Position numbers and translations under genes: made by a program. Below the pieces are notes generated by a model. It was not told the origin of the DNA. It searched no databases and was given only the letters and a program-made list of their open reading frames with translations. Source: Chloroflexota bacterium (GTDB lineage: Bacteria; Chloroflexota; Dehalococcoidia; Lucifugimonadales; UBA3495). Taken from it: 64,000 nucleotides of DNA. Position 1 is the first letter of the stretch; each line of letters begins with the position of its first letter. The DNA lies in contig JAPPMU010000033.1 of assembly GCA_028873965.1 (NCBI GenBank), forward strand, positions 1-64,000. The letters run 5' to 3'. This document shows, one piece after another, positions 1 to 64,000 of this stretch.

Positions 1-228
1 ACCGAAAGATTAGCCCCTTGATTATGGATCAGCAAGCCATTTTGTTAGGGGTTCTAAGGACCTCCTCGCTTGGAACGGGTGAGAGCCGACACATGGACAC
101 GCCGATAAGGCTTTTCGAATGCTTCAGGATATCGGATGTTGGTCATATATCTCTCCTGTCGCTGAATATGACGTATGTAGGACAACCGAAGCGCAAATTG
201 TTCGGTTAAGTCTATTGTAAGATAAGTA

Positions 229-250
229 GGGGAGAATAATTATTCTCCCC
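229..250. terminator. Perfect 22-bp palindrome, possible terminator
   Basis: GGGGAGAATAA is followed directly by its exact reverse complement. As RNA it could form an 11-bp hairpin with GC-rich base and AU-rich tip. It lies downstream of the minus-strand genes, so it may end their transcripts, but there is no long T-run on either side. A protein-binding operator is the alternative. Confidence 0.4.
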
Positions 251-272
251 TGATTGTTGCCGCAAGTCAGCT

Positions 273-309
273 TCGCCTACAGGAAGGCAAACTGCTCGTA
301 GTCTCCGTG
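273..309 (-). repeat. Near-copy of the DUF1501 gene 3' end
   Basis: About 37 bp resemble 583-619 with few mismatches. Positions 583-619 encode the last residues (HGDYEQFAFL) and stop of the DUF1501 protein. The copy lies 3' of the small membrane-protein gene, so that gene is bracketed by direct repeats of the DUF1501 tail. This suggests insertion or a duplication with partial loss. Confidence 0.6.
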
Positions 310-340
310 AGCGTGGGACGGCCGACCACACGGATGCGGA

Positions 341-556
341 TTATGCCCAGAATCGCAAGGCCACATTGAGGGCCACCAAGACGATGCCCAAGACGGCAAG
401 CCCACCGGCAACCCAGCTGCGCAGAGAGGCGATTTCACCCTTGACTTCAGCTTTGGTGGCGGCAATTTCGCCTTTGACTTCGGCAACGTCGGCTTTGGTA
501 GCCAGGTGCTCAGCACCCCCCTCCAGCCGGCTTACCCGTTCCTCCAGGCTCGTCAT
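341..556 (-). CDS. Small coiled-coil, single-pass membrane protein
   Basis: This 71-residue protein has a good start: AAAGGAG lies 6 nt before the ATG. Residues 1-45 are charged and heptad-like, with the near-repeats ATKADVAEVKGEI and ATKAEVKGEI, consistent with a coiled coil. Residues 48-69 form one hydrophobic transmembrane segment ending in RFWA. The design resembles small XhlA-like or DUF1640-like membrane-anchored coiled coils, but I cannot assign a family. It lies just downstream of the DUF1501 gene on the same strand and is bracketed by two copies of that gene's 3' end. Function unknown. Confidence 0.6.
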   Translation of the reverse strand: MTSLEERVSRLEGGAEHLATKADVAEVKGEIAATKAEVKGEIASLRSWVAGGLAVLGIVLVALNVALRFWA

Positions 557-586
557 ATCGTCTCCTTTGACACCCGGCGGAGTCGC

Positions 587-1714
587 CTACAGGAAGGCGA
601 ACTGCTCGTAGTCGCCGTGGACGATGGGGATGGGATCCAGCTCCAGCCAGCGGTTGAGGATGGTGGCGTAGGTGGAGCGGAAGTCGTTGGTGAAGTGCAG
701 GTCGCCTTCGGAATGGTCCTCGGGACGCAGGGACGGGTACTCGGCGTAGAGGCCGCCGTTGACCGACCCGCCGATGACGAAGGCCACGCCGCCGGAACCG
801 TGGTCGGTGCCGGTGCCGTTGTCCTTGATGCGCCGGCCGAACTCGGAGAAGACCAGGATCAGCGTGTCGTCCAGCATCCCGTGCTCATCCAGGTCGCTGG
901 TGAAGTCGGAGATGGCGGTGGACACGTCGGTCCACAGCTTGTGGTGGGCGGGAAGCTCGTTGCTGTGGGTGTCGAAACTGCCGTGCATCGTGTAATAGAT
1001 GCGGGTGCCCAGGTCGGCGGACATCACCTGCGCCATGTTCCGCAGCGACTGGCTGATGGGCGTGTCGGCGTATTCGACGGTGGACGAGTACACCTCGGGG
1101 GCGCTGCGGAGCCGGTCGGCGCCCTTGAGGGCGTTGGAGCCGGTCTCGGACAGCACCTGGGCCACAATGTCCTTGCTCTCGGTGGGGCCGTAGATGCGGC
1201 TGAATGCCTCCAGGGCGTACTGGCGGGACTTCTCATCCTGGATGTCGGGCATCAGGCCGTAGGTCTCCAGGTTGGCTACCGACGCCACCGGAACGCCCTT
1301 GCAGACCAGGGCCCGCGGGAGGCCGCGGCCGAAGTTCACGCCGGTCAGCACGTTCTCGCCTCGGGCGTCCAGGTCGCGGATGGCCGCGCCCAGCCAGCCC
1401 TCGGCGCCGATCTTCTCGGACTCGGCGGTGTACCAGACATCGCGGGAGCGGAAGTGAGAGCGGTTGGGATTGGGGTAGCCGATGCCGTTGATGATGCCGA
1501 TCTTCCCCTGGTCCCAGAGGTGCTTCATGGGCGCCAGGCTGGGGTTGAAGCCGACCTCGCCGTCCAGGTGCAGCACGTCGCCCTCGGGGATGCCGACGTT
1601 GTTGCGGAAGTCGTAGTAGAGGGGGTTGTTGTAGGGGATGACGGTGTTCAGGGCGTCGTTGCCGCCCTGGAGCTCAATCACCACTACCGACCTTTCCTTC
1701 TTGGTGGAAGTCAT
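587..1714 (-). CDS. DUF1501 family protein
   Basis: The 375-residue protein matches DUF1501, a family in the alkaline-phosphatase/sulfatase-like fold whose members are generally uncharacterised. Visible family features are an N-terminal strand followed by GGNDALNTVIPY (about residues 18-29), MHGSFDTH near residue 240, and SEFGRR...GTDHGSGG near residues 280-300, where family metal-site-like residues fall. GGAGG precedes the ATG. No Tat or Sec signal is present, unlike many relatives, so this copy looks cytoplasmic. The DUF1800 gene lies one gene upstream on the same strand; DUF1501 and DUF1800 commonly occur together. Family assignment is firm, function unknown. Confidence 0.88.
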   Translation of the reverse strand: MTSTKKERSVVVIELQGGNDALNTVIPYNNPLYYDFRNNVGIPEGDVLHLDGEVGFNPSLAPMKHLWDQGKIGIINGIGYPNPNRSHFRSRDVWYTAESEKIGAEGWLGAAIRDLDARGENVLTGVNFGRGLPRALVCKGVPVASVANLETYGLMPDIQDEKSRQYALEAFSRIYGPTESKDIVAQVLSETGSNALKGADRLRSAPEVYSSTVEYADTPISQSLRNMAQVMSADLGTRIYYTMHGSFDTHSNELPAHHKLWTDVSTAISDFTSDLDEHGMLDDTLILVFSEFGRRIKDNGTGTDHGSGGVAFVIGGSVNGGLYAEYPSLRPEDHSEGDLHFTNDFRSTYATILNRWLELDPIPIVHGDYEQFAFL

Positions 1715-1749
1715 CGGGTTGTCCTCCTGTTGGGGTCTGCCGGGCCTGC

Positions 1750-1797
1750 TGGATTACTAGGAGATTGCCACGCTACGCTCGCAATGACTAGGGTATG
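1750..1797. repeat. Fragment of family-B palindromic element
   Basis: The stretch contains AGATTGCCACGCTACGCTCG and CAATGAC, which match the right inner arm of the family-B elements elsewhere in the window (for example 10477-10614). The CGTACCC termini are missing, so this is a truncated copy between the DUF1501 and NHL genes. Confidence 0.6.
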
Positions 1798-1808
1798 TTG
1801 GCCTTTTC

Positions 1809-1907
1809 CGTCATTCCGGCGAAAGCCGGAATCCAGTGAGTACAAATATTGTCAACATTCTGATGGCAATGATTTTCCTGGGTTCCTGCTTTCGCAGGAA
1901 CGACGGG
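1809..1907. repeat. Family-A paired palindrome
   Basis: Two imperfect palindromes face each other: CGTCATTCCGGCGAAAGCCG (continuing GAATCCAG) at the left and CCTGGGTTCCTGCTTTCGC (continuing AGGAACGACGG) at the right, separated by about 40 bp of AT-richer sequence. The same paired arrangement recurs at 4551, 8013, 47392, 57317 and 61024. It lies between genes and could fold into a long hairpin. Confidence 0.75.
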
Positions 1908-1931
1908 GTATTTTCCAAATGTCAGCACTAC

Positions 1932-2969
1932 CTACGCGGCGGCGCGGGCGGGCTGATATACCTGGATGCGGTGCCGGTTGCTTTCGGTGACGTACAGGTT
2001 CCCGTCACGGTCCAGTTTGACCGACACGGGAGACCAGAAATACTTTTCGATGTGGGAGGACTCTTCGTGGGGCTCGTCCACGAAGTAATCGATTTCGGGC
2101 TCCAGGTTGGCCCGGGAGCGGGCGTCCCCCTCCTCGACGTTGACGGACAGAAAGTTGGCGGCCCAGGCCGACAGCGTGGCCTCGCCGCGGAGTTTCTGGA
2201 CGAAACCGCCGTTGGAGTCCAGTACCTGCACCCGCTCGTTGCCCCAGTCGGCCACGTAGATGTAGCCGGCAGGGTCCACGGCGACGCCGGAGGGCCGGTG
2301 AAACTCGCCGTCGCCACGCCCGGAGGTTCCGAAGGACGCCAGGTGTTCGCCGTCGGATGAGAACTTCTGGATGCGGTCGTTGCCCCAGTCGGCCACGAAG
2401 ACGTTGCCGTCGGCGCCAACCGTGATCCCCCAGGGCAGGTTCAGCTGCGCGGGGCCGTCCCCCTGACCTCCGAAGGCGAGCAGGAACCGACCGTCGGCGG
2501 TGAACTTCTGCACCCGGTGGTTGTAGGTATCGGCGACGTAGAGGTTGTCGTCGGCGTTGAAGGCGAGGCCCGACGGGGTGTCCAGCTGGCCTTCAGCGGA
2601 GCCGTGTTCGCCCCAGACGGACAGCAGCGCGCCCTCGCGGTCAAACACCGAGATGCGGTGTGTGGCCTCGTCGCTGACGTAAACGCGGCCCCGGCTGTCC
2701 AGTGTGCAGGCCGAGGGCCAGACGAACTGGCCGGGGGATCGGCCGTAGGCGGCGAAGGTGCCGTAGTACTCGCTGTCGATGTCGCACATGGTGACGCGGA
2801 CGCCGCGGGTGACGTTTTCCAGCGACCGGTTGGCGACGTACATCCGGCCATCATCGGCGATGGCGGTGTCCATGGGATAGTAGAAACCGCGGCCCTCCAT
2901 GGTCGTCATGCCCAGGGTCATGCGGTATTCGAGGAGCTTGATCTCCGGTATGTCTTGGACTGAGGTCAT
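1932..2969 (-). CDS. NHL-repeat beta-propeller protein
   Basis: The 345-residue protein is built almost wholly of NHL repeats. Blade motifs include VYVSDEATHRISVF, LYVADTYNHRVQKF, VFVADWGNDRIQKF, IYVADWGNERVQVL and LYVTESNRHRIQVY, preceded by weaker MYVANRS, giving about six blades. No signal peptide or extra catalytic domain is seen. NHL propellers act as binding scaffolds or, in some families, lyases/lactonases; nothing here decides which. It lies between DUF1501 and DUF1800 on the same strand, so the three may be co-transcribed, although repeats separate them. Other NHL proteins lie at 60128 and 63591. Confidence 0.85.
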   Translation of the reverse strand: MTSVQDIPEIKLLEYRMTLGMTTMEGRGFYYPMDTAIADDGRMYVANRSLENVTRGVRVTMCDIDSEYYGTFAAYGRSPGQFVWPSACTLDSRGRVYVSDEATHRISVFDREGALLSVWGEHGSAEGQLDTPSGLAFNADDNLYVADTYNHRVQKFTADGRFLLAFGGQGDGPAQLNLPWGITVGADGNVFVADWGNDRIQKFSSDGEHLASFGTSGRGDGEFHRPSGVAVDPAGYIYVADWGNERVQVLDSNGGFVQKLRGEATLSAWAANFLSVNVEEGDARSRANLEPEIDYFVDEPHEESSHIEKYFWSPVSVKLDRDGNLYVTESNRHRIQVYQPARAAA

Positions 2970-2989
2970 GGTTTGTACATCCTTGGGAA

Positions 2990-3105
2990 TTGTCTGAATC
3001 AGGATTTACCGGATTGAAGGATTTGCCGGATTAGGTGTTTTTCATCATGGGATGGCTTCAATCCTGTCAATCCGATAATCCTGACAATCCTGCTTCTGAC
3101 AATCC
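2990..3105. repeat. Family-C palindromic element (variant)
   Basis: A long imperfect inverted repeat: TGTCTGAATCAGGATTTACC on the left is answered by CCTGACAATCCTGCTTCTGA on the right, with internal GGATT/AATCC motifs. It belongs to the same broad family as 8610, 11076, 49420 and 61914, and fills the gap between the NHL and DUF1800 genes. Confidence 0.7.
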
Positions 3106-3108
3106 TTA

Positions 3109-4524
3109 CTAGGCCCGCTGGAACTCGTGGGTTGACGCCACCATCTGGAGCACTTCGGCGATGCGGTCGTGGCCGGCGTCGTCGGGCGTGCCCACCACGG
3201 AGGCGAAGTCCACCAACTCGCGGCGGGTATCCTCGGACACCTGGATCGCGCCCACCTGGTCCAGGCAGGCGTCGACGAGCATTTCCGGCGACACGGCCGA
3301 CGGTGTCTCGGCGATGCGTTCGACCATGGCGCTGACGCCGGGCTTGGCGGTATTGCCCAGCTGCTGGGAGGCGAAGTTGATGCGCTCCACCAGCGAGCCG
3401 GTGTCGATCCAGTCGGTGCCCTGGTGCCAACCCTCCACGCTGGGCGGGTTATTGAGGAATTGCCCCATGAACACCGCCTGCTGGTAGCGGTCCAGTATCT
3501 CCTTGCGGGGACGGTCGAACTCTCCGGTCAGGCGCAGCACGCCGGCCACCAGCTCGACGGGGCTCTTCACCTTGCGGTACCAGGATGCCTCATCCTTGAA
3601 GAACTCGGCGTTGAACAACGCTCGAAGCATGGCGGCGATGTTGTAGCCGCTGTCGAAGTAGGCCCGGACCAGCAGGTCGATGGCCGCCGGGTCCTGGGGC
3701 TCGGTATAGGGCCACTCGGGTACGGGCGGCTCGTCGGCCACGAAGAAACTGTACATGTGCCGGGCGATGAAGCGGGCGGTGGCTTCCTGCTGGCAGATGA
3801 TGTCAACGATGTCGTCGCCGTTGAACTGCCCGCGCTGGCCCAGGAACTCCTTGTCGCCAAAGTCGTGGTCCTCTTCCTGAAACTCGAAGTGCCAGGAGAT
3901 GCGACCGTAGGGCCAGTCGGAGTCGCGCATGGAGCGCAGTTCCATGTACTCGCGGTTGCCCAGGGTCCAGCCGGTGAAGGCGCGGGCACACTCCTGGACG
4001 TCCTGCTCGGTGTAGTTGCCGACGCCCATGGAGAAGAGCTCCAGCAGTTCCCGGCCGTAGTTCTCGTTGATGGCGTCCTTGTGGTTGTCCTGGTTGTCCA
4101 GCCAGATGATCATGGCCGGGTCCCGGGAGAGCTCCACCAGCAGGTCGCGGAAGCTGCCCATGCCCCGGTAGCGGAACATGCGGACCTGATCGGAAAGAGC
4201 CTTGCCGTGGATGACCTTGGGGTAGCCGGTGGCGAAGATGCCGTGCCAGAACAGGGCGACCTTCTCGCGCAGCGGCGTGGACGTGCTGGCCATGCGGTAC
4301 AGCCAGTTCTCGCCGGAACCCAGGGTGCCCATCATGCCGGACAGTTCGGGGTGGAATCGACGGATCAGGTCGTCCCCCATGCGCTGCTCGTTGCTGTGGT
4401 CGAGAAGCCGCTCCACGGTGGCTTCATAGCCCTGGGCGGCGTGGGCCTCCAGCTGTTCGCGGGTGGCGCCGAAGCCGGCGCGCCGCATCAGGTGGCCGAT
4501 AAGTTCTACATCGCGGTTTGCCAT
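3109..4524 (-). CDS. DUF1800 family protein
   Basis: The 471-residue protein matches DUF1800. It opens with IGHLMRRAGFGAT, typical of the family N-terminus, then LREKVALFWHGIFAT, the core NENYGRELLELFSMG, and YTEQDVQECARAFTGWTL. I start at 4524 (MANRDVEL), where a GGGGG-rich ribosome site precedes the ATG. The frame extends upstream to 4599, but that extension translates the palindromic repeat and should be excluded. DUF1800 is often coupled to DUF1501, as here (587-1714). No signal peptide. Biochemical role unknown. Confidence 0.88.
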   Translation of the reverse strand: MANRDVELIGHLMRRAGFGATREQLEAHAAQGYEATVERLLDHSNEQRMGDDLIRRFHPELSGMMGTLGSGENWLYRMASTSTPLREKVALFWHGIFATGYPKVIHGKALSDQVRMFRYRGMGSFRDLLVELSRDPAMIIWLDNQDNHKDAINENYGRELLELFSMGVGNYTEQDVQECARAFTGWTLGNREYMELRSMRDSDWPYGRISWHFEFQEEDHDFGDKEFLGQRGQFNGDDIVDIICQQEATARFIARHMYSFFVADEPPVPEWPYTEPQDPAAIDLLVRAYFDSGYNIAAMLRALFNAEFFKDEASWYRKVKSPVELVAGVLRLTGEFDRPRKEILDRYQQAVFMGQFLNNPPSVEGWHQGTDWIDTGSLVERINFASQQLGNTAKPGVSAMVERIAETPSAVSPEMLVDACLDQVGAIQVSEDTRRELVDFASVVGTPDDAGHDRIAEVLQMVASTHEFQRA

Positions 4525-4550
4525 AATTTTTGCCCCCTCTGAACCTGTCC

Positions 4551-4629
4551 CGTCATTCCCGCGAACGCGGGAATCCAAGACGGTTTCGCTGCGCCGCACA
4601 CTGGATTCCGGCTTTCGCCGGAATGACGG
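4551..4629. repeat. Family-A paired palindrome
   Basis: CGTCATTCCCGCGAACGCGG (continuing GAATCCA) is paired with CTGGATTCCGGCTTTCGCCG (continuing GAATGACGG) about 20 bp later. It fills the short gap between the DUF1800 and GMC genes and would be transcribed in the DUF1800 leader. Confidence 0.75.
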
Positions 4630-4660
4630 ATGAAGCGCCGGAATGATGGGTAAAGTGTTG

Positions 4661-6208
4661 CTAATTCCCTTGCAGCATGAGTTCGGAGACGCGCTCGCCG
4701 ATCATCATGGTGGTGACGTTGGTGTTGGCGCGGATGCAGTCGGGCATGATGGACGCATCCACCACGCGCAGGTTCTGCACGCCCTTGACCCGGCCCTGCT
4801 GGTCCACTACCGCCATGGGATCGGAGTCGGGTCCCATCTTGCAGGTGCACGAGATGTGCTGCGCGGTGGAAACGTTGCTCCGCAGCCAGTGATCCAGGGC
4901 CTCGTCGGTCTCAAGATCGGAGTCCAGCGGCTCGGTGCGCTCCTGGATGATGTCGGCAAAGTCGCCGTGCTTGCCCAGTTCCACGGCGATGCGCACACCG
5001 TCGCGCAGACGCTTCCGGTCGAACTCCTCGGTCAGGTAGTTGTAGTCCAGGTAGGGCTGCTGGTGCGGGTCGGTGGACTGGAGCCGCAGCTCGCCGGCGC
5101 CCACGGCCAGGTAGATGGACACCGAGGCGCGGATGCCCAGTGGCTCCATGCGGTCGCCGCCCCGGATCACCTGCTCGGTGGCGAAGGACGAGAAGATCAT
5201 GATCATGTCGTTGCGCAGGTCGGACCCTTCGGCCGTGTATTTCAAGCACGTCTGGATGCGGGGCGCAAACCCGTCGAGATCGAATCCGGGCTTGGTCCGC
5301 CAGGTGACGGGCACGATGGGGTGGTCGCGGAGGTTCTGGCCGACGCCGGGGCTGTCGTGCACCACGGGGATGCCCAGGCTGCGCAGGTGCTCGGCGGGGC
5401 CCACGCCGGAGAGCATGAGCAGCTGCGGAGACGCGATGGCGCCGCCGCTGAGGATGATCTGGTCGCTTTCAACGGTGAATACGTCGCCGCCGCTTTCCAC
5501 CACCACGCCGGTGGCCCGGTTCCCGTCGAACAGGACGCGATGCACCGTGCAGTTGGGGCGCAGGGTCAGGTTCAAACGATGGCGCGCCGGGTCCAGATAA
5601 CCCAGGGCGGTGCTCCAGCGGATGCCGTTTGGGTTGTTGAAAGGCGTGGGTCCGACGCCGGTGGAGTCGGGGCTGTTGTGGTCGTCGGTATGCGGGAAAC
5701 CGTAAGCGCGGGCGGCGTTGTAGAAGGCGGTTTGAGCCGGGAGCCATTCCTCGCGCTTGAAACGGCGGGCGACGATGGGGCCGTCGTTGCCGTGGAAGTC
5801 ATCGGAGAAATCGGTGTCGGTTTCCAGGCGGCGGAAGCATCCCAGCAGGTTCTGAAAGCTCCACTGGTCGTTGCCCATGGCGGCCCAGCCGTCGTAGTCC
5901 TCGGGGACGCCGCGCAGGAACATCTGGCCGTTGATGGCGCTGGAGCCGCCGGTGACCTTGCCGCGGGGCACCATGATCTCGGGGTTCTCGGCGGTGCCGT
6001 GCCCGGTGAACTGCCAGTTGTGGTCGCTGGTCATGACGTCGGTGGCGGTGGCGTAGCCGAACTTCACCTCGTCGGGCAGGTGCTCGAAGTTGGGGTAGTC
6101 GGGACCGGCCTCAAGCAAAAGCACCGAAGTGCTGGGGTCCTCGCTCAGGCGGGTGGCCATGATGGAACCGGCAGAGCCGGCGCCGATGACGATGTAGTCG
6201 TACTTCAC
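4661..6208 (-). CDS. GMC-family FAD oxidoreductase
   Basis: The enzyme belongs to the glucose-methanol-choline oxidoreductases, which oxidise alcohols using FAD. The N-terminus carries the Rossmann motif VIGAGSAGSIMATRL ending in LLLEAG. The GMC signature GKVTGGSSAINGQMFLRG follows near residue 85. The catalytic pair lies in QHISCTCKMG (His near 451) and RANTNVTTMM (Asn near 496). I choose the GTG at 6208, with GGAGGATC just upstream, giving 515 residues; a 55-codon upstream extension lacks family sequence. Closest in style to choline or alcohol dehydrogenases, but the substrate cannot be read from sequence. No signal peptide, so it is cytoplasmic. Confidence 0.9.
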   Translation of the reverse strand: MKYDYIVIGAGSAGSIMATRLSEDPSTSVLLLEAGPDYPNFEHLPDEVKFGYATATDVMTSDHNWQFTGHGTAENPEIMVPRGKVTGGSSAINGQMFLRGVPEDYDGWAAMGNDQWSFQNLLGCFRRLETDTDFSDDFHGNDGPIVARRFKREEWLPAQTAFYNAARAYGFPHTDDHNSPDSTGVGPTPFNNPNGIRWSTALGYLDPARHRLNLTLRPNCTVHRVLFDGNRATGVVVESGGDVFTVESDQIILSGGAIASPQLLMLSGVGPAEHLRSLGIPVVHDSPGVGQNLRDHPIVPVTWRTKPGFDLDGFAPRIQTCLKYTAEGSDLRNDMIMIFSSFATEQVIRGGDRMEPLGIRASVSIYLAVGAGELRLQSTDPHQQPYLDYNYLTEEFDRKRLRDGVRIAVELGKHGDFADIIQERTEPLDSDLETDEALDHWLRSNVSTAQHISCTCKMGPDSDPMAVVDQQGRVKGVQNLRVVDASIMPDCIRANTNVTTMMIGERVSELMLQGN

Positions 6209-6345
6209 AACGATCCTCCACGGGTCGGGGGAGTCAGGTTTCAGGAGAATGCGGGTGCAGTTTGGCAGGTTTCCGCAATGATACTGGAAAAGGCGGGGCA
6301 GTTCCAGATTGCCGGAGGCGTCCAAACCGGGAGCGATCGGCTCTG

Positions 6346-6351
6346 TATAAT
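6346..6351 (+). promoter_or_regulatory. -10 box upstream of RHH-like gene
   Basis: TATAAT preceded by TCTG lies 33 nt before the ATG at 6385. No good -35 box is seen at the usual spacing. The site would give a leader of about 25 nt that includes the GGAGGG ribosome site. Confidence 0.45.
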
Positions 6352-6384
6352 GAAGCGATCGGAGCCACGGCAACGGAGGGCAGC

Positions 6385-6654
6385 ATGGAGAAGGTAAACC
6401 TGTACGCGGATCGTCGTCTGGTGGACGCCGTGCGGTGCCGTGCGCTGGAAGAAAAGACGGGCTTGAACGAGCTGTTTCGCCAATGGATGGTGGATTACCT
6501 GGGTGGCGAAGAGGCGGCGGAGCAGGCCATCGCGGACACGCCGGCGCTGCACAAAGCGCAGGTGGAACGGGCCATGGCCGCTGTCGAGGAGTTGCAAAAA
6601 TTTATCGACACCAGTGGTCCCAAACCCACGCGAGACGAAATGAATGCCCGCTGA
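6385..6654 (+). CDS. Small ribbon-helix-helix-like protein
   Basis: This 89-residue protein starts at an ATG preceded by GGAGGG. Its N-terminus (KVNLYADRRLVDAVRCRALE, then a second helix) has the strand-helix-helix layout of ribbon-helix-helix DNA-binding proteins, which include many antitoxins. The C-terminal half is helical and charged. The following gene begins 11 nt after the stop, so the two are probably co-transcribed. If this is an antitoxin-type regulator it could control its own operon, but family membership rests on pattern alone. Confidence 0.6.
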   Translation: MEKVNLYADRRLVDAVRCRALEEKTGLNELFRQWMVDYLGGEEAAEQAIADTPALHKAQVERAMAAVEELQKFIDTSGPKPTRDEMNAR

Positions 6655-6665
6655 GGAGCAACACA

Positions 6666-7580
6666 TTGAGCGACGTTAACGAAGCCGCAGACGTAGCCGA
6701 AAAAATGGCTCCGCTTGTTATCAGAATACTTGCCCATCTTCCGACCCCGTGGAAAGGTAAACGACCTCAGCAGCCCTCGGATCAACAGATGCCGAGTACG
6801 GACGTAGCGGCAATCAAGGAGTTGCAAGAGAGCGGCCTTCAGGTCGCCTATTACAAAGGGGCTGCGATTGAAGTTGAAGCGTTTCAGCAGGCACAGGACA
6901 AGGAGGCCAATAGATTAGCCTCGAATGCGCTAAACACAGCCTCGATGATTGATCCCGATTTGGATTGGACAAAGGAAGATGTGGATGCCCTCGACGCAGA
7001 GTTTCTGCACCGGTGGGCTTTGGAGGCCAGCAACGTCTCCGACGAAACACTACAAATGCTGTGGGCGAAGTTGTTAGAAGGTGAGCTCAATTCTCCGGGC
7101 AGTGTGTCAAACGATACAATGTCAATCGCACGAGACATGAACAAGGCGCGGGCCGAAGAATTCCGCCTGCTGTGTTCTGCGGCTTTGTACAATTGGGAAG
7201 GCATTCCGTCAATTGTGATTGGATTAGGTAATCCGGGTGGCAACTCGCTCCAACCCTATGGGTTGTCATACAACGTTTTGATGAAACTGGCTCACCACAG
7301 GCTCATCGTGAACGATATGAGCTCGTACCGAACGATAAGCGGAGGCTCTTTGGGCCCGATTTATCCAGTGAAGCATCAAGGAATGTCGTACGTGCTGCGA
7401 GCATCGCCCCAGCACGATGCGGCATCCGGCCTCCGAATAAGCGGCATTTTATTCACCCCTGCCGGTGAAGAGTTAGCCCGCGTAGTGGAGCACATCCCTA
7501 TGCCAGAGTACACGCAGGCCATGATCGAGGATTTGAAGAAAGCCGGCTGGGATGTGCTACCAGTGAACGACGCCTCATAA
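6666..7580 (+). CDS. DUF2806-like protein
   Basis: I start at TTG 6666, with GAGGA upstream, giving 304 residues. The central part (ALEASNVSDETLQMLWAKLL, then EGELNSPGS and AEEFRLL) resembles DUF2806, a family of unknown function often annotated near phage or defence genes. The N-terminus is a hydrophobic/amphipathic helix followed by a long charged helix. The C-terminal third (about 220-304) has a mixed fold ending with a GEELARVV helix. It follows the RHH-like gene by 11 nt, suggesting a functional pair. No transmembrane helix is evident. Confidence 0.65.
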   Translation: MSDVNEAADVAEKMAPLVIRILAHLPTPWKGKRPQQPSDQQMPSTDVAAIKELQESGLQVAYYKGAAIEVEAFQQAQDKEANRLASNALNTASMIDPDLDWTKEDVDALDAEFLHRWALEASNVSDETLQMLWAKLLEGELNSPGSVSNDTMSIARDMNKARAEEFRLLCSAALYNWEGIPSIVIGLGNPGGNSLQPYGLSYNVLMKLAHHRLIVNDMSSYRTISGGSLGPIYPVKHQGMSYVLRASPQHDAASGLRISGILFTPAGEELARVVEHIPMPEYTQAMIEDLKKAGWDVLPVNDAS

Positions 7581-7588
7581 AGTGGCGG

Positions 7589-7993
7589 CTACGGTGTTTG
7601 GTCGGGCTCCGGTTCCGGCGTGATCCACTCGGAGATGGCGCAGCCCGGTTCGCGCTTGCGCGGAAACTCCCGGCAGACGCGCGGGCGCCGGTCATAGATC
7701 CGGCAGGCCGAGGTGGCCGAGTCGAGCATGGGGCAATGCTCCCCCGGCTGGTCCAAGAACAGCACGTTGCCGCCGCCGTCGGGGGCGCGGCTGACCCTGG
7801 CCTCCGTGCCCAGGCCGGCCGCCGCGCGGTAGAAACCGGTGACCTCGTCGGGGTCCAGCCGCAGGATGATGGGGCCGCGGCAGCACATGGCGCGGCACTC
7901 CTTCATGCAGATGCGGCTGGCATCCTCCGTTGATAGGGTCAGGTCGGACACGGTGGCAGGAGCGCGTGGTCGGGCATGAGCCGACGATGCCAT
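7589..7993 (-). CDS. YkgJ-family cysteine-cluster protein
   Basis: The 134-residue protein carries the YkgJ/CxxCxxCC-type cluster: CMKECRAMCC near residues 29-38, then HCPML, SACRIYDRRPRVCREFP and a later Cys in PGCAIS. Such proteins are predicted to bind zinc or an iron-sulfur cluster, and their role is generally unknown. The spacing of all eight cysteines fits the family. The ribosome site is weak, and an alternative GTG start at 7951 would remove 14 residues. It is convergent with the DUF2806-like gene (9-nt gap). Confidence 0.8.
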   Translation of the reverse strand: MASSAHARPRAPATVSDLTLSTEDASRICMKECRAMCCRGPIILRLDPDEVTGFYRAAAGLGTEARVSRAPDGGGNVLFLDQPGEHCPMLDSATSACRIYDRRPRVCREFPRKREPGCAISEWITPEPEPDQTP

Positions 7994-8012
7994 AGCTTTT
8001 TCAAAGTTTGTC

Positions 8013-8090
8013 CGTCATTCCGGCGCAAGCCGGAATCCAGAGTTCGCTGTGAATAACGACCTATGGGTTCCCGCTTTCGCGGGAACGACG
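8013..8090. repeat. Family-A paired palindrome
   Basis: CGTCATTCCGGCGCAAGCCG (continuing GAATCCAG) is paired with GGGTTCCCGCTTTCGCGGGA (continuing ACGACG) after about 25 bp. It lies between two minus-strand genes, in the region that would be the leader of the YkgJ-type gene. Confidence 0.75.
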
Positions 8091-8125
8091 TCCTGACTTT
8101 GAAGAAGTACGCAGCGGTTCGCGGG

Positions 8126-8470
8126 CTACTTGCCGTCTTCGATGCTGACGGTGATGATGGCGTTGGCGATCAGCGTGCCGTCGCTGCCATCATCGTTGAG
8201 CAGTTCGAGACCTCCCACCACGACGTTCACGTTGGCGCGACCGTGGGGCAGCGAGTCGGCGACCTCGTCGGCGTTGACCTTCTCGGGGTGAGGCGCGCCG
8301 ATGGTCACATCGACGGTCATGTCGTCGGCGGTGGCGCCGACCAGGCGGGAAAAGCCGAGGCTGCTGTGGTGGATAGCGTCAAACACGGCCCGCTTGGCCG
8401 CCAGGGTGTAGTCCAGGCCGTGAACATCCACGCCCATACCCATTTCGGTAACGCAACGCACGAGAGCCAT
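8126..8470 (-). CDS. Lin0512-family conserved protein
   Basis: The 114-residue protein fits the small conserved Lin0512-type family: VTEMGMGVDVHG near the start, AAKRAVFDAIHHSSLG, then VTIGAPHPEKVNADEVADSLPHG, and a strand-rich C-terminus. AGGAGG lies 8 nt before the ATG. No catalytic chemistry is established for the family to my knowledge; members are short enzyme-like domains found in varied bacteria. The gene stands between palindromic elements of family C (upstream) and family A (downstream) and appears monocistronic. Confidence 0.75.
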   Translation of the reverse strand: MALVRCVTEMGMGVDVHGLDYTLAAKRAVFDAIHHSSLGFSRLVGATADDMTVDVTIGAPHPEKVNADEVADSLPHGRANVNVVVGGLELLNDDGSDGTLIANAIITVSIEDGK

Positions 8471-8609
8471 ATCGTGACCTCCTGAACGGTCGATTGGTCT
8501 GTCAAGGGGAAGGCGGCAGTCCGCAGGTGTCGATGCCGCCGTTGGGCCATTTAACGGCAGCGCCAGTGGCAAGTCAAGCGGAGACCATCTTGTCGCGGCG
8601 CCCTCGGGG

Positions 8610-8727
8610 ATTGTCAGAATCAAGATTTGCCGGATTACAAGATTTGCCGGATTTGGATGTTCTTTGCCACCGGACCGCTCTAATCCGGCAAATCCCAAAA
8701 TCCGGCAAATCCTGATTCTGACGATTG
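8610..8727. repeat. Family-C palindromic element (variant)
   Basis: ATTGTCAGAATCAAGATTTG on the left mirrors CAAATCCTGATTCTGACGAT on the right, with repeated TTTGCCGGATT / AATCCGGCAAA arms inside. Its right end runs straight into the -10 box of modA, so the element forms the upstream part of that promoter. Confidence 0.75.
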
Positions 8728-8734
8728 CTATAAT
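8726..8734 (+). promoter_or_regulatory. Extended -10 promoter of modA
   Basis: TGCTATAAT is a perfect extended -10 box. Only 9 nt separate it from the ATG at 8744, so transcription would begin within a few bases of the start codon, giving an almost leaderless mRNA. No -35 was identified; the upstream sequence is a family-C palindrome. Confidence 0.6.
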
Positions 8735-8743
8735 GCGCTCGCA

Positions 8744-9619
8744 ATGATTTCCCGCACGTTTCCCATCGCCGCCGCTTGGCTTGTTGCGACGGCTGTTGCC
8801 CTAGGGTGCGCGGCCGCCGCGTCCCAGGATGCAACGCCGGCGGACACGGTGACCGTGTTCGCCGCGTCGTCGCTGGGGGAGCCGTTCCGGGCCGTGGCCG
8901 ACGCCTTTGAGGCCGAAAACCCTGGCATCAAGGTGACCTTCAATTTCGCGGGCAGCCAGGCGTTGCGCACCCAGCTGGAACACGGAGCGCGGGCGGACGT
9001 TTTCGCATCGGCCGACTGGGAGCAGATGGCAGCGATCAGGAAAGCCAACCTGCTGGGGAACATTCCGGAATACTTCGCCACCAACCGACTGGCGGTGGTC
9101 GCGCCGCTAGGCTCGGATACCGTGCAGAGCCTGGACGACCTGGCGCGCCCGGGGGTGAGCATCGCCATCGCGTCGGCGGAGGTGCCGGCCGGGGCCTACG
9201 CCCGCGCGACGCTCGGCCTGATGGCAGAGTCGGAAGATTTCTCCGACGACTACACTGAGCGTGTGCTGACCAACGTCGTGACCCACGAGACCAACGTGCG
9301 CGCCGTGGCGCAGAAAGTCGCGCTGGGTGAGGTTGACGCCGGCATGGTTTACGAAACGGACGCCAAAGCCGCGCAATACCGCGACTCGTTTCGAGTGATC
9401 GAAATTCCGCTGCACTTCAACCCGGCGGCGGAGTATCCCATCGCGGCGCTGGGGGAGGCTGGCAACCCGCAACTCGGCCTGGACTTCATCGCCTTCGTGC
9501 AGGGCGACGACGGGCAGGCGATCCTCCGGGAATACGGGTTTGCGCCGCCGGCCAACGTGGCCTGCCCCTGCCACGACGGAACGCCCGCCGGCAGCCTTGC
9601 TCCGGCAACGCCGCAGTGA
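8744..9619 (+). CDS. modA: Molybdate ABC transporter substrate-binding protein
   Basis: This is the extracytoplasmic molybdate (or tungstate) receptor of an ABC importer. The 291-residue protein begins with a signal sequence (residues 1-27; a Cys at 22 in VALGC could be lipidated, though the lipobox is imperfect). The mature part opens with VTVFAASSLGEPF, then NFAGSQALRTQLEHGARADVFASAD, the Ser-rich oxyanion site typical of ModA, and later GEVDAGMVYETDA. A Cys pair (CPC) lies near the C-terminus. modB follows after 3 nt. The ATP-binding subunit ModC is not in the window. Confidence 0.93.
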   Translation: MISRTFPIAAAWLVATAVALGCAAAASQDATPADTVTVFAASSLGEPFRAVADAFEAENPGIKVTFNFAGSQALRTQLEHGARADVFASADWEQMAAIRKANLLGNIPEYFATNRLAVVAPLGSDTVQSLDDLARPGVSIAIASAEVPAGAYARATLGLMAESEDFSDDYTERVLTNVVTHETNVRAVAQKVALGEVDAGMVYETDAKAAQYRDSFRVIEIPLHFNPAAEYPIAALGEAGNPQLGLDFIAFVQGDDGQAILREYGFAPPANVACPCHDGTPAGSLAPATPQ

Positions 9620-9622
9620 TCG

Positions 9623-10471
9623 ATGTTCCCGAGGTTCCTGCTGGGCAACGGTCGGACTGACGGCGGGCGACACCAAGCGTCGCTGGGAGCGCTGGCCCCG
9701 GCCGGTGTAGCGGCGACCGTCATCTACGTGCTGTTCATCGGGCTGCCCATCGTGGCGCTGCTGGCGCGGGCGGGGCAGCAGGAAGGCTTCCTGGCCGGAC
9801 TGACCGGCGAACTGGTGCTCCAGGCATTGCGCTTGACGGTGATCACCAGCGTGGTGAGCATGGTAGTAGTCGTCGTCGTGGGAACGCCCTTTGCCCTGCT
9901 GCTGGCGCGCCGGCGATCCACCCTGCTGCGGGTGATCGACACCTTCGTGGAACTGCCCATCGTGCTGCCGCCGGTGGTGGCCGGCGTGGCGATGCTCATG
10001 GCTTTCGGCAGGAACGGCCTGCTGGGGCCGGCCTTGGGTGGACTGGGCGTGACCCTGCCGTTCACCACGGCGGCGGTGATCTTCGCGCAGGTGTTCGTGG
10101 CGGCGCCGTTCTACGTCCGGGCGGCCCGCATCGGGTTCGCCGGCGTCGACCCGACCTACGAGGAGGTGTCGCAGACCCTGGGCGTCTCGCCCTGGGCGAC
10201 ATTCTGGCGGTTGACGCTGCCGGTGGCGTGGCCGTCGCTGCTGACGGGACTGACCCTGGCCTGGGCGCGCGCGGTGTCGGAGTTCGGGGCGACGATCATG
10301 TTCGCCGGGAACCTGACCGGGCGCACGCAGACCATGCCGCTGGCGATCATGACCGCCATGGAATCCAGCCTGGGATCCGCGCTGGCGCTGGCGGTGCTGC
10401 TGCTGGCGATGTCCGCGCTGGCGCTGGCGGCGTTGAGCGTGCTGTTGCGAAGAAACGGGTCGACGGCATGA
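9623..10471 (+). CDS. modB: Molybdate ABC transporter permease
   Basis: The 282-residue membrane protein is the permease subunit of the molybdate importer. It shows about six hydrophobic segments and the ABC permease EAA loop (EEVSQTLGVSPWATFWRLTL, near residues 185-204), which docks the ATPase. ELPIVLPPVVAGVAMLMAFG and AVSEFGATIMFAGN are typical of ModB/CysT-type permeases. It follows modA by 3 nt and is surely co-transcribed. A palindromic element and then a divergent cupin gene follow, where modC would normally be, so the ATPase must come from elsewhere. Confidence 0.93.
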   Translation: MFPRFLLGNGRTDGGRHQASLGALAPAGVAATVIYVLFIGLPIVALLARAGQQEGFLAGLTGELVLQALRLTVITSVVSMVVVVVVGTPFALLLARRRSTLLRVIDTFVELPIVLPPVVAGVAMLMAFGRNGLLGPALGGLGVTLPFTTAAVIFAQVFVAAPFYVRAARIGFAGVDPTYEEVSQTLGVSPWATFWRLTLPVAWPSLLTGLTLAWARAVSEFGATIMFAGNLTGRTQTMPLAIMTAMESSLGSALALAVLLLAMSALALAALSVLLRRNGSTA

Positions 10472-10476
10472 CCGAT

Positions 10477-10614
10477 CTCATGCGTACCCCCAGCCTGTCA
10501 TCGCGAGGAGCGCGGCGACGTGGCGATCTCGTTGGGGTAACGGTCGTCGCTAAGGCAACCAGATTGCCACGCTGCGCTCGCAATGACGGATTGAGCCAAG
10601 TGGGTACGCGTGAG
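10477..10614. repeat. Family-B palindromic element
   Basis: The element begins CTCATGCGTACCCC and ends GTGGGTACGCGTGAG. Inner arms carry GTGGCGATCTCG / AGATTGCCACG and CATCGCGAGGAG / CGCTCGCAATGAC. It is 138 bp. No clear direct repeat is seen at its flanks. It lies immediately downstream of modB. Confidence 0.8.
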
Positions 10615-10633
10615 TGACGGGTGGTGGGGCGGA

Positions 10634-10966
10634 TCAGTCCTGCAGCAGGATGTACACCGCGCCCGACGGGGACAGGTCGTGGTGCGAATGGCCCTTGCCG
10701 GTGACGTCTTCCATGAGGCGGATGTCGCCGGCCCGCAGCACCCGCTTGGAGCCGTCGCTGGCCCCGATCTCCACCTCGCCCGACAGGTGGATGATCAGCC
10801 GACGCTCCGGCAGGGGATGAAAGTCCATCTGCCGCGACCCGTCAAACTCCTGCACGCGCACCTCGGACACGTTGATCAGCGCCCCCAATTCGGGGTGCTC
10901 CTCCAGGTTCAGGTCCTCGATGTGGCTCTCGCCGTCGGCGTCCGAAAATACCCTGTAAATCGCCAT
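10634..10966 (-). CDS. Cupin-domain protein
   Basis: A 110-residue single-domain beta-barrel protein. The sequence LPERRLIIHLSGEVEIGASD followed by RVLRAGDIRLMEDVTGKGHSHH has the layout of the cupin motifs, with the glycine-containing turns LSGEVEIG and RAGDI and a C-terminal histidine cluster (HSHH) that could help bind metal. The first motif lacks the classical double histidine, so metal binding is uncertain. GAGGGC precedes the ATG. It is flanked by palindromic elements and faces away from both neighbours. A small-molecule binding or isomerase role is possible. Confidence 0.75.
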   Translation of the reverse strand: MAIYRVFSDADGESHIEDLNLEEHPELGALINVSEVRVQEFDGSRQMDFHPLPERRLIIHLSGEVEIGASDGSKRVLRAGDIRLMEDVTGKGHSHHDLSPSGAVYILLQD

Positions 10967-11051
10967 TTTGCCCTCAAACCGTTTGTTGAAATTTGGCTGC
11001 CGGCGTATGCCGGCCCGGCACTGCCAACAACGTTACCACGCTGACGAGCTT

Positions 11052-11191
11052 CTCATGCGTACCCCCTTTCGTAAATCGTCAGAAGCAGGATTTTCAAGAT
11101 TTGGGGATTGTCAGGATTGGAACCGTTCCGTGATGGAGATATCCCAATCCTGCCAATCATAAAATCCCGTAAATCCTGCTTCTGACGATTC
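11052..11191. repeat. Family-C element beside a family-B terminus
   Basis: A family-B left end (CTCATGCGTACCCC) at 11052 is followed by a full family-C inverted repeat (11076-11191): AATCGTCAGAAGCAGGATTT mirrored by AAATCCTGCTTCTGACGATT. The family-B right terminus is degenerate (GGGGTA). Compare 61887-62054, where both ends survive. Confidence 0.75.
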
Positions 11192-11205
11192 AGATCAGGG
11201 GTATT

Positions 11206-11234
11206 TTGACAATCCCAACGCGGATAGTTAGCAT
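11206..11234 (+). promoter_or_regulatory. Promoter of moeA (TTGACA/TAGCAT)
   Basis: TTGACA at 11206-11211 is a consensus -35 box. After 17 nt comes TAGCAT (11229-11234), a four-of-six -10 box. The predicted start site is about 11241, just before the ATG at 11245, giving a very short leader. This explains why the in-frame TTG at 11206 should not be taken as the start codon. Confidence 0.55.
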
Positions 11235-11244
11235 CGCATCCACA

Positions 11245-12486
11245 ATGCCGGAATTCTTCAACGTGTTGCCTCCGGGGGAGGCGTTGGCGTTGCTCCTGGA
11301 TCTGCTTCCGGAGCGACCGGCCGCAGGGGTGTGTGTTGCGGATACCTCCCAAGCGTTGGGAAGGGTTGTTGCCGCGGAAATTCTGGCGACCGAATCCCTT
11401 CCGCCCTTTCCCCGCTCCACCATGGACGGCTACAGCGTGCGGGCGGCGGATACCTACGGAGCCAGCGACGGACTGCCGGCCTGGTTCACGCTGGTGGGCG
11501 AGGTGCCCATGGGACAGGGGCCCGACTTCGAGCTGGGTATCTGCGAGGCGGCAGTGGCCTACACCGGCGGGATGCTGGCGGGAAACGCCGATGCCGTGGT
11601 CATGGTGGAACACACGCAGGCCATCGACGCTCAAACCATCGAGGTGATGCGGCCCGTGGCTCCCGGAGAGAACGTCGCCCAGCCGGGTGAGGACGTGAGC
11701 GCCGGAGAGCCGGTCCTGCCGGCGGGGCACGTGATCCGGCCCCAGGACATCGGCGCGCTGCTCGCCCTGGGCATCCAGCGGGTCCAGGTGGCCGAGCGAC
11801 CACGGGTGGGCATCCTGTCCATGGGCGACGAGGTGGTTCATCCCAGCGCGACTCCCGGTACCGGACAAGTGCGGGACGTCAACACCTACACCGTCGCGGG
11901 GCAGGTTGTGTCCGCCGGCGGAACCGCGGTGCCCCTGGGCCTGGTTGGAGACGACTACGAGGAACAACTGGTTGCGGCGCGGCAGGGGTTGGCTCAGTCC
12001 GACATGCTGGTGCTGTCGGCTGGCAGTTCGGTCAGCGCACGTGACCGCACGGTGGACATCGTAGCCGAGCTTGGGGAACCCGGTCCCCTGGTGCACGGGC
12101 TGGCGCTGCGCCCCGGCAAGCCGGCTATCGTGGGCCTGTGCGACGGCAAGCCGGTCATCGGGCTGCCCGGCAACCCGGTGTCGGCCATGGTGGTGAGCAG
12201 CCTGCTGGTGCGACCCACGGTGTACCGGCTCATGGGCTGCGCCCATCCGCCCCCTGCGAACGAACAAACGGCGGTGCTGACGCAGGACATCCCATCCGCC
12301 GCCGGTCGCGAAGACTACGTACCGGTGCGACTGTCAGAGAGCGATGATGGGACGACGATAGCCCGTCCGGTTTGGGGAAAGAGCGGCTTCATCTTCACGT
12401 TGGTCAAGGCGGACGGCCTGGTGAGAGTGCCGGCGGACGCCGGCGGGGTCTACGCCGGTGAGCGGGTACAGGTGCGGGAGCTGTGA
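11245..12486 (+). CDS. moeA: Molybdopterin molybdotransferase MoeA
   Basis: MoeA inserts molybdate into adenylylated molybdopterin, the last step of molybdenum-cofactor synthesis. The protein (413 residues from ATG 11245) shows PRSTMDGYSVRAAD near residue 55, MVEHTQ near 118, the GDEVV motif near 192 and the GLPGNPVSAMVV loop near 310, all standard MoeA features; the C-terminal domain IV runs to the end. A frame extension to TTG 11206 overlaps the -35 box and is rejected. A second, fused MoeA lies 296 bp downstream, and modAB lie upstream. Confidence 0.93.
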   Translation: MPEFFNVLPPGEALALLLDLLPERPAAGVCVADTSQALGRVVAAEILATESLPPFPRSTMDGYSVRAADTYGASDGLPAWFTLVGEVPMGQGPDFELGICEAAVAYTGGMLAGNADAVVMVEHTQAIDAQTIEVMRPVAPGENVAQPGEDVSAGEPVLPAGHVIRPQDIGALLALGIQRVQVAERPRVGILSMGDEVVHPSATPGTGQVRDVNTYTVAGQVVSAGGTAVPLGLVGDDYEEQLVAARQGLAQSDMLVLSAGSSVSARDRTVDIVAELGEPGPLVHGLALRPGKPAIVGLCDGKPVIGLPGNPVSAMVVSSLLVRPTVYRLMGCAHPPPANEQTAVLTQDIPSAAGREDYVPVRLSESDDGTTIARPVWGKSGFIFTLVKADGLVRVPADAGGVYAGERVQVREL

Positions 12487-12781
12487 GACCAATTGTATTG
12501 CCTTAAACGGCAAGGGCTGGCGCCCGCTACGCAGGCCCCAGCCCCGTTGTAATATCGCACCAGGAGGGTGCCAGGGCACCCTGTCCAATTGACTATATCT
12601 ATACCTGACTATCGCGCTAATGTCAAAAGCCCGCGGGCCAGTGACGGCAACGCTGCGCTGCCATTTGGGCATGGACGCGGCGCACGATGGCGACGTTTGT
12701 AGGAAAGGGAAAGTTGCCTGTGGCTTATTAATGGCTTATTCCGGCTAATTATGGCTTATTCCGGCTAATTCAATACGAGCA
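12487..12781 (+). promoter_or_regulatory. Structured intergenic region between the two moeA genes
   Basis: No gene is seen. Two strong hairpins occur: 12506-12548 (GGGCTGG pairing with CCAGCCC, extended by CGG/CCG around a bulge) and 12565-12582 (AGGGTGCC pairing with GGCACCCT). The first could end the moeA transcript. A molybdenum-cofactor-responsive leader is a possibility from context only; I did not match a riboswitch consensus. Confidence 0.35.
12731..12770 (+). repeat. Two perfect 20-bp tandem repeats before MoeA-PBP gene
   Basis: ATGGCTTATTCCGGCTAATT occurs twice head to tail (12731-12750, 12751-12770), with a partial third copy (TGGCTTATTA) just before at 12721. The array ends 11 nt before the ATG at 12782. 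Position and periodicity suggest an operator or iteron-like site, or slippage in a promoter. Confidence 0.7.
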
Positions 12782-14743
12782 ATGCATACCGTCTCCGACA
12801 TCCACCATCACCGTCGCTACTTCCTGCAGGACATTCCCCTGGAAGAGGCGACGGCCCGCTGGTTCGGCGCCCTGAACGACGCCGGCGCATTGGCTCCGAT
12901 GCCCGGCGAGGATGCGCCGCTGACCGCCCTCGACATCGTGGGACGGGTCACCGCCGGGCCGGTATGGGCCGTTGCGTCGTCGCCGCACTATGACGCCGCC
13001 GCTATGGACGGCATCGCGGTACGGGCGGCCGACACAGCCCGAGCCACCGAGACGCGGCCGGTTGCTTTGGCGGTCGGCACTCAAGCCGTATGGGTTGATA
13101 CCGGCGATCCCATGCCGGTGGGCATGGATGCTGTGGTGATGATCGAGCACGTGCAGCGTGATCCCGCGAACCCGGACACCGTGCGCGTGTCCGATCCGGT
13201 CGCGCCGTGGCAGCACGTGCGCCCGTTGGGCGAGGACATCGTGGCCACCGAGTTGGTGCTGCCGGAAAACCATCGCATCACCCCCGCCGACCTGGGAGCC
13301 TGCGCCGCCGCCGGCCTCACCACGGTTCCGGTGCGCTGCCGTCCCCGGGTCACCATAATCCCCACCGGGGATGAACTGGCGCCCATCGGCGCGCCCCGGA
13401 AGCCCGGCGACATACCGGAGTTCAACTCGCTGATCCTCGCCGCCCTGGTTAGGCAGTGGGGCGGCGAACCGACGGTGCGCGAGCCGGTTCCAGACGATTT
13501 TGACGCCATCCGCGAAGCGGTTGTCTCGGGTCTGGAGTCGTCAGACGTAGTGGCGATCAACGCCGGCTCCTCCGCTGGCGACGCGGACTACACTGCCTCG
13601 GTTATCGAATCGCTGGGAACGCTGCTGGTGCACGGCATCGCGGTCCGGCCCGGGCATCCGGTGGCCCTGGGCGTGGCATCGGGCAAGGCGGTCATGGGCC
13701 TGCCCGGGTACCCGGTCTCGGCGGCTCTGACCGCTGAGTTGCTGCTGCTTCCGTTGCTGGAACTCCTGCTGGGCTCGGTGATGCCTGCGCGCCCCCGCAT
13801 CAGCGCCAACATCACCCGCAAGGTGGCGTCGCCCACCGGCGAGGATGAGTTCCTGCGCGTTGCGGTGGGACAGGTGGGCAGCAGGATGATCGCGACCCCG
13901 GTGCAGCGCGGCGCCGGCGTGGTGATGTCCCTGGTGCGCGCTGACGGCATCGTCCGGATCCCCAGGCACACCGAGGGAGTGGACGCCGGCGCCGAGGTGG
14001 AGGTGGAACTGCTGCGCCCGTTGGAGGAGGTGCAGAACACGATTGTCGCCATCGGCAGCCACGATCTGGCGCTGGACCTGATGCGCAGCTTTTTGCGGCG
14101 TGGTCGTCCTTCGGTAAACCTGGCGTCGGCCCACGTGGGCAGCCTTGGCGGGCTGCTGGCCCTGCGACGCGGCGAAGCCCACGTCTCCGGCTGCCACCTG
14201 CTGGATACCGAAACCGGCGAGTACAATACGTCCTACGTCCGCCGCTATCTGCCGGACACGCCCGTCGCCATCGTCCGCCTGGTAGGCCGCACCCAGGGCC
14301 TGATGACCGCTCCCGGTAACCCGCTGAACATTGCCAGCCTTGAGGACCTGCTGCGTCCGGAGGTCAGGTTCGTGAACCGCCAGCGCGGGTCAGGAACCAG
14401 GGTGCTGCTGGATTACCGGCTTCAGCAGATGGGAGCGGCGCCCGATGCAATCGTCGGCTACCGGCGCGAGGAATACAGCCACCTGGCGGTTGCGGCGGCG
14501 GTGTCGGGCGGGTCAGCCGACGCCGGGTTGGGGGTGCTGTCGGCGGCCCGGTCCCTGGAGTTGGAATTCGTTCCCCTGCTGAATGAGGAGTACGACCTGG
14601 TGATCCCCACGGAACACTACGAGGGCGGTCATCTTCAACCTATGTTGGACCTGCTCACCGACCCAGATTTCAGGCGGGCCGTCGATGACCTGGGCGGCTA
14701 CGACGTTTCGCGCATGGGCGAACTGCGGACGATGTTGCCATGA
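12782..14743 (+). CDS. MoeA fused to PBP-like (LysR substrate-type) domain
   Basis: The 653-residue protein has a full MoeA module (residues 1-415: SPHYDAAAMDGIAVRAAD near 75, MIEHVQ near 120, PTGDEL near 198, MGLPGYPVSAALTAELL near 305). A periplasmic-binding-protein-like domain of the PF12727 type follows (about 425-640: HDLALDLMRSFL, VNRQRGSGTRVLLDYRL, ADAGLGVLSAARSLELEFVP). Such fusions occur in archaea and anaerobic bacteria and may sense or channel molybdate/tungstate, or act in maturation of specific enzymes. It overlaps the TPR gene by 4 nt. The start is the ATG after the 20-bp repeats; no strong ribosome site. Confidence 0.88.
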   Translation: MHTVSDIHHHRRYFLQDIPLEEATARWFGALNDAGALAPMPGEDAPLTALDIVGRVTAGPVWAVASSPHYDAAAMDGIAVRAADTARATETRPVALAVGTQAVWVDTGDPMPVGMDAVVMIEHVQRDPANPDTVRVSDPVAPWQHVRPLGEDIVATELVLPENHRITPADLGACAAAGLTTVPVRCRPRVTIIPTGDELAPIGAPRKPGDIPEFNSLILAALVRQWGGEPTVREPVPDDFDAIREAVVSGLESSDVVAINAGSSAGDADYTASVIESLGTLLVHGIAVRPGHPVALGVASGKAVMGLPGYPVSAALTAELLLLPLLELLLGSVMPARPRISANITRKVASPTGEDEFLRVAVGQVGSRMIATPVQRGAGVVMSLVRADGIVRIPRHTEGVDAGAEVEVELLRPLEEVQNTIVAIGSHDLALDLMRSFLRRGRPSVNLASAHVGSLGGLLALRRGEAHVSGCHLLDTETGEYNTSYVRRYLPDTPVAIVRLVGRTQGLMTAPGNPLNIASLEDLLRPEVRFVNRQRGSGTRVLLDYRLQQMGAAPDAIVGYRREEYSHLAVAAAVSGGSADAGLGVLSAARSLELEFVPLLNEEYDLVIPTEHYEGGHLQPMLDLLTDPDFRRAVDDLGGYDVSRMGELRTMLP

Positions 14744-15267
14744 CCAGCCATCTTGACCAGCGCATCGCGCGCCGCCACGCCGAATTGGACGCCCAACTCG
14801 CGGCCAACGGCGGTCACCACCTGGATACCCTGCGCGCGCAGCATCGATTGGCGCACGCTTATCGAGCCGCCCGCCGGTTCGACGAGGCGCTACGTTGGTT
14901 CGACCGGGCCGCCGAGGGCAGCGCCCGTTTGCACGGGCCGGACCATCTCGAAACGCTGCGTTATCAGAGCAGCCTGGCCAATTGCCACTACGCCGCGGGG
15001 CACACCGACGTGGCTATCGAGATGTTCGGCGCCCTGTTTGAAGCGCGCCGCGCCGCGTTGGGCGAGGAGCATCCCGATACCCTGCGCAGCCGCGGTAGCC
15101 TGGCCAACGCGCTGCACGCGGTTGGTCGCTACGACGAGGCCGCGAGACTGCACCTCCGCAACGCCGGCGACCGGGCCGAGACGCTGGGCCGCCAGCATCC
15201 CTCCACCGAGGCGAGCCTCCGCAACCTGGCGCGAGCCGTCCGCGACGCCGGCGCGGATACCACCTGA
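14740..15267 (+). CDS. Tetratricopeptide-repeat protein
   Basis: A 175-residue protein made of four TPR units of the 42-residue kinesin-light-chain type. Repeated motifs are DTLRAQHRLAHAYRAARRFDEALRW, ETLRYQSSLANCHYAAGH, DTLRSRGSLANALHAVGRYDEAARL and STEASLRNLARAVRDAG (only key residues given). Such repeats bind proteins. The ATG overlaps the stop of the MoeA-PBP gene (ATGA), and the MFS gene starts 2 nt after its stop, so all three are translated together. No signal peptide; cytoplasmic. Partner unknown. Confidence 0.8.
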   Translation: MTSHLDQRIARRHAELDAQLAANGGHHLDTLRAQHRLAHAYRAARRFDEALRWFDRAAEGSARLHGPDHLETLRYQSSLANCHYAAGHTDVAIEMFGALFEARRAALGEEHPDTLRSRGSLANALHAVGRYDEAARLHLRNAGDRAETLGRQHPSTEASLRNLARAVRDAGADTT

Positions 15268-15269
15268 CC

Positions 15270-16580
15270 TTGACGTCCGGGAAAGCAGACAGAGGACCAT
15301 CCGCGCCGGAGCCGGCGGGTTCCGAAGCCACCACCTCGCTGCGGGCATGGTCGGTCCTGCTTCTGAACCGGACCCACCAGAGCACGGTGGTGCTGTCGTC
15401 CTACGGGCTCGGGCTGTTCCTTCCCTTTGTGCAGGCGGACCTGGATCTCAGCTACCTGGAGATAGGCATTCTGCAAGCCGTGTGGTGGGGCACGCCGGCG
15501 GTGTTGCTGGTGCCTTTCAGCCTGCTGTTCGCCCGGTTCAACCCCAACCGCCGGGTGTTGGCGGCGCTGGCGCTCATGGCGCCCTGCCTGTTCAGCCAGG
15601 GTCTCGCCCTCGGATTCTGGACCCTGCTGGCATCCCGGTTCCTGACGGTGCTCGTCCATGCGTCCATGGCGCCGGCGCGGCCGCTCCTGCTCCGCTGGTG
15701 GGCCGCTCCCCGTCAATATTCCAACGTAACTTCAATCGGTCTGTCCATGCACTCCACCTTCATGGCGGCGGCCCTCACCTTCGGGCCAATCATCATCGTA
15801 GTGCTGGATAGCTGGCGGCTGGCCTACTTCGTGCAGGGCGCGCTCATGGCCGGCCACCTGCTGGTGTGGGCGGCGCTGACCTGGGGCGCCAGGGAGCCGG
15901 CCCAGGTCCCGGAGGACGTCGTCGCCCCCGCGCCATCGCAAGACGTTCCCGCAGAGAGCGCCGTGGCAGAGCCAAACGCCAGGCCGCCGCTGGTACGTTC
16001 GCTGGTCTCCTACCCTCACGCCTGGCTGCTGGGCGTGGTCATGCTGTGGCTGTCGGCGTCGTGGACGACGATCCTGACCTTCCTGCCCACGATCCTGGAG
16101 CAGCACCGGGGCATAGCCATCACTTCCGGCAGCGTACTGTTTGGTTTCCTGTACTACGTCTTAATACCGGGGGCGCTGGCGGGCAGCTGGATATTCAATC
16201 ACATCACCAACCGGCGGCTGCTGGTGCTGTTGCCGGCCGCGCTGAACCTGGCGGCCACGGTGGGCGCGGTTTTGTCCGGCAACGTGGTGATTGCAGCGTT
16301 GGCCCTGACCGGGTTGGGGATTGCCTGGGTGTTCGTGCCGGCCATGGAGATACTGCCCTTTGAGTTCAGAAACATCCGGACGCGGGAGGTGTCGGTGCTG
16401 TCGGGGTTGGTTCAGACCTTCGGCGCGGTGGGCTTCGGCGCCGGCCCGGTGATCGCCGGAGCGCTGGCCCAGATGACCGGCTCCCTGGTCACGGGCGTGC
16501 TGGCCGTGGGCGCCATGACCGCCCTGGCCGTCGTCGCCGCGGCGGCGTTGCCGGGCCGGTTCGGCGGCCGGCTGGCCTGA
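15270..16580 (+). CDS. MFS transporter
   Basis: A 436-residue major-facilitator protein with about twelve hydrophobic segments and a charged central loop (about residues 205-240, rich in A, E and P). The first segments (VVLSSYGLGLFLPFVQADLDLSYLEIGIL) resemble monocarboxylate- or cyanate-type MFS carriers. The start is probably TTG 15270, two bases after the TPR stop, without a clear ribosome site, consistent with translational coupling. Substrate unknown; the company of the MoeA-PBP gene might suggest an anion or cofactor precursor, but this is guesswork. Confidence 0.8.
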   Translation: MTSGKADRGPSAPEPAGSEATTSLRAWSVLLLNRTHQSTVVLSSYGLGLFLPFVQADLDLSYLEIGILQAVWWGTPAVLLVPFSLLFARFNPNRRVLAALALMAPCLFSQGLALGFWTLLASRFLTVLVHASMAPARPLLLRWWAAPRQYSNVTSIGLSMHSTFMAAALTFGPIIIVVLDSWRLAYFVQGALMAGHLLVWAALTWGAREPAQVPEDVVAPAPSQDVPAESAVAEPNARPPLVRSLVSYPHAWLLGVVMLWLSASWTTILTFLPTILEQHRGIAITSGSVLFGFLYYVLIPGALAGSWIFNHITNRRLLVLLPAALNLAATVGAVLSGNVVIAALALTGLGIAWVFVPAMEILPFEFRNIRTREVSVLSGLVQTFGAVGFGAGPVIAGALAQMTGSLVTGVLAVGAMTALAVVAAAALPGRFGGRLA

Positions 16581-16628
16581 TTTACACTGGCAACATACAC
16601 CGGGCGCAGCCACCCACGAGGCAACAAA

Positions 16629-17276
16629 ATGACCATGCAGTTCAACGATGCTGAAATAGACGCCCTTGGCGAGAGACTGCGGCAAGGCGCCGCGCCGGCA
16701 AACCACGCCGAACGGGCAATGTACCGAATTTACCAGCGCAATCTAACCTCCCTCCGTCAGAGTTTGGAAAGAGAATTGCAGGATTTAGCGCCGGACGCTG
16801 AGATTGGTTCCCGCACGAAACGGCTCGAAACAGTGGTCGCAAAACTGCAACGCCGGCCGGATTTGGCGCTGTCCCAAGTTACCGACCTCGCCGGTTGCCG
16901 TATCATTGTGTCCAGTAACGCAGAACAGCGCGCTATCGTATCTCAATTGCTGGCAATCTATTATGTCCAGCAGGTTGATGACAAGAGCGAACATCCCAAG
17001 TTCGGGTATCGGGCCGTGCATCTGGACATTCGCTATCGTGGCCAACTGATGGAAGTCCAGGTGCAGACGCACAACCAGCATCTCTGGCAGACGGTTTCCG
17101 AACTGGCGGCGGGGTATGATATTTCCATCAAGTACGGCGGTGGAAACCCGGAAATTAGCCGATCATTGCAGGAATTGTCGGAATTGGCCTGGCGGTGCGA
17201 CCTGGAGGGTACGAACCTGCCCGACGACGACATTGATCGTGTCCGTGATGTGATACTATCGGCCTACTCCGGGTAA
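16629..17276 (+). CDS. RelA/SpoT-domain nucleotidyltransferase, small
   Basis: The 215-residue protein carries the RelA/SpoT synthetase fold without hydrolase, TGS or ACT domains. Motifs: SRTKRLETVVAKL (R-x-K...K, about residues 61-73), VTDLAGCRIIV (about 84-94), KFGYRAVHLDI and MEVQVQTHNQHLWQTVSE (catalytic Glu region, about 139-156). It could make (p)ppGpp as a small alarmone synthetase, or be a toxic synthetase or tRNA-modifying (toxSAS) enzyme. GAGG lies 8 nt before the ATG. A small gene follows after about 30 nt, then a VWA gene that overlaps it. Function beyond the fold is not settled. Confidence 0.82.
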   Translation: MTMQFNDAEIDALGERLRQGAAPANHAERAMYRIYQRNLTSLRQSLERELQDLAPDAEIGSRTKRLETVVAKLQRRPDLALSQVTDLAGCRIIVSSNAEQRAIVSQLLAIYYVQQVDDKSEHPKFGYRAVHLDIRYRGQLMEVQVQTHNQHLWQTVSELAAGYDISIKYGGGNPEISRSLQELSELAWRCDLEGTNLPDDDIDRVRDVILSAYSG

Positions 17277-17306
17277 CCGGGACTGGCCAAGACCGGGAGG
17301 ATGAAG

Positions 17307-17660
17307 ATGAGCCTGAATTTTCTGGTTGAGCACGACCGGCACGGAAAAGTTCCTACCAGGATCACGATTTACGAAAATATCGATGACGCTGAAGAGCGGC
17401 TCTATAAGCTGGAAGACGACCAGATGGAGGAACTCAACTCCTGCCTGAAGGCGGGCAAGCCGGTTCGCATGGAGTATGTCGTCCTCGGCGGGAGGTCTCT
17501 GGAAACTATCAAGCAGACCCACGCCCGTTATTTCTGGGGTGAGTATGAAGTGCTGACCCCCACGGAAATCCGTTATCGCTCCAGTTGGCGAGACAACCTT
17601 ACTCAACCCACTACCCAAAACGCTGACCATGCTGAGGTGGCTCCGGTTACCGGCGCATGA
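17307..17660 (+). CDS. Small hypothetical partner of the RelA/SpoT gene
   Basis: A 117-residue protein I do not recognise. I start at ATG 17307 because GGGAGG ends 6 nt upstream; the in-frame ATG at 17301 touches the ribosome site. Residues 1-45 look like mixed strand/helix (LNFLVEHD, ITIYENIDDAEERLYKLED); the middle is basic and the tail is polar and disordered. Its stop overlaps the ATG of the VWA gene (ATGA), so translation is coupled. Its position suggests it could be an antitoxin or regulator of the RelA/SpoT protein, but nothing in its sequence proves this. Confidence 0.6.
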   Translation: MSLNFLVEHDRHGKVPTRITIYENIDDAEERLYKLEDDQMEELNSCLKAGKPVRMEYVVLGGRSLETIKQTHARYFWGEYEVLTPTEIRYRSSWRDNLTQPTTQNADHAEVAPVTGA

Positions 17661-19048
17661 CCTCCACCCTCAGCGTCAACCTGCACACCGCGCCGGCCGA
17701 CGCCGGCGACGGGACGATCCTGTCCAACCTACTGATGTTTGGCGAGGTGCTGCGCCGCCTGGGGATGGACGTGGGCTCCGGGAACATCCTGGACCTGGTG
17801 CGCGCCACCGAGTTCGTGCCCATCGGGGGGAACCGCAACGACTTCCGCCTCGCGGCGCGGGCACTGCTGGTGCACCGCCGCAGCGACCTGGAACTGTTCG
17901 ACGAGGCGTTTCAGGTCTTCTGGCGGCGTCCGGCCCACGGACGCAGCATGCGCGACCTGCGCTCCATGGGTGAGGAGCGCCGCTACCGCACCCCCCGGGT
18001 CATGCCCCACCGCGAGGACACCTCCGACGGACCTCCAATCGACGACGACCCCGACGATGCCGGTGACCGTCAGCCCGTGGTGGACCTCCAGCGATCCTTC
18101 AGCGCCCGGGAGGTCCTGCGGCAACGGGATTTCGCCCAGTACACGCCGGCCGAGGTGGCGGCGGCGCGCGTCCTGATGGCCGAACTGCAATGGGATCTGG
18201 GCAGCCGTCGCACCCGGCGGCTCACCTGGGGCGACGGGCGCGACGTGGACTTGCGGCGCACCATGCGAAAGAGCCTGTCCTACGGCGGCGAGATGCTGGA
18301 CATCGCCCACCGTAAGCGCAAAACCAAGCCCCGCCCCCTGGTGCTGATCTGCGACGTCAGCGGCTCCATGGAGCGTTACACCCGCATGCTGCTGCACTTT
18401 GTGCACACCGTCGCCGTCAGCGGAGAGCAGCTGGAGGCGTTCCTGTTCGCCACGCGCCTGACGCGCATCACCCGCCACCTGGAGCATCGCGGCGTTGACC
18501 GCGCGGTGTCCGAGGTGGCCCGAGCCGTGCCCGACTGGGCCGGCGGCACGCGCATCGGGGAGGCGGTCAAGGCGTTCAACTATCGCTGGGCGCGCCGCGT
18601 GCTGCGCGGCGGCGCGGTGGTCCTGGTCATTTCCGACGGATGGGACCGGGGAGACCCCGACCTGCTGTCCCGCGAGATGGCGCGGCTCCAACGCAGTTGC
18701 CACCGCCTGATCTGGCTGAACCCGCTCCTCGGCTCTCCGGGCTACGAGCCGCTGACCCGGGGGATGCAGGCGGCGATGCCGTACATCGACGACTTTCTGC
18801 CGGCGCACAACCTGCACAGCCTGCAGGAACTGGCGCTGCACCTGAACCGGCTCACGGCGCGGCGCGCCCCACCGACGACACGGCGTAAGTCCGCCTCGGA
18901 TGGCGATGCCCCAAACGAGCCTGCGGGTAGCGCGCCCCACGACGGCACGACGGCAGCCCGGTCGCGCCGGGAGCTCAACCCGGCGCTGGCGCCCACCTTC
19001 CGGCACCCGCTGTGGGGTCACCCCAACATACCGGGCGGGGGTGGCTAG
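17657..19048 (+). CDS. VWA-domain protein, CoxE-like
   Basis: The 463-residue protein has a von Willebrand factor A domain in its second half. The MIDAS motif is CDVSGSMERYTRM (about residue 233), with further conserved parts DWAGGTRIGEAVKAFN and VVLVISDGWDRGD. The N-terminal half (helical, with FAQYTPAEVAAARVLMAEL near 155) is typical of CoxE/YehP-like VWA proteins that work with MoxR-type AAA ATPases in maturing metalloenzymes. No MoxR gene is nearby. The C-terminal 70 residues are low-complexity and basic. It overlaps the upstream small gene by 4 nt and the convergent downstream gene by 4 nt. Confidence 0.85.
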   Translation: MTSTLSVNLHTAPADAGDGTILSNLLMFGEVLRRLGMDVGSGNILDLVRATEFVPIGGNRNDFRLAARALLVHRRSDLELFDEAFQVFWRRPAHGRSMRDLRSMGEERRYRTPRVMPHREDTSDGPPIDDDPDDAGDRQPVVDLQRSFSAREVLRQRDFAQYTPAEVAAARVLMAELQWDLGSRRTRRLTWGDGRDVDLRRTMRKSLSYGGEMLDIAHRKRKTKPRPLVLICDVSGSMERYTRMLLHFVHTVAVSGEQLEAFLFATRLTRITRHLEHRGVDRAVSEVARAVPDWAGGTRIGEAVKAFNYRWARRVLRGGAVVLVISDGWDRGDPDLLSREMARLQRSCHRLIWLNPLLGSPGYEPLTRGMQAAMPYIDDFLPAHNLHSLQELALHLNRLTARRAPPTTRRKSASDGDAPNEPAGSAPHDGTTAARSRRELNPALAPTFRHPLWGHPNIPGGGG

Positions 19049-19425
19049 CCCGCCTGGCCCGGCGCGATCTCGTTGTAAAGGCTGGCCAGGGTGGTGGCCA
19101 GCGCGTGGGGCCGTTCTTCGTACTCCGGGGTGGGGTACCACTCGTAGTCGAAGCTGCGGACGACGTTGCCCTCGATACTGGTGCGCAGGCTGGACACGAT
19201 GACGCGGAACCCCAGGGCGTGGGATGCCTGTTCGGCCAACTGCTCCAGCACGATGTTGGGGCAATCGAAAATCACCATGAAGCCACCCTGGCGCTGGCCG
19301 TCGCTCACCCGCGCCCGGAACACCTTGCCGAACAGATCGATATCCACGATGGTGTAGCGCCTTTCTTCAGCGCCGTGGTCGGGCCACCCGATGTAGATGT
19401 CGCCGCCGACGGTCCAATGGTGCAT
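19045..19425 (-). CDS. Conserved hypothetical protein
   Basis: A 126-residue protein I cannot place. It is mostly strand-rich (GGDIYIGWPD, YTIVDIDLFGKVFRARV, GGFMVIFDCPN) with a C-terminal helix (HALATTLASLYNEI), a compact alpha/beta layout without transmembrane segments. It ends within the last codons of the convergent VWA gene (4-nt overlap), a tight arrangement that suggests a real gene. No strong ribosome site; the start is the first ATG (MHHWTVGG). Confidence 0.55.
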   Translation of the reverse strand: MHHWTVGGDIYIGWPDHGAEERRYTIVDIDLFGKVFRARVSDGQRQGGFMVIFDCPNIVLEQLAEQASHALGFRVIVSSLRTSIEGNVVRSFDYEWYPTPEYEERPHALATTLASLYNEIAPGQAG

Positions 19426-19694
19426 TGAGCAGGCTCCAGGTAACGAATGCCGGCAATCCTAATGACAACCCAACACCCGCGCAAGTCAGTGGCGATGCGC
19501 AGGCAATTCGTACGCCGTCGATCTTGCACGACTGAAATATTCGGACGTCACAACAGATCTGATCGCGCAATTGCGTCGTAGAAACGCCATACTGGGCTGG
19601 GATCGGTGTCTGATTCGGAACGATACAGGCGGTAACTGTAAATTCGCCAGGGTGTTGAGAGGGTCTTGGACAGGTGTGCGGGTAAGAAAATCCT
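19426..19694. other. Intergenic gap without recognised feature
   Basis: About 270 bp separate the divergent hypothetical gene and the SppA-like gene. I see no repeat of the dispersed families, no terminator and no clear promoter pair. Short open frames here show no coding signature. It must contain the promoters for both flanking genes. Confidence 0.4.
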
Positions 19695-20705
19695 GTGGTA
19701 GGATGTGTCATTGTCGTGGCAAAACTAGTGACATTGGGCAGAGCGTTGACCAGTTGGTATTTCGCCGGTCCGGCGGCCGTGATCCTCGGCCTCGCCATCG
19801 GGGGCGTGGTATTTTTCTTTGTCGCGCCCGGCAAGCCGGCCGTTGGCGTGATCAATATCCCGTTCACTGTGATCGATGGGAGTTCCGCGTTCGTCATCGG
19901 GCAGCACCTCGACTACGCCCTGCAGGACGACTCGATCAAAGCGGTGGTGATCGCCATCTCAAGCCCGGGTGGTGGCGCGTCCTCCAGCGAGCGCCTGTAC
20001 CTCCACACCCGGCGCCTCCGCGACGAAAAGCCCGTGGTCTTCGTGATGCACGGCCTGGTTGCCAGCGGCGGTTTCATGATGGCCATGGGAGGCAACTACA
20101 GCTACGCGCAACCGTCGTCCCTGGTCGGCAACGTCGGTGTCGTCGGGATATCGGGTGGGACGCTGCCGCCAATTTTGCCGGAAATCATAACCACCACCGG
20201 CCCTCACAAGCTGACTGGTGGTTCCAGGCAGCATTGGGTTGAGCTGATAGACCAACTGAAGGACCGTTTCTCCAAGATGGTGATCCACGAACGCGGGGAC
20301 CGCCTTCGGATGACCGAGGAGAAACTCCTCGAGGGAGCAATTTACGCCGGCGGAGAAGCGGTGTCCCTGGGCTTGGTCGACGAGATTGGCGTAACTGGCG
20401 ACGCGGTCGAAAAAGCGGCCGAGCTGGCCGGCATCGGAAGTTACAAGCTCGTCGACGTGAACGCGAGGGTGTTCGAGAAATACGGATGGCGCGCACAGCT
20501 CACGCACTTGCCGCTGGACGCAGTCACCGGGGATGGCGCGGCCGCCGGGTCCAAGTCGGACCGCGCCGGAGAAGCGCCTGAAGATCAATATGGGCAACCC
20601 CTGATGGGAATACTGGGTCAGGAACAGGTGAACCCACTTTCGAACTTGCCGATTGAGATCGGCCAACCGAACATCTACTACCTGTATACGGGATATGGCC
20701 ACTAA
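19695..20705 (+). CDS. sppA: SppA-like S49 signal peptide peptidase / membrane serine protease
   Basis: The protein (336 residues) has one N-terminal transmembrane segment (AAVILGLAIGGVVFFFVAP) and an S49/ClpP-fold domain. VIAISSPGGGASSSERLY matches the oxyanion region, HGLVASGGFMMAMGG holds the likely nucleophile Ser, and TTGPHKLTGGSRQHW holds the likely general-base Lys. This is the Ser-Lys dyad layout of bacterial SppA, which cleaves leftover signal peptides in the membrane. The start is uncertain: GTG 19695 or GTG 19716. The C-terminal 60 residues are an unusual polar tail. The next gene overlaps the 3' end by 11 nt. Confidence 0.83.
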   Translation: MVGCVIVVAKLVTLGRALTSWYFAGPAAVILGLAIGGVVFFFVAPGKPAVGVINIPFTVIDGSSAFVIGQHLDYALQDDSIKAVVIAISSPGGGASSSERLYLHTRRLRDEKPVVFVMHGLVASGGFMMAMGGNYSYAQPSSLVGNVGVVGISGGTLPPILPEIITTTGPHKLTGGSRQHWVELIDQLKDRFSKMVIHERGDRLRMTEEKLLEGAIYAGGEAVSLGLVDEIGVTGDAVEKAAELAGIGSYKLVDVNARVFEKYGWRAQLTHLPLDAVTGDGAAAGSKSDRAGEAPEDQYGQPLMGILGQEQVNPLSNLPIEIGQPNIYYLYTGYGH

Positions 20706-22023
20706 ACTCGCGGGGACATTGATCCTCTTGGTGGTCTTCGTCGGCGTGGCGTTCGCCGCCGCCTATCTGTTTTTCTATCGGGGTACCTACGCGGGCCCGC
20801 CCAGTGCGCAGGTGGAATACCGGTCGCCGGGCGTTGCCAGCGCTAACGACGGTACGCAATGGACACCCTCCGTCGGTGAACGTGCGGGTGGCCTGGTGCT
20901 GCTTGACACCCTCCACAGCAACGGGTTCTCATCGCGAGAGATCCTGACCCTGCGCACCCGTATCGTCGCCCAGGGGTACGACCTGGAGCTGCTGGGCAAT
21001 TTCGCGCGGGCGTCGGAATCGGACCGCCGGGCTGAGTTGGCAGAAAAGTTGCGCCAGGCGGACAGCCTGGTGGTCATAACCCCGCTGGTGGCCTACTCCG
21101 CCGGCGAGGTTGACCTGATCGAGGCTTTTGTGCGCAAGGGCGGCAAGCTGGTGATGGTCTCCGACCCCGGCCGCCGCGACCAGATGAACACCCTGGCCCA
21201 GCGGTTCGGCGTGCAATTCCGGCCCGACTACCTGTACAACCAGGTGGAGAACGACCAGAACTTCCAGAACATATTCGTGCGTGATTTCCGCCCGGACGAG
21301 TTGACCGCCGGTTTGGATACCGTCGTGCTGTTTACCGCCGGGTCGATCACCTCCTCCGGGCCCGGCTTGGCCGTGGCGGACGCCGGCACCGAGTCCGCGG
21401 TGGCCGAAAACAACGGCGATCTCTACGTGATGGCCCGGGCCGCCGACCGGAACGTCCTGGCCATTTCCGATTTCACCTTCATGATTCCGCCCTACGATTC
21501 CACCCTGGACAACGACCGTTTGCTGTCCAACATCATCGACTTTGCCACCACCAGCGACCGCGTTTTCGACCTGGCAGACTTTCCGCACTTCTATCAAACC
21601 GGCCCCGATGACGGCGTACAGGTCCTGCTGGGCCGGCCCGACCTGCTCGGCAGCGGCGCGAAGCTCAAGGACGGCCTGGAGGACTACGGCATCTCCGCCG
21701 ACATCCGGGGAACCGAAGACGTGAGCCGGGACACGGTGTTCCTCGGCCTGCACGACGATGCGCTACAGGTGCGGCAGTACCTCCAGGCTGCTGGGGTTCG
21801 GGTCGACGATGCGGTGAGCATGCCCTTCGGCTTGGAACTGGACCCGGACGGCACGGCGGTGACGGTGCTGGACCGTGAAGGTGGGCGGCACGTGTTGATT
21901 CTGCTGGGCGACACCCCGGCCGCCTTGGACCGGGCCGTAACCCGGCTGTTGAGCGGCGGGTTCAGGTCGGATCTAGTCAGCGAAGTAACGGGTGTAAGCG
22001 TTTCGGCGGGAGCGAGTAAGTAG
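20695..22023 (+). CDS. DUF4350-like membrane-anchored protein
   Basis: The 442-residue protein starts at ATG 20695, within the end of the SppA-like gene. Residues 4-28 form a transmembrane anchor. The outer part has a Rossmann-like domain (LLDTLHSNGFSSREILTLRT, then ADSLVVITPLVAYSAGEVDL and FVRKGGKLVMVSDP) typical of DUF4350/GldG-like proteins, which sit near transport and gliding genes and may resemble ABC-associated extracytoplasmic domains. Residues 300-435 form a second alpha/beta part. The tight overlap with SppA and the next lipoprotein gene points to one envelope operon. Confidence 0.7.
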   Translation: MATKLAGTLILLVVFVGVAFAAAYLFFYRGTYAGPPSAQVEYRSPGVASANDGTQWTPSVGERAGGLVLLDTLHSNGFSSREILTLRTRIVAQGYDLELLGNFARASESDRRAELAEKLRQADSLVVITPLVAYSAGEVDLIEAFVRKGGKLVMVSDPGRRDQMNTLAQRFGVQFRPDYLYNQVENDQNFQNIFVRDFRPDELTAGLDTVVLFTAGSITSSGPGLAVADAGTESAVAENNGDLYVMARAADRNVLAISDFTFMIPPYDSTLDNDRLLSNIIDFATTSDRVFDLADFPHFYQTGPDDGVQVLLGRPDLLGSGAKLKDGLEDYGISADIRGTEDVSRDTVFLGLHDDALQVRQYLQAAGVRVDDAVSMPFGLELDPDGTAVTVLDREGGRHVLILLGDTPAALDRAVTRLLSGGFRSDLVSEVTGVSVSAGASK

Positions 22024-22026
22024 TTC

Positions 22027-23409
22027 ATGAAAACCATATCCACACGGCTGGTTCTGCTCGTTCCGGCTTTGGCATTGTTCGCGATGATCGCCTGCACCGC
22101 CCCGGCGGCCCAGGAACCGGAGCCTGCTGCCCCAAGCTCCGCTCCCGAGGCGATGGCTACCCGGGCTCCTGCCATTCCACCTCCTCCGCTGGCCGACTTC
22201 AGCGAACAGCGCGCGAGCATCGACGAGGCGTGGAACCAGGTGCACGACGACTTCGACCGGTGGCGCGCCGACCTGACGATGTGCCATCCCACCGCCATGA
22301 CCGAGGCCCTGGGCGAGTTCGCCATCGAGTTCAACAGCGTCACCGAGGCGGCGCGGGGCCTCACCCGCACCAAGACCACCGGGGAATTCACCAACAAGCT
22401 GATCACGGCTGCCGAAGCAGAGGAGACCGCCTTCCGGCAGCTCCGTGACCGCTGGCAGCCTGGAAACGTCTCCCTGTTCGAAAACGTTGAGCAGCAGCGG
22501 AACCTGGCGTCCCAAGCGCAGCGCGGGGCCAAGGACATGGCCCTGGAACTGCGGGCGGCGTTGGAAGAGACCGCAGACCCGGAAGAAATCGCTGCCTTCA
22601 CCGAGGCGTTTGAAGCCATTACAAAGGACTGGGAGGAGGTCCACGCGGAGTATGACAAGCTGGGCGACGGGGCCGATGATGCGGAAGTTTCCGACGTTAT
22701 TGATGGCCTCAAGGCGCTGACCAAAAAAATGGAGGCAATTGCCGCCGCCGTTGACGAATTGCCGTCCCTGAAGGGCGGGAAGGACGCGATCAAGGCGCTG
22801 GAGAAGGCGGCTCAAGCCGAGGTGGATGCGTTCAGCGCTGCTGCCGAGAGTTCAACCGGGGAAGAAGAAAAGGAAGAGACAGAAGGGGAGGATAAGGACG
22901 AGGACGCTGCCAAGCTGCCCGACTTCAAGGACATCGACGCCAGCGTCAAGACCAGCGAGGAGGCATTGGAGGCCCTGTCCGACGTGCTCGACGATCTATC
23001 CGTCGAGGACACCGCCGACGCTCTGGCCGACATCACCCTCTTTGAGCTTGAGTACGACCGGCTGTTGCAGACGTGGGACCGGTTCCACTCTGACTACAAC
23101 GCCTGGCGGGGCGACGATGGCGGATGCGACCGGCTCGAGGTTCTGGAATCGCTGACCGAGTTCAGCGCCAACGTGGACGCCGTCGGCGACAGCGTGCGCA
23201 GCCTCCCCAAGTCCGGCTATCTGGAACCCGTCCATCGCTTGCTGGCGGAAGCCATCGAAGGCGAGGAACAGGCATTCCGGAGCCTGCGCGACACCTGGCA
23301 GCCGTTCACCCTCGATGCTCTGCGGGCCGTCGACCGGGCGCGCATCACGAGCGACACCCGCCGCAGCGACGCGGACATCATCATCGCGGAGCTGGAAAAC
23401 CGCTTCTGA
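22027..23409 (+). CDS. Lipoprotein with internally duplicated helical domain
   Basis: A 460-residue predicted lipoprotein: the signal ends FAMIACTAPA, with the lipid-accepting Cys at residue 23. The mature protein is helical with an acidic, lysine-rich linker (about 275-305). Two halves are homologous: residues ~67-150 (W-x2-VH-D-FDRWR, one Cys, then AEETAFRQLRDRWQP) and ~350-430 (W-x2-FHSDYNAWR, one Cys, then GEEQAFRSLRDTWQP). Each carries one cysteine at the same place. The gene begins 3 nt after the DUF4350 stop. No known family recognised; probably an envelope-associated scaffold or sensor. Confidence 0.65.
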   Translation: MKTISTRLVLLVPALALFAMIACTAPAAQEPEPAAPSSAPEAMATRAPAIPPPPLADFSEQRASIDEAWNQVHDDFDRWRADLTMCHPTAMTEALGEFAIEFNSVTEAARGLTRTKTTGEFTNKLITAAEAEETAFRQLRDRWQPGNVSLFENVEQQRNLASQAQRGAKDMALELRAALEETADPEEIAAFTEAFEAITKDWEEVHAEYDKLGDGADDAEVSDVIDGLKALTKKMEAIAAAVDELPSLKGGKDAIKALEKAAQAEVDAFSAAAESSTGEEEKEETEGEDKDEDAAKLPDFKDIDASVKTSEEALEALSDVLDDLSVEDTADALADITLFELEYDRLLQTWDRFHSDYNAWRGDDGGCDRLEVLESLTEFSANVDAVGDSVRSLPKSGYLEPVHRLLAEAIEGEEQAFRSLRDTWQPFTLDALRAVDRARITSDTRRSDADIIIAELENRF

Positions 23410-23459
23410 GCATGACCCTGGTGGCTGACGGCCGCGCCTCCACACCCCGGTCCACGAGC

Positions 23460-23495
23460 GGACGGCGACCCCAGGCGGAATGCCGTCCGTCTTTT
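23460..23495 (+). terminator. Rho-independent terminator
   Basis: GGACGGC pairs with GCCGTCC (7 bp, 15-nt loop), followed by GTCTTTT. It lies 50 nt after the lipoprotein gene and would end the SppA-DUF4350-lipoprotein transcript. Confidence 0.6.
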
Positions 23496-23538
23496 ATCGT
23501 CAGCGTCGCTTGAACGTCGTGGTTGGGCAACGGCGCGG

Positions 23539-23547
23539 TGCTATAAT
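23539..23547 (+). promoter_or_regulatory. Extended -10 promoter of the LLM oxidoreductase gene
   Basis: TGCTATAAT is a perfect extended -10 box, 32 nt before the ATG at 23580. No -35 box at proper spacing, which is common for extended -10 promoters. Confidence 0.6.
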
Positions 23548-23579
23548 CCCCGAACTCCCAATGCTGTTACGGTGCGACC

Positions 23580-24635
23580 ATGCGCTTCGGCCATTTCTTC
23601 TACCCCATGAAATTCGACGATTCGCAGGACGACGTTGCGATACGGGAATGTCTGGATGAGGCAATATTAGTCGAACAGCTGGGGTACGACGCCATCTGGT
23701 TCGCGGAGCACTACTTCACCGGCGAGTGCGTGTACGGCGACCCGCTGGTGTTCGCCGGCGCGGTGGCCGTCAAGACCAGCCGGGTCCTGCTGGGCTTCGG
23801 CATCATCGAGCTGCCCCTGCACAACCCGGTGCGAGTGGCGATGCAGACCGCCTTGCTGGACAACCTGAGCCAGGGCCGGCTGGTGGTGGGAACCGCCAAA
23901 GGCTCCAACTACAACGCTTTCGAGTACATCGGCTTCGGCACCGATCCGGCGATTGGAGGGGCCCAGATGGAAGAGGCCGAGAAACTGATGGTCACGGCGT
24001 GGACGCAGGATGAAGTCCACTTCCAGGGCGAGCATTACCAGGTGGCGTTCCCGTCGGTGCGGCCCAGGCCCTACCAGAAACCTCATCCGCCGCTGGCGCG
24101 CGCCTGCATCAACCGCGAATCGATCATGGAGATGGCGCGCATCGGACGGCCGATCCTGCTGCGCGGCCGATCCACCAACAGCACCGCCGCCGACATCGCC
24201 CTCTACCGCGACACCATGGCCGAATCGGGGTTCAGCGATGAGGCCATCGAGCGCAACCTGGATCAGATCTGGGTGTGGCGTGAGATGCACGTGGCCGAAA
24301 GCGATGACCGGGCCCTGGACGAGTTCATTCCGGCCAACTACGAGGCGTTCTCGACTATCCAGGCGTACCGGGACGAATGGAACCCGAAGGAATTCCCCAT
24401 GTCCCGGCAGGTCCCGCCAACGCCCAGGGAGGGGTACGCCGAGCATCCGGATCCGGACGCGGCGGAAAACCTGGTGGGCAGCCCGCGCCGCGTGGCCGAG
24501 CAGATCGCCCTGATGCGCGACGCCGGCATCCGGAACCTGATGCTGACCAACCGGGGGCTGATGTCTCCAGATGCCACACAGCGTTCGCTCAAGCTACTGG
24601 CCGAGCAGGTGATGCCCAAGTTTCGGGACAGTTGA
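23580..24635 (+). CDS. LLM-class flavin-dependent oxidoreductase
   Basis: The 351-residue protein is of the bacterial luciferase-like monooxygenase family (TIM barrel using reduced flavin and O2). Family sequence runs throughout: YDAIWFAEHYFTGECVYGDP near residue 38, TSRVLLGFGIIELPLHNPVR near 60-85, LDNLSQGRLVVGTAKGSNYN near 95, and a C-terminal SPRRVAEQIALMRDAGIRN. Paralogous expansion of such enzymes is known in SAR202 Chloroflexota. Substrate unknown. No clear ribosome site. A partner flavin reductase is not adjacent. Confidence 0.88.
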   Translation: MRFGHFFYPMKFDDSQDDVAIRECLDEAILVEQLGYDAIWFAEHYFTGECVYGDPLVFAGAVAVKTSRVLLGFGIIELPLHNPVRVAMQTALLDNLSQGRLVVGTAKGSNYNAFEYIGFGTDPAIGGAQMEEAEKLMVTAWTQDEVHFQGEHYQVAFPSVRPRPYQKPHPPLARACINRESIMEMARIGRPILLRGRSTNSTAADIALYRDTMAESGFSDEAIERNLDQIWVWREMHVAESDDRALDEFIPANYEAFSTIQAYRDEWNPKEFPMSRQVPPTPREGYAEHPDPDAAENLVGSPRRVAEQIALMRDAGIRNLMLTNRGLMSPDATQRSLKLLAEQVMPKFRDS

Positions 24636-24711
24636 AGCAGGAGCCAGCCCGCGGCATCCGCCTACGATTGGGCGCATGACGGCTCACGAATTACGATGGG
24701 AGGCTAGCGCC

Positions 24712-25101
24712 ATGGAAAAGATCAGGAACAACCACCCCGACATCGCCCCGTCGGGTTCGTCCTTCAGCCGGACGGTTCGCGCCGGCAACTGGCTGTTCAT
24801 CGCCGGCTGCACGGCCCGGGGCACCGAAGCCCAGGGCAAGTCTCTGATGGAGCAAACCCGCGTGACCCTGGACCGGATAGCGCAGATCGTGCGCGCCGAG
24901 GGCGGGCAGCCGTCGGATATCGTGAAGATCACGACCTTTGTCACCAGCATCCCGGCCTGGCGCGAGGCACGCGAGACCCAGGAGGCGCTGTGGGCCGAAT
25001 TCTTCGAGGGCGCCTACCCGGCCAACACCCTGATCGAGATCACGGGGCTGGCCGAGGCCGGCCTGGACGTGGAGATCGAGGCAACGGCCGAGATCAGCTG
25101 A
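24712..25101 (+). CDS. RidA/YjgF-family protein lacking the deaminase arginine
   Basis: The 129-residue protein has the RidA (YjgF/YER057c/UK114) fold: SSFSRTVRAGNWLFIAGCTA, VRAEGGQPSDIVKITTFVT and a C-terminal VEIEATAEI strand. The start is ATG 24712, with GGGAGG 8 nt upstream; a frame extension to 24676 is rejected. The canonical enamine/imine deaminases carry PARSCVEV with catalytic Arg; here the segment reads PANTLIEI, so the Arg is replaced. It is therefore probably not a classical RidA but belongs to one of the other Rid subgroups. Convergent with trpG (20-nt gap). Confidence 0.82.
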   Translation: MEKIRNNHPDIAPSGSSFSRTVRAGNWLFIAGCTARGTEAQGKSLMEQTRVTLDRIAQIVRAEGGQPSDIVKITTFVTSIPAWREARETQEALWAEFFEGAYPANTLIEITGLAEAGLDVEIEATAEIS

Positions 25102-25121
25102 TAGCGGTTCGAACCCACCGC

Positions 25122-25709
25122 TCACGTGGGACGGTGGAACACCTCCACCTGCCGCAGGTAGTTGCGCAGCAGGTCGTGGCCGACGACGGTCAGGATCGAC
25201 TCGGGGTGGAACTGCACGCCCTCCACGGGCAGCTCCTTGTGGCGCACGCCCATGATGAGGCCGTTGTCGGTCCATGCCGTCACTTCCAGGAAGTCGGGCA
25301 CAGTCTCGGGATAGATGACCAGGCTGTGGTAGCGGATGCCCTCGAACGGGTTGGGCAGGCCGGCGAAAACCCCCTTGCCATCGTGGTGGATCATCGAGGT
25401 TTTGCCGTGGCGAATCTCGCCGGCGCGGTCCACAGTTGCGCCGTAGGCGTCGCCGATGCACTGGTGGCCCAGGCATACGCCCAGCACCGGCAGTTTGGGG
25501 CCGAAGTGCCGGATAACGTCGTTGGAGATCCCGGCCTCACGGGGTGTGCAGGGCCCCGGCGACACCACGATGCCCTCGGGCTGCATGGCCTCGATGTCCT
25601 CGATGGAGGTCTTGTCGTTGCGCACCACCTCAACCTCGGCGCCCAGCTCGCACAGGTACTGGTAGAGGTTGTAGGTGAAGCTGTCGTAGTTGTCGATGAG
25701 TAGCAGCAT
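25122..25709 (-). CDS. trpG: Anthranilate/aminodeoxychorismate synthase glutaminase
   Basis: The 195-residue class-I glutamine amidotransferase supplies ammonia to chorismate-using synthases. Motifs: LLLIDNYDSFTYNLYQYL at the N-terminus, SPGPCTPREAG, the nucleophile elbow GVCLGHQCIG (Cys near 79), and EGVQFHPES with the His/Glu of the triad. The partner trpE lies upstream on the same strand with two small genes between. Either TrpG or PabA naming is possible; the T-box upstream of trpE with a Trp codon favours tryptophan synthesis. No good ribosome site noted at the ATG. Confidence 0.92.
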   Translation of the reverse strand: MLLLIDNYDSFTYNLYQYLCELGAEVEVVRNDKTSIEDIEAMQPEGIVVSPGPCTPREAGISNDVIRHFGPKLPVLGVCLGHQCIGDAYGATVDRAGEIRHGKTSMIHHDGKGVFAGLPNPFEGIRYHSLVIYPETVPDFLEVTAWTDNGLIMGVRHKELPVEGVQFHPESILTVVGHDLLRNYLRQVEVFHRPT

Positions 25710-25781
25710 GGATCGGCTCTCTGGATTTCGGCCCCGTATCGAGTACGGGGCGACGTTCTTTCGTCAGAATGACGGTTCGGG

Positions 25782-26222
25782 TCAGTAGAGTTCCACCAGT
25801 TCCAGCCAGTTGCCGTCCGGGTCCTGGCAGTAGGACGCCTTGCGCACCATGTTGCCGTCGTCGTCGTACATCGGCACCGGCGGCGTGGGGTAAGTGAGGC
25901 CACGGTTGCGGGTGTTCTCGTAGAAGGCGTCGATGTCCTCGACGTAGAAGGCCAGGTGCGCGGCGCGGACGTCGTTCTTGTCGAAATCGGCGTACCCACC
26001 CTCCGGGTTCATGTACTGGATGAGCTCCAGCTGGTGCCCGTCGCCCATGTCGAAGAACGCGCCCTTGATGTGCGTGTCCGGGAATCCCAGCAGCGTGGTG
26101 GGGAACTCACCGGTGCGCTCGGTGCGCATGGTCAGCGTTAGGCCCAGCACGTCCGAGTAGAAGGCGACGGCGGCCTCCAGGTCCTTGACGATGAAGCCGG
26201 TGTGGAAGAATGATTTGAGCAT
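25782..26222 (-). CDS. VOC-superfamily (glyoxalase-like) protein
   Basis: A 146-residue protein with two beta-alpha-beta-beta-beta modules of the vicinal-oxygen-chelate superfamily. The N-terminal FFHTGFIVKDLEAAVAFYSDVLG and C-terminal YCQDPDGNWLELVELY are diagnostic; metal-ligand candidates are His in the first strand, His in DGHQLELIQY and Glu in the last strand (LELVE). It could be a lactoylglutathione-lyase-like or methylmalonyl-CoA-epimerase-like enzyme; the substrate is not readable. GGAGG precedes the ATG. It lies between trpE and trpG in the same direction. Confidence 0.85.
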   Translation of the reverse strand: MLKSFFHTGFIVKDLEAAVAFYSDVLGLTLTMRTERTGEFPTTLLGFPDTHIKGAFFDMGDGHQLELIQYMNPEGGYADFDKNDVRAAHLAFYVEDIDAFYENTRNRGLTYPTPPVPMYDDDGNMVRKASYCQDPDGNWLELVELY

Positions 26223-26232
26223 TGTTGACCTC

Positions 26233-26595
26233 CTATGGGAGCAAAGGTTCCAGGGCTGACATCAATCGCTGAACTTGATTTAAGCCATCACGGACCATCT
26301 CCTCACGCAACCAACCTTCATAAAAGTTGGTGTGCAACGATGACGCCATTTGAAAATCGCGGCGGATGTTGACGTCGCCTGATTCATTGGTCAGTAAGGC
26401 GGCGGCCTCGAATAGGCTATCGTGGCTGTAGTGCTCCCATCCGCGTTGCTCCGCTATTGCTTTCACCACCGAAGCAGCGGCGCCCCAGCCTTTCTCAGAC
26501 GCCTGGCGTAGGTCGCCGTTTTCCAATTCCTTAAAGGCTTGCCGGAGGAAGTCCGATGCTGCCGTTTGGTACTTTAAAACTTGAATGAAACTCAC
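26233..26595 (-). CDS. PaREP1/HEPN-like small helical protein
   Basis: A 120-residue all-helical protein. LRQAFKELENGDLRQASEKG and WGAAASVVKAIAEQRGWEHY, followed by a C-terminal ASSLHTNFYEGWL, resemble PaREP1/HEPN-type proteins common in archaea and some thermophilic or uncultivated bacteria. HEPN relatives bind nucleotides or act as RNases, but the R-x4-6-H signature is not clear here. The start is GTG 26595 with AGGA 7 nt upstream. It lies between trpE and the VOC gene on the same strand. Confidence 0.65.
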   Translation of the reverse strand: MSFIQVLKYQTAASDFLRQAFKELENGDLRQASEKGWGAAASVVKAIAEQRGWEHYSHDSLFEAAALLTNESGDVNIRRDFQMASSLHTNFYEGWLREEMVRDGLNQVQRLMSALEPLLP

Positions 26596-26665
26596 TGCAT
26601 CCTGCTGAATGGTTGCATTTCTGATACTTTTATACCAAAGCTAAGCGCCTAAAAACCAGCGGGTT

Positions 26666-28126
26666 TCAGGCGGCCCCCTCTGCTACGTCGATGGCGCGCA
26701 TCATCGCGCCCGACTTGTGGCGAGTCTCCATGTACTCGTCCTCGGCCACGCTGTCGGCAACCACGCCGCCGCCGGCCTGGACGTACATCACGCCGTCCTT
26801 GAAGATGCCGGTGCGCAGGACCAGGGCGGTGTCCATGTTGCCGTTGTAGCTGAAGTAGGCCACCGCGCCGCCGTAGGGGCCGCGCCGCTCCTGCTCCACC
26901 TCGGCGATGATCTCCATGGCGCGGATCTTGGGCGCGCCGGAGACGGTGCCAGCGGGGAAACACGCCCGCAAAGCGTCGTAGGGGGTCATGTCGGACCGCA
27001 GTTGACCCTCGACGTGGGACACCAGGTGCATGACGTGGGAGAAGCGCTCGACGTCCATGTACTGGGTGACGCTGACGGTGCCGGGTACGCTGACCCGTCC
27101 GATGTCGTTGCGGCCGAGGTCCAGCAGCATGATGTGTTCGGCCTGCTGCTTTTCGCTGCCCTTGAGTTCCTCCTCCAGGGCGATATCTTCGGCCGGCGTC
27201 TGCCCGCGCGGGCGCGTGCCGGCGATGGGATGCGTGGAGACGGTGCCATCGTGGACGGTGGCCACCGTCTCGATGGCGGCCCCGACAATCTGGAAGCCGT
27301 TCAGGTCCAGGTAGTACATGTAGGGCGACGGGTTGCTGCCGCGCAGGGCGCGGTACACCTGGAACGGATGGGCGTCGGTGTGGCGGCTGAACCGCTGGGA
27401 ATTGACCACCTGGATCACGTCGCCGGCGTAGATGTACTCAATGCACTTCTCGATGACGGCTTCGTATTCCGCCACGGTGAAGTTGGATTGAGTTTCGCTG
27501 CCCACTGGCAGCGCCGGCGTCGCCAGCAGTTCCGGCGGGATTTCCAGCGGCCGGGAGAGGCGGTCCACCATGCGCTCAATCTTGGCGGTTGCCGCATCAT
27601 AGGCCGCTTCGATGTCGTCACCATCCAGCCGGACGTGGCTGACCACCTTGATGTCGTGGCGCAGGTGGTCGAACACCAGCAGCGTGTCGGTGAACATGAA
27701 GACCGCCTCGGGCAGGCCCTGGGGGTCGGCCTCCGGCATGGGCACGCGCGGCTCGAAGTAGTGCACCGCGTCGTAGGCGACGTAGCCCACGCCGCCCCCG
27801 TGGAACGGCGGCAGACCCTCTACGGGGATCAGCCGGAAGGTGTCCATTTCCCGCTGCACCAGGGTCAGCGGGTCCACTGTGCCGGATGGCTGATCGGCGC
27901 CGGTGCTGAACACGTCGTAGGGCTCGGTGCCGATGAAGCTGTAGCGACCGATGCGTTCGCCGCCGGCCACCGATTCCAGCAGGAAGGAGTACGGCGGGCG
28001 CGCCACCTTCAGGTAGGCCGACACGGGAGTTTCCAGGTCGGCGTTGATGGTGCGGTACACGGGGCAGAGGTTCCCCTGTCCGGCCAGGGCGCGAACCTGA
28101 TCAAGAGTGGGATAGTACATTGTCAT
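26666..28126 (-). CDS. trpE: Anthranilate synthase component I
   Basis: The 486-residue enzyme converts chorismate to anthranilate with ammonia from TrpG. LLESVAGGERIGRYSF near residue 50 is the tryptophan feedback motif of TrpE. The catalytic chorismate-binding domain has PIAGTRPRGQTPAEDI, HIMLLDLGRNDIGRVS, FPAGTVSGAPKIRAMEI and YFSYNGNMDTALVLRT, then VQAGGGVVADS. I start at 28126 (MTMYYPTL); the frame reaches 28162 without family sequence. A tryptophan T-box precedes the gene. trpG is 0.9 kb downstream; trpC, D, F, B and A are absent from the window. Confidence 0.93.
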   Translation of the reverse strand: MTMYYPTLDQVRALAGQGNLCPVYRTINADLETPVSAYLKVARPPYSFLLESVAGGERIGRYSFIGTEPYDVFSTGADQPSGTVDPLTLVQREMDTFRLIPVEGLPPFHGGGVGYVAYDAVHYFEPRVPMPEADPQGLPEAVFMFTDTLLVFDHLRHDIKVVSHVRLDGDDIEAAYDAATAKIERMVDRLSRPLEIPPELLATPALPVGSETQSNFTVAEYEAVIEKCIEYIYAGDVIQVVNSQRFSRHTDAHPFQVYRALRGSNPSPYMYYLDLNGFQIVGAAIETVATVHDGTVSTHPIAGTRPRGQTPAEDIALEEELKGSEKQQAEHIMLLDLGRNDIGRVSVPGTVSVTQYMDVERFSHVMHLVSHVEGQLRSDMTPYDALRACFPAGTVSGAPKIRAMEIIAEVEQERRGPYGGAVAYFSYNGNMDTALVLRTGIFKDGVMYVQAGGGVVADSVAEDEYMETRHKSGAMMRAIDVAEGAA

Positions 28127-28160
28127 GTTGTAATTTCCAGATGTGTTGGGCGGCGACGAC

Positions 28161-28193
28161 AAAACAAAAAGCCCGTCCCCTGCGGGACGAGCC
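28161..28193 (-). terminator. T-box attenuator terminator
   Basis: On the minus strand GGCTCGTCCC, loop GCAG, GGGACGGGC, then TTTTTGTTTTG. The stem includes one G-U pair. It overlaps the T-box core downstream strand, as expected for a transcription-attenuating T-box. Confidence 0.85.
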
Positions 28194-28422
28194 TTATGGC
28201 CGTGATGCCACCCTGCATACGGTGTTCGATGGGCGTGTAACGCGGCCCATACGGCCCGGCCTACTCAACGTCGCTTCATGTACGGACGGCACTCTTTCAG
28301 CGGGCGGCTCCGGGGTCCATTCACCGCCTGCGCCTGGCGCCGGTTCGCAGCTAACCCGGCTCTCTGGGCCTCGCTGGGCGGTTACTAATCCCCTTCACGG
28401 CAATTGGGTATTCTGATTTGCG
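28163..28422 (-). promoter_or_regulatory. Tryptophan T-box leader of trpE
   Basis: The leader RNA of trpE shows T-box landmarks in order (minus strand): AGAGAGCCGGG in Stem I, a specifier loop GGTGAA-TGG-ACC with the Trp codon TGG at 28319-28317, GAGTAGGCCGGG, then the T-box core CAGGGTGGCATCACG (28215-28201), and a terminator hairpin (28193-28171). Uncharged tRNA-Trp would bind the specifier and the T-box bulge and stabilise the antiterminator. The codon, gene and layout agree, so I consider this firm. Confidence 0.85.
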
Positions 28423-28428
28423 CGGATA

Positions 28429-28457
28429 ATTGTAGGGCGGGCGGATGGGGGCGTCAA
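28429..28457 (-). promoter_or_regulatory. Promoter of the trp T-box transcript
   Basis: On the minus strand TTGACG (28457-28452), 17-nt spacer, TACAAT (28434-28429). Predicted transcription start is about 28422, right before Stem I of the T-box. Confidence 0.65.
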
Positions 28458-28577
28458 CGGCGCGCAAAGCCGGTTCAGGATGTGATGGTCGTCGGCAACT
28501 GGGCTGGCGGCCTGCCTGGGCCGCACCGGTGACGTGTAGCGCAGCAATGGTACGCCGGCAGTTTGGAATGCGGCGTA

Positions 28578-29057
28578 TTACTCCGACGTTGCGGCGTTCA
28601 GAATAGAGATGACTCGGTTTTTATCTTCCGCGCCGAGCGTATCATCTGCCAGGACGGCAGCGATTTGTTCCCGTAGCAGCGATTCGCGTCCCTCAGCGCG
28701 TCCCTCGGCAAGACCTTGTTCGCGTCCCTCTTTTTCGCCCTTGACGCGAGCTTGTTCCGCTTCCTCTCGCCATTTCCTGCGCCTGGCCAGCGCGATGTCG
28801 TACAGTGTCATGAGCACTCCAATTGTGAAAGGCACTGACCCGATGGCAGCCTGAGAGACGATGCTGGACACCAGCAACAGATAGGCCACCTTGTGAAACG
28901 GCAATCGGGTAAGTGCATTGGCAATAGTTTGTCCTTCCCGGATCCCAATGATGGTTTCATTGAGTATCAACGACGCTGCTAGCGAAAGCGTGATCCAAAC
29001 CCGCCAGTCATTTATTGTGGTCCGGATGAGTTGGGGCAGTTCAGTTATGCGCATCAT
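28578..29057 (-). CDS. Membrane protein with charged coiled-coil tail
   Basis: A 159-residue protein I do not recognise. Two or three hydrophobic segments occupy residues 18-90 (WITLSLAASLILNETIIGI and AYLLLVSSIVSQAAIGSVPF), followed by a strongly charged Arg/Glu-rich helix with repeats EGREQGLAEGRAEGRES (about 105-130) and a short C-terminal helix ending ISILNAATSE. The EGRAEGR-type tail resembles the C-terminal repeats of Rpn/PD-D/E-like and other proteins, but the nuclease domain is absent. The start is the first of two ATGs. Function unknown. Confidence 0.6.
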   Translation of the reverse strand: MMRITELPQLIRTTINDWRVWITLSLAASLILNETIIGIREGQTIANALTRLPFHKVAYLLLVSSIVSQAAIGSVPFTIGVLMTLYDIALARRRKWREEAEQARVKGEKEGREQGLAEGRAEGRESLLREQIAAVLADDTLGAEDKNRVISILNAATSE

Positions 29058-29072
29058 AGCATGGAGGCTGGC

Positions 29073-30041
29073 CTACGGCGTCAGCAGTATCTTCCCCGTG
29101 GTCTCCCTGCCCTCCAGCCGGCGGTGGGCCTCGGCGGCTTCGGACAGTGGGAGGTTGAGGGTGACCTTGAGTCTGATCTCGCCCGACTGGACCCAGGACA
29201 GGCATTCCTCGGCCCGTTGCAGCAGTTCGTCGCGCGTGGCCGTATAGTCGCCCAGCGTGGGGCGGGTGAGGAACAGCGAGCCGTTGCGCAGCATCCCCGA
29301 GTCCACTGCGCCCACCGGGCCGCCGGCCTGTCCGTAGAGGGCCATGCAGCCGCGCCGTCCCAGTACCCGCAGGCCCTTCTCGAAGGTCGTCGCGCCCACG
29401 GCGTCGTAGATGATCTTGACGCCCTGGCCGTCGGTCATCCGCCGTATCTCTTCCTCGAAGTCCTGCCGAGTGTAGAGGATGACGTCGTCGGCGCCGGCGT
29501 TGCTGGCAAGGGCGGCCTTGTCGTCAGTGGACACGGTGGTGTACACGTGGAGGCCCATGCGCTTGAGCATCTGGATGAGCAGCAGGCCCATGCCGCCGGC
29601 CCCGGCGTGAACCAGGGCGCTCTGGCCGGCCCGCAGCGGCGCAATGTCGTTGACCAGGAAGTGCGCGGTCATGCACTGGAGCAGGGTGGCCGCGCCGGTC
29701 TCGAAGTCCATGTCGTCGGGTATGCGCACCAGCAGCCAGGCGGGCACGGCCTGCTGCTCGGCATAAGACCCCGTGTGCATGGCGTAGGCGACCCGGTCGC
29801 CCACGGATACCTCGGTCACGCCGTCGCCCACGGCGATCACCTCGCCCGATGCCTCCCGGCCGGGCGTCCAGGGAAACGCTGCCGGCGGGTTGGTGCCCTT
29901 CCGGCTGGAGACGTCGGTGTAGTTGACGCCGATGTTGCGGATGGCGACTACCGCTTCGCCCGGTCCGGCGGCGGGTTCGGGCATGTCCTCGTATTTCAGT
30001 ACGTCGGGTCCGCCGACTTCGTAGGCGCGTATGCCTTTCAT
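29073..30041 (-). CDS. Zinc-independent quinone oxidoreductase-like MDR enzyme
   Basis: The 322-residue enzyme belongs to the medium-chain dehydrogenase/reductase superfamily, quinone oxidoreductase branch (NADPH-dependent). Features: N-terminal GroES-like fold with RNIGVNYTDVSSRKG and PWTPGREASGEVIAVGDGV, no zinc-ligand cysteines, then the Rossmann motif VHAGAGGMGLLLIQMLKRMG near residue 140. The C-terminal GKILLTP is typical. GGAGG precedes the ATG. It directly follows the MmgE/PrpD gene (5-nt gap) and is co-transcribed with it. Substrate unknown. Confidence 0.88.
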   Translation of the reverse strand: MKGIRAYEVGGPDVLKYEDMPEPAAGPGEAVVAIRNIGVNYTDVSSRKGTNPPAAFPWTPGREASGEVIAVGDGVTEVSVGDRVAYAMHTGSYAEQQAVPAWLLVRIPDDMDFETGAATLLQCMTAHFLVNDIAPLRAGQSALVHAGAGGMGLLLIQMLKRMGLHVYTTVSTDDKAALASNAGADDVILYTRQDFEEEIRRMTDGQGVKIIYDAVGATTFEKGLRVLGRRGCMALYGQAGGPVGAVDSGMLRNGSLFLTRPTLGDYTATRDELLQRAEECLSWVQSGEIRLKVTLNLPLSEAAEAHRRLEGRETTGKILLTP

Positions 30042-30046
30042 GGTCT

Positions 30047-31351
30047 TTAACCTCCAAGTACGGATGCCATTCCGGTCACGTTTTCGATTTCCAGGATGCC
30101 GCGGAAACTGCTGACCGCTTCGTCAATGTGGTCGGCCGGCAGGATGTAGCGGGTGCAATAGAGGAACTTCGCGTCCAGTTCTTCAGGGTCCAGGGGCATG
30201 GCCGGCGAGCCCCGGGGGTGGTCGATACGATGGCGCAGGGTGCGTCCGTCATTGAGGGTTATCGCCACCTCGGCCGGGTCGAGCGCCAGCGGAGATGCCG
30301 ACAGGGTGGCTTCGACGGATACGCGCTCCATCATGTCGCGCACGCCCTCGTCCCGAACTGCCGGCTCGGAAAAGAAATTTATCAGCGGCGCCCCGTGGCA
30401 CAGGGTCGCGGCGGCAATGAACCCGATTGAACGTCGGGCCTGCCAACCGTCGGCAGGAAGGACGTGCGGCAGTTGTTCGGTGGCGCCGGCGGTCACTCCG
30501 ATGTGTACGGCAGAGACGTCGGACGGCTCAAATCGGTGCAGTTGGGCAAGGCCGAGAATAGCGTCAATCACGCTGTGGCTCGCCGGATGGCAGGGATACG
30601 GACGGATGGTGACCCCCGGATCCTCAAGACGCCAGCGTACACCGAGATCGGCGAAATCCGCCGTTCCTACGGTCGCGCTGGCGGACTTTCCATCAATTCC
30701 CGCCTCGGCGCTCAGGGCGGCCATCACTCCCTGCATGGCGGCTCTGCCTTCCGACATGGCGGCCGCACCGGCGGAACCGTACTCCATGCCACCGCTCGCT
30801 GCATCAACCGCCAAACCGATTGCGCTGGCCAGGCCGTCAGCATCCAACCCGAGCAGCATGGACGATGCCACCGCTGCCCCCACCGCGCCGGCGGAGGCTC
30901 CCTGCAACCCGGCGGCGCTGAGGCGGGCCGCCACCTCGCATCCCGCGGCGAAGGCCGTAAGCACGTCCGGCCCTGAATACCCGTGCATCTCGCCCAGAGC
31001 CATCACGGGTGGAAACACGGCCGCCGTGACGTGCGCTCTGGAATCCACAGTGTTGTCGTCGTAGTCCAGCAGCCGCACCAGCGTTCCGTTCACCAGCGAC
31101 GCATACACCGGCGAGGTGCGCATCCCCATGCCGATGATGGTGCTGCGGCCGTTGCCGCCCATCTCACGAACGACGCGGGCCAGGGCGACTCCATCGGGAT
31201 GCGCCGCGCCGGCGAGAGCGGCGCCGGCGGCGTTGAGCATCATCTCCCGGCACAGCTCGGCCACGGGAGGCGGCACGGTAATGTCCGATTGGGCTATGCC
31301 GGTGGCGAACTCGGCGATCCGTTGTATGGGTTCAGGTTCTGTACGATTCAT
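30047..31351 (-). CDS. MmgE/PrpD family protein
   Basis: The 434-residue protein matches the MmgE/PrpD superfamily, which includes 2-methylcitrate dehydratase, iminodisuccinate epimerase and cis-aconitate decarboxylase. Family sequence includes LLDYDDNTVDSRAHVTAAVFP (cut here to key residues DYDD...SRAH), TAFAAGCEVAARLS, AIGLAVDAASGG and IRPYPCHPASHSVIDAIL. No Fe-S cluster. It starts an apparent two-gene unit with the quinone oxidoreductase. No ribosome site precedes the ATG, so the start or the leader could be unusual. Substrate cannot be assigned. Confidence 0.85.
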   Translation of the reverse strand: MNRTEPEPIQRIAEFATGIAQSDITVPPPVAELCREMMLNAAGAALAGAAHPDGVALARVVREMGGNGRSTIIGMGMRTSPVYASLVNGTLVRLLDYDDNTVDSRAHVTAAVFPPVMALGEMHGYSGPDVLTAFAAGCEVAARLSAAGLQGASAGAVGAAVASSMLLGLDADGLASAIGLAVDAASGGMEYGSAGAAAMSEGRAAMQGVMAALSAEAGIDGKSASATVGTADFADLGVRWRLEDPGVTIRPYPCHPASHSVIDAILGLAQLHRFEPSDVSAVHIGVTAGATEQLPHVLPADGWQARRSIGFIAAATLCHGAPLINFFSEPAVRDEGVRDMMERVSVEATLSASPLALDPAEVAITLNDGRTLRHRIDHPRGSPAMPLDPEELDAKFLYCTRYILPADHIDEAVSSFRGILEIENVTGMASVLGG

Positions 31352-31413
31352 GGCAGGGCAAGGATACCGACGGCCGGCGCGCGGCGCAACGGAGGGGCAC
31401 AGAGGTCGCGGTG

Positions 31414-31419
31414 TATAAT
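31414..31419 (+). promoter_or_regulatory. -10 box for leaderless hicA
   Basis: TATAAT preceded by GTG lies 6 nt before the GTG start codon of hicA at 31426. Transcription would begin at or next to the start codon, so hicA mRNA is probably leaderless and has no Shine-Dalgarno. Confidence 0.55.
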
Positions 31420-31425
31420 GCCGGC

Positions 31426-31617
31426 GTGGACAGCAGGACGGTGATACGGCGATTGCGCCAGGACGGCTGGTATGTTCATCACATCACCGGATCGCATCAC
31501 CAGATGAAGCACCCAACCAAGCGCGGAACTACATCAGTGCCTCACCCGCGAAAATATCTCAAGGTTGGAACAATACGGAGCATCGAGCGGCAATCCGGCG
31601 TCAGACTACGGCCGTGA
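31426..31617 (+). CDS. hicA: HicA-family mRNA interferase toxin
   Basis: The 63-residue protein is a full-length HicA toxin, a double-stranded-RNA-binding-like mRNA interferase. It has the DSRTVIRRLRQDGWYVHHIT start, catalytic GSHHQMKHPT (the essential His), then VPHPRKYLKVGTIRSIERQSG. I choose GTG 31426, which gives the exact family N-terminus; an earlier GTG at 31411 overlaps the -10 box. The antitoxin gene follows 12 nt downstream in the usual HicA-HicB order. Confidence 0.88.
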   Translation: MDSRTVIRRLRQDGWYVHHITGSHHQMKHPTKRGTTSVPHPRKYLKVGTIRSIERQSGVRLRP

Positions 31618-31629
31618 AGGAAACCTGAC

Positions 31630-32424
31630 ATGGAACGAACGTACATTGCGTTGGTTGAAAAAGACCCGGGTAGTGACTACGGCGTTTGGTTCACGGACCT
31701 TCCCGGCTGCATCACGGCCGGAAGCACCTTTGAGGAAGCGTGCGAAATGGCGCGGGAGGTGCTGATGCTGCATTTGGAAGGCATGTCGGAAGGCGACGAA
31801 GAAATCCCGCTACCCAGTTGCGCTAATGACGTACTGGCGCATCCTGACGCCGCTGACGCCATCGCCCTGATCGTGGTTGAAGCCTTGCCGGAACGCACTC
31901 CGGAAGAAGCGCAGGCGGAGCTTGAAGCGTTCCTGGCCTCGGACGAGTACCAGGAGATCTACGGTACTCCGCTAACAGAAGAGGAATTGGATAATTTGTA
32001 CGAGCCTCTGGAGGAGCCGTCCCAGTCCGCAATCTCGCTCAAACCTGTACCCGACACCAGCGCCGGACGGACTTATGCCGCACTGGTGATTCAAAACCCC
32101 GATGATGGTTTTGTCGTCAGTTTCCCGGACCTTGCCGGTTGTACCGCCTCCGGAAGCACCCTTGAGGAAACATGCGAGGTGGCACGGGGAGCCCTGGCGC
32201 TGCATTTGGAAGGGTTGGCTGTGCGTGGCGAGTTTGTTATCGCGCCGAGCCCCGCAAACGCGGTATGGGAGCATCCCGATGCCGCCGACGCCGTAGCCTT
32301 GATTGTGGTTGAGGCTTTGCCGGAACGATCGGAAGAAGCACAGGCGGCACTGACGACGTTCAAGTCTGTTGCGGAATACGCCAATTCGTATAGCGGCAAC
32401 GGCGCAATCGCGGAGACTGTCTGA
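31630..32424 (+). CDS. hicB: Tandem two-domain HicB antitoxin-like protein
   Basis: The 264-residue protein contains two HicB domains. Domain 1 (residues 1-110) has YIALVEKDPGSDYGVWFTDL, PGCITAGSTFEEACEMAREV and a DAADAIALIVVEALPERTPE tail; domain 2 (about 142-250) repeats it as YAALVIQNPDDGFVVSFPDL, AGCTASGSTLEETCEVARGA and DAADAVALIVVEALPERSEE. The two match closely along their length, so one arose by duplication. A normal HicB has one such partially degraded RNase-H-like domain plus a DNA-binding segment; no ribbon-helix-helix or helix-turn-helix tail is obvious here. It should neutralise HicA. Confidence 0.85.
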   Translation: MERTYIALVEKDPGSDYGVWFTDLPGCITAGSTFEEACEMAREVLMLHLEGMSEGDEEIPLPSCANDVLAHPDAADAIALIVVEALPERTPEEAQAELEAFLASDEYQEIYGTPLTEEELDNLYEPLEEPSQSAISLKPVPDTSAGRTYAALVIQNPDDGFVVSFPDLAGCTASGSTLEETCEVARGALALHLEGLAVRGEFVIAPSPANAVWEHPDAADAVALIVVEALPERSEEAQAALTTFKSVAEYANSYSGNGAIAETV

Positions 32425-32503
32425 GTTTTGATGGAAGTTGTCGTACTATACTGAACGGTGGAACATACCGGCAGGTGAATAACTCCAAAGGAAGGTTTTG
32501 CAT

Positions 32504-33133
32504 ATGGATACCAACACTATCGCTATTGTGGTTGCCATAGTCGGGGTGGGCGTGGCTCTGTCGGGGATAGGGATCACCGTGCTGATAATCCTGCTTCGAG
32601 GATTCTTCCGTCTGGGCCAATTGTTCCAGCGCATCGACGCCCAGGACGAAAACATCCTGCAGGCGCGCGACGACATCCAGCAGTTACGCACGGAAACGCA
32701 GGACGACATCCAGCAGTCGCGTACTGAAACGCGAGGCGATATCCGGCAGGTGCGCGACGACGTCCAGCAGTTACGCACGGAAACGCGGGACGGCATCCAG
32801 CAGTTACGCACGGAAACGCAGGACGACATCCAGCAGTTACGCACGGAAACGCGAGGCGAGATCCGGCAGGTGCGCGACGACGTCCAGCAGTTACGCACGG
32901 AAACGCGGGACGGCTTCCAGCAGTTACGCACGGAAATGCGGGACAGCACCCAGCAGTTACGCACGGAAATGCGGGACGGCTTCCAGCAGTCACGCACGGA
33001 AACGCGAGACGACATCCAGCAGTTAACCGCCGCAATACGTCAAACTAACGAAATGGTGATAGCTCTTGCCAACCACCGCCACGACCAGGATGGCAATATC
33101 ATTTTCATCTTGCCGGTTCAACCTGGGGGATGA
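32504..33133 (+). CDS. Membrane-anchored coiled-coil repeat protein
   Basis: A 209-residue protein with one N-terminal transmembrane segment (IAIVVAIVGVGVALSGIGI, residues 6-30). A long coiled coil follows, built from 11-residue units such as QQLRTETRDGI, twice interrupted by 7-residue RQVRDDV. The unit order 11-11-7-11 forms a 120-bp block repeated in tandem (32701-32820 and 32821-32940, about eight differences). Hendecads suit right-handed or nearly straight coiled coils. The tail (about 185-209) is a short strand-like cap. GGAAGG lies 9 nt before the ATG. A structural or spacer role is likely; no enzymatic domain. Confidence 0.75.
   Translation: MDTNTIAIVVAIVGVGVALSGIGITVLIILLRGFFRLGQLFQRIDAQDENILQARDDIQQLRTETQDDIQQSRTETRGDIRQVRDDVQQLRTETRDGIQQLRTETQDDIQQLRTETRGEIRQVRDDVQQLRTETRDGFQQLRTEMRDSTQQLRTEMRDGFQQSRTETRDDIQQLTAAIRQTNEMVIALANHRHDQDGNIIFILPVQPGG
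32701..32940 (+). repeat. Tandem 120-bp in-gene repeat
   Basis: Two consecutive 120-bp blocks differ at about eight positions. Each holds 33+33+21+33 bp sub-units coding the 11-11-7-11 residue pattern. It is coding, not CRISPR: units have no unique spacers and keep the reading frame. Confidence 0.85.
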
Positions 33134-33199
33134 AGCACCGGGTCACTGGCGTCGAAACAATACGAGGGAATCTGTCTGGAGCCGGAGGTTGACCACTCT

Positions 33200-33267
33200 G
33201 ACGTAGATATTCCGTCAGGAACGTTGCGAAGCGTCGAAAGACAAACTGGCGCCCAATTGCGGCAGAT
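33200..33267 (+). pseudogene. Possible HicA C-terminal remnant
   Basis: In one frame this reads DVDIPSGTLRSVERQTGAQL, close to the C-terminal part of HicA (the intact copy here has KVGTIRSIERQSGVRL). The upstream catalytic His segment is not found in the same frame and there is no good start. It probably represents a decayed second hicA. Confidence 0.45.
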
Positions 33268-33330
33268 GACTGCCCGTTACGGTGATCGCAACGGCCACCA
33301 CGTTTTACTGAATCCAGGAAGGGTGAGATT

Positions 33331-34581
33331 ATGGCAGTGAACTCGAACGGTTCCAACTCGGTGGAAGAGCGACAGTACGACGTGGCCATCGTGGGCGGCG
33401 GCATCATCGGGCTGTCCACGGCCATGCAGTTGCTGGAACGCTCGCCGAACCTGAACGTCGCGGTGATCGAGAAAGAGGAGCAGTTGGCCCAGCACCAGAC
33501 GGGCCACAACAGCGGCGTCATCCACTCCGGCATCTACTACCGGCCCGGCTCGTGGAAGTCGCGGTTCTGCGTGGGCGGAAAGGACCGGCTGATTCGATTC
33601 TGCGACGAGAACGAGATCGAGTACGATCCGTGCGGCAAGGTGATCGTCGCCACCCACGAGAGCGAGTTGGGCCGCCTGGACGACCTGTACGAGCGGGGCG
33701 TCGCCAACGGCGTTCCCGACCTCGAGATGGTGGGGCCAGATCGGTTGAAGGAGATCGAGCCTCACACCTTCGGCGTCCGGGCGCTGTGGGCTCCGCACAC
33801 CGGCATCGTTGATTACGTGCGGGTGGCCAACGCCTATGCCGGCAAGTTCCAGTCGGCGGGGGGCGACATCTTCACCGGCGCGGCGGTGATCCGGTCCCGG
33901 CAAACCGGCTCCGGCACCGCCCTGGAAACGCAGCGCGGCGCCGTCCAGGCGCGACACGTCATCAACTGCGGCGGCCTGTACGCGGACAAACTGGCGAGAA
34001 TGATGGGCGAGGAGACCGACGTGCGCATCATCCCCTTCCGTGGGGAGTACTACAAGCTGACCCCGGCCAGCGAAGACCTGGTGAAGGGCTTGATCTACCC
34101 CGTGCCCGACCCGCGGTTCCCGTTCCTGGGCGTGCACTACACGCGGAACATCCACGGCTACGTTGAGGCCGGTCCCAACGCCGTGCTGGCGTGGGCGCGG
34201 GAGGGCTACCGCAAGAGCAACATCAGCGTTGGAGAGACGGCCGGCGCGCTGACCTTCCCCGGGTTCTGGAAGATGACCGCGAAGCACTGGAAGACGGGGA
34301 TGCAGGAAATGCACCGGTCCTACAGCAAGTCGGTATTCGTCAACGACCTCAAGAAGCTGATCCCCGAGATCCGCGCCGAGCACCTGGAACCGGGAGGCAG
34401 CGGCGTGCGCGCGCAGGCCGTGTCCACGTCCGGCGCGATCCTGGACGACTTCCACATCCTGCGGGGCCAGCGGGCGTTGCACGTGCTGAACGCCCCGTCG
34501 CCGGGCGCAACCTCGTCGCTGGCCATCGGCGAATACCTGACGGACATGGCGGTTGACGACTTCGGCCTGGCAACAGCCTGA
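33331..34581 (+). CDS. lhgO: L-2-hydroxyglutarate oxidase
   Basis: The 416-residue FAD enzyme oxidises L-2-hydroxyglutarate to 2-oxoglutarate, passing electrons to the membrane quinone pool. The Rossmann motif VAIVGGGIIGLSTAMQLLER starts at residue 14. TGHNSGVIHSGIYYRPGSWK near 60 and CGGLYADKLARMMG near 212 are characteristic of LhgO and the DAO superfamily. The C-terminal VSTSGAILDDFHI and NAPSPGATSSLAIGEYL complete the FAD site. AAGGGTGAG precedes the ATG. The following MFS gene could be linked. Confidence 0.9.
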   Translation: MAVNSNGSNSVEERQYDVAIVGGGIIGLSTAMQLLERSPNLNVAVIEKEEQLAQHQTGHNSGVIHSGIYYRPGSWKSRFCVGGKDRLIRFCDENEIEYDPCGKVIVATHESELGRLDDLYERGVANGVPDLEMVGPDRLKEIEPHTFGVRALWAPHTGIVDYVRVANAYAGKFQSAGGDIFTGAAVIRSRQTGSGTALETQRGAVQARHVINCGGLYADKLARMMGEETDVRIIPFRGEYYKLTPASEDLVKGLIYPVPDPRFPFLGVHYTRNIHGYVEAGPNAVLAWAREGYRKSNISVGETAGALTFPGFWKMTAKHWKTGMQEMHRSYSKSVFVNDLKKLIPEIRAEHLEPGGSGVRAQAVSTSGAILDDFHILRGQRALHVLNAPSPGATSSLAIGEYLTDMAVDDFGLATA

Positions 34582-34637
34582 ACGCATTGCCGACGGATCC
34601 CGGGGCAGCCGGCGGCGGACACTTCCACCATGACCAG

Positions 34638-34677
34638 ATGAGCACCGTCGCCACCGAATGAGCACCGTCGCCACCGA
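34638..34677 (+). repeat. 20-bp tandem duplication of a start region
   Basis: ATGAGCACCGTCGCCACCGA occurs twice in tandem. The first copy opens a seven-codon frame (MSTVATE) whose TGA overlaps the ATG of the second copy, the real start of the MFS gene. Confidence 0.9.
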
Positions 34678-35926
34678 AAATTCGCCCCAGGAGTTCCCAT
34701 CCTATCGCTGGGTGGTCATGGGCATCTGGCTCACCGCCAGCGTGGCCGGTTTCATGATCATGTCCACCATCGGCATCCTGCTGCCGGCAATCAGCGCCGA
34801 GCTCGGGCTGTCGCCTTTCCAGCAGGGCATGCTGGGTTCCTCCGCATATTGGGGAAACCTGGTGCTGGCCATTCCCATCGGTTGGTGGGCTTCACGGTTC
34901 TCACCGAAGATACTCACCTCCGTCACCCTGGCGCTGGGAACCCTGTTTCTCCTCGCCCAGTCCTTCTCTCCGGGCTTTGTCGTGCTGCTGATGGCCCGAG
35001 TGGCCTTCGGCGTGAGCGTGATTACCCGGCAACCGGCGCGGGCGCTGTTGACCCAGCAATGGTTCCCGCAGCGGCAGGTGGTGCTGGTGAACAGCATCTC
35101 CAACGCAATGTTCGGCCTGGTGGTGGGTGGCGGAGTAGCGGGTTCGCCGTTTATTCTCGCCGCCCTGGCTGACGACTGGCGGGCAACCCTCCTCTGGTTC
35201 GTCGGTCTTTTCGGCGTGTTGACAGTACTCTGGCTGGTATTCGGGCGGGAGAGGGTCACCGCCGAATACCGGCAACGCCTGGGCTCCCAGGACGTGAACG
35301 TGCTCAAGGGCGCGCTGCGCTACCGCGACCTGTGGATCGGCGGCCTCGGGTTCGTCGGAGCCACCATGTCGTGGTCTGCATTCCTCAGCTTCTATCCCAC
35401 CCTGATGCTGGACACCTACCAGATGTCCCTGATCTGGTCCGGAGGCATATTGGCGGTGGGCATCTTCGTGGGCGGCGTGTGTGGACTGGGTTTCGGTTGG
35501 CTGGTCATGGTCTCGGATCAAGGACGGACCGTCTTGCTGGGAACCGGCGCAGTCATGGCCGTCACCTTTGCGGCCATGACCATTACAGGGTCGCTCCCGG
35601 CGTTGTTGGCGCTCACCATCGTCAATGGGATTGCCTGGGGCTTTTGGCCCGTTCTCTATTCGGTGCCCTTCAACCTGCCCGGAATACGCCCGCGTGAGAT
35701 TGCCGTGAGCCTGGCCTTCATCCAGATGAGCAGTTCTGCGGGCATCGCACTGGGTCCGCTGATCGCCGGCATTATCCAGGAGATGACCGGAGACTTGAGG
35801 CTGTCGTTGATCGTGGTGAGCTTCGCGTCTTTGTCGTTGTGCGGCGCCGGTCTGATCATGAAACACGGCCTCTCCAGCCGGGCGGCGGCCGTGCCGGAGC
35901 CGGCTCCGTCCGCCACTGGCGATTGA
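34658..35926 (+). CDS. MFS transporter
   Basis: A 422-residue major-facilitator carrier with about twelve hydrophobic segments. The start VVMGIWLTASVAGFMIMSTI, then ISAELGLSPFQQGMLGSSAY and RVAFGVSVITRQPARALLTQ resemble anion:cation symporter or oxalate/formate-type MFS families. A seven-codon upstream frame overlaps the start codon (ATGA), from a 20-bp tandem duplication, and may couple or dampen translation. It follows lhgO by 76 nt. Substrate unknown. Confidence 0.82.
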   Translation: MSTVATENSPQEFPSYRWVVMGIWLTASVAGFMIMSTIGILLPAISAELGLSPFQQGMLGSSAYWGNLVLAIPIGWWASRFSPKILTSVTLALGTLFLLAQSFSPGFVVLLMARVAFGVSVITRQPARALLTQQWFPQRQVVLVNSISNAMFGLVVGGGVAGSPFILAALADDWRATLLWFVGLFGVLTVLWLVFGRERVTAEYRQRLGSQDVNVLKGALRYRDLWIGGLGFVGATMSWSAFLSFYPTLMLDTYQMSLIWSGGILAVGIFVGGVCGLGFGWLVMVSDQGRTVLLGTGAVMAVTFAAMTITGSLPALLALTIVNGIAWGFWPVLYSVPFNLPGIRPREIAVSLAFIQMSSSAGIALGPLIAGIIQEMTGDLRLSLIVVSFASLSLCGAGLIMKHGLSSRAAAVPEPAPSATGD

Positions 35927-35935
35927 CCATCACGC

Positions 35936-36083
35936 GTACCCATTCTGTCTTTTACATCGATGCACAGGATGAACAGGATTTGATTGATTATTGTCAGCGT
36001 CCCGGCATCCGGGACGCTGCTGCGAGCGGAACGCCGCGACGGTATCGCGGGCATCTTGTTCATCCTGTGCATCAATGTAAGAT
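35936..36083. repeat. Composite palindromic element (family D)
   Basis: It opens with a family-B-like terminus (CACGCGTACCCA). Then TTTTACATCGATGCACAGGA (continuing TGAACAGGATT) at 35949 is mirrored by CATCTTGTTCATCCTGTGCA (continuing TCAATGTAA) ending about 36083, with a perfect inner hairpin (GCGTCCCGG/CCGGGACGC) near 35995-36020. A distinct family from A, B and C. Confidence 0.75.
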
Positions 36084-36099
36084 TATCGCGGCCGCCGTG

Positions 36100-36105
36100 T
36101 ATAAT
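36100..36105 (+). promoter_or_regulatory. -10 box near short leader frame
   Basis: TATAAT preceded by GTG lies 6 nt before an ATG at 36112. That ATG opens a 23-codon frame ending TGA at 36183, overlapping the alternative GTG start (36177) of the MFS gene. The promoter may give a leaderless leader peptide upstream of the carrier. Confidence 0.4.
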
Positions 36106-36155
36106 CGCGCGATGCTCCAATCGGCTTTTTCGCCCGTGGGCCGCGACGCCTGCGG

Positions 36156-37460
36156 ATGCCGGCTCCAGGCAACCCCGTGCTGAACGCGGCCCGCGCCCGC
36201 CTGCATTACGGCTGGGTGATATTCGTCCTGTCGCTGGGAAACCTCACCGTTGAGGGCGGCACGAAAAACAGCGAGGCCGTTTACTTCAACGCGCTGAAAG
36301 ACGCTTTCGGTCGCAGCGCAACTTACACCTCGGCGGTATTTTCCCTGGCCGGCCTGATCGGCGCCGTCAGCGCGCCGCTGCTGGGCATCGTGCTGGACCG
36401 ATGGGGCGCGCGTATCCTCTTCCCGGTGGCAGGGCTGTTCATCCTCTTTGGCTGGATTGCGTCCAGTTACACCACCGACCTGTGGCAGATGTTCATCCTG
36501 TATAGCGTGTTTGCCGGGATCGGCCACACGGCCATTTCGTCGTTTTCGATGACCGCCACCGTCGCCCCCTGGTTCCCGCAAACGCGCGGCCGTATGCTGG
36601 GTCTCGCCGATAGCGGCAATCCCATCGGACAGGCGATCTTTGCGCCGCTGGCCGGTACTCTAACCACGGCAGTAGGATGGCGGTGGGCCTACCGCATTTA
36701 TGGCGTCATTTTCGCCGTGCTGATCGCGGTTCCCAACGGTTTGCTGCAACGCCGCCCTCCCGAATCTGCTCCAGTTCCACCAGCGAACGCAGCCGCGCCC
36801 CAACCTAAACCCGGCTCGCCAACTTCAAGCGCACATCCCGGCCGCGATGCGCGGGGGTCAGCGCCGACCCTGGGAAACTCCGTCCGCGACCCGGCGATGT
36901 GGCTGTTGGTATTAACCCGAGTGTTTGGCTCCACTGGAACGCAGATGATACGGGTCCACCTGGTCACCTTCTTCGTGCTGGCGGGCTACAGCGTGCAGAC
37001 CGCGGCCAACACCCTGGGCGCCGTCGGGCTGGTGAGCGTGTTCGCTCGACCCCTGGTCGGGCTGGCCACTGACCGCTGGGGACGGGAATCGGTTTATACC
37101 GTCGGGATGACCGTGGCCGCCGGAGCCGTGCTCCTGGTGCTTTGGCTGGGCGACGGCCGGAGCTTCTGGCCCCTGGCCATTTACGTCGCCCTGGCGGGCA
37201 TCACCGACGGCATCAGCGGCCTGATCATCGGCGCCAAGGCGGCGGACATCTTCCCCACCGAGACCCTGGGCACCGTGATGGGGTTCGTCGAGATGGGCCG
37301 GGGAGCGGCGATTTTTCTGGGGCCGATCATAGCCGGCCTGATGTTCGACCTCCAGGGCGACTATGTGCAGGCGTTTATCCTGTCCGCGTTCCTGACCGTG
37401 GCCTCGGTATGCGCCATGTGGATAGCGGATATCATCGGGCGCCGCCGCCGCGCCGCCTGA
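36156..37460 (+). CDS. MFS transporter (monocarboxylate-type)
   Basis: A 434-residue MFS carrier of the monocarboxylate/oxalate-formate type: HYGWVIFVLSLGN, SATYTSAVFSLAGLIGAVSA and DRWGARILFPVAGLFILFGW in the first half, a Pro/Ala-rich central loop (about 205-240), and a second six-helix bundle with WGRESVYTVGM and the final GRRRRAA. The start is uncertain: ATG 36156 or GTG 36177; neither has a ribosome site. A TATAAT box lies about 50 nt upstream. Substrate cannot be assigned. Confidence 0.83.
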   Translation: MPAPGNPVLNAARARLHYGWVIFVLSLGNLTVEGGTKNSEAVYFNALKDAFGRSATYTSAVFSLAGLIGAVSAPLLGIVLDRWGARILFPVAGLFILFGWIASSYTTDLWQMFILYSVFAGIGHTAISSFSMTATVAPWFPQTRGRMLGLADSGNPIGQAIFAPLAGTLTTAVGWRWAYRIYGVIFAVLIAVPNGLLQRRPPESAPVPPANAAAPQPKPGSPTSSAHPGRDARGSAPTLGNSVRDPAMWLLVLTRVFGSTGTQMIRVHLVTFFVLAGYSVQTAANTLGAVGLVSVFARPLVGLATDRWGRESVYTVGMTVAAGAVLLVLWLGDGRSFWPLAIYVALAGITDGISGLIIGAKAADIFPTETLGTVMGFVEMGRGAAIFLGPIIAGLMFDLQGDYVQAFILSAFLTVASVCAMWIADIIGRRRRAA

Positions 37461-37477
37461 GCCATACGTCAACCTGC

Positions 37478-37506
37478 TTGTTTGGCCCGCAATCCTTTGT
37501 TACAAT
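37478..37506 (+). promoter_or_regulatory. Promoter of the dienelactone hydrolase gene
   Basis: TTGTTT (37478-37483), 17-nt spacer, TACAAT (37501-37506). Predicted start is about 37513, giving a 90-nt leader with GGAGGAGG before the ATG. Confidence 0.6.
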
Positions 37507-37605
37507 TCCGGCGCACGAAAGATACCTCTGGCGGGCGAGCGTGTTCTGCCACCGCCGAGCCGCCGTATCACTGGAGTTCGCGCAACCAATGGAGGAGGAA
37601 ATACT

Positions 37606-38394
37606 ATGCCGTCGTTCTGGGAAAACATCCGAATGCCCGATCCTGAGGAGGACCGCGAGTCTGGCGCCAACATCGCTGAAGCCGGCGATATGGCCGCCTA
37701 CGTCAGCTTCCCGCCGCCCAGCGCTGGCACCAGCCTGCCGGCCGTCATCGTCGTGCAGGAAGCCTTCGGCGCCAATCAGCATATCCAGCGGGTGGCCGAC
37801 GGGTTCGCCGCTGCGGGTTACGTCGCCGTGGCTCCGGCCCTGTTCCACCGCAACGAGCGCAACCCCAACCCGATGTTGGGCTACACTCCTGAGGACTTCG
37901 ACGCCGCGATCAACACCTACATGCCCGCTCTAACCGGCCAGGGCATCATTGCTGACATCAACGCCACCGTTGATTACCTGCAGCGCACGTATCCGCGCAC
38001 CCGGGGACAGAAGATCGGAATCGTCGGCTACTGCATGGGCGGTCGTGTGGTCTACCTGGCCGCCAGTTCCTGTGCCGGCCTCTCCGCGGGCGTAGTGTAT
38101 TATGGCGGCGCTATTCTCGCCCCCTACAGTGACGGCGTGACCCCCATCGACGGCACCGCCAACATCAGCATCCCGCTGATGGGCAACTTCGGCGAGACCG
38201 ACGGCAATCCGACCCCCGCCGACGTCTCTCAGATCGAAGCGGCGCTGGACGCGGCCGGCAAGTCCTACGACTTCAAGATGTATCCCGGGGCCGGCCACGG
38301 CTTCAACTGCGACGACCGTGACAGCTACAATCAGGCTGCCGCGGAAGACGCCCAGGCCCGCACCATCGCCTTCTTCAACGAGCACTTGAAGTAA
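37606..38394 (+). CDS. Dienelactone hydrolase family protein
   Basis: The 262-residue alpha/beta hydrolase matches the dienelactone hydrolase family. VIVVQEAFGANQHIQRVADG near residue 47 holds the oxyanion region and a conserved Glu. KIGIVGYCMGGRVVYLAAS has the nucleophilic Cys (C near 144) in place of Ser, as in true dienelactone hydrolases. The Asp is in the FGETDG region and the His in PGAGHGFNC. Such enzymes open lactones from chloroaromatic or other ring cleavage. GGAGGAGG precedes the ATG. It looks monocistronic, with its own promoter and a terminal hairpin. Confidence 0.88.
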   Translation: MPSFWENIRMPDPEEDRESGANIAEAGDMAAYVSFPPPSAGTSLPAVIVVQEAFGANQHIQRVADGFAAAGYVAVAPALFHRNERNPNPMLGYTPEDFDAAINTYMPALTGQGIIADINATVDYLQRTYPRTRGQKIGIVGYCMGGRVVYLAASSCAGLSAGVVYYGGAILAPYSDGVTPIDGTANISIPLMGNFGETDGNPTPADVSQIEAALDAAGKSYDFKMYPGAGHGFNCDDRDSYNQAAAEDAQARTIAFFNEHLK

Positions 38395-38421
38395 ATTCCC
38401 ACCGTCTCGTCGCGGAGTGAG

Positions 38422-38451
38422 CGGCCCCCTTGCCGGAGCGCAGGGGGGCCG
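38422..38451 (+). terminator. GC-rich hairpin after dienelactone hydrolase gene
   Basis: CGGCCCCCTTG pairs with CAGGGGGGCCG around a short loop, 28 nt after the stop. There is no T-run, so a factor-dependent or weak terminator is likely. Confidence 0.45.
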
Positions 38452-38505
38452 TTAGCATGTTACTCAGGAACGATTTCCTCACGACGGTACCGCAGGGGTG
38501 TCCTC

Positions 38506-38754
38506 ATGGCTACATTGAAAGAGAACATCGCGGCTTACGAAGCCATGCAGAATGACCTGGAACTGGACTACTTCGGCAAGTGGGTGGTTTTCCATAACGA
38601 GAAGATGGTGGGAAATTATGAAACATCCCAAGAGGCCGCCGAAGAGGCGATAGCCCTCATCAGCCAAGGCCCTTGTCTGGTCAGGAGAGTTGGGGCGCCT
38701 CCCTTGACGCTACCGCCCTATGTGCCATACAGGACGCTCAATGCCAACGATTGA
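38506..38754 (+). CDS. DUF5678-like small protein
   Basis: An 82-residue protein resembling DUF5678: LDYFGKWVVFHNEKMVGNYE, then EAAEEAIALI and CLVRRVGAPPL. The domain is small, mixed alpha/beta, and of unknown function, often seen before aspartyl-protease-like genes. A retropepsin-like gene follows with a 14-nt overlap, the usual pairing. The ribosome site is weak. Confidence 0.65.
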   Translation: MATLKENIAAYEAMQNDLELDYFGKWVVFHNEKMVGNYETSQEAAEEAIALISQGPCLVRRVGAPPLTLPPYVPYRTLNAND

Positions 38755-39184
38755 ATGTGGAACCGCCGGCCAACCCGATTTGCTGGTGGGGCGCGGCCCA
38801 ACTCTTCCAGTCCTGATTGGCCTCGATCACGACCTCATGATGGCCGCAGCCACTCGTACAGATGCGGCACGCGGCGCTTTGCCGGCTTTGTTAGATACGG
38901 GATCCGACACTACCTGCATCGATTCCGACCTCGCGTACGCGCTGAATCTGCCGGTGGCTGACCAGAAAATCGTGTCCGGTGTACATGGACGGGGCTTGGT
39001 CAATCTTCACCTTGCCCGTATCTACATACCGGGGTTGGACGCCGTATTCTCCGGCGCTTTTGCTGGCGCGGGCTTGAAAGCCGGCGGCCAGCCATACACT
39101 GCTATCTTGGGCCGGGACTTTCTACGCCACTTCCACTTGACTTACGACGGGCGCACCGGCGCGGTCACACTCAGCAACGACTGA
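38741..39184 (+). CDS. Retropepsin-like aspartyl protease domain protein
   Basis: A 147-residue protein with a single retropepsin-like domain: ALLDTGSDTTCIDSDLAYAL holds the catalytic DTG motif, and AILGRDFLRHFHLTYDG matches the ILG-x-DFL C-terminal signature. Bacterial members would need to dimerise to be active. I start at ATG 38741 (MPTIECG; AGGA 5 nt upstream). It overlaps the DUF5678-like gene by 14 nt. It converges with rseP. Substrate unknown. Confidence 0.75.
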   Translation: MPTIECGTAGQPDLLVGRGPTLPVLIGLDHDLMMAAATRTDAARGALPALLDTGSDTTCIDSDLAYALNLPVADQKIVSGVHGRGLVNLHLARIYIPGLDAVFSGAFAGAGLKAGGQPYTAILGRDFLRHFHLTYDGRTGAVTLSND

Positions 39185-39216
39185 GCCATATCACTGCGGC
39201 GCGAGGACTGATTCCG

Positions 39217-40614
39217 TCATCCGCCCAGAGGGGATATTCCCCGCACCAGCCGCATGATGTCGTTCGCGGAAATGGCGATGACCAGGGCCAACAGGGCCAC
39301 GAATCCGATCAGGTGGACCAGCCCCTCCTTGTCCGACGGCACCCGCTTGCCCCCCCGAATCCACTCGATGAAAACGAACAGCAGCCGGCCGCCGTCCAGC
39401 ATCGGGATGGGGAGTATGTTCAAAATCGCCAGGTTGATGCTCAACAGGATTGCCACCAGAACCCACCCCTGGAGCCCGCCCTGACGGGTGACCTCGCCGG
39501 TAATCTGGGCGATGCCGATGGGCCCGCTCAGTTCCGGCCCCCGTCCGCCGCCGAACCAGCCGCGAATCTCCCTCCCCATCAGGGTCAGCATGTCCCAGGT
39601 GCTGGTGACCCCCAGGCGCGCCGCAGTCCAGGGCGGCTCGATGCGCCGGACCTCCTGCTGGTCCACTATGGAAAAGGTGATCCCGACCGCGCCCTGACCC
39701 GGCGGCGGGTCCACTCGCGGCGTTACCTGGGCCACCCTGGTTTGTCCGTCCCGTTCGACGACCCAGGTCATCTCGGTTCCGGCCGCGAGCCGGACTTCCC
39801 GGGGCAACTCCTGCGGCGTCCCCGGCGGCCGGTCGCCCACCTGCACCACCCGGTCGCCGGGCATCAGGCCCGCGACCTCCGCCGGTGAATTCGGCGCGAC
39901 CGACGTGATCTCCGCCGACCCGCCGACCATCTCGGTGTGCGGGATCATGAACATGATGGCGAACGCCACAATCGGGAACAGCGCGTTCATCGCCGACCCG
40001 GCCGCCAGCACGATTGCTCTCTGGCCCAGGCTTCTCCGCGCCAGGCTCCCCGGCGCGGCGGGGTTGTTCTCGCCCGACAGCCTGACGAAACCACCCAGGG
40101 GAAGCCAGTTGACGGTGTAAATCATGTCGGCCAGGACGACGCGGTCGGGCAACACTTCTCGAACACGGCCCTCGTGACGCAGGAACTCGTCCGTCTGCAC
40201 GTCGTCCAATCGTCTGCGGGCGGACTGCATCCCAAGTTCCGTATCCTGGGGTCGGCGTCCAAAGCCCGCCAATCCGGCCAGGGAGGCGAGGACTCCTCCG
40301 GCCCGGCCCGGCTCTCGCAGCTCGATGTAACGCGCAACGAGTTGCCCGTCCGCATTTTCACCGGACAGCACGCGAATCACCTGGCCCGGGCGAATGGCGC
40401 CCATCACCCCATTGAGGCAAACCGTTGTGGGGCTCAGCAGCGTCTCGGTGCGGCCGGTGTAGATTCCGAAAGCCCGGGGCGGGTAACCGACGCCAAATTC
40501 GAGTACCTTGATCCCAAAAGCCCGGGCCGACCAGAAGTGCCCCAGCTCGTGCACCACCACCAGGAGCAGCAGCATCGGCACGAACGACGCCACCGCGATA
40601 ATCCACGTGTCCAT
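39217..40614 (-). CDS. rseP: Site-2 zinc metalloprotease RseP/RasP
   Basis: The 465-residue intramembrane protease cleaves transmembrane segments such as those of anti-sigma factors. HELGH (residues 22-26) binds zinc; a PDZ domain covers about 225-300 (VAPNSPAEVAGLMPGDRVVQ); LNILPIPMLDGGRLLF near 410 carries the third zinc ligand. Unusually, about 90 residues separate HELGH's loop from the PLGGFVRLSGE segment (about 75-165), longer than in typical RseP, where these are close. It ends the core operon after dxr, the order often seen in bacteria. Confidence 0.92.
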   Translation of the reverse strand: MDTWIIAVASFVPMLLLLVVVHELGHFWSARAFGIKVLEFGVGYPPRAFGIYTGRTETLLSPTTVCLNGVMGAIRPGQVIRVLSGENADGQLVARYIELREPGRAGGVLASLAGLAGFGRRPQDTELGMQSARRRLDDVQTDEFLRHEGRVREVLPDRVVLADMIYTVNWLPLGGFVRLSGENNPAAPGSLARRSLGQRAIVLAAGSAMNALFPIVAFAIMFMIPHTEMVGGSAEITSVAPNSPAEVAGLMPGDRVVQVGDRPPGTPQELPREVRLAAGTEMTWVVERDGQTRVAQVTPRVDPPPGQGAVGITFSIVDQQEVRRIEPPWTAARLGVTSTWDMLTLMGREIRGWFGGGRGPELSGPIGIAQITGEVTRQGGLQGWVLVAILLSINLAILNILPIPMLDGGRLLFVFIEWIRGGKRVPSDKEGLVHLIGFVALLALVIAISANDIMRLVRGISPLGG

Positions 40615-40635
40615 AGTCCTGGCCCGCGTGGCCGG

Positions 40636-41763
40636 CTAATTCATCCCGCTGCTCACTATCTCGGCAGCGCGCAGGTTGGCCCAGCGGTCTGCTTCTACTA
40701 TAGCATCCAGGTCGGGCGACGGCTGCGATACGTGCTCGCCCAGCACCCGCTCCACCAGCCGGTAGATGTCGGTGTAGCGGATGCTCCCGGCCAGGAAAGC
40801 CTGCACCGCCACTTCATCCGCGGCGCTGAGCACGGCGGGCATGGTTCCGCCCGTCTTGCCGGCGGAGACCGCCAGGTCAAAGCAGGGGAAGCGTTTCGGC
40901 TCCAGCGGCTCGAAGTCCAGGGACCAGGGAGCGCCAATGTCCAGGCGGGGTATCTCGTCGTTGGCAAAGCGCCGGGGGTGAAACAGCGCGTACTGTATGG
41001 GGAGACGCATGCTGGGCGGCCCCAACTGCGCCTTCACCGATCCGTCGTCGAACTCGACCATGGAATGTATGGTGCTCTGGGGGTGCACCACCACGGCGAT
41101 GTCTTCCCACGGCACGGAGAACAGCCAGTGGGACTCAATCACCTCGAAAGCCTTGTTCATCAGCGTGGCCGAGTCGATGGTGATCTTGTCGCCCATACGC
41201 CAGGTCGGGTGTCTCAGCGCCTGCTCGGGGGTGACCGTGTCCAGTTCTTCCAGGGGCGTGCGGCGAAACGGGCCGCCGCTGGCGGTTATCATCAGCCGTC
41301 GGATATGGTTGTCTTCCCCCTGCAGGCACTGCCAGATGGCGCTGGGCTCGCTGTCCACGGGCAGGATCACTCCGTCATGTGCGGATTCCGCTTCCTTGAG
41401 GACCTGGCCCGCCATCACGATCGGTTCCTTGTTGGACAGCGCGACCTGCTTCCCCGCGTGCAGGGCGCTCAACGTGGGCGTCAGGCCAACCGCTCCCATC
41501 AACGCGACCATGACCTGGTCCACCTCGGGCAGCGACGCCATCTCGGCCATGGGCAGCATTTTCACGCCCTCGGGCAACTCCCCGGGCGGGTTGGAGCACC
41601 AGATGTAATCGGGAGCGAACTCCGCCGCCTGTTCCAGGAGCAGGGCGGTGTTGTTTCCCGCCGCCAGGCCAACCACCTGAAACTCGTTGCGGAACGCCCG
41701 CACGATGTCCAGCGTTTGACGCCCGATGGATCCGGTAGATCCGAGTATGACTATGCGCCGCAT
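40636..41763 (-). CDS. dxr: 1-deoxy-D-xylulose-5-phosphate reductoisomerase
   Basis: The 375-residue enzyme makes MEP in the non-mevalonate isoprenoid pathway. Key segments: GSTGSIGRQTLDIVRAF at the N-terminus (NADPH), LPVDSEPSAIWQCL with metal ligands Asp/Glu, ITASGGPFRRTPLEEL, TLMNKAFEVIESHWLF and VVVHPQSTIHSMVEF. I start at ATG 41763 (MRRIVIL); a long upstream frame overlaps cdsA and is rejected. The gene begins 20 nt after the cdsA stop and is followed by rseP after 21 nt. Confidence 0.95.
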   Translation of the reverse strand: MRRIVILGSTGSIGRQTLDIVRAFRNEFQVVGLAAGNNTALLLEQAAEFAPDYIWCSNPPGELPEGVKMLPMAEMASLPEVDQVMVALMGAVGLTPTLSALHAGKQVALSNKEPIVMAGQVLKEAESAHDGVILPVDSEPSAIWQCLQGEDNHIRRLMITASGGPFRRTPLEELDTVTPEQALRHPTWRMGDKITIDSATLMNKAFEVIESHWLFSVPWEDIAVVVHPQSTIHSMVEFDDGSVKAQLGPPSMRLPIQYALFHPRRFANDEIPRLDIGAPWSLDFEPLEPKRFPCFDLAVSAGKTGGTMPAVLSAADEVAVQAFLAGSIRYTDIYRLVERVLGEHVSQPSPDLDAIVEADRWANLRAAEIVSSGMN

Positions 41764-41783
41764 GTGTTCGCTTCCGGGTCGGT

Positions 41784-42818
41784 TTAAGGGGTACTCACGG
41801 CTGCCAGGATGTACACCGCGATTAAGGACGGAAGAAGGCTGTCCAACCGATCCAGCATCCCGCCGTGGCCGGGAAACAGGTTGCCTGAGTCCTTGGCGTC
41901 GGCCAACCGCTTGATTTTGGATTCGATCAGATCGCCTATGGGCGATACGGCGCCTAAAATAACACCGATTACCGCCAGGTGCCAAATCTCCAGCCGCAGG
42001 GGAAACAGCGCTCCGAGCACAACCGCGGCGATAACCGCGAACAGCATTCCGCCAGCCGTTCCCTCCCACGTTTTCCCCGGGCTGATGGTGGAGGCCATTC
42101 GATGCCGCCCGATGAGACGCCCCACGGCGTAGGCGCCCGTGTCCGCCGCATAAACGGTGAGGATCGCTAGGAGGAGCCACCAGCACCCGGTTTCCGTGAG
42201 GACCGTCAATTCCCGGGCGAAATCGGACCCAATAATGTCCGGCAGCAGCCAGACCCCAGCGTCGTCGGCCGAGACCTGATAAACCGACTCGAACGCTTCG
42301 CCAAGACCGTCATCTTCGATGTGCGGCGGAACCGATATAGGAGGCGCCGGTTCTTCGACTTTCGCTCGCCACAGGCCGGGCAGCCCGTCGATTCCTCGGA
42401 GGGCCGTCGCAGACGCCAAGGCTCCTCCGATGTACACGGGCGACAACACCAGATAACACGCCGCCGTTATGGGTCGCCGCCCGTGCCATGCGGCGATCAT
42501 CCACAGCCCGGCCACGATTACGCCGGCGATGCATATGCCCAGCGCCGCCCACCCGAAGTCCTCGGGCCGCACCGCCAGCTCACCGGCCAATACCAGGGCC
42601 ACTGCCCACGTTCCGCCCAGCAGCAACGGAAGGGGCGTGTCGCCGCTGTCATCGTCCTCCGGTATCGGCTCGCGAGCCGGAAGCAGCCGGTACGCTTCTC
42701 TGACGCCAATAACTGCGGCGGCCGCCGCCAGGAGGGTAATCCAGGGCGGGCCGAACCAGATGCATGCCAACACCACCGGCACGCCCACCAGGGCAGTCAG
42801 AACCCGGTGGAGCAGCAC
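41784..42818 (-). CDS. cdsA: Phosphatidate cytidylyltransferase
   Basis: CdsA makes CDP-diacylglycerol from CTP and phosphatidate in the membrane. The 344-residue protein has about eight hydrophobic segments and the C-terminal signature KDSGNLFPGHGGMLDRLDSL, preceded by YAADTGAYAVGRLIGRH and TISPGKTWEGTAGG. I choose GTG 42818 (GGAG 10 nt upstream), five bases after the uppS stop, which fits translational coupling; the earlier frame overlaps uppS. An inserted hydrophilic loop (about residues 125-185) is longer than usual. Confidence 0.9.
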   Translation of the reverse strand: MLLHRVLTALVGVPVVLACIWFGPPWITLLAAAAAVIGVREAYRLLPAREPIPEDDDSGDTPLPLLLGGTWAVALVLAGELAVRPEDFGWAALGICIAGVIVAGLWMIAAWHGRRPITAACYLVLSPVYIGGALASATALRGIDGLPGLWRAKVEEPAPPISVPPHIEDDGLGEAFESVYQVSADDAGVWLLPDIIGSDFARELTVLTETGCWWLLLAILTVYAADTGAYAVGRLIGRHRMASTISPGKTWEGTAGGMLFAVIAAVVLGALFPLRLEIWHLAVIGVILGAVSPIGDLIESKIKRLADAKDSGNLFPGHGGMLDRLDSLLPSLIAVYILAAVSTP

Positions 42819-42823
42819 CCGCT

Positions 42824-43588
42824 TTACGCTCCGGAGGGATGGTCCTGGATGTCCAGGGAGCCGAATCGTCTCTGCCTTTGACCGTAAGCGCTCAGTGCGC
42901 GATCCAAATCGTCGGCGCCCAGGTCCGGCCAAAGCACCGGCGTGTGGTAGTACTCGCTGTAGGCCGCCTGCCAGATCAAGAAATTGCTGAGCCTTTGCTC
43001 GCCGCCGGTGCGAATTATCAAGTCCGGATCCGGGCATCCATCGGTGTAGAGGTACGCGCCGAACATCGCCTCGTCCACGTCCTCCGGAACCACGCCGTCG
43101 GCCAGCATCCGCCGAACCGCCTGCAGGATCTCCTCCCGGCCGCCGTAATTGAAAGCGATGTTGACCGTGATGCCGTCGTTGTGACTGGTGACGGCCTGCG
43201 CCTGTCGTATCGATTCCTGGAGCGCGGGGTCCAACGGGCTCATGTCGCCGAGATGGACCAACTTTACCCCTGCCTGGTGCAGCTCCCGGGTCTGCGGCTC
43301 GATCTGTTCCGCCAGGATCGACATCAGGCTGTCCACTTCATCGGTGGGCCGCCGCCAGTTCTCCGTCGAAAAGGCGTAGAGCGTAACCACCCGAACGCCG
43401 CGTTGCGCCAGCAGCTCGACGACCCGCGGGATGTTGCCCACCCCGCGCTGGTGTCCCGCGGTACGGGGGAGCCCCTGGCGCTCCGCCCAGCGTCCGTTGC
43501 CGTCCATGATGATGGCTACATGGCGGGGCACGGGACCAGCGTCGCGGTTCGAACCGGCGCTCTGGGAGACGCTATCGGCGGTGGGCAA
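42824..43588 (-). CDS. uppS: Isoprenyl (undecaprenyl) diphosphate synthase
   Basis: A cis-prenyltransferase that makes the lipid carrier for cell-wall synthesis. Motifs: VAIIMDGNGRWAERQG with the catalytic Asp, YAFSTENWRRP, VNIAFNYGGREEILQA and LIIRTGGEQRLSNFLIWQ. Start choice is uncertain: TTG 43588 gives 254 residues, while GTG 43531 (PRHVAII) gives about 235. Neither has a clear ribosome site. The frame extends to 43750 over the DUF2283-like gene, which I exclude. It sits upstream of cdsA as in many bacteria. Confidence 0.9.
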   Translation of the reverse strand: MPTADSVSQSAGSNRDAGPVPRHVAIIMDGNGRWAERQGLPRTAGHQRGVGNIPRVVELLAQRGVRVVTLYAFSTENWRRPTDEVDSLMSILAEQIEPQTRELHQAGVKLVHLGDMSPLDPALQESIRQAQAVTSHNDGITVNIAFNYGGREEILQAVRRMLADGVVPEDVDEAMFGAYLYTDGCPDPDLIIRTGGEQRLSNFLIWQAAYSEYYHTPVLWPDLGADDLDRALSAYGQRQRRFGSLDIQDHPSGA

Positions 43589-43646
43589 GAGTCGGTATGC
43601 GGAAAAATCTGCGTTAACGGCGGCCGGTTGTATGGTATTTGCGTCG

Positions 43647-43961
43647 TCAGCTCTGCGCGGCGACGGCAACCGACGGCGGCTCCCGCCGGACGCCGTACTT
43701 GGCCAGGATTGCGTCCACGAAAGGTTTGAGAACCGTTTCGGCAGCGTCAATCTGGATGCTCACCGGCGACGCATCATTTACGTTGTTATCCGCTTCCGGA
43801 TCCTCATCGGTGAATACGACAACCCACCGCGCGATTTCCTCGCCCATGCGGGCGGGCTGACCGTTGCTGATATAGAGCGTTTGGGTTTCAGGGCTGTACT
43901 TTACGTCAGCGTTGGGCAGAGTTTCCCAGCCAGCCTCGGATAAGCCTACGGAATTTCCCAC
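43647..43961 (-). CDS. DUF2283-like protein, probable antitoxin
   Basis: A 104-residue protein; the core ADVKYSPETQTLYISNG, then EEIARWVVVFTDED and SIQIDAAE, resembles DUF2283 (strand-rich, about 60 residues, with a D-x-LYI-type motif). The C-terminal helix (ETVLKPFVDAILAKYGV) is extra. Its start overlaps the 3' end of the upstream DUF4258-like gene by 16 nt, so the two are translated together; DUF2283 proteins often accompany DUF4258-type toxins. It sits inside the frr-uppS interval of the core operon. Confidence 0.6.
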   Translation of the reverse strand: MGNSVGLSEAGWETLPNADVKYSPETQTLYISNGQPARMGEEIARWVVVFTDEDPEADNNVNDASPVSIQIDAAETVLKPFVDAILAKYGVRREPPSVAVAAQS

Positions 43962-44275
43962 GGTCGTCCTCCATACACCCTTGCCAACTGTTTTCTATGG
44001 TAGGCGGTCAAAAACTCACCCGTTTCCGGATCTCCGACAAATACAACCATTATCCACTGTTGGGACTCTGGCACACGCCCAGTGATAACAGTCCGGCGCT
44101 CTCCGTCTGGAGTGTAGATCTCGTACCTCTCATAAGGTTCGGCGATGATGCGCATGATCCATTCCGGGCGCACGCTGCCATGTCGTTGCGGCATTGTTTC
44201 GCCATGACCGGGGGTTTTCGGCATCTCATCAAATGCCCGGCGCAGTCTGGCATTCTCCCCCGCTTCGTCACTCAT
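43946..44275 (-). CDS. DUF4258/PBECR-like putative RNase toxin
   Basis: The 109-residue protein has the layout of small RelE/barnase-like toxin domains: RPEWIMRIIAEPYERYEIYT, then DGERRTVITGRVPESQQWIM, VVFVGDPETGEFLTAYHRK. The PEWIMRII...P...DG...R...TAY pattern is that of DUF4258/PBECR-type proteins, which are predicted RNases. The catalytic identity cannot be proven from sequence. It precedes the DUF2283-like gene with a 16-nt overlap. Both lie between frr and uppS, where other bacteria have nothing. Confidence 0.6.
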   Translation of the reverse strand: MSDEAGENARLRRAFDEMPKTPGHGETMPQRHGSVRPEWIMRIIAEPYERYEIYTPDGERRTVITGRVPESQQWIMVVFVGDPETGEFLTAYHRKQLARVYGGRPWEIP

Positions 44276-44358
44276 GGCGCGTATCTGCTGACGTTCACAT
44301 GATCAAGCAAACGAAGGGCAAACGGAACAACCCTGCGTCAGAGCCGGTTTCTCTGGGG

Positions 44359-44964
44359 CTACACCTCCATGATTTCCGCTTCCTTCGTCGCCGCGACCTC
44401 GTCGATGGCCTTGATGTGGGCGTCGGTGGTCTTTTGCAGGTTATCCTGGCTGCGCCGGTTCTCATCCTGGGAAATCGACTTGTCCCGTTCCATTTTGCGC
44501 AGGGAGTCCACCCCTTCGCGCCGCACGTTCCGCACGGCCACCTTGCTGTCCTCCGCCTTGCGCTTCAGCAGGCGCACCATCTCCCGGCGCCGCTCCTGGG
44601 TAAGCGGCGGAATGGGCACGGTGATCACGTTGCCGTCGTTCGACGGGTTGAACCCCATTTCGGACTGGGTCAGGCTGCGCTCGATGTCGCGCAGGGCCTG
44701 CCGATCCCAGGGCTGCACCATGATGGCCCGGGCGTCGGGAGCCGAAATGGAGGCAATCTGTTTCAGAGGGGTGGGCGAACCGTAGTAATCGACCGACAGA
44801 TCTTCGATTAGCGCCGGCGTTGCCCGGCCCGTGCGGAGCGTGCTGATGTCGCGGCGCATGGCTTCAATCGATTGCCCCATTTTGCGCTCCGCTTCGGCCA
44901 GCACGGCCTCCATGGTCGGTCCATCCTGATCGCTGTTGTTGCCCCTGTTGTTGCGATCCGGCAT
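44359..44964 (-). CDS. frr: Ribosome recycling factor
   Basis: RRF splits post-termination ribosomes with EF-G. The 201-residue protein matches the family across its length: AERKMGQSIEAMRRDISTLR, TGRATPALIEDLSVDYYGSP, ALRDIERSLTQSEMGFNPSN, IPPLTQERRREMVRLLKR and a final KEAEIMEV. It has an unusual 17-residue polar N-terminal extension (MPDRNNRGNNSDQDGPT), supported by AAGGAGG 6 nt before the ATG. pyrH lies 48 nt upstream. Confidence 0.95.
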   Translation of the reverse strand: MPDRNNRGNNSDQDGPTMEAVLAEAERKMGQSIEAMRRDISTLRTGRATPALIEDLSVDYYGSPTPLKQIASISAPDARAIMVQPWDRQALRDIERSLTQSEMGFNPSNDGNVITVPIPPLTQERRREMVRLLKRKAEDSKVAVRNVRREGVDSLRKMERDKSISQDENRRSQDNLQKTTDAHIKAIDEVAATKEAEIMEV

Positions 44965-45012
44965 TTGGTCCCTCCTTTTCGGCTGAGCGTGATTAGCTGG
45001 CAGTTCCTGGAT

Positions 45013-45825
<813 letters not shown>

Positions 45826-46332
45826 TTATTCTCCCAGCGCCAGCCTGCGGAAGCTGACCACACGGACGTTTTCGCCGGTTTGCGCCGCCGTTTCGCGCAC
45901 CAGGTCGGCGAGAGTCCGGGACCCGTCCTTGATGAACGGCTGTTGCATCAGGCAAACCTGGGCAGCAGGACGGTCGTCCCCTTCGTCCATGTCCTCTTCG
46001 TTCAGATACACCGGGGACATTGCCGCCACCTGCATGGCGATGTCGTGCGCCAGCGTGCGGAAGCCCTCGGTGCGCGCCACGAAGTCGGTCTCGCACCCCA
46101 ACTGCACCATCGCTCCGACCCGGCCGCCGGTGTGGATGTAGGCCTCAACCAACCCCTGCGAAGTTTCGCGGTCGGCCCGCTTGGCGGCCTGCTCAAAACC
46201 CTTCTGACGGAGGGCCGCCATGGCCTGCTCCAGGTTTCCGCCGTTGTCCTCCAGGGCTTGCTTGCAATCACTGATGCCGGCGCCGGTCTGTTCGCGCAGG
46301 CTTTTGATCAGTTCAACGGTTACTGCAGGCAA
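45826..46332 (-). CDS. tsf: Elongation factor Ts (short form)
   Basis: EF-Ts recycles EF-Tu-GDP. The 168-residue protein has the UBA domain (TVELIKSLREQTGAGISDCK, residues 4-23), then CETDFVARTEGFRTLAHDIAM and a truncated core ending FRRLALGE. It is much shorter than the E. coli protein (about 280), like the compact EF-Ts of Thermus, cyanobacteria and Chloroflexota. The start is TTG 46332 with AGGAGG 8 nt upstream. It directly follows rpsB (53-nt gap). Confidence 0.94.
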   Translation of the reverse strand: MPAVTVELIKSLREQTGAGISDCKQALEDNGGNLEQAMAALRQKGFEQAAKRADRETSQGLVEAYIHTGGRVGAMVQLGCETDFVARTEGFRTLAHDIAMQVAAMSPVYLNEEDMDEGDDRPAAQVCLMQQPFIKDGSRTLADLVRETAAQTGENVRVVSFRRLALGE

Positions 46333-46385
46333 CTTTTGAGCCTCCTGTGGTTGATGCTGTCGGGCGGTTGGTCAGAATCAGCCGC

Positions 46386-47261
46386 TTACGGCTCCAGCGG
46401 GCGCGAGGACATCATCTGTCCCAGCTCTTCCAGCGTCACGGTATTGCTGAAGGGCCGGACGTCTTCGTCGCCCTCTTCACCTTCCGTGTCTGTCGCTTCG
46501 GCCTGCGCCATTTGCAGAGCTTCCCGCTGCGCCTGACCCTCTTCGATGGCCGCGGCCATTCGGCCCGTAATCAGCCGAATGGACCGGACCGCGTCGTCGT
46601 TGCCCGGCACCGCGTGGGTGACCTGGCCGGGATCGCAGTCCGTATCAACGATAGCGAAGATGGGTATGTTGAGCCGGCGCGCCTCGGCGATGCAGATGTC
46701 CTCTTTGCCGATGTCGATGACGAAGAGAGCGGAGGGCAGCCGGTCCATGTTGCGCAGGCCGGTGAAATACTTCTCCAGCTTGTCCAGGGTGTGCGTCAGC
46801 CGCACCACTTCTTTTTTCGGCAGCCGCGCCAGGTAGCCGGTATCCCGCTGTTCCTGCAGACGCTTCATGTGGTCGATACGACCCTTGATCGTCTGGAAGT
46901 TGGTCAGGGTGCCGCCCAGCCAGCGCTGGTTCACGTACCACTGGCCGGTGCGCTCGGCTTCAGAGGCGATGACATCCTGGGCCTGCTTCTTGGTGCCGAC
47001 AAACAGCACCTTGCCGCCGCTGGCGGACAGTTCCACCATCGCCCGGTACGCGTCGTTGATCAGCCCCATCGTCTGCTGCAGATCGATGATGTGGATCCCG
47101 TTGCGCTGCGTGAAAATGTAGCGGCGCATACGCGGATTCCACCGCCTGGTCTGGTGGCCGAAGTGGACGCCGGCCTCCAGCAGGGACTTCATCGTGATCG
47201 GTTCCAGAGCGGGAGCCGCGTTCATCGCACTCTCCGCCGGGCGTTCCGGGGCTTGTACCAT
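46386..47261 (-). CDS. rpsB: 30S ribosomal protein S2
   Basis: The 291-residue protein is uS2: [20 protein letters not shown] near residue 22, [32 protein letters not shown] and [15 protein letters not shown], then [20 protein letters not shown] and [18 protein letters not shown] 20-residue N-terminal extension and an acidic tail ([11 protein letters not shown]) go beyond the E. coli length. I start at ATG 47261; the frame extends to 47315 but overlaps the promoter. It heads the rpsB-tsf-pyrH-frr unit. Confidence 0.95.
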
Positions 47262-47305
47262 AAGCTCTGTGCCTCTCTCCTGGGTCTGGCGCTGAATCGA
47301 GCGTG

Positions 47306-47335
47306 AGTATAGCACAGGCCAAATCCGAGCGGCAA
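47306..47335 (-). promoter_or_regulatory. Promoter of the rpsB operon
   Basis: On the minus strand TTGCCG (47335-47330), 18-nt spacer, extended -10 TGCTATACT (TATACT at 47311-47306). The predicted start is about 47299, leaving a leader of some 38 nt with a purine-rich GGAGAGAGG before the ATG. Confidence 0.65.
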
Positions 47336-47351
47336 TCTGAAACCTTTCGCC

Positions 47352-47527
47352 GCAACTGTTCAGAGTTGGTGAGTCATTCGCGCGTTCAGCACGTCATTCC
47401 GGCCTTGAGCCGGAATCCAGGAAGTCCTTCCCTGCTTACCATAGCCTTTCAGCAGGCTTTTCTGGATACCGGCTTTCGCCGGTATGACGGTTCTGGTTCT
47501 GGGCCGCCCCTCAAATCTGAACAGTTG
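47352..47527. repeat. Family-A palindrome nested in an outer inverted repeat
   Basis: GCAACTGTTCAGA (47352) and TCTGAACAGTTGC (ending 47527) form a perfect 13-bp outer inverted repeat. Between them is a family-A pair: CGTCATTCCGGCCTTGAGCC (continuing GGAATCCAG) at 47392 and CTGGATACCGGCTTTCGCCG (continuing GTATGACGG) ending at 47490. The layout suggests insertion of one element in another. Confidence 0.75.
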
Positions 47528-47544
47528 CCTTTCGCTCTGTGACC

Positions 47545-47663
47545 TGTGCAAAGTCCTTTTTCACCCCCTCATGGTGAGCCTGTCGAACCATCCGACGGCT
47601 GCAATGAGCATCCTTCGACAGGCTCAGGATGAGCGGGAAAATCTATGAGGGGACTTTGCACAA
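47545..47663. repeat. Nested palindrome with CCTTCGACAGGCTCAG motif
   Basis: Outer arms TGTGCAAAGTCC and GGACTTTGCACA (12 bp) enclose CCCTCAT/ATGAGGG and inner arms GTGAGCCTGTCGAACCA and TCCTTCGACAGGCTCAGGAT. It lies right beside the previous element; together they fill most of the rpsB-gatC intergenic gap, which holds no gene. Confidence 0.7.
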
Positions 47664-47794
47664 GCCCCGTTTCGCCCGGAGACGGTGTCGCAGCCAGCCC
47701 GCAGGTAGTTCCGGCTCTCTAATTGCTTCCTTGCCTACACACGACGCGCTATGTACACTCGCGCCTAACCTCGACCATGCAGGAGGTGTGGCGA

Positions 47795-47995
47795 ATGCCG
47801 ATTTCCGACGAAACCATGAAGCGAATAATCGCCGAATACGGCGGGTTTGAGTTGTCCGACGCCGAATTGGAGTTGGTCAAACCCGAGCTGGAGAACTACC
47901 TGACCGAATTGCAGAACCTGCGCGACCTGGACCTGTCCGACGTCATGTCCGCGCGCCTGCTGCGGCCGGCCGATGGAGGAGAAAACGATGCCTGA
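47795..47995 (+). CDS. GatC-like small protein
   Basis: A 66-residue helical protein: MPISDETMKRIIAEYGGFEL, then ELELVKPELENYLTELQNLR and DLDLSDVMSARLLRPADGG. This matches the length and pattern of GatC-like proteins, the small subunit that wraps around GatA. AGGAGG lies 8 nt before the ATG. It overlaps the amidase gene by 8 nt, strongly suggesting one complex. No gatB is nearby, so a tRNA-dependent role is doubtful; it may be an amidase accessory. Confidence 0.75.
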   Translation: MPISDETMKRIIAEYGGFELSDAELELVKPELENYLTELQNLRDLDLSDVMSARLLRPADGGENDA

Positions 47996-49412
47996 TTCCG
48001 AACTGCTCAAGTTGACCATCTCCGAAGTCGCCCCGCTGATCCAGGGCCGGGAGGTTTCGCCCGTAGATCTCACCCAGGCCGCCCTGGACGAGGCCGAGCG
48101 CCGCCAGCTCACGCTGAATTCCTTCATCACCATCATGCGGGAGCAGGCGCTGGCCCAGGCCGAGGAGGCGGAGGACGCCCTGTCCCGTGGCGAGTACCTG
48201 GGTCCGCTCCACGGCATCCCCATCGGCATCAAGGACAACATCGCCACCGGCGGCATCAACACCACGCTGGGCACCAAGGTGTTGCGCGACCACGTGCCCG
48301 ACGAAGACGCCGAGGTCGTCCGCCGTTGCAAGGCCGCCGGCGCCATCATCATCGGCAAGGAAAACTTGGAGGAGTTCGCCGCCGGCGCGACCTCCAACAA
48401 CCCGCACTACGGCGCGGTGCATAACCCGTGGAACGTCGATCACATCCCTGGCGGTTCCAGTGGCGGCGGAGGCGCCAACGTGGCCGCCGGCGTCACCTTC
48501 GCCTCCCTGGGAACCGACCTGGGCGGATCCGTGCGCCTGCCCGGGGCCTTCTGCGGCGTCGTTGGGCTCAAGCAGACCTTCGGCCGGGTCAGCCAGCGCG
48601 GCCTGCTGGTCACCAGCTTCAACGGCGACCACATCGGCCCCATGACCCGCTCCGTGCGCGACAGCGCCCTGGTGTTGCAGGCCATCGCCGGCTACGACCC
48701 CCTGGATCCCAGCACCGTTCCGGTTCCGGTGGACGACTACGCGCTCATCATGGAGCGCGGGATCAGCGGGCTGACCATGGGCATCCCCTCTAATTACTAC
48801 TACGACCACCTGGATCCCGAGGTGGAGGCCGCCGTGCGCCGCGCCATCGCCGCATTGGAGGAACTGGGGGTTACCACCCGCGAGGTCAGCGTGCCCAGCA
48901 TGCAGTACGCCGGCGCGCTGCGTTTCTCCAGCATGGCCGACAGCGTGGTCACGCACGAGCCCTATATCACGTCAAATCGCGAGGACTACGGCCCCGACAC
49001 TCTCTACCGCACCCTGGCCGGCCAGTTCGTGCTGGGCCGCGACTACTCCAAGGCCATGAAGGTGCAGCGCATCATCAAGGAGGAACACGCCCGTGTCCTT
49101 CAGGACGTGGACTTCCTGATTACGCCGACCACGCCGCTGCCGGCGCCGCGTATCGACGCTGCGACCATCGAAGCGGAGGGACGGCAGCAGAAGGTGCGCG
49201 GACCCGGCTCCGGCCACGTTTCGCGCAACACCAGCCCCATGAACGCCACGGGTTTCCCGGCGATAACCGTGCCCTGCGGGTTCAGCGAGCTCGGCCTGCC
49301 CATCGGCTTGCAGTTCATCGGCCGCCCGTGGGAGGAGGGCAACCTGTTCCGCATCGCCAACGCTTACGAGGGCGTATCGCCCAGCCGGGGCGCGTGGCCC
49401 AACCTGGAGTAA
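47988..49412 (+). CDS. Amidase-signature enzyme (GatA-like)
   Basis: The 474-residue protein is an amidase-signature hydrolase. The catalytic triad is visible: Lys in GIPIGIKDNIATGG (about residue 77), cis-Ser in IPGGSSGGGGANVAAG (about 152) and nucleophilic Ser in LGTDLGGSVRLPG (about 176). It starts at ATG 47988, with GGAGGA 7 nt upstream, overlapping the GatC-like gene. It could be GatA of GatCAB, but gatB is missing and the gene sits among catabolic genes, so an amide-, nitrile- or aryl-amide-degrading role is at least as likely. Confidence 0.88.
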   Translation: MPDSELLKLTISEVAPLIQGREVSPVDLTQAALDEAERRQLTLNSFITIMREQALAQAEEAEDALSRGEYLGPLHGIPIGIKDNIATGGINTTLGTKVLRDHVPDEDAEVVRRCKAAGAIIIGKENLEEFAAGATSNNPHYGAVHNPWNVDHIPGGSSGGGGANVAAGVTFASLGTDLGGSVRLPGAFCGVVGLKQTFGRVSQRGLLVTSFNGDHIGPMTRSVRDSALVLQAIAGYDPLDPSTVPVPVDDYALIMERGISGLTMGIPSNYYYDHLDPEVEAAVRRAIAALEELGVTTREVSVPSMQYAGALRFSSMADSVVTHEPYITSNREDYGPDTLYRTLAGQFVLGRDYSKAMKVQRIIKEEHARVLQDVDFLITPTTPLPAPRIDAATIEAEGRQQKVRGPGSGHVSRNTSPMNATGFPAITVPCGFSELGLPIGLQFIGRPWEEGNLFRIANAYEGVSPSRGAWPNLE

Positions 49413-49419
49413 GAACCTT

Positions 49420-49535
49420 TCGTCAGAAGCAGGATTTTCGAGATTCAAGGATTCCCAGGATTGGAACCGTTCTGTAATGGAGATCTCCCAATCCTGATAA
49501 TCATAAAATCCCGCAAATCCTGATTCTGACGATTT
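49420..49535. repeat. Family-C palindromic element
   Basis: TCGTCAGAAGCAGGATTTTC on the left mirrors CAAATCCTGATTCTGACGA on the right, with a central GATTGGAACCGTTCTGTAAT stretch shared with 11076 and 61914. It lies 7 nt after the amidase stop. Confidence 0.8.
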
Positions 49536-49638
49536 ACGGAACTGGTAAGAATGATCCCGCCACATCTGGAATTGGCTGATACAGCCGGATAGTTGGCAGG
49601 TCAGGCATTTTGCGGCCTCGCCATTCGGCGCCGCGCTT

Positions 49639-49938
49639 ATGACGTGGTTCTGGACAGGGGAAGTAAGGTTCTGGGAACATTGGGATAGGGTCGCGGAGAT
49701 GGTCAGCCTGGGCGCCGTTTCCTACGGCATCATTGCCGTGCTGGCGGAAGGAGGCTTCAGATTGTTTTACACATTGTCGCTAATCGGCAAAGACAAGCAG
49801 AGACGGGAGCGGGAGCTGGCCGAGGTAAGGGCCGAAGGGATCGCCGAAGAACGCAAACGCTGGCAGCAGTGGACCGCGGCACGCGATCAGGCGGCTGCTG
49901 AAGGGTGCGAATTCAATGAACCGCCGCCGGGCGACTAG
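49639..49938 (+). CDS. Small membrane protein with charged helix
   Basis: A 99-residue protein with one hydrophobic segment (AEMVSLGAVSYGIIAVLAEG, residues 19-38), a second short one, and a charged Arg/Glu/Lys helix (about 53-85: KDKQRRERELAEVRAEGIAE). No family recognised. There is no strong ribosome site, and a family-C element lies upstream. The tail EFNEPPPGD is polar. Confidence that it is a gene is moderate. Confidence 0.5.
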   Translation: MTWFWTGEVRFWEHWDRVAEMVSLGAVSYGIIAVLAEGGFRLFYTLSLIGKDKQRRERELAEVRAEGIAEERKRWQQWTAARDQAAAEGCEFNEPPPGD

Positions 49939-50023
49939 CCGGCGGTGAGCGGGGCATACCATCTAGGAAGCAACCCCCGCGCCCCTCTGCCCCAAGCCTT
50001 GCGTCGAAAGCAGGAGCATCCTC

Positions 50024-51016
50024 ATGGAATACCGCCGCTTCGGCCCCACCGACATAACCGTCTCCGCCCTGGGCTTCGGCTGCTGGGAGATGGGCGGAAC
50101 CTATGGCGACGTCACCGGCAGCGAGCTGGACGCCGCCGTCAACCGCGCCATCGACCTGGGCATCAACTGTTTCGATACGGCGCCGGCCTACGGCCGGGGC
50201 GAATCGGAGGTCGTTCTGGGCAAGGCGCTCGGCAACCGTCGCCAGGACGTGATCGTGGTCACCAAGTGCGGCGTGGGTTATGCCGACCGGCCCAAGGGTC
50301 GGGACAGCCGCATGGTGTCGATATTCGCTTCAGTGGAGCAGAGCCTGCAGAACCTGGCCACCGATTACCTCGACGTGCTGCTCATCCACTGGCCGGACGT
50401 CAATACCCCCTTCGACGAAACCATGCACGCGCTGGACAGCCTCGTCCATCAGGGCAAGGTCCGCGCCGTCGGCGTATCGAATTTCACCCTGGACCAGATT
50501 CGAGAGTGCGAAACCGTGCGCAGCGTGGACGTCGTCCAGTACGGCCTCAACATGTTTGACCGGCGCATGGAACAGGAAATATTCCCCTACTGCCTCGAGC
50601 GTGGCACCGGCGTCATGGTGTACGGCCCGCTGGCGTTCGGCCTGCTGACGGGCACCATGTCGGCGGACACCACCTTCGGCGGCAACGACTGGCGCGCCAC
50701 CGGCGGTCGGCCGGGCTGGAACGTGGGCGTCTTCGCCGAAGAGCATTTCCAGCGGAACCTGCAGGTGGTCGAGGACCTCAAGCCCATCGCCGAGGGCCGG
50801 GGCAAGAGGATGCCCCAGCTGGCCCTGCGGTGGGTGCTGTCGAACCCGGCGGTCAGCGTCGCGTTGGTTGGGACCCGCACCGCGCAGGAAGTGGAGGACA
50901 ACGTCGCCGGCCTGGAGTGGGCCCTCTCCGGCGCCGACATGGCGCAGATCAACGACGTGTTCGCCCGCTACGGCGTCGACACCCACCCCGACATAGTGAT
51001 CGACCCGGACGAATAG
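50024..51016 (+). CDS. Aldo/keto reductase
   Basis: The 330-residue NADPH-dependent TIM-barrel enzyme has the family tetrad: Asp in NCFDTAPAYGRGESE, Tyr in the same segment, Lys in VVTKCGVG and His in LLIHWPDVN. GVSNFTLDQI and a C-terminal VSVALVGTRTAQEVEDN region complete the NADP site. It resembles AKR11/13-type bacterial reductases. AGGAGC precedes the ATG. A terminator covers the stop codon. Substrate unknown. Confidence 0.9.
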   Translation: MEYRRFGPTDITVSALGFGCWEMGGTYGDVTGSELDAAVNRAIDLGINCFDTAPAYGRGESEVVLGKALGNRRQDVIVVTKCGVGYADRPKGRDSRMVSIFASVEQSLQNLATDYLDVLLIHWPDVNTPFDETMHALDSLVHQGKVRAVGVSNFTLDQIRECETVRSVDVVQYGLNMFDRRMEQEIFPYCLERGTGVMVYGPLAFGLLTGTMSADTTFGGNDWRATGGRPGWNVGVFAEEHFQRNLQVVEDLKPIAEGRGKRMPQLALRWVLSNPAVSVALVGTRTAQEVEDNVAGLEWALSGADMAQINDVFARYGVDTHPDIVIDPDE

Positions 51017-51035
51017 GTCCGGGTCGATTGATTTC
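51000..51035 (+). terminator. Rho-independent-type hairpin at the aldo/keto reductase stop
   Basis: TCGACCCGGAC, loop GAATAG, GTCCGGGTCGA: an 11-bp perfect stem overlapping the stop codon (TAG in the loop), then TTGATTTCC. Strong stem with a poor T-tract. Confidence 0.65.
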
Positions 51036-51054
51036 CTTACGGATTGCGGCGCAG

Positions 51055-51191
51055 CTCACGCGTACCCAGTTTGTCATCGCGAGGAGCACAGCGACGTGGC
51101 GATCTCGTTGCTGAAAGGGACCCCGTGACTAGCACGAGATTGCCGCGCTACGCTCGCAATGACGGTTCGAGTGAAGCTGGGTACACGTGAG
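51055..51191. repeat. Family-B element with 8/10 flanking direct repeat
   Basis: CTCACGCGTACCCAG at the left and CTGGGTACACGTGAG at the right, with inner GTGGCGATCTCG / GAGATTGCCGCG arms. Flanks are TGCGGCGCAG (51045-51054) and TGCAGCGCCG (51192-51201), identical at 8 of 10 positions, consistent with an aged target-site duplication. Confidence 0.8.
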
Positions 51192-51208
51192 TGCAGCGCC
51201 GGCGCCGC

Positions 51209-52042
51209 TCATTGCCTCCAGTCGTGGCGCGGTGTCCAGCCCAGCATCCGCTGCGCCTTTGCCGTGCTGATCACGCTGGCGGTGCCCTCCAACCCGTCGC
51301 GTATCTCCACCCGGCCGCCGAAGTTGGCTCTGATCAGGTCAATCGTCTGCTCGGCGAACCGGCTGGAAGGCTGGGCGAGCATGAAAGCCTCGTACTCTTC
51401 GATCTCCGCGTCCAGCGCCAGGACATGCGCCTCGGCCACGTCCCGGGCGTCGGCGTAGGCCCACATTACCAGCGTCAGCGGGTTCTCCGGCGTGGGCGCC
51501 GGCCACGGAAACTCGGCTTGGACTTCCGGCAGCGCCACGTTGGTGAAACGCAGGCTGACCACCGTGGTGTCCGAGTTGCGGGCGATCATCCTGCCGATGT
51601 CCTCGCCCACCTGCTTGGTCAGGCCGTAGGGCTCGAAAGGCATCATGGGATGCTCCTCGTCCAGCGGCAGGTACCGCGGCACGAAGGCGTTGCCGTCATG
51701 GGCCCAACCCATACCGAAGGCGCTGGACGAGAACACCACGCGCCGCAGCCCCAGCTCTGCCGCCGACATCATGACGTTGAAGTCGCCAGCCACGTTGTTC
51801 TCGAAAATCACCCTGGGCTCTGCCCGCTGCGGCCCCGGGATGGCACCCATGTGCACCACCGCCTCCGCGCCTTCGAGAACGCTATGCACTGCCTGGGGAT
51901 CGCCCAGCTCGCAGCGCACGAACTTGGCCGGCAGGTCATCCGCGTCCAATCGGTCCGTCGCCAGGACTTCCCGGCCGCGATCCACCAGCAGTTGCACCAC
52001 GCGGCGACCCAGGCGGCCCGCCGCTCCGGTTACCACTATCAT
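51209..52042 (-). CDS. NAD-dependent epimerase/dehydratase (SDR)
   Basis: The 277-residue extended short-chain dehydrogenase has VTGAAGRLGRRVVQLLVDRG (NAD-binding GxxGxxG), VVHMGAIPGP, the catalytic FSSSAFGMG Ser region and YGLTKQVGED (YxxxK). It resembles sugar-nucleotide or uronate epimerases/dehydrogenases. ATG 52042 has GGAGGA upstream. A frame extension to 52126 translates the palindromic element and is rejected. Substrate unknown. Confidence 0.85.
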   Translation of the reverse strand: MIVVTGAAGRLGRRVVQLLVDRGREVLATDRLDADDLPAKFVRCELGDPQAVHSVLEGAEAVVHMGAIPGPQRAEPRVIFENNVAGDFNVMMSAAELGLRRVVFSSSAFGMGWAHDGNAFVPRYLPLDEEHPMMPFEPYGLTKQVGEDIGRMIARNSDTTVVSLRFTNVALPEVQAEFPWPAPTPENPLTLVMWAYADARDVAEAHVLALDAEIEEYEAFMLAQPSSRFAEQTIDLIRANFGGRVEIRDGLEGTASVISTAKAQRMLGWTPRHDWRQ

Positions 52043-52075
52043 CGGTTCCTCCGGTTGGTTACGGTCTAATTGTTG

Positions 52076-52211
52076 CTCATGCGTACCCACTTTCCGCAAA
52101 CTGTCATTGCGAGCGCAGCGTGGCAATCTCGTTGCCGATGGAGCCGTCGCTCAGCCAGCGAGATTGCCACGTCGCTATGCTCCTCGCAATGACAAAGTGA
52201 GTGAGCGCGAG
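52076..52211. repeat. Family-B element with 9/10 flanking direct repeat
   Basis: The left end is CTCATGCGTACCCAC; the right end is degenerate (AGTGAGTGAGCGCGAG). Inner arms are GTGGCAATCTCG / CGAGATTGCCACG. The flanks CTAATTGTTG (52066-52075) and CTAATTATTG (52212-52221) match at 9 of 10 positions. The right flank includes the stop codon of the amidase gene, so the insertion happened at that gene's very end without damaging it. Confidence 0.85.
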
Positions 52212-53717
52212 CTAATTATTGCGGTCGTAGGCGTCGGCCGCCCGCAGCACCGTCGCGTCATCGCCCGCGCGCCCGATGAGCATCATGCCGATGGGCAGGC
52301 CGTCCGATGTTCCGCACGGCACCGAGATGGCCGGGTGGCCGGTCACGTCGAAGGGGCAGGTGTTGGGGATCATCTCCAAGGCCCGGTCGGTGTACTCCTG
52401 GCGACTGCAATCGGCCGGCGGAATGACCGTCGCCTTCATCGGCAGGGTGGGCATCACCAGCAGGTCGTACTCGCTTAGCGCCTGGTCGTAGGCGGCGGTC
52501 AGCGTCCGGGCCAGATTCTGCGCCTTGGCGTAGTAGCGGCCGTGGTATCGGTCCTGCATGTACTGTCCCATGAGTACCACCAGCTTGGTGGTCTCCGACA
52601 GGTCGTCGGCCCGGCTCTGCCAGCCGTGGGCGTAAACGTCCTGGAGGCCGGTTGTGTAGTGGCCCTTCCAGTTGGTGCCCATGCTGTTGCCGGCCACCAT
52701 CAGCATCGTGGCCCCTTCCACCGCGATGGCCCGCCACACGTGGATGCCATCCAGGTGCCAGGGTATGGATACCGTACCCACCGTAGCCCCCATGCTCTCG
52801 AAAGAGCCGGCCGCTTGGCGCACCGCCTCGTCTACGTCTGCTTCGGACTCCGCCAAGCCGAAACCCTCCGGCACGATGCCCACGCGCAGACCGGACACGT
52901 CGCCGGTCAATGCCTGGGTATAGGCCTGCCCCGACAGTCCGGCTTGCTGCCGGGGATCCAGCCCGTCGGGGCCGGCGATGGCCTCCAGCATCAGGGCCAC
53001 GTCGGCGGCGGTTCGCGCCATGGGGCCGGTGTGGTCCAGGGTCAGCTCGATGGGAAAGACTCCAGTGTATGGCACCAGTCCGTAGGTCGGCTTGAGTCCG
53101 TAGATGCCGCACCAGCTGGCCGGTATGCGGATCGACCCGCCCTGGTCGCCGCCGATGGCCAGGTCAACCTCGCCCGCCGCCACCAACGCCGCACTGCCGC
53201 TGGAAGAGCCGCCGGCCGTGCGCGTGGGGTCGTGGGGATTATGCACCGGCCCGGTGTCGGACGTGTGGCTGCCGCCGGAGAAGCAGAGGCTCTCGCACAC
53301 GGCCTTGCCCCGGATGGCACCGCCGGCGTCCAGGATGCGGGTCACGATGGTAGCGTCCACGTCGGGAACGTAGCCTTCCAGGACGCCGGTGCCGTTCATC
53401 ATGGGAACGCCGGCCACGCAGACGTTGTCCTTGATGGCCACGGTCTTGCCGGAGAGCAGCCCGCCCTGGGGTCCGGTGATGTCGCAGCGCCAGTACCAGG
53501 CCCCCAGCGGGTTGTCCTCCGGCTGGGGCCGCGCGCCGGGAGAGCGCGGGTATTTCACCGGCAGGCTCGGCGCGGTGAGCTGGTCCAAGCGGGCGTAAGA
53601 GTCCAGGATGGGCTGGCTCAGCTCGATATAGGACTCGACGTCGGCCGGCGAGGGGTTCAGGTTGTAGGCGTCGGCTATTCGGAAAATCTCTTCGACAGTG
53701 GGTTGCCTTACCGCCAT
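52212..53717 (-). CDS. Amidase-signature enzyme (AmdA-type)
   Basis: A 501-residue amidase. An N-terminal helical domain (VEEIFRIADAYNLNPSPADV) precedes the core with Lys in KTVAIKDNVCVAG, cis-Ser in GGSSSGSAALVAAG and Ser in IGGDQGGSIRIPA. The N-terminal layout matches aryl-acylamidase/enantioselective amidases of the Rhodococcus type more than GatA. ATG 53717 has GGAGG upstream. It is independent of the GatC-like/amidase pair. Substrate unknown. Confidence 0.88.
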   Translation of the reverse strand: MAVRQPTVEEIFRIADAYNLNPSPADVESYIELSQPILDSYARLDQLTAPSLPVKYPRSPGARPQPEDNPLGAWYWRCDITGPQGGLLSGKTVAIKDNVCVAGVPMMNGTGVLEGYVPDVDATIVTRILDAGGAIRGKAVCESLCFSGGSHTSDTGPVHNPHDPTRTAGGSSSGSAALVAAGEVDLAIGGDQGGSIRIPASWCGIYGLKPTYGLVPYTGVFPIELTLDHTGPMARTAADVALMLEAIAGPDGLDPRQQAGLSGQAYTQALTGDVSGLRVGIVPEGFGLAESEADVDEAVRQAAGSFESMGATVGTVSIPWHLDGIHVWRAIAVEGATMLMVAGNSMGTNWKGHYTTGLQDVYAHGWQSRADDLSETTKLVVLMGQYMQDRYHGRYYAKAQNLARTLTAAYDQALSEYDLLVMPTLPMKATVIPPADCSRQEYTDRALEMIPNTCPFDVTGHPAISVPCGTSDGLPIGMMLIGRAGDDATVLRAADAYDRNN

Positions 53718-53776
53718 GATGTAACCTCCGGTTTCTTCTTGACCACGATTAGGGACTATACTACGCCCGGAGAAAT

Positions 53777-53824
53777 CTGACCCAAACACCGTTGCCGGTT
53801 CTGACCCGAACACCGTTGCCGGTT
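53777..53824. repeat. 24-bp tandem direct repeat
   Basis: CTGACCCAAACACCGTTGCC (continuing GGTT) and CTGACCCGAACACCGTTGCC (continuing GGTT) lie head to tail, with one mismatch. It sits in the divergent interval between the amidase and MNT-HEPN genes and could be a regulator-binding site. Confidence 0.75.
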
Positions 53825-53894
53825 CAGTAAAATCCCCATCAACCACCGGACCGGCGCCAGGCGAGTTTGACAACGCCGCCGGGAGACGAATCAG

Positions 53895-54686
53895 ATGCAA
53901 CGTCACGACCCCAAAGCGCTGCGCATAGCGAAAGCGGTGCAGCAACGTGAGCAGCCCGATCTCGTTATCCTCTTCGGCTCCCGCGCTCGGGGTGACCACG
54001 AAGAACTGCTATCGGACATCGACGTCATGCTGGTACAGGCCGCCGAACCTGACGACGCCATCCAAAAAGCCGCCGCGGCCGCCGCCGCCAGGGTCGCCCG
54101 GGAGACCTACGGACGGGAAGTGCCGGTGGAACTGGTGTGGAGAACCATCGAAGAGTTCCGGCACAACCGCCGGTACGTCAACAGCGTCGAGACCCACGCC
54201 GTCAAGGACGGAATAGTCATGCCCAGGGATCCGAACCAGTCCGGCTCGTCACAATACGAAGACGAGGACACCGAAAACTCTTACGACTGGGAGAACTACG
54301 AAATACTCATCGAAAGAGCGGAGGCACACCTGTCAATGTTCCAAGTGGGTGTAGCCAACGACCAGCCGGACTTCCCGATAGGCCAGCAGGCGCACTTCGC
54401 CCTGGAGTGCGGATTGAAAGCCCTGTTGGAGGCCCGCCAGATTCCCTACGGTTACAACCACAGCATGGCGGACCTGCTGGGCACGCTGCGGCACTTCCAC
54501 CCCGAACTGCGGGACTTCCGCTTGTCCATAGCCCCCGATATCTACACGGAGTATGCTGGGCGACATGGCTACCGAGCGCGACGGCAACCGCGTCTGACCG
54601 ACCAGCCCGACTACCTGGAAAAGACCGTCGCCAACGCCCGGTTCCTGATTGAGCAGGCCCAAGCCGCGAGAGAAGACGCCGGCTAA
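53895..54686 (+). CDS. MNT-HEPN fusion protein (nucleotidyltransferase + HEPN)
   Basis: The 263-residue protein joins a minimal nucleotidyltransferase and a HEPN domain. The first half has the catalytic VILFGSRARGD...LSDIDVML motif (about residues 24-46). The second half (about 130-260) is helical HEPN: AEAHLSMFQVGV, QQAHFALECGLKALLEARQI and a late HSMADLLGTL. Usually these are separate toxin (HEPN) and antitoxin (MNT) genes; here they are one chain. The R-x4-6-H RNase signature is not clear. GGGAGACG precedes the ATG. Confidence 0.78.
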   Translation: MQRHDPKALRIAKAVQQREQPDLVILFGSRARGDHEELLSDIDVMLVQAAEPDDAIQKAAAAAAARVARETYGREVPVELVWRTIEEFRHNRRYVNSVETHAVKDGIVMPRDPNQSGSSQYEDEDTENSYDWENYEILIERAEAHLSMFQVGVANDQPDFPIGQQAHFALECGLKALLEARQIPYGYNHSMADLLGTLRHFHPELRDFRLSIAPDIYTEYAGRHGYRARRQPRLTDQPDYLEKTVANARFLIEQAQAAREDAG

Positions 54687-54737
54687 AAACAAGCCGCCCG
54701 AACCTAGAAACCAACATCCCCAAAACGGAGGCCGGAT

Positions 54738-56498
54738 ATGCCAGTCAAAGGTACCACCATGAGCAGTTATCGGCCGTTGATGCAAGGCGTCAACGGAATG
54801 GTTGCGGCCAGCCACCCTGCCGCCGCTATGGCTGGCCTGGAGGTTCTCAAACGGGGCGGCAACGCCATCGACGCCGGCGTGGCCGTTGGCCTGGCTCTGA
54901 ACGTCGTGCACGTTGACGATTGCAGCTTCCTGGGCGTTGCGCCCACCGTCATCTACCTGGCCGACCGGAATGAGGTCGTCACCGTTGACGGACTCGGAGT
55001 CTGGCCCAAAGCCGCGTCGGTCGACTACTTCCACCAGCATCACGGGGGCAGGATGCCGGCCGGCGTGCTGTCGTCCCTGACTCCCGCCGCCGCCGATTCG
55101 TGGATCACGTCGCTGTCGAAGTTCGGCACCATGACCTTCGGGCAGGTGGCCAGCGCGGCCATCAACTTGGCGGGAAACGGGTTCCCCATGTACCGCTACC
55201 TGGCCGGCCGGTTCAAGACCGCCTTCGACCAGTACAGCGCGTACCCGTCAACCGCCGACATCTACCTGCCCGGCGGACGCGCGCCCAAGCAGGGCGAGAT
55301 GTTCTACCAGAAGGACCTGGCTGGCACGCTTTCCCGACTCGCCGACATCGAGGCGTCCAACGCCGGCAAGGGCCGGGAGGCGGCGCTGAAGGCCGCGCGG
55401 GATTATATCTACACTGGCGAGTTGGCGCACCAGATCGTCGCGTTCAACCAGGAGATGGGCGGTCTCCTCACCGAGGAAGACTTGGCGTCATACCACGTGC
55501 AAGTGAGGCCACCGGTTACGGTGAACTACAAGGGCTACGACGTTTACAGCACCGGGCCGTGGGGACAGGGGCCGACGTTCCCGCAGGCGCTCAAGATCCT
55601 GGAGGGGTTCGACCTGGCGTCCATGGGCCACAACTCCGCCCCGTACATCCACACGGTGAGCCAGGCCCTGAACCTGGCCTTCGCCGACCGCGAGCGGTAC
55701 GTGGGCGATCCCGATTTCGTGGACGTGCCCATGGACGAAATGCTGTCGGAGGCGTACCTGGCCAAGCGCCGCACCCTGATCGACCCGGATTTGGCCTGGC
55801 CGGGCACGCCGCCGGCGGGCGACCCGCGCAAGGGCAAAGCCACCGTCAACGGCGCTCCACAGTCTCCCCGGGAAGCGGCGACGCCAGTTGCCACCGCCGG
55901 CGTCAGCGGCGGCGGGACGTCTTACTTCGGGGTAATCGACCGCGACGGGAACATTTTCTCCTGCACTCCCAGCGAGGGCACCAAGAACGGCGGGCCAATC
56001 ATTCCCGGCACGGGTCTCGCTTTCTCGCTGCGCGGCACCCAGTCCAAGCTGAACGAGGACCATCCGGCCTCCGTCCAGGGCGGCAAGCGGCCTCGACTGA
56101 CTCCCGCGCCGGCGCTGGTGGTGCGCGACGGGGAACCCGTGATGGCCCTGGGGGCCCACGGCGGCGACCACATTCCGCAGGGTACCCTGCAACTGCTGTT
56201 GAACGTCCTGGAGTTCGGCCGCGACCCGCAGGAAGCCGTGGAGGAACCACGCTTCTATAGCTACAACTTCCCCAGCTCCAACTGGGCGTCCAGGTACGAT
56301 CCCGGTATGCTGAGGCTGGAAGGCCGCATCTCCGATGAAGTGGTCGAGGGCCTGCGACGGAAAGGCCACACCATAGAGCAGTATCCGGATTGGTGGGAAG
56401 GCTCGGCCCTATACTGCGTCATCACCCGCAACCCGGAGACCGGCGTGCTCCAGGGCGGCGCGGACCCGCGCTGCGAGGCCTACGCCGTGGGCTTCTGA
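54738..56498 (+). CDS. Gamma-glutamyltransferase-like Ntn hydrolase
   Basis: The 586-residue protein belongs to the GGT superfamily, autoprocessed N-terminal nucleophile hydrolases. The start (MVAASHPAAAMAGLEVLKRG, then GNAIDAGVAVGLALNVV) is typical. The processing site is probably Thr in SGGGTSYFGVIDRDGN (about residue 393), where canonical GGT has TTHxSVVD. Later GPIIPGTGLAFSLRGTQ and PVMALGAHGGD complete the site. No signal peptide is seen, unlike periplasmic GGT, so it may be a cytoplasmic GGT-like or cephalosporin-acylase-like enzyme. GGAGG lies 6 nt before the ATG. Confidence 0.88.
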   Translation: MPVKGTTMSSYRPLMQGVNGMVAASHPAAAMAGLEVLKRGGNAIDAGVAVGLALNVVHVDDCSFLGVAPTVIYLADRNEVVTVDGLGVWPKAASVDYFHQHHGGRMPAGVLSSLTPAAADSWITSLSKFGTMTFGQVASAAINLAGNGFPMYRYLAGRFKTAFDQYSAYPSTADIYLPGGRAPKQGEMFYQKDLAGTLSRLADIEASNAGKGREAALKAARDYIYTGELAHQIVAFNQEMGGLLTEEDLASYHVQVRPPVTVNYKGYDVYSTGPWGQGPTFPQALKILEGFDLASMGHNSAPYIHTVSQALNLAFADRERYVGDPDFVDVPMDEMLSEAYLAKRRTLIDPDLAWPGTPPAGDPRKGKATVNGAPQSPREAATPVATAGVSGGGTSYFGVIDRDGNIFSCTPSEGTKNGGPIIPGTGLAFSLRGTQSKLNEDHPASVQGGKRPRLTPAPALVVRDGEPVMALGAHGGDHIPQGTLQLLLNVLEFGRDPQEAVEEPRFYSYNFPSSNWASRYDPGMLRLEGRISDEVVEGLRRKGHTIEQYPDWWEGSALYCVITRNPETGVLQGGADPRCEAYAVGF

Positions 56499-56519
56499 TC
56501 GCCCACCACACGAACCCGA

Positions 56520-56551
56520 GCGGGGCAACGGCGCAAGGAACGTTGCCCCGC
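56520..56551. terminator. Bidirectional terminator hairpin between convergent genes
   Basis: GCGGGGCAACG pairs with CGTTGCCCCGC (11 bp, 10-nt loop). It lies between the GGT-like gene and the end of the selenoprotein gene on the opposite strand. Confidence 0.6.
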
Positions 56552-56554
56552 AAT

Positions 56555-57280
56555 CTATCGCGTCGCCACCGATGCGGCGCAAGCTTGGATCGCTTGCTCC
56601 CACTCGTCCAGGTCGAAGAAATGGGGGCCGGCGCCGCCGTGGTAGGCCACGTTGCCGTCGACGTCCACCAGGTACAGGCGCTCCGGCGCTGCGCCGTAGG
56701 CTTCGTCGACCGCGTTGTCCATTTCCTCGATGATGATGGGCAACCCGATGTGCAAGTCGATGCTGCACGATTGGGCAACCGCTTCCCGCTCGTCGTAGCT
56801 CCGGTGCTGGCTGAACAGCACGCCTTCCTGGACGTTGCTTTCCACCTGCCAGCCGTCGGTTGGGTGGGCTTCTTGTACGTAAACCACAAAGAACTCCACC
56901 GAGTCTTTGTATTGGCGATAGATCTGCGTCATGCGCTCCGACTGAGCGCGGAAGGGGGGTCAAGTGTAGCTCCCGAAGGCCAGGGCCACCGGCCGCCGGC
57001 CGCGAAAATCGGACAGGCGCACCCATTCCTCTGAACCCAACCGCTTGAGGGAGAAGTCGGGAGCCGCCTCGCCGACCTTGGGGCCGGTCTCGTCCCGTAC
57101 CACGATGGCTTCCACGGCGGCGCGGACTTCTGCCGGCAGTTCCTCTTGCCATCCTTCCAGCAGTTCGCGAGCCGTAATCCGTCCTCGGGCCTCCTGAATG
57201 GCGGCGACGACCCGCCGGAGATCCTGACGGTGCTCATCGCTAAGCCGACTGATTGCGTTGTCGCGCTCCGCCTTTAGCAT
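56555..57280 (-). CDS. Deiodinase-like selenoprotein (in-frame UGA = Sec107)
   Basis: Read as one gene, this gives 241 residues with selenocysteine at codon 107 (TGA at 56962-56960). The frame is open on both sides of the TGA. The active-site segment is VALAFGSYT-Sec-PPFRAQSER, matching the Sec-centred motif of iodothyronine deiodinases and their thioredoxin-fold relatives. The rest agrees: FFVVYVQEAHPTDGW and YGAAPERLYLVDVDGNV parallel deiodinase EAH-x-DGW and PERLY. Residues 1-65 are a helical N-terminal domain. GGAGG precedes the ATG. A SECIS-like hairpin follows the TGA. It may be a redox enzyme or dehalogenase; substrate unknown. Confidence 0.85.
56933..56949 (-). promoter_or_regulatory. 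Putative bacterial SECIS hairpin
   Basis: Directly after the TGA (minus strand) come 10 nt, then GCGCTC, loop AGTCG, GAGCGC: a 6-bp perfect stem with a 5-nt loop whose second base is G. The apical loop begins 16 nt past the TGA, within the spacing I recall for bacterial SECIS elements. This element would recruit SelB-Sec-tRNA to decode the UGA. Confidence 0.7.
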
Positions 57281-57316
57281 GTTCGCCTCCGCTGTTGTAT
57301 TGGAAGTAGTCCAACT

Positions 57317-57418
57317 GTCATTCCCGCGAAAGCGGGGATCCAGTAACCGAAATCGTTAACGTTACTCCGGATTGATTTACCACAAAGCCAGTGGATTCCG
57401 GCTTTCGCCGGAATGACG
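57317..57418. repeat. Family-A paired palindrome
   Basis: TGTCATTCCCGCGAAAGCGG (continuing GGATCCAG) pairs with GTGGATTCCGGCTTTCGCCG (continuing GAATGACGAG). It separates the VOC gene at 57451 from the selenoprotein gene on the same strand. Confidence 0.75.
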
Positions 57419-57450
57419 AGATCGCAAATCCAAGTGCGTAAGTCCGATAG

Positions 57451-58005
57451 TTATCGGCTTCCCACCGCCGTCGCGCTCAGTTCGCGAATGGCGTCCACCG
57501 TTTGCGGACTGGGCGGCTTGCCCATTTCCACGCCCCGGACGGCTTCCCAGGATCGCAGCACGTCCGCCATGACCGCTTCGTCGGACTGGTCAATGTCGAT
57601 GGGGATGCCCACCTGCGCCCATGACGTGTAACCGGTGAGCCAGAACACCTCGGTGGGGTTGTTCTCCGGGTCGCGGAAGTAGCAGCCGATGGCGCTGGCG
57701 TGGGTGACGATGCGGTCCAATTGGTAACCGCGTTCGAGGATGCGCCGCTTGAAATCGCGCAGGTCATCGAGGGATTCCACCCGCATTGAAATCTGCTGGA
57801 TCCAGTGCGGATCGTCCAGCGAGGGCCGTCCGTTGATCAGGGCAATCTCGTGATCGCAACTTTCCGGGTCTGCGCTGTAAAAGGCGCCCAACGGGCCGAC
57901 CTTGGTCCGCTGCATTCCCATGAAATTCTCGTAGAAGTCCATCATGAGTTCGAGGTCATGCACGTAGAAGCCGATATGACCGAGGCCCGTAACTTTCGCC
58001 GACAT
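57451..58005 (-). CDS. VOC-superfamily dioxygenase-like protein
   Basis: The 184-residue protein has two VOC modules: LGHIGFYVHDLELMMDFYEN at the N-terminus and CYFRDPENNPTEVFWLTGY in the middle, with metal-ligand candidates His (LGHIG), His (IQQISMR region, weak) and Glu (TEVFW). The form resembles 2,3-dihydroxybiphenyl-dioxygenase-like or bleomycin-resistance-like VOC proteins. GAGGAG precedes ATG 58005; the upstream extension to 58143 is repeat sequence. It is divergent from the MFS gene at 58480, an arrangement repeated at 61224/62124. Confidence 0.83.
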   Translation of the reverse strand: MSAKVTGLGHIGFYVHDLELMMDFYENFMGMQRTKVGPLGAFYSADPESCDHEIALINGRPSLDDPHWIQQISMRVESLDDLRDFKRRILERGYQLDRIVTHASAIGCYFRDPENNPTEVFWLTGYTSWAQVGIPIDIDQSDEAVMADVLRSWEAVRGVEMGKPPSPQTVDAIRELSATAVGSR

Positions 58006-58080
58006 GTTCAACTCCTCAAATGATTGGCATGTGGGCGCATTATGCGCTTTCCCCGGTTCTCGTGTCGACCTGGTCGGGAC

Positions 58081-58335
58081 CTCATGCGTACCCACTTGGC
58101 GCAATCCGTCATTGCGACCCCGCACTTGATGCGGGGGTGGCAATCTCGTCGAGGTAACGGGCGTCGCTGCGGTAACGAGATCGCCGCGTCGCTGTGCTCC
58201 TCGCGATGAATTACAACGGCGTCACTCCGGCGAAAGCCGGAGTCCGGAGACTGTGATTCTCACGCGTACCCAGTTTGTCATCGCCACGTCGCTGCGCTCG
58301 CAATGACGGTTCCGATCAAACTGGGTACGCGCGAG
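58081..58335. repeat. Cluster of family-B and family-A elements
   Basis: A family-B left part (CTCATGCGTACCCACTTGGC, 58081-58209) lacks its right terminus. A half family-A palindrome follows (58219-58247, CGTCACTCCGGCGAAAGCCG and so on), then a short complete family-B copy (58259-58335, CTCACGCGTACCCAG ... CTGGGTACGCGCGAG). No gene is seen in the 470-bp gap between the VOC and MFS genes. Confidence 0.75.
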
Positions 58336-58479
58336 CGACGACGTGAATTGCCACCTCTCCCCGGCGTGGTTACAATGCCACAATTGCGGATGCCGGGTTT
58401 GGCTTCGTCTCGTCCCGACGACTTCTGCTCCGGCGCGCGACCGCCCTTCCTGATTCCTGGCGATGGAGAGTGATTCGGT

Positions 58480-59853
58480 TTGAATATTGGCTTGACGGAC
58501 CTGGTTGCCTACACGCGGGAGCAGTATCACTACGCATGGCTGGTGGTCGGAATAGGCACCATGCTCCGGGTCACCGCCAATTTCGTCAGCCAGGCGTTCG
58601 CCGTCATCCTCGTCGTCCTCCAGACTGACTTCGCTTGGGGCGTCACCGCCATAGTCCTCGCCCAGGTCTTCCGCAGCCTCGCCAGCGCCATCCTATCGCC
58701 GGTGTCCGGATGGGTGGGCGACCGCTACGGAGCGCGCCCGTCCCTGTTTGTTGCGGCCGCACTCTACGTTGGCGGGATGCTGCTCCTCAGCACCATCAAC
58801 GAACTCTGGCAACTCTACCTCTATTACAGCCTCGTGTTGGGGCTGGCCCAGGCCCTCTTCACCGTCAACATCCCCACCACCGTCGCCGCGTGGTTCAAGA
58901 GGAAGCTGGGCATTGCCGTCGGTATCCAGCAGTCCATCGGAGGCATGGGCGCGTCCGTCACGGCCCCGGGCCTGGCGCTGCTGGTTTCCCTGACCGGATG
59001 GCAGGTCGGGTTCTGGATAATCGCCGCCGTGGGCGGAGTTATCCTGTTCTCCCTGTTGTTCTTCTTCCATAGCGAACCCGCCGACCGCGGGATGAAGCCC
59101 CTGGGAGCCACCGATGACGACCCGCCGCCGGCTCCGGCGAATACCGCAACTGCCAAGCTGCGGAGCAAGGTATTCCTGCAACATGCCCGCCGGACCCGCG
59201 CCTTCTGGAACCTGCCCTTCATCCACTTCCTCGGTTGCATGGGGCACGCCATCGTCATCTGGCACGTCGTGTTCTTCGCCACCGAGCAGGGATTGTCCCT
59301 GGCGGCGGCAGCTTGGATCGTTACCATCTACACCGTGGCCAGCGTCAGCAGCCGGCTGTTCATTCCCATCCTGGCGGACCGCTTCGGCGCCAAGGCAACG
59401 ATGATCCTGCCCTACGCCCTGCAGGGGGTCACGGTCATCATGCTCTTCTGGGCCCAGAGCGCCTGGGAGTTCTACCTCTTCGCCGTCCTGTTCGGCATCG
59501 GCTTCGGCGGGGAGATGTCTGCCTTCCTCATCGCCAACCGACAATACTACGGCATGGGTCCGGTGCGGTCGATATTTGGCTTCCAGCACCTGGGGTCCGG
59601 GTTCGGCATGGCACTGGGAGGTTTGGTCGGCGGAGTGGTGTTCGACTACCGCACCGGTGAGGCGCCGACGCGGCTTCTTGGCTTCATCGACGTCGGGGGA
59701 GGCTCCTATGACCTCGCCTGGGTCATCTCCATTGCCGCCAGTCTCGCGGGAGTCGTCTTCATACTGTTGCTGGAGTCATCCTCCCGCGTGCTCATCCCCG
59801 ACTGGGAAGAATCCCTGCCTCGTGAGGCACAAACCGCGCCGGTGTCTTCGTGA
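58480..59853 (+). CDS. MFS transporter, paralogue of 62124
   Basis: A 457-residue MFS carrier with 12 predicted helices. HYAWLVVGIGTMLRVTANFV, GWVGDRYGARPSLFVAAALY and a late NRQYYGMGPVRSIFGFQHLG are shared in pattern with the carrier at 62124 (HYAWIIVAIAAM; NRQYYGNVPQGSLYGWQSLG), so the two are close paralogues. The start is TTG 58480, with GGAGAG about 10 nt upstream. An NHL-protein gene follows 274 bp downstream. Substrate unknown; monocarboxylate-type carriers are similar. Confidence 0.85.
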   Translation: MNIGLTDLVAYTREQYHYAWLVVGIGTMLRVTANFVSQAFAVILVVLQTDFAWGVTAIVLAQVFRSLASAILSPVSGWVGDRYGARPSLFVAAALYVGGMLLLSTINELWQLYLYYSLVLGLAQALFTVNIPTTVAAWFKRKLGIAVGIQQSIGGMGASVTAPGLALLVSLTGWQVGFWIIAAVGGVILFSLLFFFHSEPADRGMKPLGATDDDPPPAPANTATAKLRSKVFLQHARRTRAFWNLPFIHFLGCMGHAIVIWHVVFFATEQGLSLAAAAWIVTIYTVASVSSRLFIPILADRFGAKATMILPYALQGVTVIMLFWAQSAWEFYLFAVLFGIGFGGEMSAFLIANRQYYGMGPVRSIFGFQHLGSGFGMALGGLVGGVVFDYRTGEAPTRLLGFIDVGGGSYDLAWVISIAASLAGVVFILLLESSSRVLIPDWEESLPREAQTAPVSS

Positions 59854-59867
59854 CCTCAAGCACACCC

Positions 59868-60015
59868 CTCATGCGAACCCACTTGGCGCAATCTGTCATT
59901 GCGACCCCGCACTTGATGCGGGGGTGGCAATCTCGTCGGGGTAACGGGCGTCGTTGCGGTAACGAGATCGCCACGTCGCTGCGCTCCTCGCGATGACAAA
60001 CTGGGTACGCATGAG
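59868..60015. repeat. Family-B element with perfect 10-bp target duplication
   Basis: The 148-bp element starts CTCATGCGAACCCAC and ends CTGGGTACGCATGAG. It is flanked immediately by AAGCACACCC (59858-59867) and AAGCACACCC (60016-60025), a perfect 10-bp direct repeat. Inner arms GTGGCAATCTCG and CGAGATCGCCACG could form a long hairpin. This is one of two copies with perfect flanks. Confidence 0.9.
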
Positions 60016-60127
60016 AAGCACACCCACCTTCCAAGTTCCGGCGCGGCTGAGTTGGTAAGTGATTTCGGCGTTACAATAGCCGCGTCAGCCGATGAGTACG
60101 CATCCACACCATCAGGAGGTCAGAATC

Positions 60128-61006
60128 ATGACGACCGTAGGAAGCGGCAACTACACCTACGAAGTGGTGGAAAACTGGGCCAGGCTGCCCGAGGGCGATA
60201 CCTTCGCCATGGTCAGCGCCATCGCCACCGACTCCCAGGACCGGGTCTTCGCCTTTCAGCGCAAGGACCCGCCAATTCTCATTTTCGACCGTGACGGGAA
60301 CCTGCTGGACAGCTGGGGCAACGGCGCCTTTGTCTTCGCCCACGGCATCTACATCGAGGACGACACGGTTTACCTGACCGACCGGGACAGCTCCGTCTGC
60401 CTGGTGTACACCATCGACGGCAAGCCCATCCAGATGCTGGGTCGCCACGGCGTCCACTCCGACACGGGCTGCGAAAACCCCGGCGACCTCTGCCCCCGGT
60501 CCGCCGGCCCCTTCAACTACCCGGCGGAACTGGTCCCGTCCCCCTCGGGCGACCTGTACGTGGCCGACGGATACCGCAACGCTCGCGTCCACCGCTTCAG
60601 CTGGGACGGCCAGCTCAAGCAGTCCTGGGGCGAACCGGGCAAGACCGAGGCCGGCCACTTCCACCTCCCCCACAGCCTGCTGATCCACAACGACACCATC
60701 TTCCTGTGCGACCGGGAGAACCACCGGATGCAGCTCTTCAGCCTGGACGGCGAGTTCATCACCATCTGGGACGACATCCAGCGGCCCATGGACATCTCCG
60801 CGGACAGCGAGGGGAACCTGGTGGTCAGCGAGGGCAGCGTCAACGACTCGTCGGCTCGGGTCAGCGTGCTGGACACCTCCGGCAACGTGCTCTCCCGCTT
60901 CGATTGCCGAGGTCCGGGTCACGGCAGTTGGGTCGACTCCCGGGGCGACATCTACGTCGGGCTGAGCGACGGCACCGGCATTGACAAGTTTGTGCGCCAG
61001 GGGTAG
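60128..61006 (+). CDS. NHL-repeat beta-propeller protein
   Basis: A 292-residue propeller with about six NHL blades: VFAFQRKDPPILIF, VYLTDRDSSVCLVY, LYVADGYRNARVHRF, IFLCDRENHRMQLF, LVVSEGSVNDSSARVSVL and IYVGLSDG. AGGAGG precedes ATG 60128; an upstream ATG at 60092 is rejected. Similar in plan to peptidyl-glycine lyase-like NHL propellers, but no lyase signature is visible. It follows the MFS gene at 58480 on the same strand; the same MFS-NHL order recurs at 62124-63591. Confidence 0.85.
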   Translation: MTTVGSGNYTYEVVENWARLPEGDTFAMVSAIATDSQDRVFAFQRKDPPILIFDRDGNLLDSWGNGAFVFAHGIYIEDDTVYLTDRDSSVCLVYTIDGKPIQMLGRHGVHSDTGCENPGDLCPRSAGPFNYPAELVPSPSGDLYVADGYRNARVHRFSWDGQLKQSWGEPGKTEAGHFHLPHSLLIHNDTIFLCDRENHRMQLFSLDGEFITIWDDIQRPMDISADSEGNLVVSEGSVNDSSARVSVLDTSGNVLSRFDCRGPGHGSWVDSRGDIYVGLSDGTGIDKFVRQG

Positions 61007-61009
61007 GGC

Positions 61010-61136
61010 GTGTTGACATTTCACCGTCGTTCCTGCGAAAGCAGGAACCCAGAAAAGCCTCTGCTACAGGAACGTTGGGCGGATTTTACGCTCACTGGAT
61101 TCCGGCTTTCGCCGGAATGACGGCATTTGTCAACAG
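61010..61136. repeat. Family-A pair inside an outer TGTTGACA repeat
   Basis: TGTTGACA at the left and TGTCAACA at the right enclose CCGTCGTTCCTGCGAAAGCA (continuing GGAACCCAG) and CTGGATTCCGGCTTTCGCCG (continuing GAATGACGG). Fills the gap after the NHL gene. Confidence 0.7.
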
Positions 61137-61168
61137 GCTCTAGATCAGTCGAGACCCCAGGAAACACG

Positions 61169-61200
61169 TCGGCCGGAGCGGGATGCTCCGGCCGATTTTG
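61169..61200 (+). terminator. Rho-independent terminator
   Basis: TCGGCCGGAGC, loop GGGAT, GCTCCGGCCGA, then TTTTG: an 11-bp perfect stem with a short T-run. It would end transcription of the NHL gene. Confidence 0.75.
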
Positions 61201-61223
61201 TGTGCCGTGATGGTAGCCATTGC

Positions 61224-61766
61224 TCAGTCGGCGGAGAGTTCCGCCGCCTTTGCGGCCTGCTTCTCCATGAAGTCCTTGATGGCGTCTGCGTACTCGGCGC
61301 GGGGGAACTGCTCCCCGTTGGGAACCTTCATGCCGTCGCAGAAGATCTCCAGCCGGTTGCCGTCCGGGTCGAGGAAGTAGAAGGACCGGCTGCCGCTGCC
61401 CTCCAGGTTCCCGCCGGCCTCGATGCCGTGGGTCAGCGGGCCGCTGACGATCTCCGCGCCGTGGGTGTGGATGTGGGCCAGGGCCCGCATGAACTCGTCG
61501 CGGTTTTCCACCTCAAAGGCCACCTGCTGCACCAGCCGGGCCCGTCCGGGAACGTTCTCGGAAACGTCCACGTCCTCGGGAGCGCTCGCAATCACGAAGT
61601 CGTGGTGCGTCTCGTCGAACCGCAGAAAAGCCGTCTCGGCGCCATCGGGCCGGCGGCGGCGGGAAGTCACCTTGCAGCCCAGCACCTTAGTGTAAAACTC
61701 GAAGGACCGTTCAAAATCGGAAACCAGGATCCCAACGTGTCCAACTCGCTTGATCTGAATGCCCAT
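61224..61766 (-). CDS. VOC-superfamily protein
   Basis: A 180-residue VOC protein: KRVGHVGILVSDFERSFEFY at the N-terminus, HHDFVIASAP, QQVAFEVENRDEFMRALAHI, then SFYFLDPDGNRLEIFCDG. Likely metal ligands are His in GHVG, His in HHDF or QVAF region, and Glu in LEIF. AGGAGG lies 8 nt before ATG 61766. Divergent from the MFS gene at 62124, mirroring the 57451/58480 arrangement. Probably a ring-cleaving or lyase-type enzyme; substrate unknown. Confidence 0.85.
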   Translation of the reverse strand: MGIQIKRVGHVGILVSDFERSFEFYTKVLGCKVTSRRRRPDGAETAFLRFDETHHDFVIASAPEDVDVSENVPGRARLVQQVAFEVENRDEFMRALAHIHTHGAEIVSGPLTHGIEAGGNLEGSGSRSFYFLDPDGNRLEIFCDGMKVPNGEQFPRAEYADAIKDFMEKQAAKAAELSAD

Positions 61767-61886
61767 AACGATTTCCTCCTTGCATCTGCTCGCACATGTC
61801 CGCAACCGGTACTTAAGCACCCGACGGCTTTCGGAACCGGAGTGGTTTGGCCCTGATTATATGCTCTGTGCAAAAGCTCGTCTGCC

Positions 61887-62054
61887 CTCACACGTACCCA
61901 CTGACCGGCGGGGAATCGTCAGAAGCAGGATTTTCAAGATTTAGGGATTACCAGGATTGGAACCGTTCTGTGATGGAGATCTTCCAATCCTGCCCAATCA
62001 TAGAATCCCGTAAATCCTGCTTCTGACAATTCACGAAATGTGGGTACGCGTGAG
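61887..62054. repeat. Family-B element carrying a nested family-C element, perfect 10-bp target duplication
   Basis: The ends are CTCACACGTACCCAC and GTGGGTACGCGTGAG. Flanks CTCGTCTGCC (61877-61886) and CTCGTCTGCC (62055-62064) are identical. The interior is a complete family-C palindrome (61914-62031: AATCGTCAGAAGCAGGATTT mirrored by AAATCCTGCTTCTGACAATT) instead of the usual family-B core. The 357-bp gap between the divergent VOC and MFS genes holds no gene. Confidence 0.9.
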
Positions 62055-62089
62055 CTCGTCTGCCCCCTGCACACGGCATCGGTTTCAGG

Positions 62090-62095
62090 TACAAT
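62090..62095 (+). promoter_or_regulatory. Possible -10 box of the second MFS gene
   Basis: TACAAT lies 28 nt before ATG 62124, with an intervening ATG at 62094 that would be too close to be translated. No clear -35. Confidence 0.35.
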
Positions 62096-62123
62096 GCCAT
62101 CTTCTCCAAAGCCTGCCGAATCC

Positions 62124-63437
62124 ATGCGACTAACCAACCGAATTCATTACGCCTGGATCATCGTGGCCATTGCCGCGATGATGGGGTTCATCACCTCTTC
62201 GGTGCGGTTTGCGGCGGCCGCCCTGGTGCCGCACCTCAGCGACCCGACGGCCGGTTTCGGCTGGAGCTACGGCGCCATCAGCCTGGCGTTCAGCCTCCAG
62301 TGGATTATCTTCGGGCTGGCGAGCCCCTATGTGGGTTGGCTTGGAGACCGTTACGGCGTGCGCTGGTTCCTGCTGGTCGGCGCCGTGCTGTTCATCATCG
62401 GGATGCTGCTGACCGGCATTATGAACAGCCTATGGCAGTTCTACCTATTCTTCGGCGTAATCCTGGGGGTGGCCTCGACCATTTTCACCGTGCTGCCGGT
62501 GTCCGGCATCACCCTGTGGTTCCGGCGAAAACTGGGAATTGCCATGGGGGTCGTCTGGTCGTTCCAGGGGGTTGGGGTGGTCGCGTTCCTGTTCCTGATC
62601 GGCGCGGCCTTCAACCAGCTGGGCATCCAGTGGATTTTCTGGCTTCCGGGAATAATCGGCGGAGCGCTGCTGCTGGTGTTGGTCAAGTTCTTCTACAACG
62701 GCCCAGCGGACATCGGCGTGCGCCCCTTCGGCGATCTTGGGGATGAACCGATTCAAAGGCCCAGAAGGGACGAGACCACGAAGGTAAGGGCGAAGGTATT
62801 CATCCAGCAGGCCCGGCGCACCACCACCTTCTGGAACCTCATCGGCATCCACTACTGGGGGTGCATGGGCCACCAGATCATCAACGTGTTGATCGTGGCC
62901 ATTGCCGTGGACCGCGGCCTGTTCCTGGAAGCGGCCGTCGGCGTGCTGGCCGCCCAGCAAACCGTCGGCGTGGTCGCCCGGGGCGCCGTGCCCGTGGTCG
63001 CGGAACAGTGGGGCTGCCGGGTGGTCTGGGTCGTGGGTATGTCCCTCCAGGTCTTCCCGCTGCTGCTCATTCTCTTTTTCAACGACCTCTGGGCGTACTA
63101 CCTGTTCGGCATACTCTTTGGCATCGGCCAGAGCACCGAAGTGCCCACGTTCCCCATCGCCAACCGCCAGTATTACGGCAACGTTCCCCAGGGCAGCCTC
63201 TACGGCTGGCAGAGCCTGGGCAGCGGCCTCGGCATGGGGCTGGCGCCCGTGACCGCCGGACTCCTGTGGGACGTGACGGGAACCTACCTGGCGCCGCTGC
63301 TCATGTCCCTTGGTTTCAGCGCCATAGCCCTGGTCCAGTCCTGGTTGCTGCCGTCGCCTCGCGTCAGGCAAATTCCCGATTGGGAAACCCACCTGCCGGC
63401 GAACCTGAGACCTGCGGCATCGCAGGGCGCTGACTGA
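62124..63437 (+). CDS. MFS transporter, paralogue of 58480
   Basis: A 437-residue MFS carrier with 12 predicted helices: HYAWIIVAIAAMMGFITSSV, YVGWLGDRYGVRWFLLVGAV and NRQYYGNVPQGSLYGWQSLG. It shares this signature set with the carrier at 58480. I start at ATG 62124 (MRLTNRIHY); an in-frame ATG at 62094 overlaps the -10 box. No ribosome site is seen. An NHL gene follows after 150 bp. Substrate unknown. Confidence 0.85.
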   Translation: MRLTNRIHYAWIIVAIAAMMGFITSSVRFAAAALVPHLSDPTAGFGWSYGAISLAFSLQWIIFGLASPYVGWLGDRYGVRWFLLVGAVLFIIGMLLTGIMNSLWQFYLFFGVILGVASTIFTVLPVSGITLWFRRKLGIAMGVVWSFQGVGVVAFLFLIGAAFNQLGIQWIFWLPGIIGGALLLVLVKFFYNGPADIGVRPFGDLGDEPIQRPRRDETTKVRAKVFIQQARRTTTFWNLIGIHYWGCMGHQIINVLIVAIAVDRGLFLEAAVGVLAAQQTVGVVARGAVPVVAEQWGCRVVWVVGMSLQVFPLLLILFFNDLWAYYLFGILFGIGQSTEVPTFPIANRQYYGNVPQGSLYGWQSLGSGLGMGLAPVTAGLLWDVTGTYLAPLLMSLGFSAIALVQSWLLPSPRVRQIPDWETHLPANLRPAASQGAD

Positions 63438-63443
63438 CGGTAA

Positions 63444-63577
63444 ATCGTCAGAAGCAGGATTTACGGGATTTTATGATTGGGCAGGATGGGGCGATCTCGT
63501 TACCGTAGCGACGCCCATTACCCCGACGAGATTGCCACGCTGCGCTCGCAATGACAGATTGCGCCAAGTGGGTTCGA
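63444..63577. repeat. Hybrid family-C/family-B element
   Basis: The left part is half of a family-C palindrome (CGTCAGAAGCAGGATTTACG and onward, the reverse complement of the right arm at 61990-62030). At about 63487 it switches to a family-B core (GCGATCTCGTTACCG ... AGATTGCCACG ... CAAGTGGGTTCG). Recombination or deletion between two elements would explain it. It forms the leader region of the NHL gene at 63591. Confidence 0.75.
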
Positions 63578-63590
63578 GGAGGTCACGCAT

Positions 63591-64000
63591 ATGGTCGATA
63601 AGGAACAGGACTGGGAATACGGCCTGCGCACCGAGGGACATGGCGATGACGACGGCGGCGGCCCGGCGGTCATCGGCGAGAACGGCTTTCTCTACCGGGT
63701 GTCGGGCGAGAACTGGGGCCAGCTGCCGGACGGGTGCGTCTATAAAGAGGGAACGTCAGTCGCGGTCGACTCCAGGGACCAGGTCTACGTGTTCAACCGC
63801 GGCACCATCCCGATGATCGTGTTCGACACCGAGGGCAACGTGCTGCGCACCTGGGGCGAAGGGGTGTTCGCCAACCCCCACGGCGTGACCATCGCCCCCG
63901 ACGATACCGTTTACTGCGTGGACAATGGCGACAGCACGGTCCGCCAATTCACCCCCGAAGGCAAGCTGCTGAAGATTTGGGGCACGCCGCATCAGCCCAG
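63591..64000 (+). CDS. NHL-repeat protein (partial, runs off the window)
   Basis: The first 136 codons are present. GAGGAGGTC precedes ATG 63591. Visible blades: VYVFNRGTIPMIVF, VYCVDNGDSTVRQF and linkers such as GNVLRTWGEG; the second half lies outside. It aligns in pattern with the protein at 60128 (NWxxLPxG start; GNLLDSWGNG), so it is a paralogue. It follows the MFS gene at 62124, repeating the MFS-NHL order. Confidence 0.85.
   Translation, partial: MVDKEQDWEYGLRTEGHGDDDGGGPAVIGENGFLYRVSGENWGQLPDGCVYKEGTSVAVDSRDQVYVFNRGTIPMIVFDTEGNVLRTWGEGVFANPHGVTIAPDDTVYCVDNGDSTVRQFTPEGKLLKIWGTPHQP

What the first reader, a model, noticed from the sequence alone, without database searches (positions are those of the whole stretch)
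56555..57280. Deiodinase-like selenoprotein with in-frame UGA and SECIS-like hairpin
A TGA at 56962-56960 divides what is otherwise one continuous frame. Upstream reads FGSYT and downstream PPFRAQ; in deiodinases the same place reads G-S/N-C-T-Sec-P-x-F. Flanking motifs EAHPTDGW and APERLYLVD agree with the deiodinase family. A 6-bp hairpin (56949-56933) with a G in the loop starts 10 nt past the TGA, as bacterial SECIS elements do. An ordinary broken gene would not place the stop precisely at the catalytic residue. A bacterial deiodinase relative suggests reductive dehalogenation or a redox role. The 65-residue helical N-terminal extension looks unusual.
Basis: partly seen in the sequence, partly recalled or inferred. 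Interest (0 to 1): 0.87.

Follow-up and report, generated by a model that had tools for sequence, protein, structure and literature searches.

The report
Bacterial deiodinase-like selenoprotein gene
A Chloroflexota bacterium carries a gene that reads a UGA "stop" codon as selenocysteine in the active site of a protein whose nearest solved relatives are the animal enzymes that remove iodine from thyroid hormone; bacterial relatives of this kind have been known from sequence since 2005, but what they do has not been shown.

Summary
The TGA at 56962-56960 (-) splits one 241-codon frame. Read as Sec, the protein matches PF00837 (119 bits, cut-off 27), and its best solved matches by sequence and by fold are mouse Dio3 and Dio2. 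In 19 of 19 Chloroflexota loci that cover the codon it is TGA; in the family branch that also holds the two animal rows, 42 of 42 bacterial rows have it. The genome has SelA, SelB, tRNA-Sec and a SelD with its own in-frame TGA. The 6-bp hairpin 10 nt past the TGA is far stronger than synonymous recoding predicts; covariation adds little. Code downstream of the TGA is under purifying selection.

The catalytic and omega-loop residues of Dio3 are kept. Those at thyroxine's amino-acid end (Tyr257, Arg275) and the Dio cysteines (168, 239) are not. A conserved Cys172 stands in; across the family it alternates with a Cys three residues after Sec. Best reading: Sec-dependent deiodinase-type chemistry on another, perhaps halogenated, substrate, with Cys172 as resolving thiol (inferred). 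Bacterial deiodinase-like selenoproteins were described in 2005 (PMC1088965): a new member of a known kind.

The parts
56555..57280 (-). Deiodinase-like selenoprotein gene, 241 codons with Sec at 107, TAG stop
   Evidence: Open with TGA as Sec; PF00837 119.1 bits, cut-off 27; related frames with the same TGA in 19 of 19 covering loci
56960..56962 (-). In-frame TGA, Sec codon 107, aligned with Sec170 of mouse Dio3
56933..56949 (-). SECIS-like hairpin, 6 bp, loop AGUCG, 10 nt after the TGA
   Evidence: 5.45 of 6 pairs in 20 sequences against 3.25 (sd 0.23) in synonymous recodings; 90.8% of cells paired
57086..57280 (-). N-terminal helical extension, residues 1-65
   Evidence: Predicted helices 3-11, 15-31, 37-42, 50-64 with moderate confidence; conserved in the clade
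56846..56881 (-). Codons of residues 134-145, Y-V-Q-E-A-H-P-T-D-G-W-Q: start of the deiodinase omega loop (AHxxDGW)
   Evidence: loop signature as given in PMC7506546 (passages)
56765..56767 (-). Codon of Cys172, proposed resolving cysteine
   Evidence: Invariant in the 18 rows; alternation with Cys at Sec+3; role inferred

Best explanation
The gene makes a soluble thioredoxin-fold selenoprotein of the bacterial deiodinase-like family. SelB and Sec-tRNA read the UGA, helped by the hairpin just downstream, and put Sec at residue 107, the place of Sec170 in mouse Dio3. Ser104, Thr106, Tyr134, Glu137, His139, Asp142, Gly143, Trp144, Gln158, His159 and Arg165 form the same active-site network and loop anchor as in Dio3. 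The selenolate most likely takes a halogen off an aromatic substrate that is not thyroxine (I put this step at about 0.4; peroxide or disulfide reduction is the main rival), and the oxidised selenium is resolved by Cys172 and then by a cellular thiol. Shown by sequence: the Sec codon, the machinery, the hairpin, the fold family, the conserved network, selection past the TGA. Inferred: Sec insertion in the cell, the role of Cys172, the reaction and its substrate.
For: Same TGA in 19 of 19 covering loci and 48 of 49 loci; Sec genes and tRNA over cut-off; hairpin against synonymous null; dN/dS 0.07-0.18 past the TGA against 16 relatives; best solved matches Dio3 2.3e-26 and Dio2 9.1e-23, next 0.0019, same two first by fold; Dio3 network residues kept (roles); animal rows fall on the same side of a 100/99 branch as the window; Cys172 / Sec+3 Cys alternation in 53 of 56 Sec rows.
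Against: No enzymatic or proteomic evidence. The residues that hold thyroxine's amino-acid end (Tyr257, Arg275) and Dio's Cys168 and Cys239 are not kept, and Trp144 is Arg in 5 of 20 clade members. Covariation in the hairpin does not exceed shuffles clearly and codon dealing within columns keeps the pairing. selA co-occurrence is uninformative: 30 of 37 genomes with the Sec form against 17 of 20 without a match. No gene neighbour is kept across the clade. The genome has 7.3% contamination. The model's loop 138-154 is of low confidence.
Confidence: 0.6

Rival explanations
1. It is a Sec-containing peroxidase or thiol-disulfide reductase (peroxiredoxin- or ResA-like) that shares the deiodinase sequence core but never acts on a halogen.
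For: Thioredoxin fold; AhpC-TSA and Redoxin matches over cut-off (40.7 and 34.8 bits); ResA next after Dio in the fold search; a resolving-type Cys. PMC1088965 suggests a redox role, as bacteria have no thyroid hormone (passages).
Against: PF00837 scores far higher (119 bits); the Dio-specific loop AHxxDGW and its anchor residues are kept, which a plain peroxidase does not need.
Confidence: 0.35
2. A broken gene: the TGA is a real stop and the downstream part is a decaying remnant or a separate short protein.
For: The annotation code gives two ORFs of 106 and 125 residues.
Against: Same stop codon at the same place in 19 of 19 other loci; dN/dS 0.07-0.18 downstream; Sec machinery present; hairpin.
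Confidence: 0.02
3. The organism reads TGA as another amino acid (Trp or Cys) throughout.
For: None found beyond the open frame.
Against: 22 of 46 non-overlapping mechanical ORFs of 200 or more codons in the window end in TGA; a full Sec system is present.
Confidence: 0.01

Closest known systems
Bacterial deiodinase-like selenoproteins (PF00837; PMC1088965 of 2005, PMC2398784 of 2008)
   Same: Pfam family, Sec at the active site, bacterial SECIS-type hairpin; those papers list 4 Sec and 6 Cys sequences (Sargasso Sea) and 22 Sec and 21 Cys (GOS) (passages)
   Different: PMC13188914 lists the motif as UxxC (passages); the window has UPPF with a Cys at 172 instead. The papers' sequences were not compared with the window.
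Animal iodothyronine deiodinases Dio3 (4tr3) and Dio2 (9h48)
   Same: Best solved matches by sequence and fold; S-x-T-Sec-P-P-F, Tyr197, Glu200, His202, Asp205, Gly206, Trp207, His219, Arg225 and Arg260 kept
   Different: Tyr257, Phe258, Arg275, Cys168, Arg176 and Cys239 not kept; bacterial-type hairpin inside the coding region; helical N-terminal extension instead of the membrane region of animal Dio (that region recalled and in passage)
NCBIfam NF038285 deiodinase family protein
   Same: 204.8 bits over residues 60-232, profile 169-341 of 347
   Different: Below the model's cut-off of 250; the first 168 profile positions are not matched
ResA-type thiol-disulfide oxidoreductases
   Same: Thioredoxin fold
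   Different: 17-20% identity in the fold search; no omega loop; PRK03147 38.2 bits, cut-off 170

Membership tests
PF00837 T4_deiodinase family | Score over the curated cut-off | tested here: met
   119.1 bits against 27
PF00837 T4_deiodinase family | Sec (or Cys) at the active site after S-x-T | tested here: met
   TGA aligned with Sec170 of Dio3
PF00837 T4_deiodinase family | Omega-loop signature AHxxDGW | tested here: met
   AHPTDGW at 138-144; signature from PMC7506546 passages
Iodothyronine deiodinase in the strict sense | Residues at the amino-acid end of thyroxine (Dio3 Tyr257, Arg275) | tested here: not met
   A198 and A217 in the window. Dio1 and Dio2 also differ at Arg275 (passages), so this is a Dio3-type feature
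Iodothyronine deiodinase in the strict sense | Deiodination of iodothyronines | not testable with these tools
   Needs an enzyme assay
Bacterial selenoprotein | In-frame TGA with Sec machinery in the genome | tested here: met
Bacterial selenoprotein | SECIS-like hairpin just downstream with G in the apical loop | tested here: met
   56949-56933; synonymous null; no Rfam match there
Bacterial selenoprotein | Selenium in the protein | not testable with these tools
   Needs 75Se label or mass spectrometry
NCBIfam NF038285 (deiodinase family protein) | Score over the curated cut-off | tested here: not met
   204.8 bits against 250

The most novel reading that the evidence does not exclude
This Chloroflexota clade holds a true Sec-dependent bacterial reductive dehalogenase that works on halogenated phenols or diphenyl ethers other than thyroid hormone, with Cys172 as resolving thiol, and it belongs to the bacterial branch from which the animal deiodinases came.
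Probability: 0.3. Interest if true: 0.78.

Novelty: new member of a known kind. Interest (0 to 1): 0.48.

Why it matters
It gives a set of genomes in which the bacterial relatives of thyroid-hormone deiodinases keep Sec and the deiodinase omega loop (42 of 42 long-loop rows have Sec). That makes an open question testable: what deiodinase chemistry was for before thyroid hormone, and whether bacteria dehalogenate aromatics with a selenoenzyme. It is also a gene that table-11 ORF calling splits in two.

Tried and rejected
Broken-gene and code-change readings were considered and rejected (see rivals). Gene context: the upstream VOC-superfamily gene is found beside the gene in 4 of 19 loci (L001, L002, L006, L008; four of the 19 loci have under 600 bases upstream), its likeness to catechol 2,3-dioxygenase is weak (27.7 bits, cut-off 320), and clustering of neighbours showed no partner kept across the clade; so context is not used as proof of an aromatic pathway. 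Co-occurrence with selA is uninformative: of 37 genomes with the Sec form, 30 have selA over the cut-off, 3 have pieces (G272, G357, G158), 4 have none or only a weak match (G137, G225, G018, G584); of 20 without a match 17 have it. Of those seven, six have a tRNA-Sec over the cut-off, G584 not. No Rfam match at the hairpin up to E 1. No relative in the phage records nor confirmed in viral contigs (52 pattern matches, none confirmed); 2 remote relatives in plasmids. The first script for the class loci ignored strand and is replaced; the SelD reading used a wrong frame and is replaced. A search for inverted repeats upstream gave none by that tool.

Full report
Observation. On the minus strand a TGA at 56962-56960 lies in an otherwise open frame from ATG 57280-57278 to TAG 56557-56555. 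Table 11 splits it into ORFs of 106 and 125 residues (the second starts at an inner ATG). With TGA as Sec the protein has 241 residues, Sec at 107. It scores 119.1 bits with PF00837 (cut-off 27); the downstream part alone scores 76.5 and the upstream part 13.7.

Is the TGA a codon? A scan of genome contigs found 20 related loci, all labelled Chloroflexi/Chloroflexota, Dehalococcoidia or SAR202; 19 of 19 that cover the codon have TGA in the same place, at 58-81% identity of the best segment. PF00837 searched in 393 genomes of the class matched 46 at E 0.001 or better, 33 over the cut-off; 37 of the 40 places over the cut-off contain a TGA (counted by me). With the 30 loci fetched there (one is the window itself) and the 19 above, 48 of 49 have TGA at the aligned active-site codon; the exception, L070, has Thr. 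Of the other two places without a TGA, one (G090, L103) has Cys and one starts past the codon. In 400 genomes of the phylum 26 matched, 13 over the cut-off; of the 11 new loci over it, 8 have TGA there, L083 has Cys, L086 Gly and L084 Ser. The three non-Sec rows in the tree (L070, L083, L086) lie in the divergent short-loop branch; L084 and L103 were not in the tree and are put there by their motifs.

Machinery. The window's genome (3.88 Mb, 70 contigs, 96.9% complete, 7.3% contamination) has SelB (356.9 bits), tRNA-Sec (66.4, gathering 47), SelA (542.2) and SelD (377.6), each over its cut-off. SelD itself carries one in-frame TGA, in HCAGUAAK, with a hairpin downstream. TGA is also a normal stop: 22 of 46 non-overlapping mechanical ORFs of 200 or more codons in the window end in it. 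SelA is as frequent in relatives without a PF00837 match (17 of 20) as in genomes with the Sec form (30 of 37), so co-occurrence is no evidence.

Hairpin. GCGCTC-AGTCG-GAGCGC starts 10 nt after the TGA. In the 20 clade sequences 90.8% of 120 pair cells are standard pairs; slid registers give 18-63%. Recoding the same peptides with synonymous codons gives 3.25 of 6 pairs (sd 0.23, largest 3.90 in 500) against 5.45 observed, and -3.41 against -8.54 kcal/mol. For 48 Sec sequences in this fixed register it is 4.54 against 3.11 (sd 0.14); several of the more distant ones have only 1 or 3 of the 6 pairs. Against the hairpin: dealing codons among clade members column by column keeps the pairing (5.43), so the signal lies in shared codon choice, not in covariation; two pairs have changes on both sides (3 cells), reached by 67 and 44 of 500 shuffles. 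Size and spacing resemble the minimal E. coli fdhF element, 17 nt at 11 nt from UGA (recalled).

Selection. Against 16 of the 19 relatives, dN/dS is 0.07-0.18 downstream of the TGA (my division of the printed dN and dS), and downstream identity is above upstream identity in each pair.

Fold and residues. The closest solved sequences are mouse Dio3 (2.3e-26) and Dio2 (9.1e-23); the next is at 0.0019. The AlphaFold2 model (18 sequences, mean pLDDT 79.7; 138-146 and 152-154 under 50) has Dio2 and Dio3 as the first two Foldseek matches, then ResA structures. Counting from Sec170 in the printed alignment, Dio3 Ser167, Thr169, Sec170, Pro171, Pro172, Phe173, Tyr197, Glu200, His202, Asp205, Gly206, Trp207, Gln218, His219, Arg225 and Arg260 are S104, T106, U107, P108, P109, F110, Y134, E137, H139, D142, G143, W144, Q158, H159, R165 and R201 here. 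Cys168, Arg176, Cys239, Tyr257, Phe258 and Arg275 are Y105, Q113, L180, A198, P199 and A217. Roles (proton relay or loop anchor; Tyr257 and Arg275 at the amino-acid end of thyroxine) are from passages of PMC7506546 and PMC11592359; the same passages say that Arg275 itself differs in Dio1 and Dio2. Variation: W144 is Arg in 5 of the 20 clade members, and H159 is His in 21 of 42 long-loop bacterial rows, Pro or Ala in the other 21.

Cysteines. Of 56 Sec-containing rows, 45 have Phe at Sec+3 and Cys at column 172, 8 have Cys at Sec+3 and none at 172, and 3 have neither. The rows are related, so these are not independent events, but it suggests two alternative resolving cysteines; Dio2 and Dio3 have Cys at a third place (column 180, Dio3 Cys239), and PMC7506546 calls Cys239 too distant to resolve Sec170 directly (passage). 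The role of Cys172 is inferred.

Tree. In an unrooted tree of 61 rows a 100/99 branch parts 42 long-loop bacterial rows plus Dio2 and Dio3 from 17 short-loop rows. The animal rows have long branches; their exact place (with L079, 87/63) is unsure, and the tree holds bacteria of one phylum only.

Context. The upstream VOC-superfamily gene (57451-58143, -) is beside the gene in 4 of 19 loci. The first 65 residues are predicted helical and conserved in the clade; their function is unknown.

Known. PMC1088965 (passages) described 4 Sec and 6 Cys bacterial deiodinase-like sequences with bacterial SECIS elements. PMC2398784 (passages) lists 22 Sec and 21 Cys. PMC13188914 (passages) gives the motif as UxxC and says that the functions of most selenoproteins in its list remain largely unknown (the passage is cut). 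The held library has no paper with both 'SAR202' and 'selenoprotein'; other searches showed listings only, and I saw in them no experimental study of a bacterial deiodinase-like protein. So the kind is known; the Chloroflexota clade with intact omega loop and the cysteine pattern are what is added here.

Noticed in passing
window 1809-1835, 4551-4577, 4602-4628, 8013-8039, 8064-8090, 47463-47489, 57316-57342, 57392-57418, 58220-58246, 61096-61122: A dispersed 27-base palindromic repeat (CGTCATTCCSGCGAAAGCSGGAATCCA), 10 copies with up to 3 mismatches, none expected by chance; a pair lies just upstream of the gene, between it and the VOC gene.
   Followed up: partly
L044 (G000:C10:54762-55679): SelD of the same genome is itself a selenoprotein, with one in-frame TGA in HCAGUAAK followed by a hairpin.
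   Followed up: partly
G276 and G342 (class genomes): Three PF00837 places over the cut-off with TGA in each of these genomes, a small paralogous set; those read (L067, L071) are of the short-loop UxxC type.
   Followed up: no
L059, codon in EAHPIDGW-TGA-LGKG: A second in-frame TGA where the neighbours have Trp (DGWWLG): sequence error, decay or a second recoding.
   Followed up: no
L070, L084, L086: PF00837 relatives with Thr, Ser or Gly in place of Sec/Cys, so probably without this redox chemistry.
   Followed up: partly
window 57451-58143 (-): VOC-superfamily (glyoxalase/dioxygenase) gene directly upstream, 83-91% identical copies beside the gene in L001, L002, L006 and L008; weak likeness to catechol 2,3-dioxygenase.
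   Followed up: partly
L001-L019 record titles: Several of these assemblies are, as I recall and did not check, from marine sponges, whose brominated phenols and diphenyl ethers would be candidate substrates.
   Followed up: no
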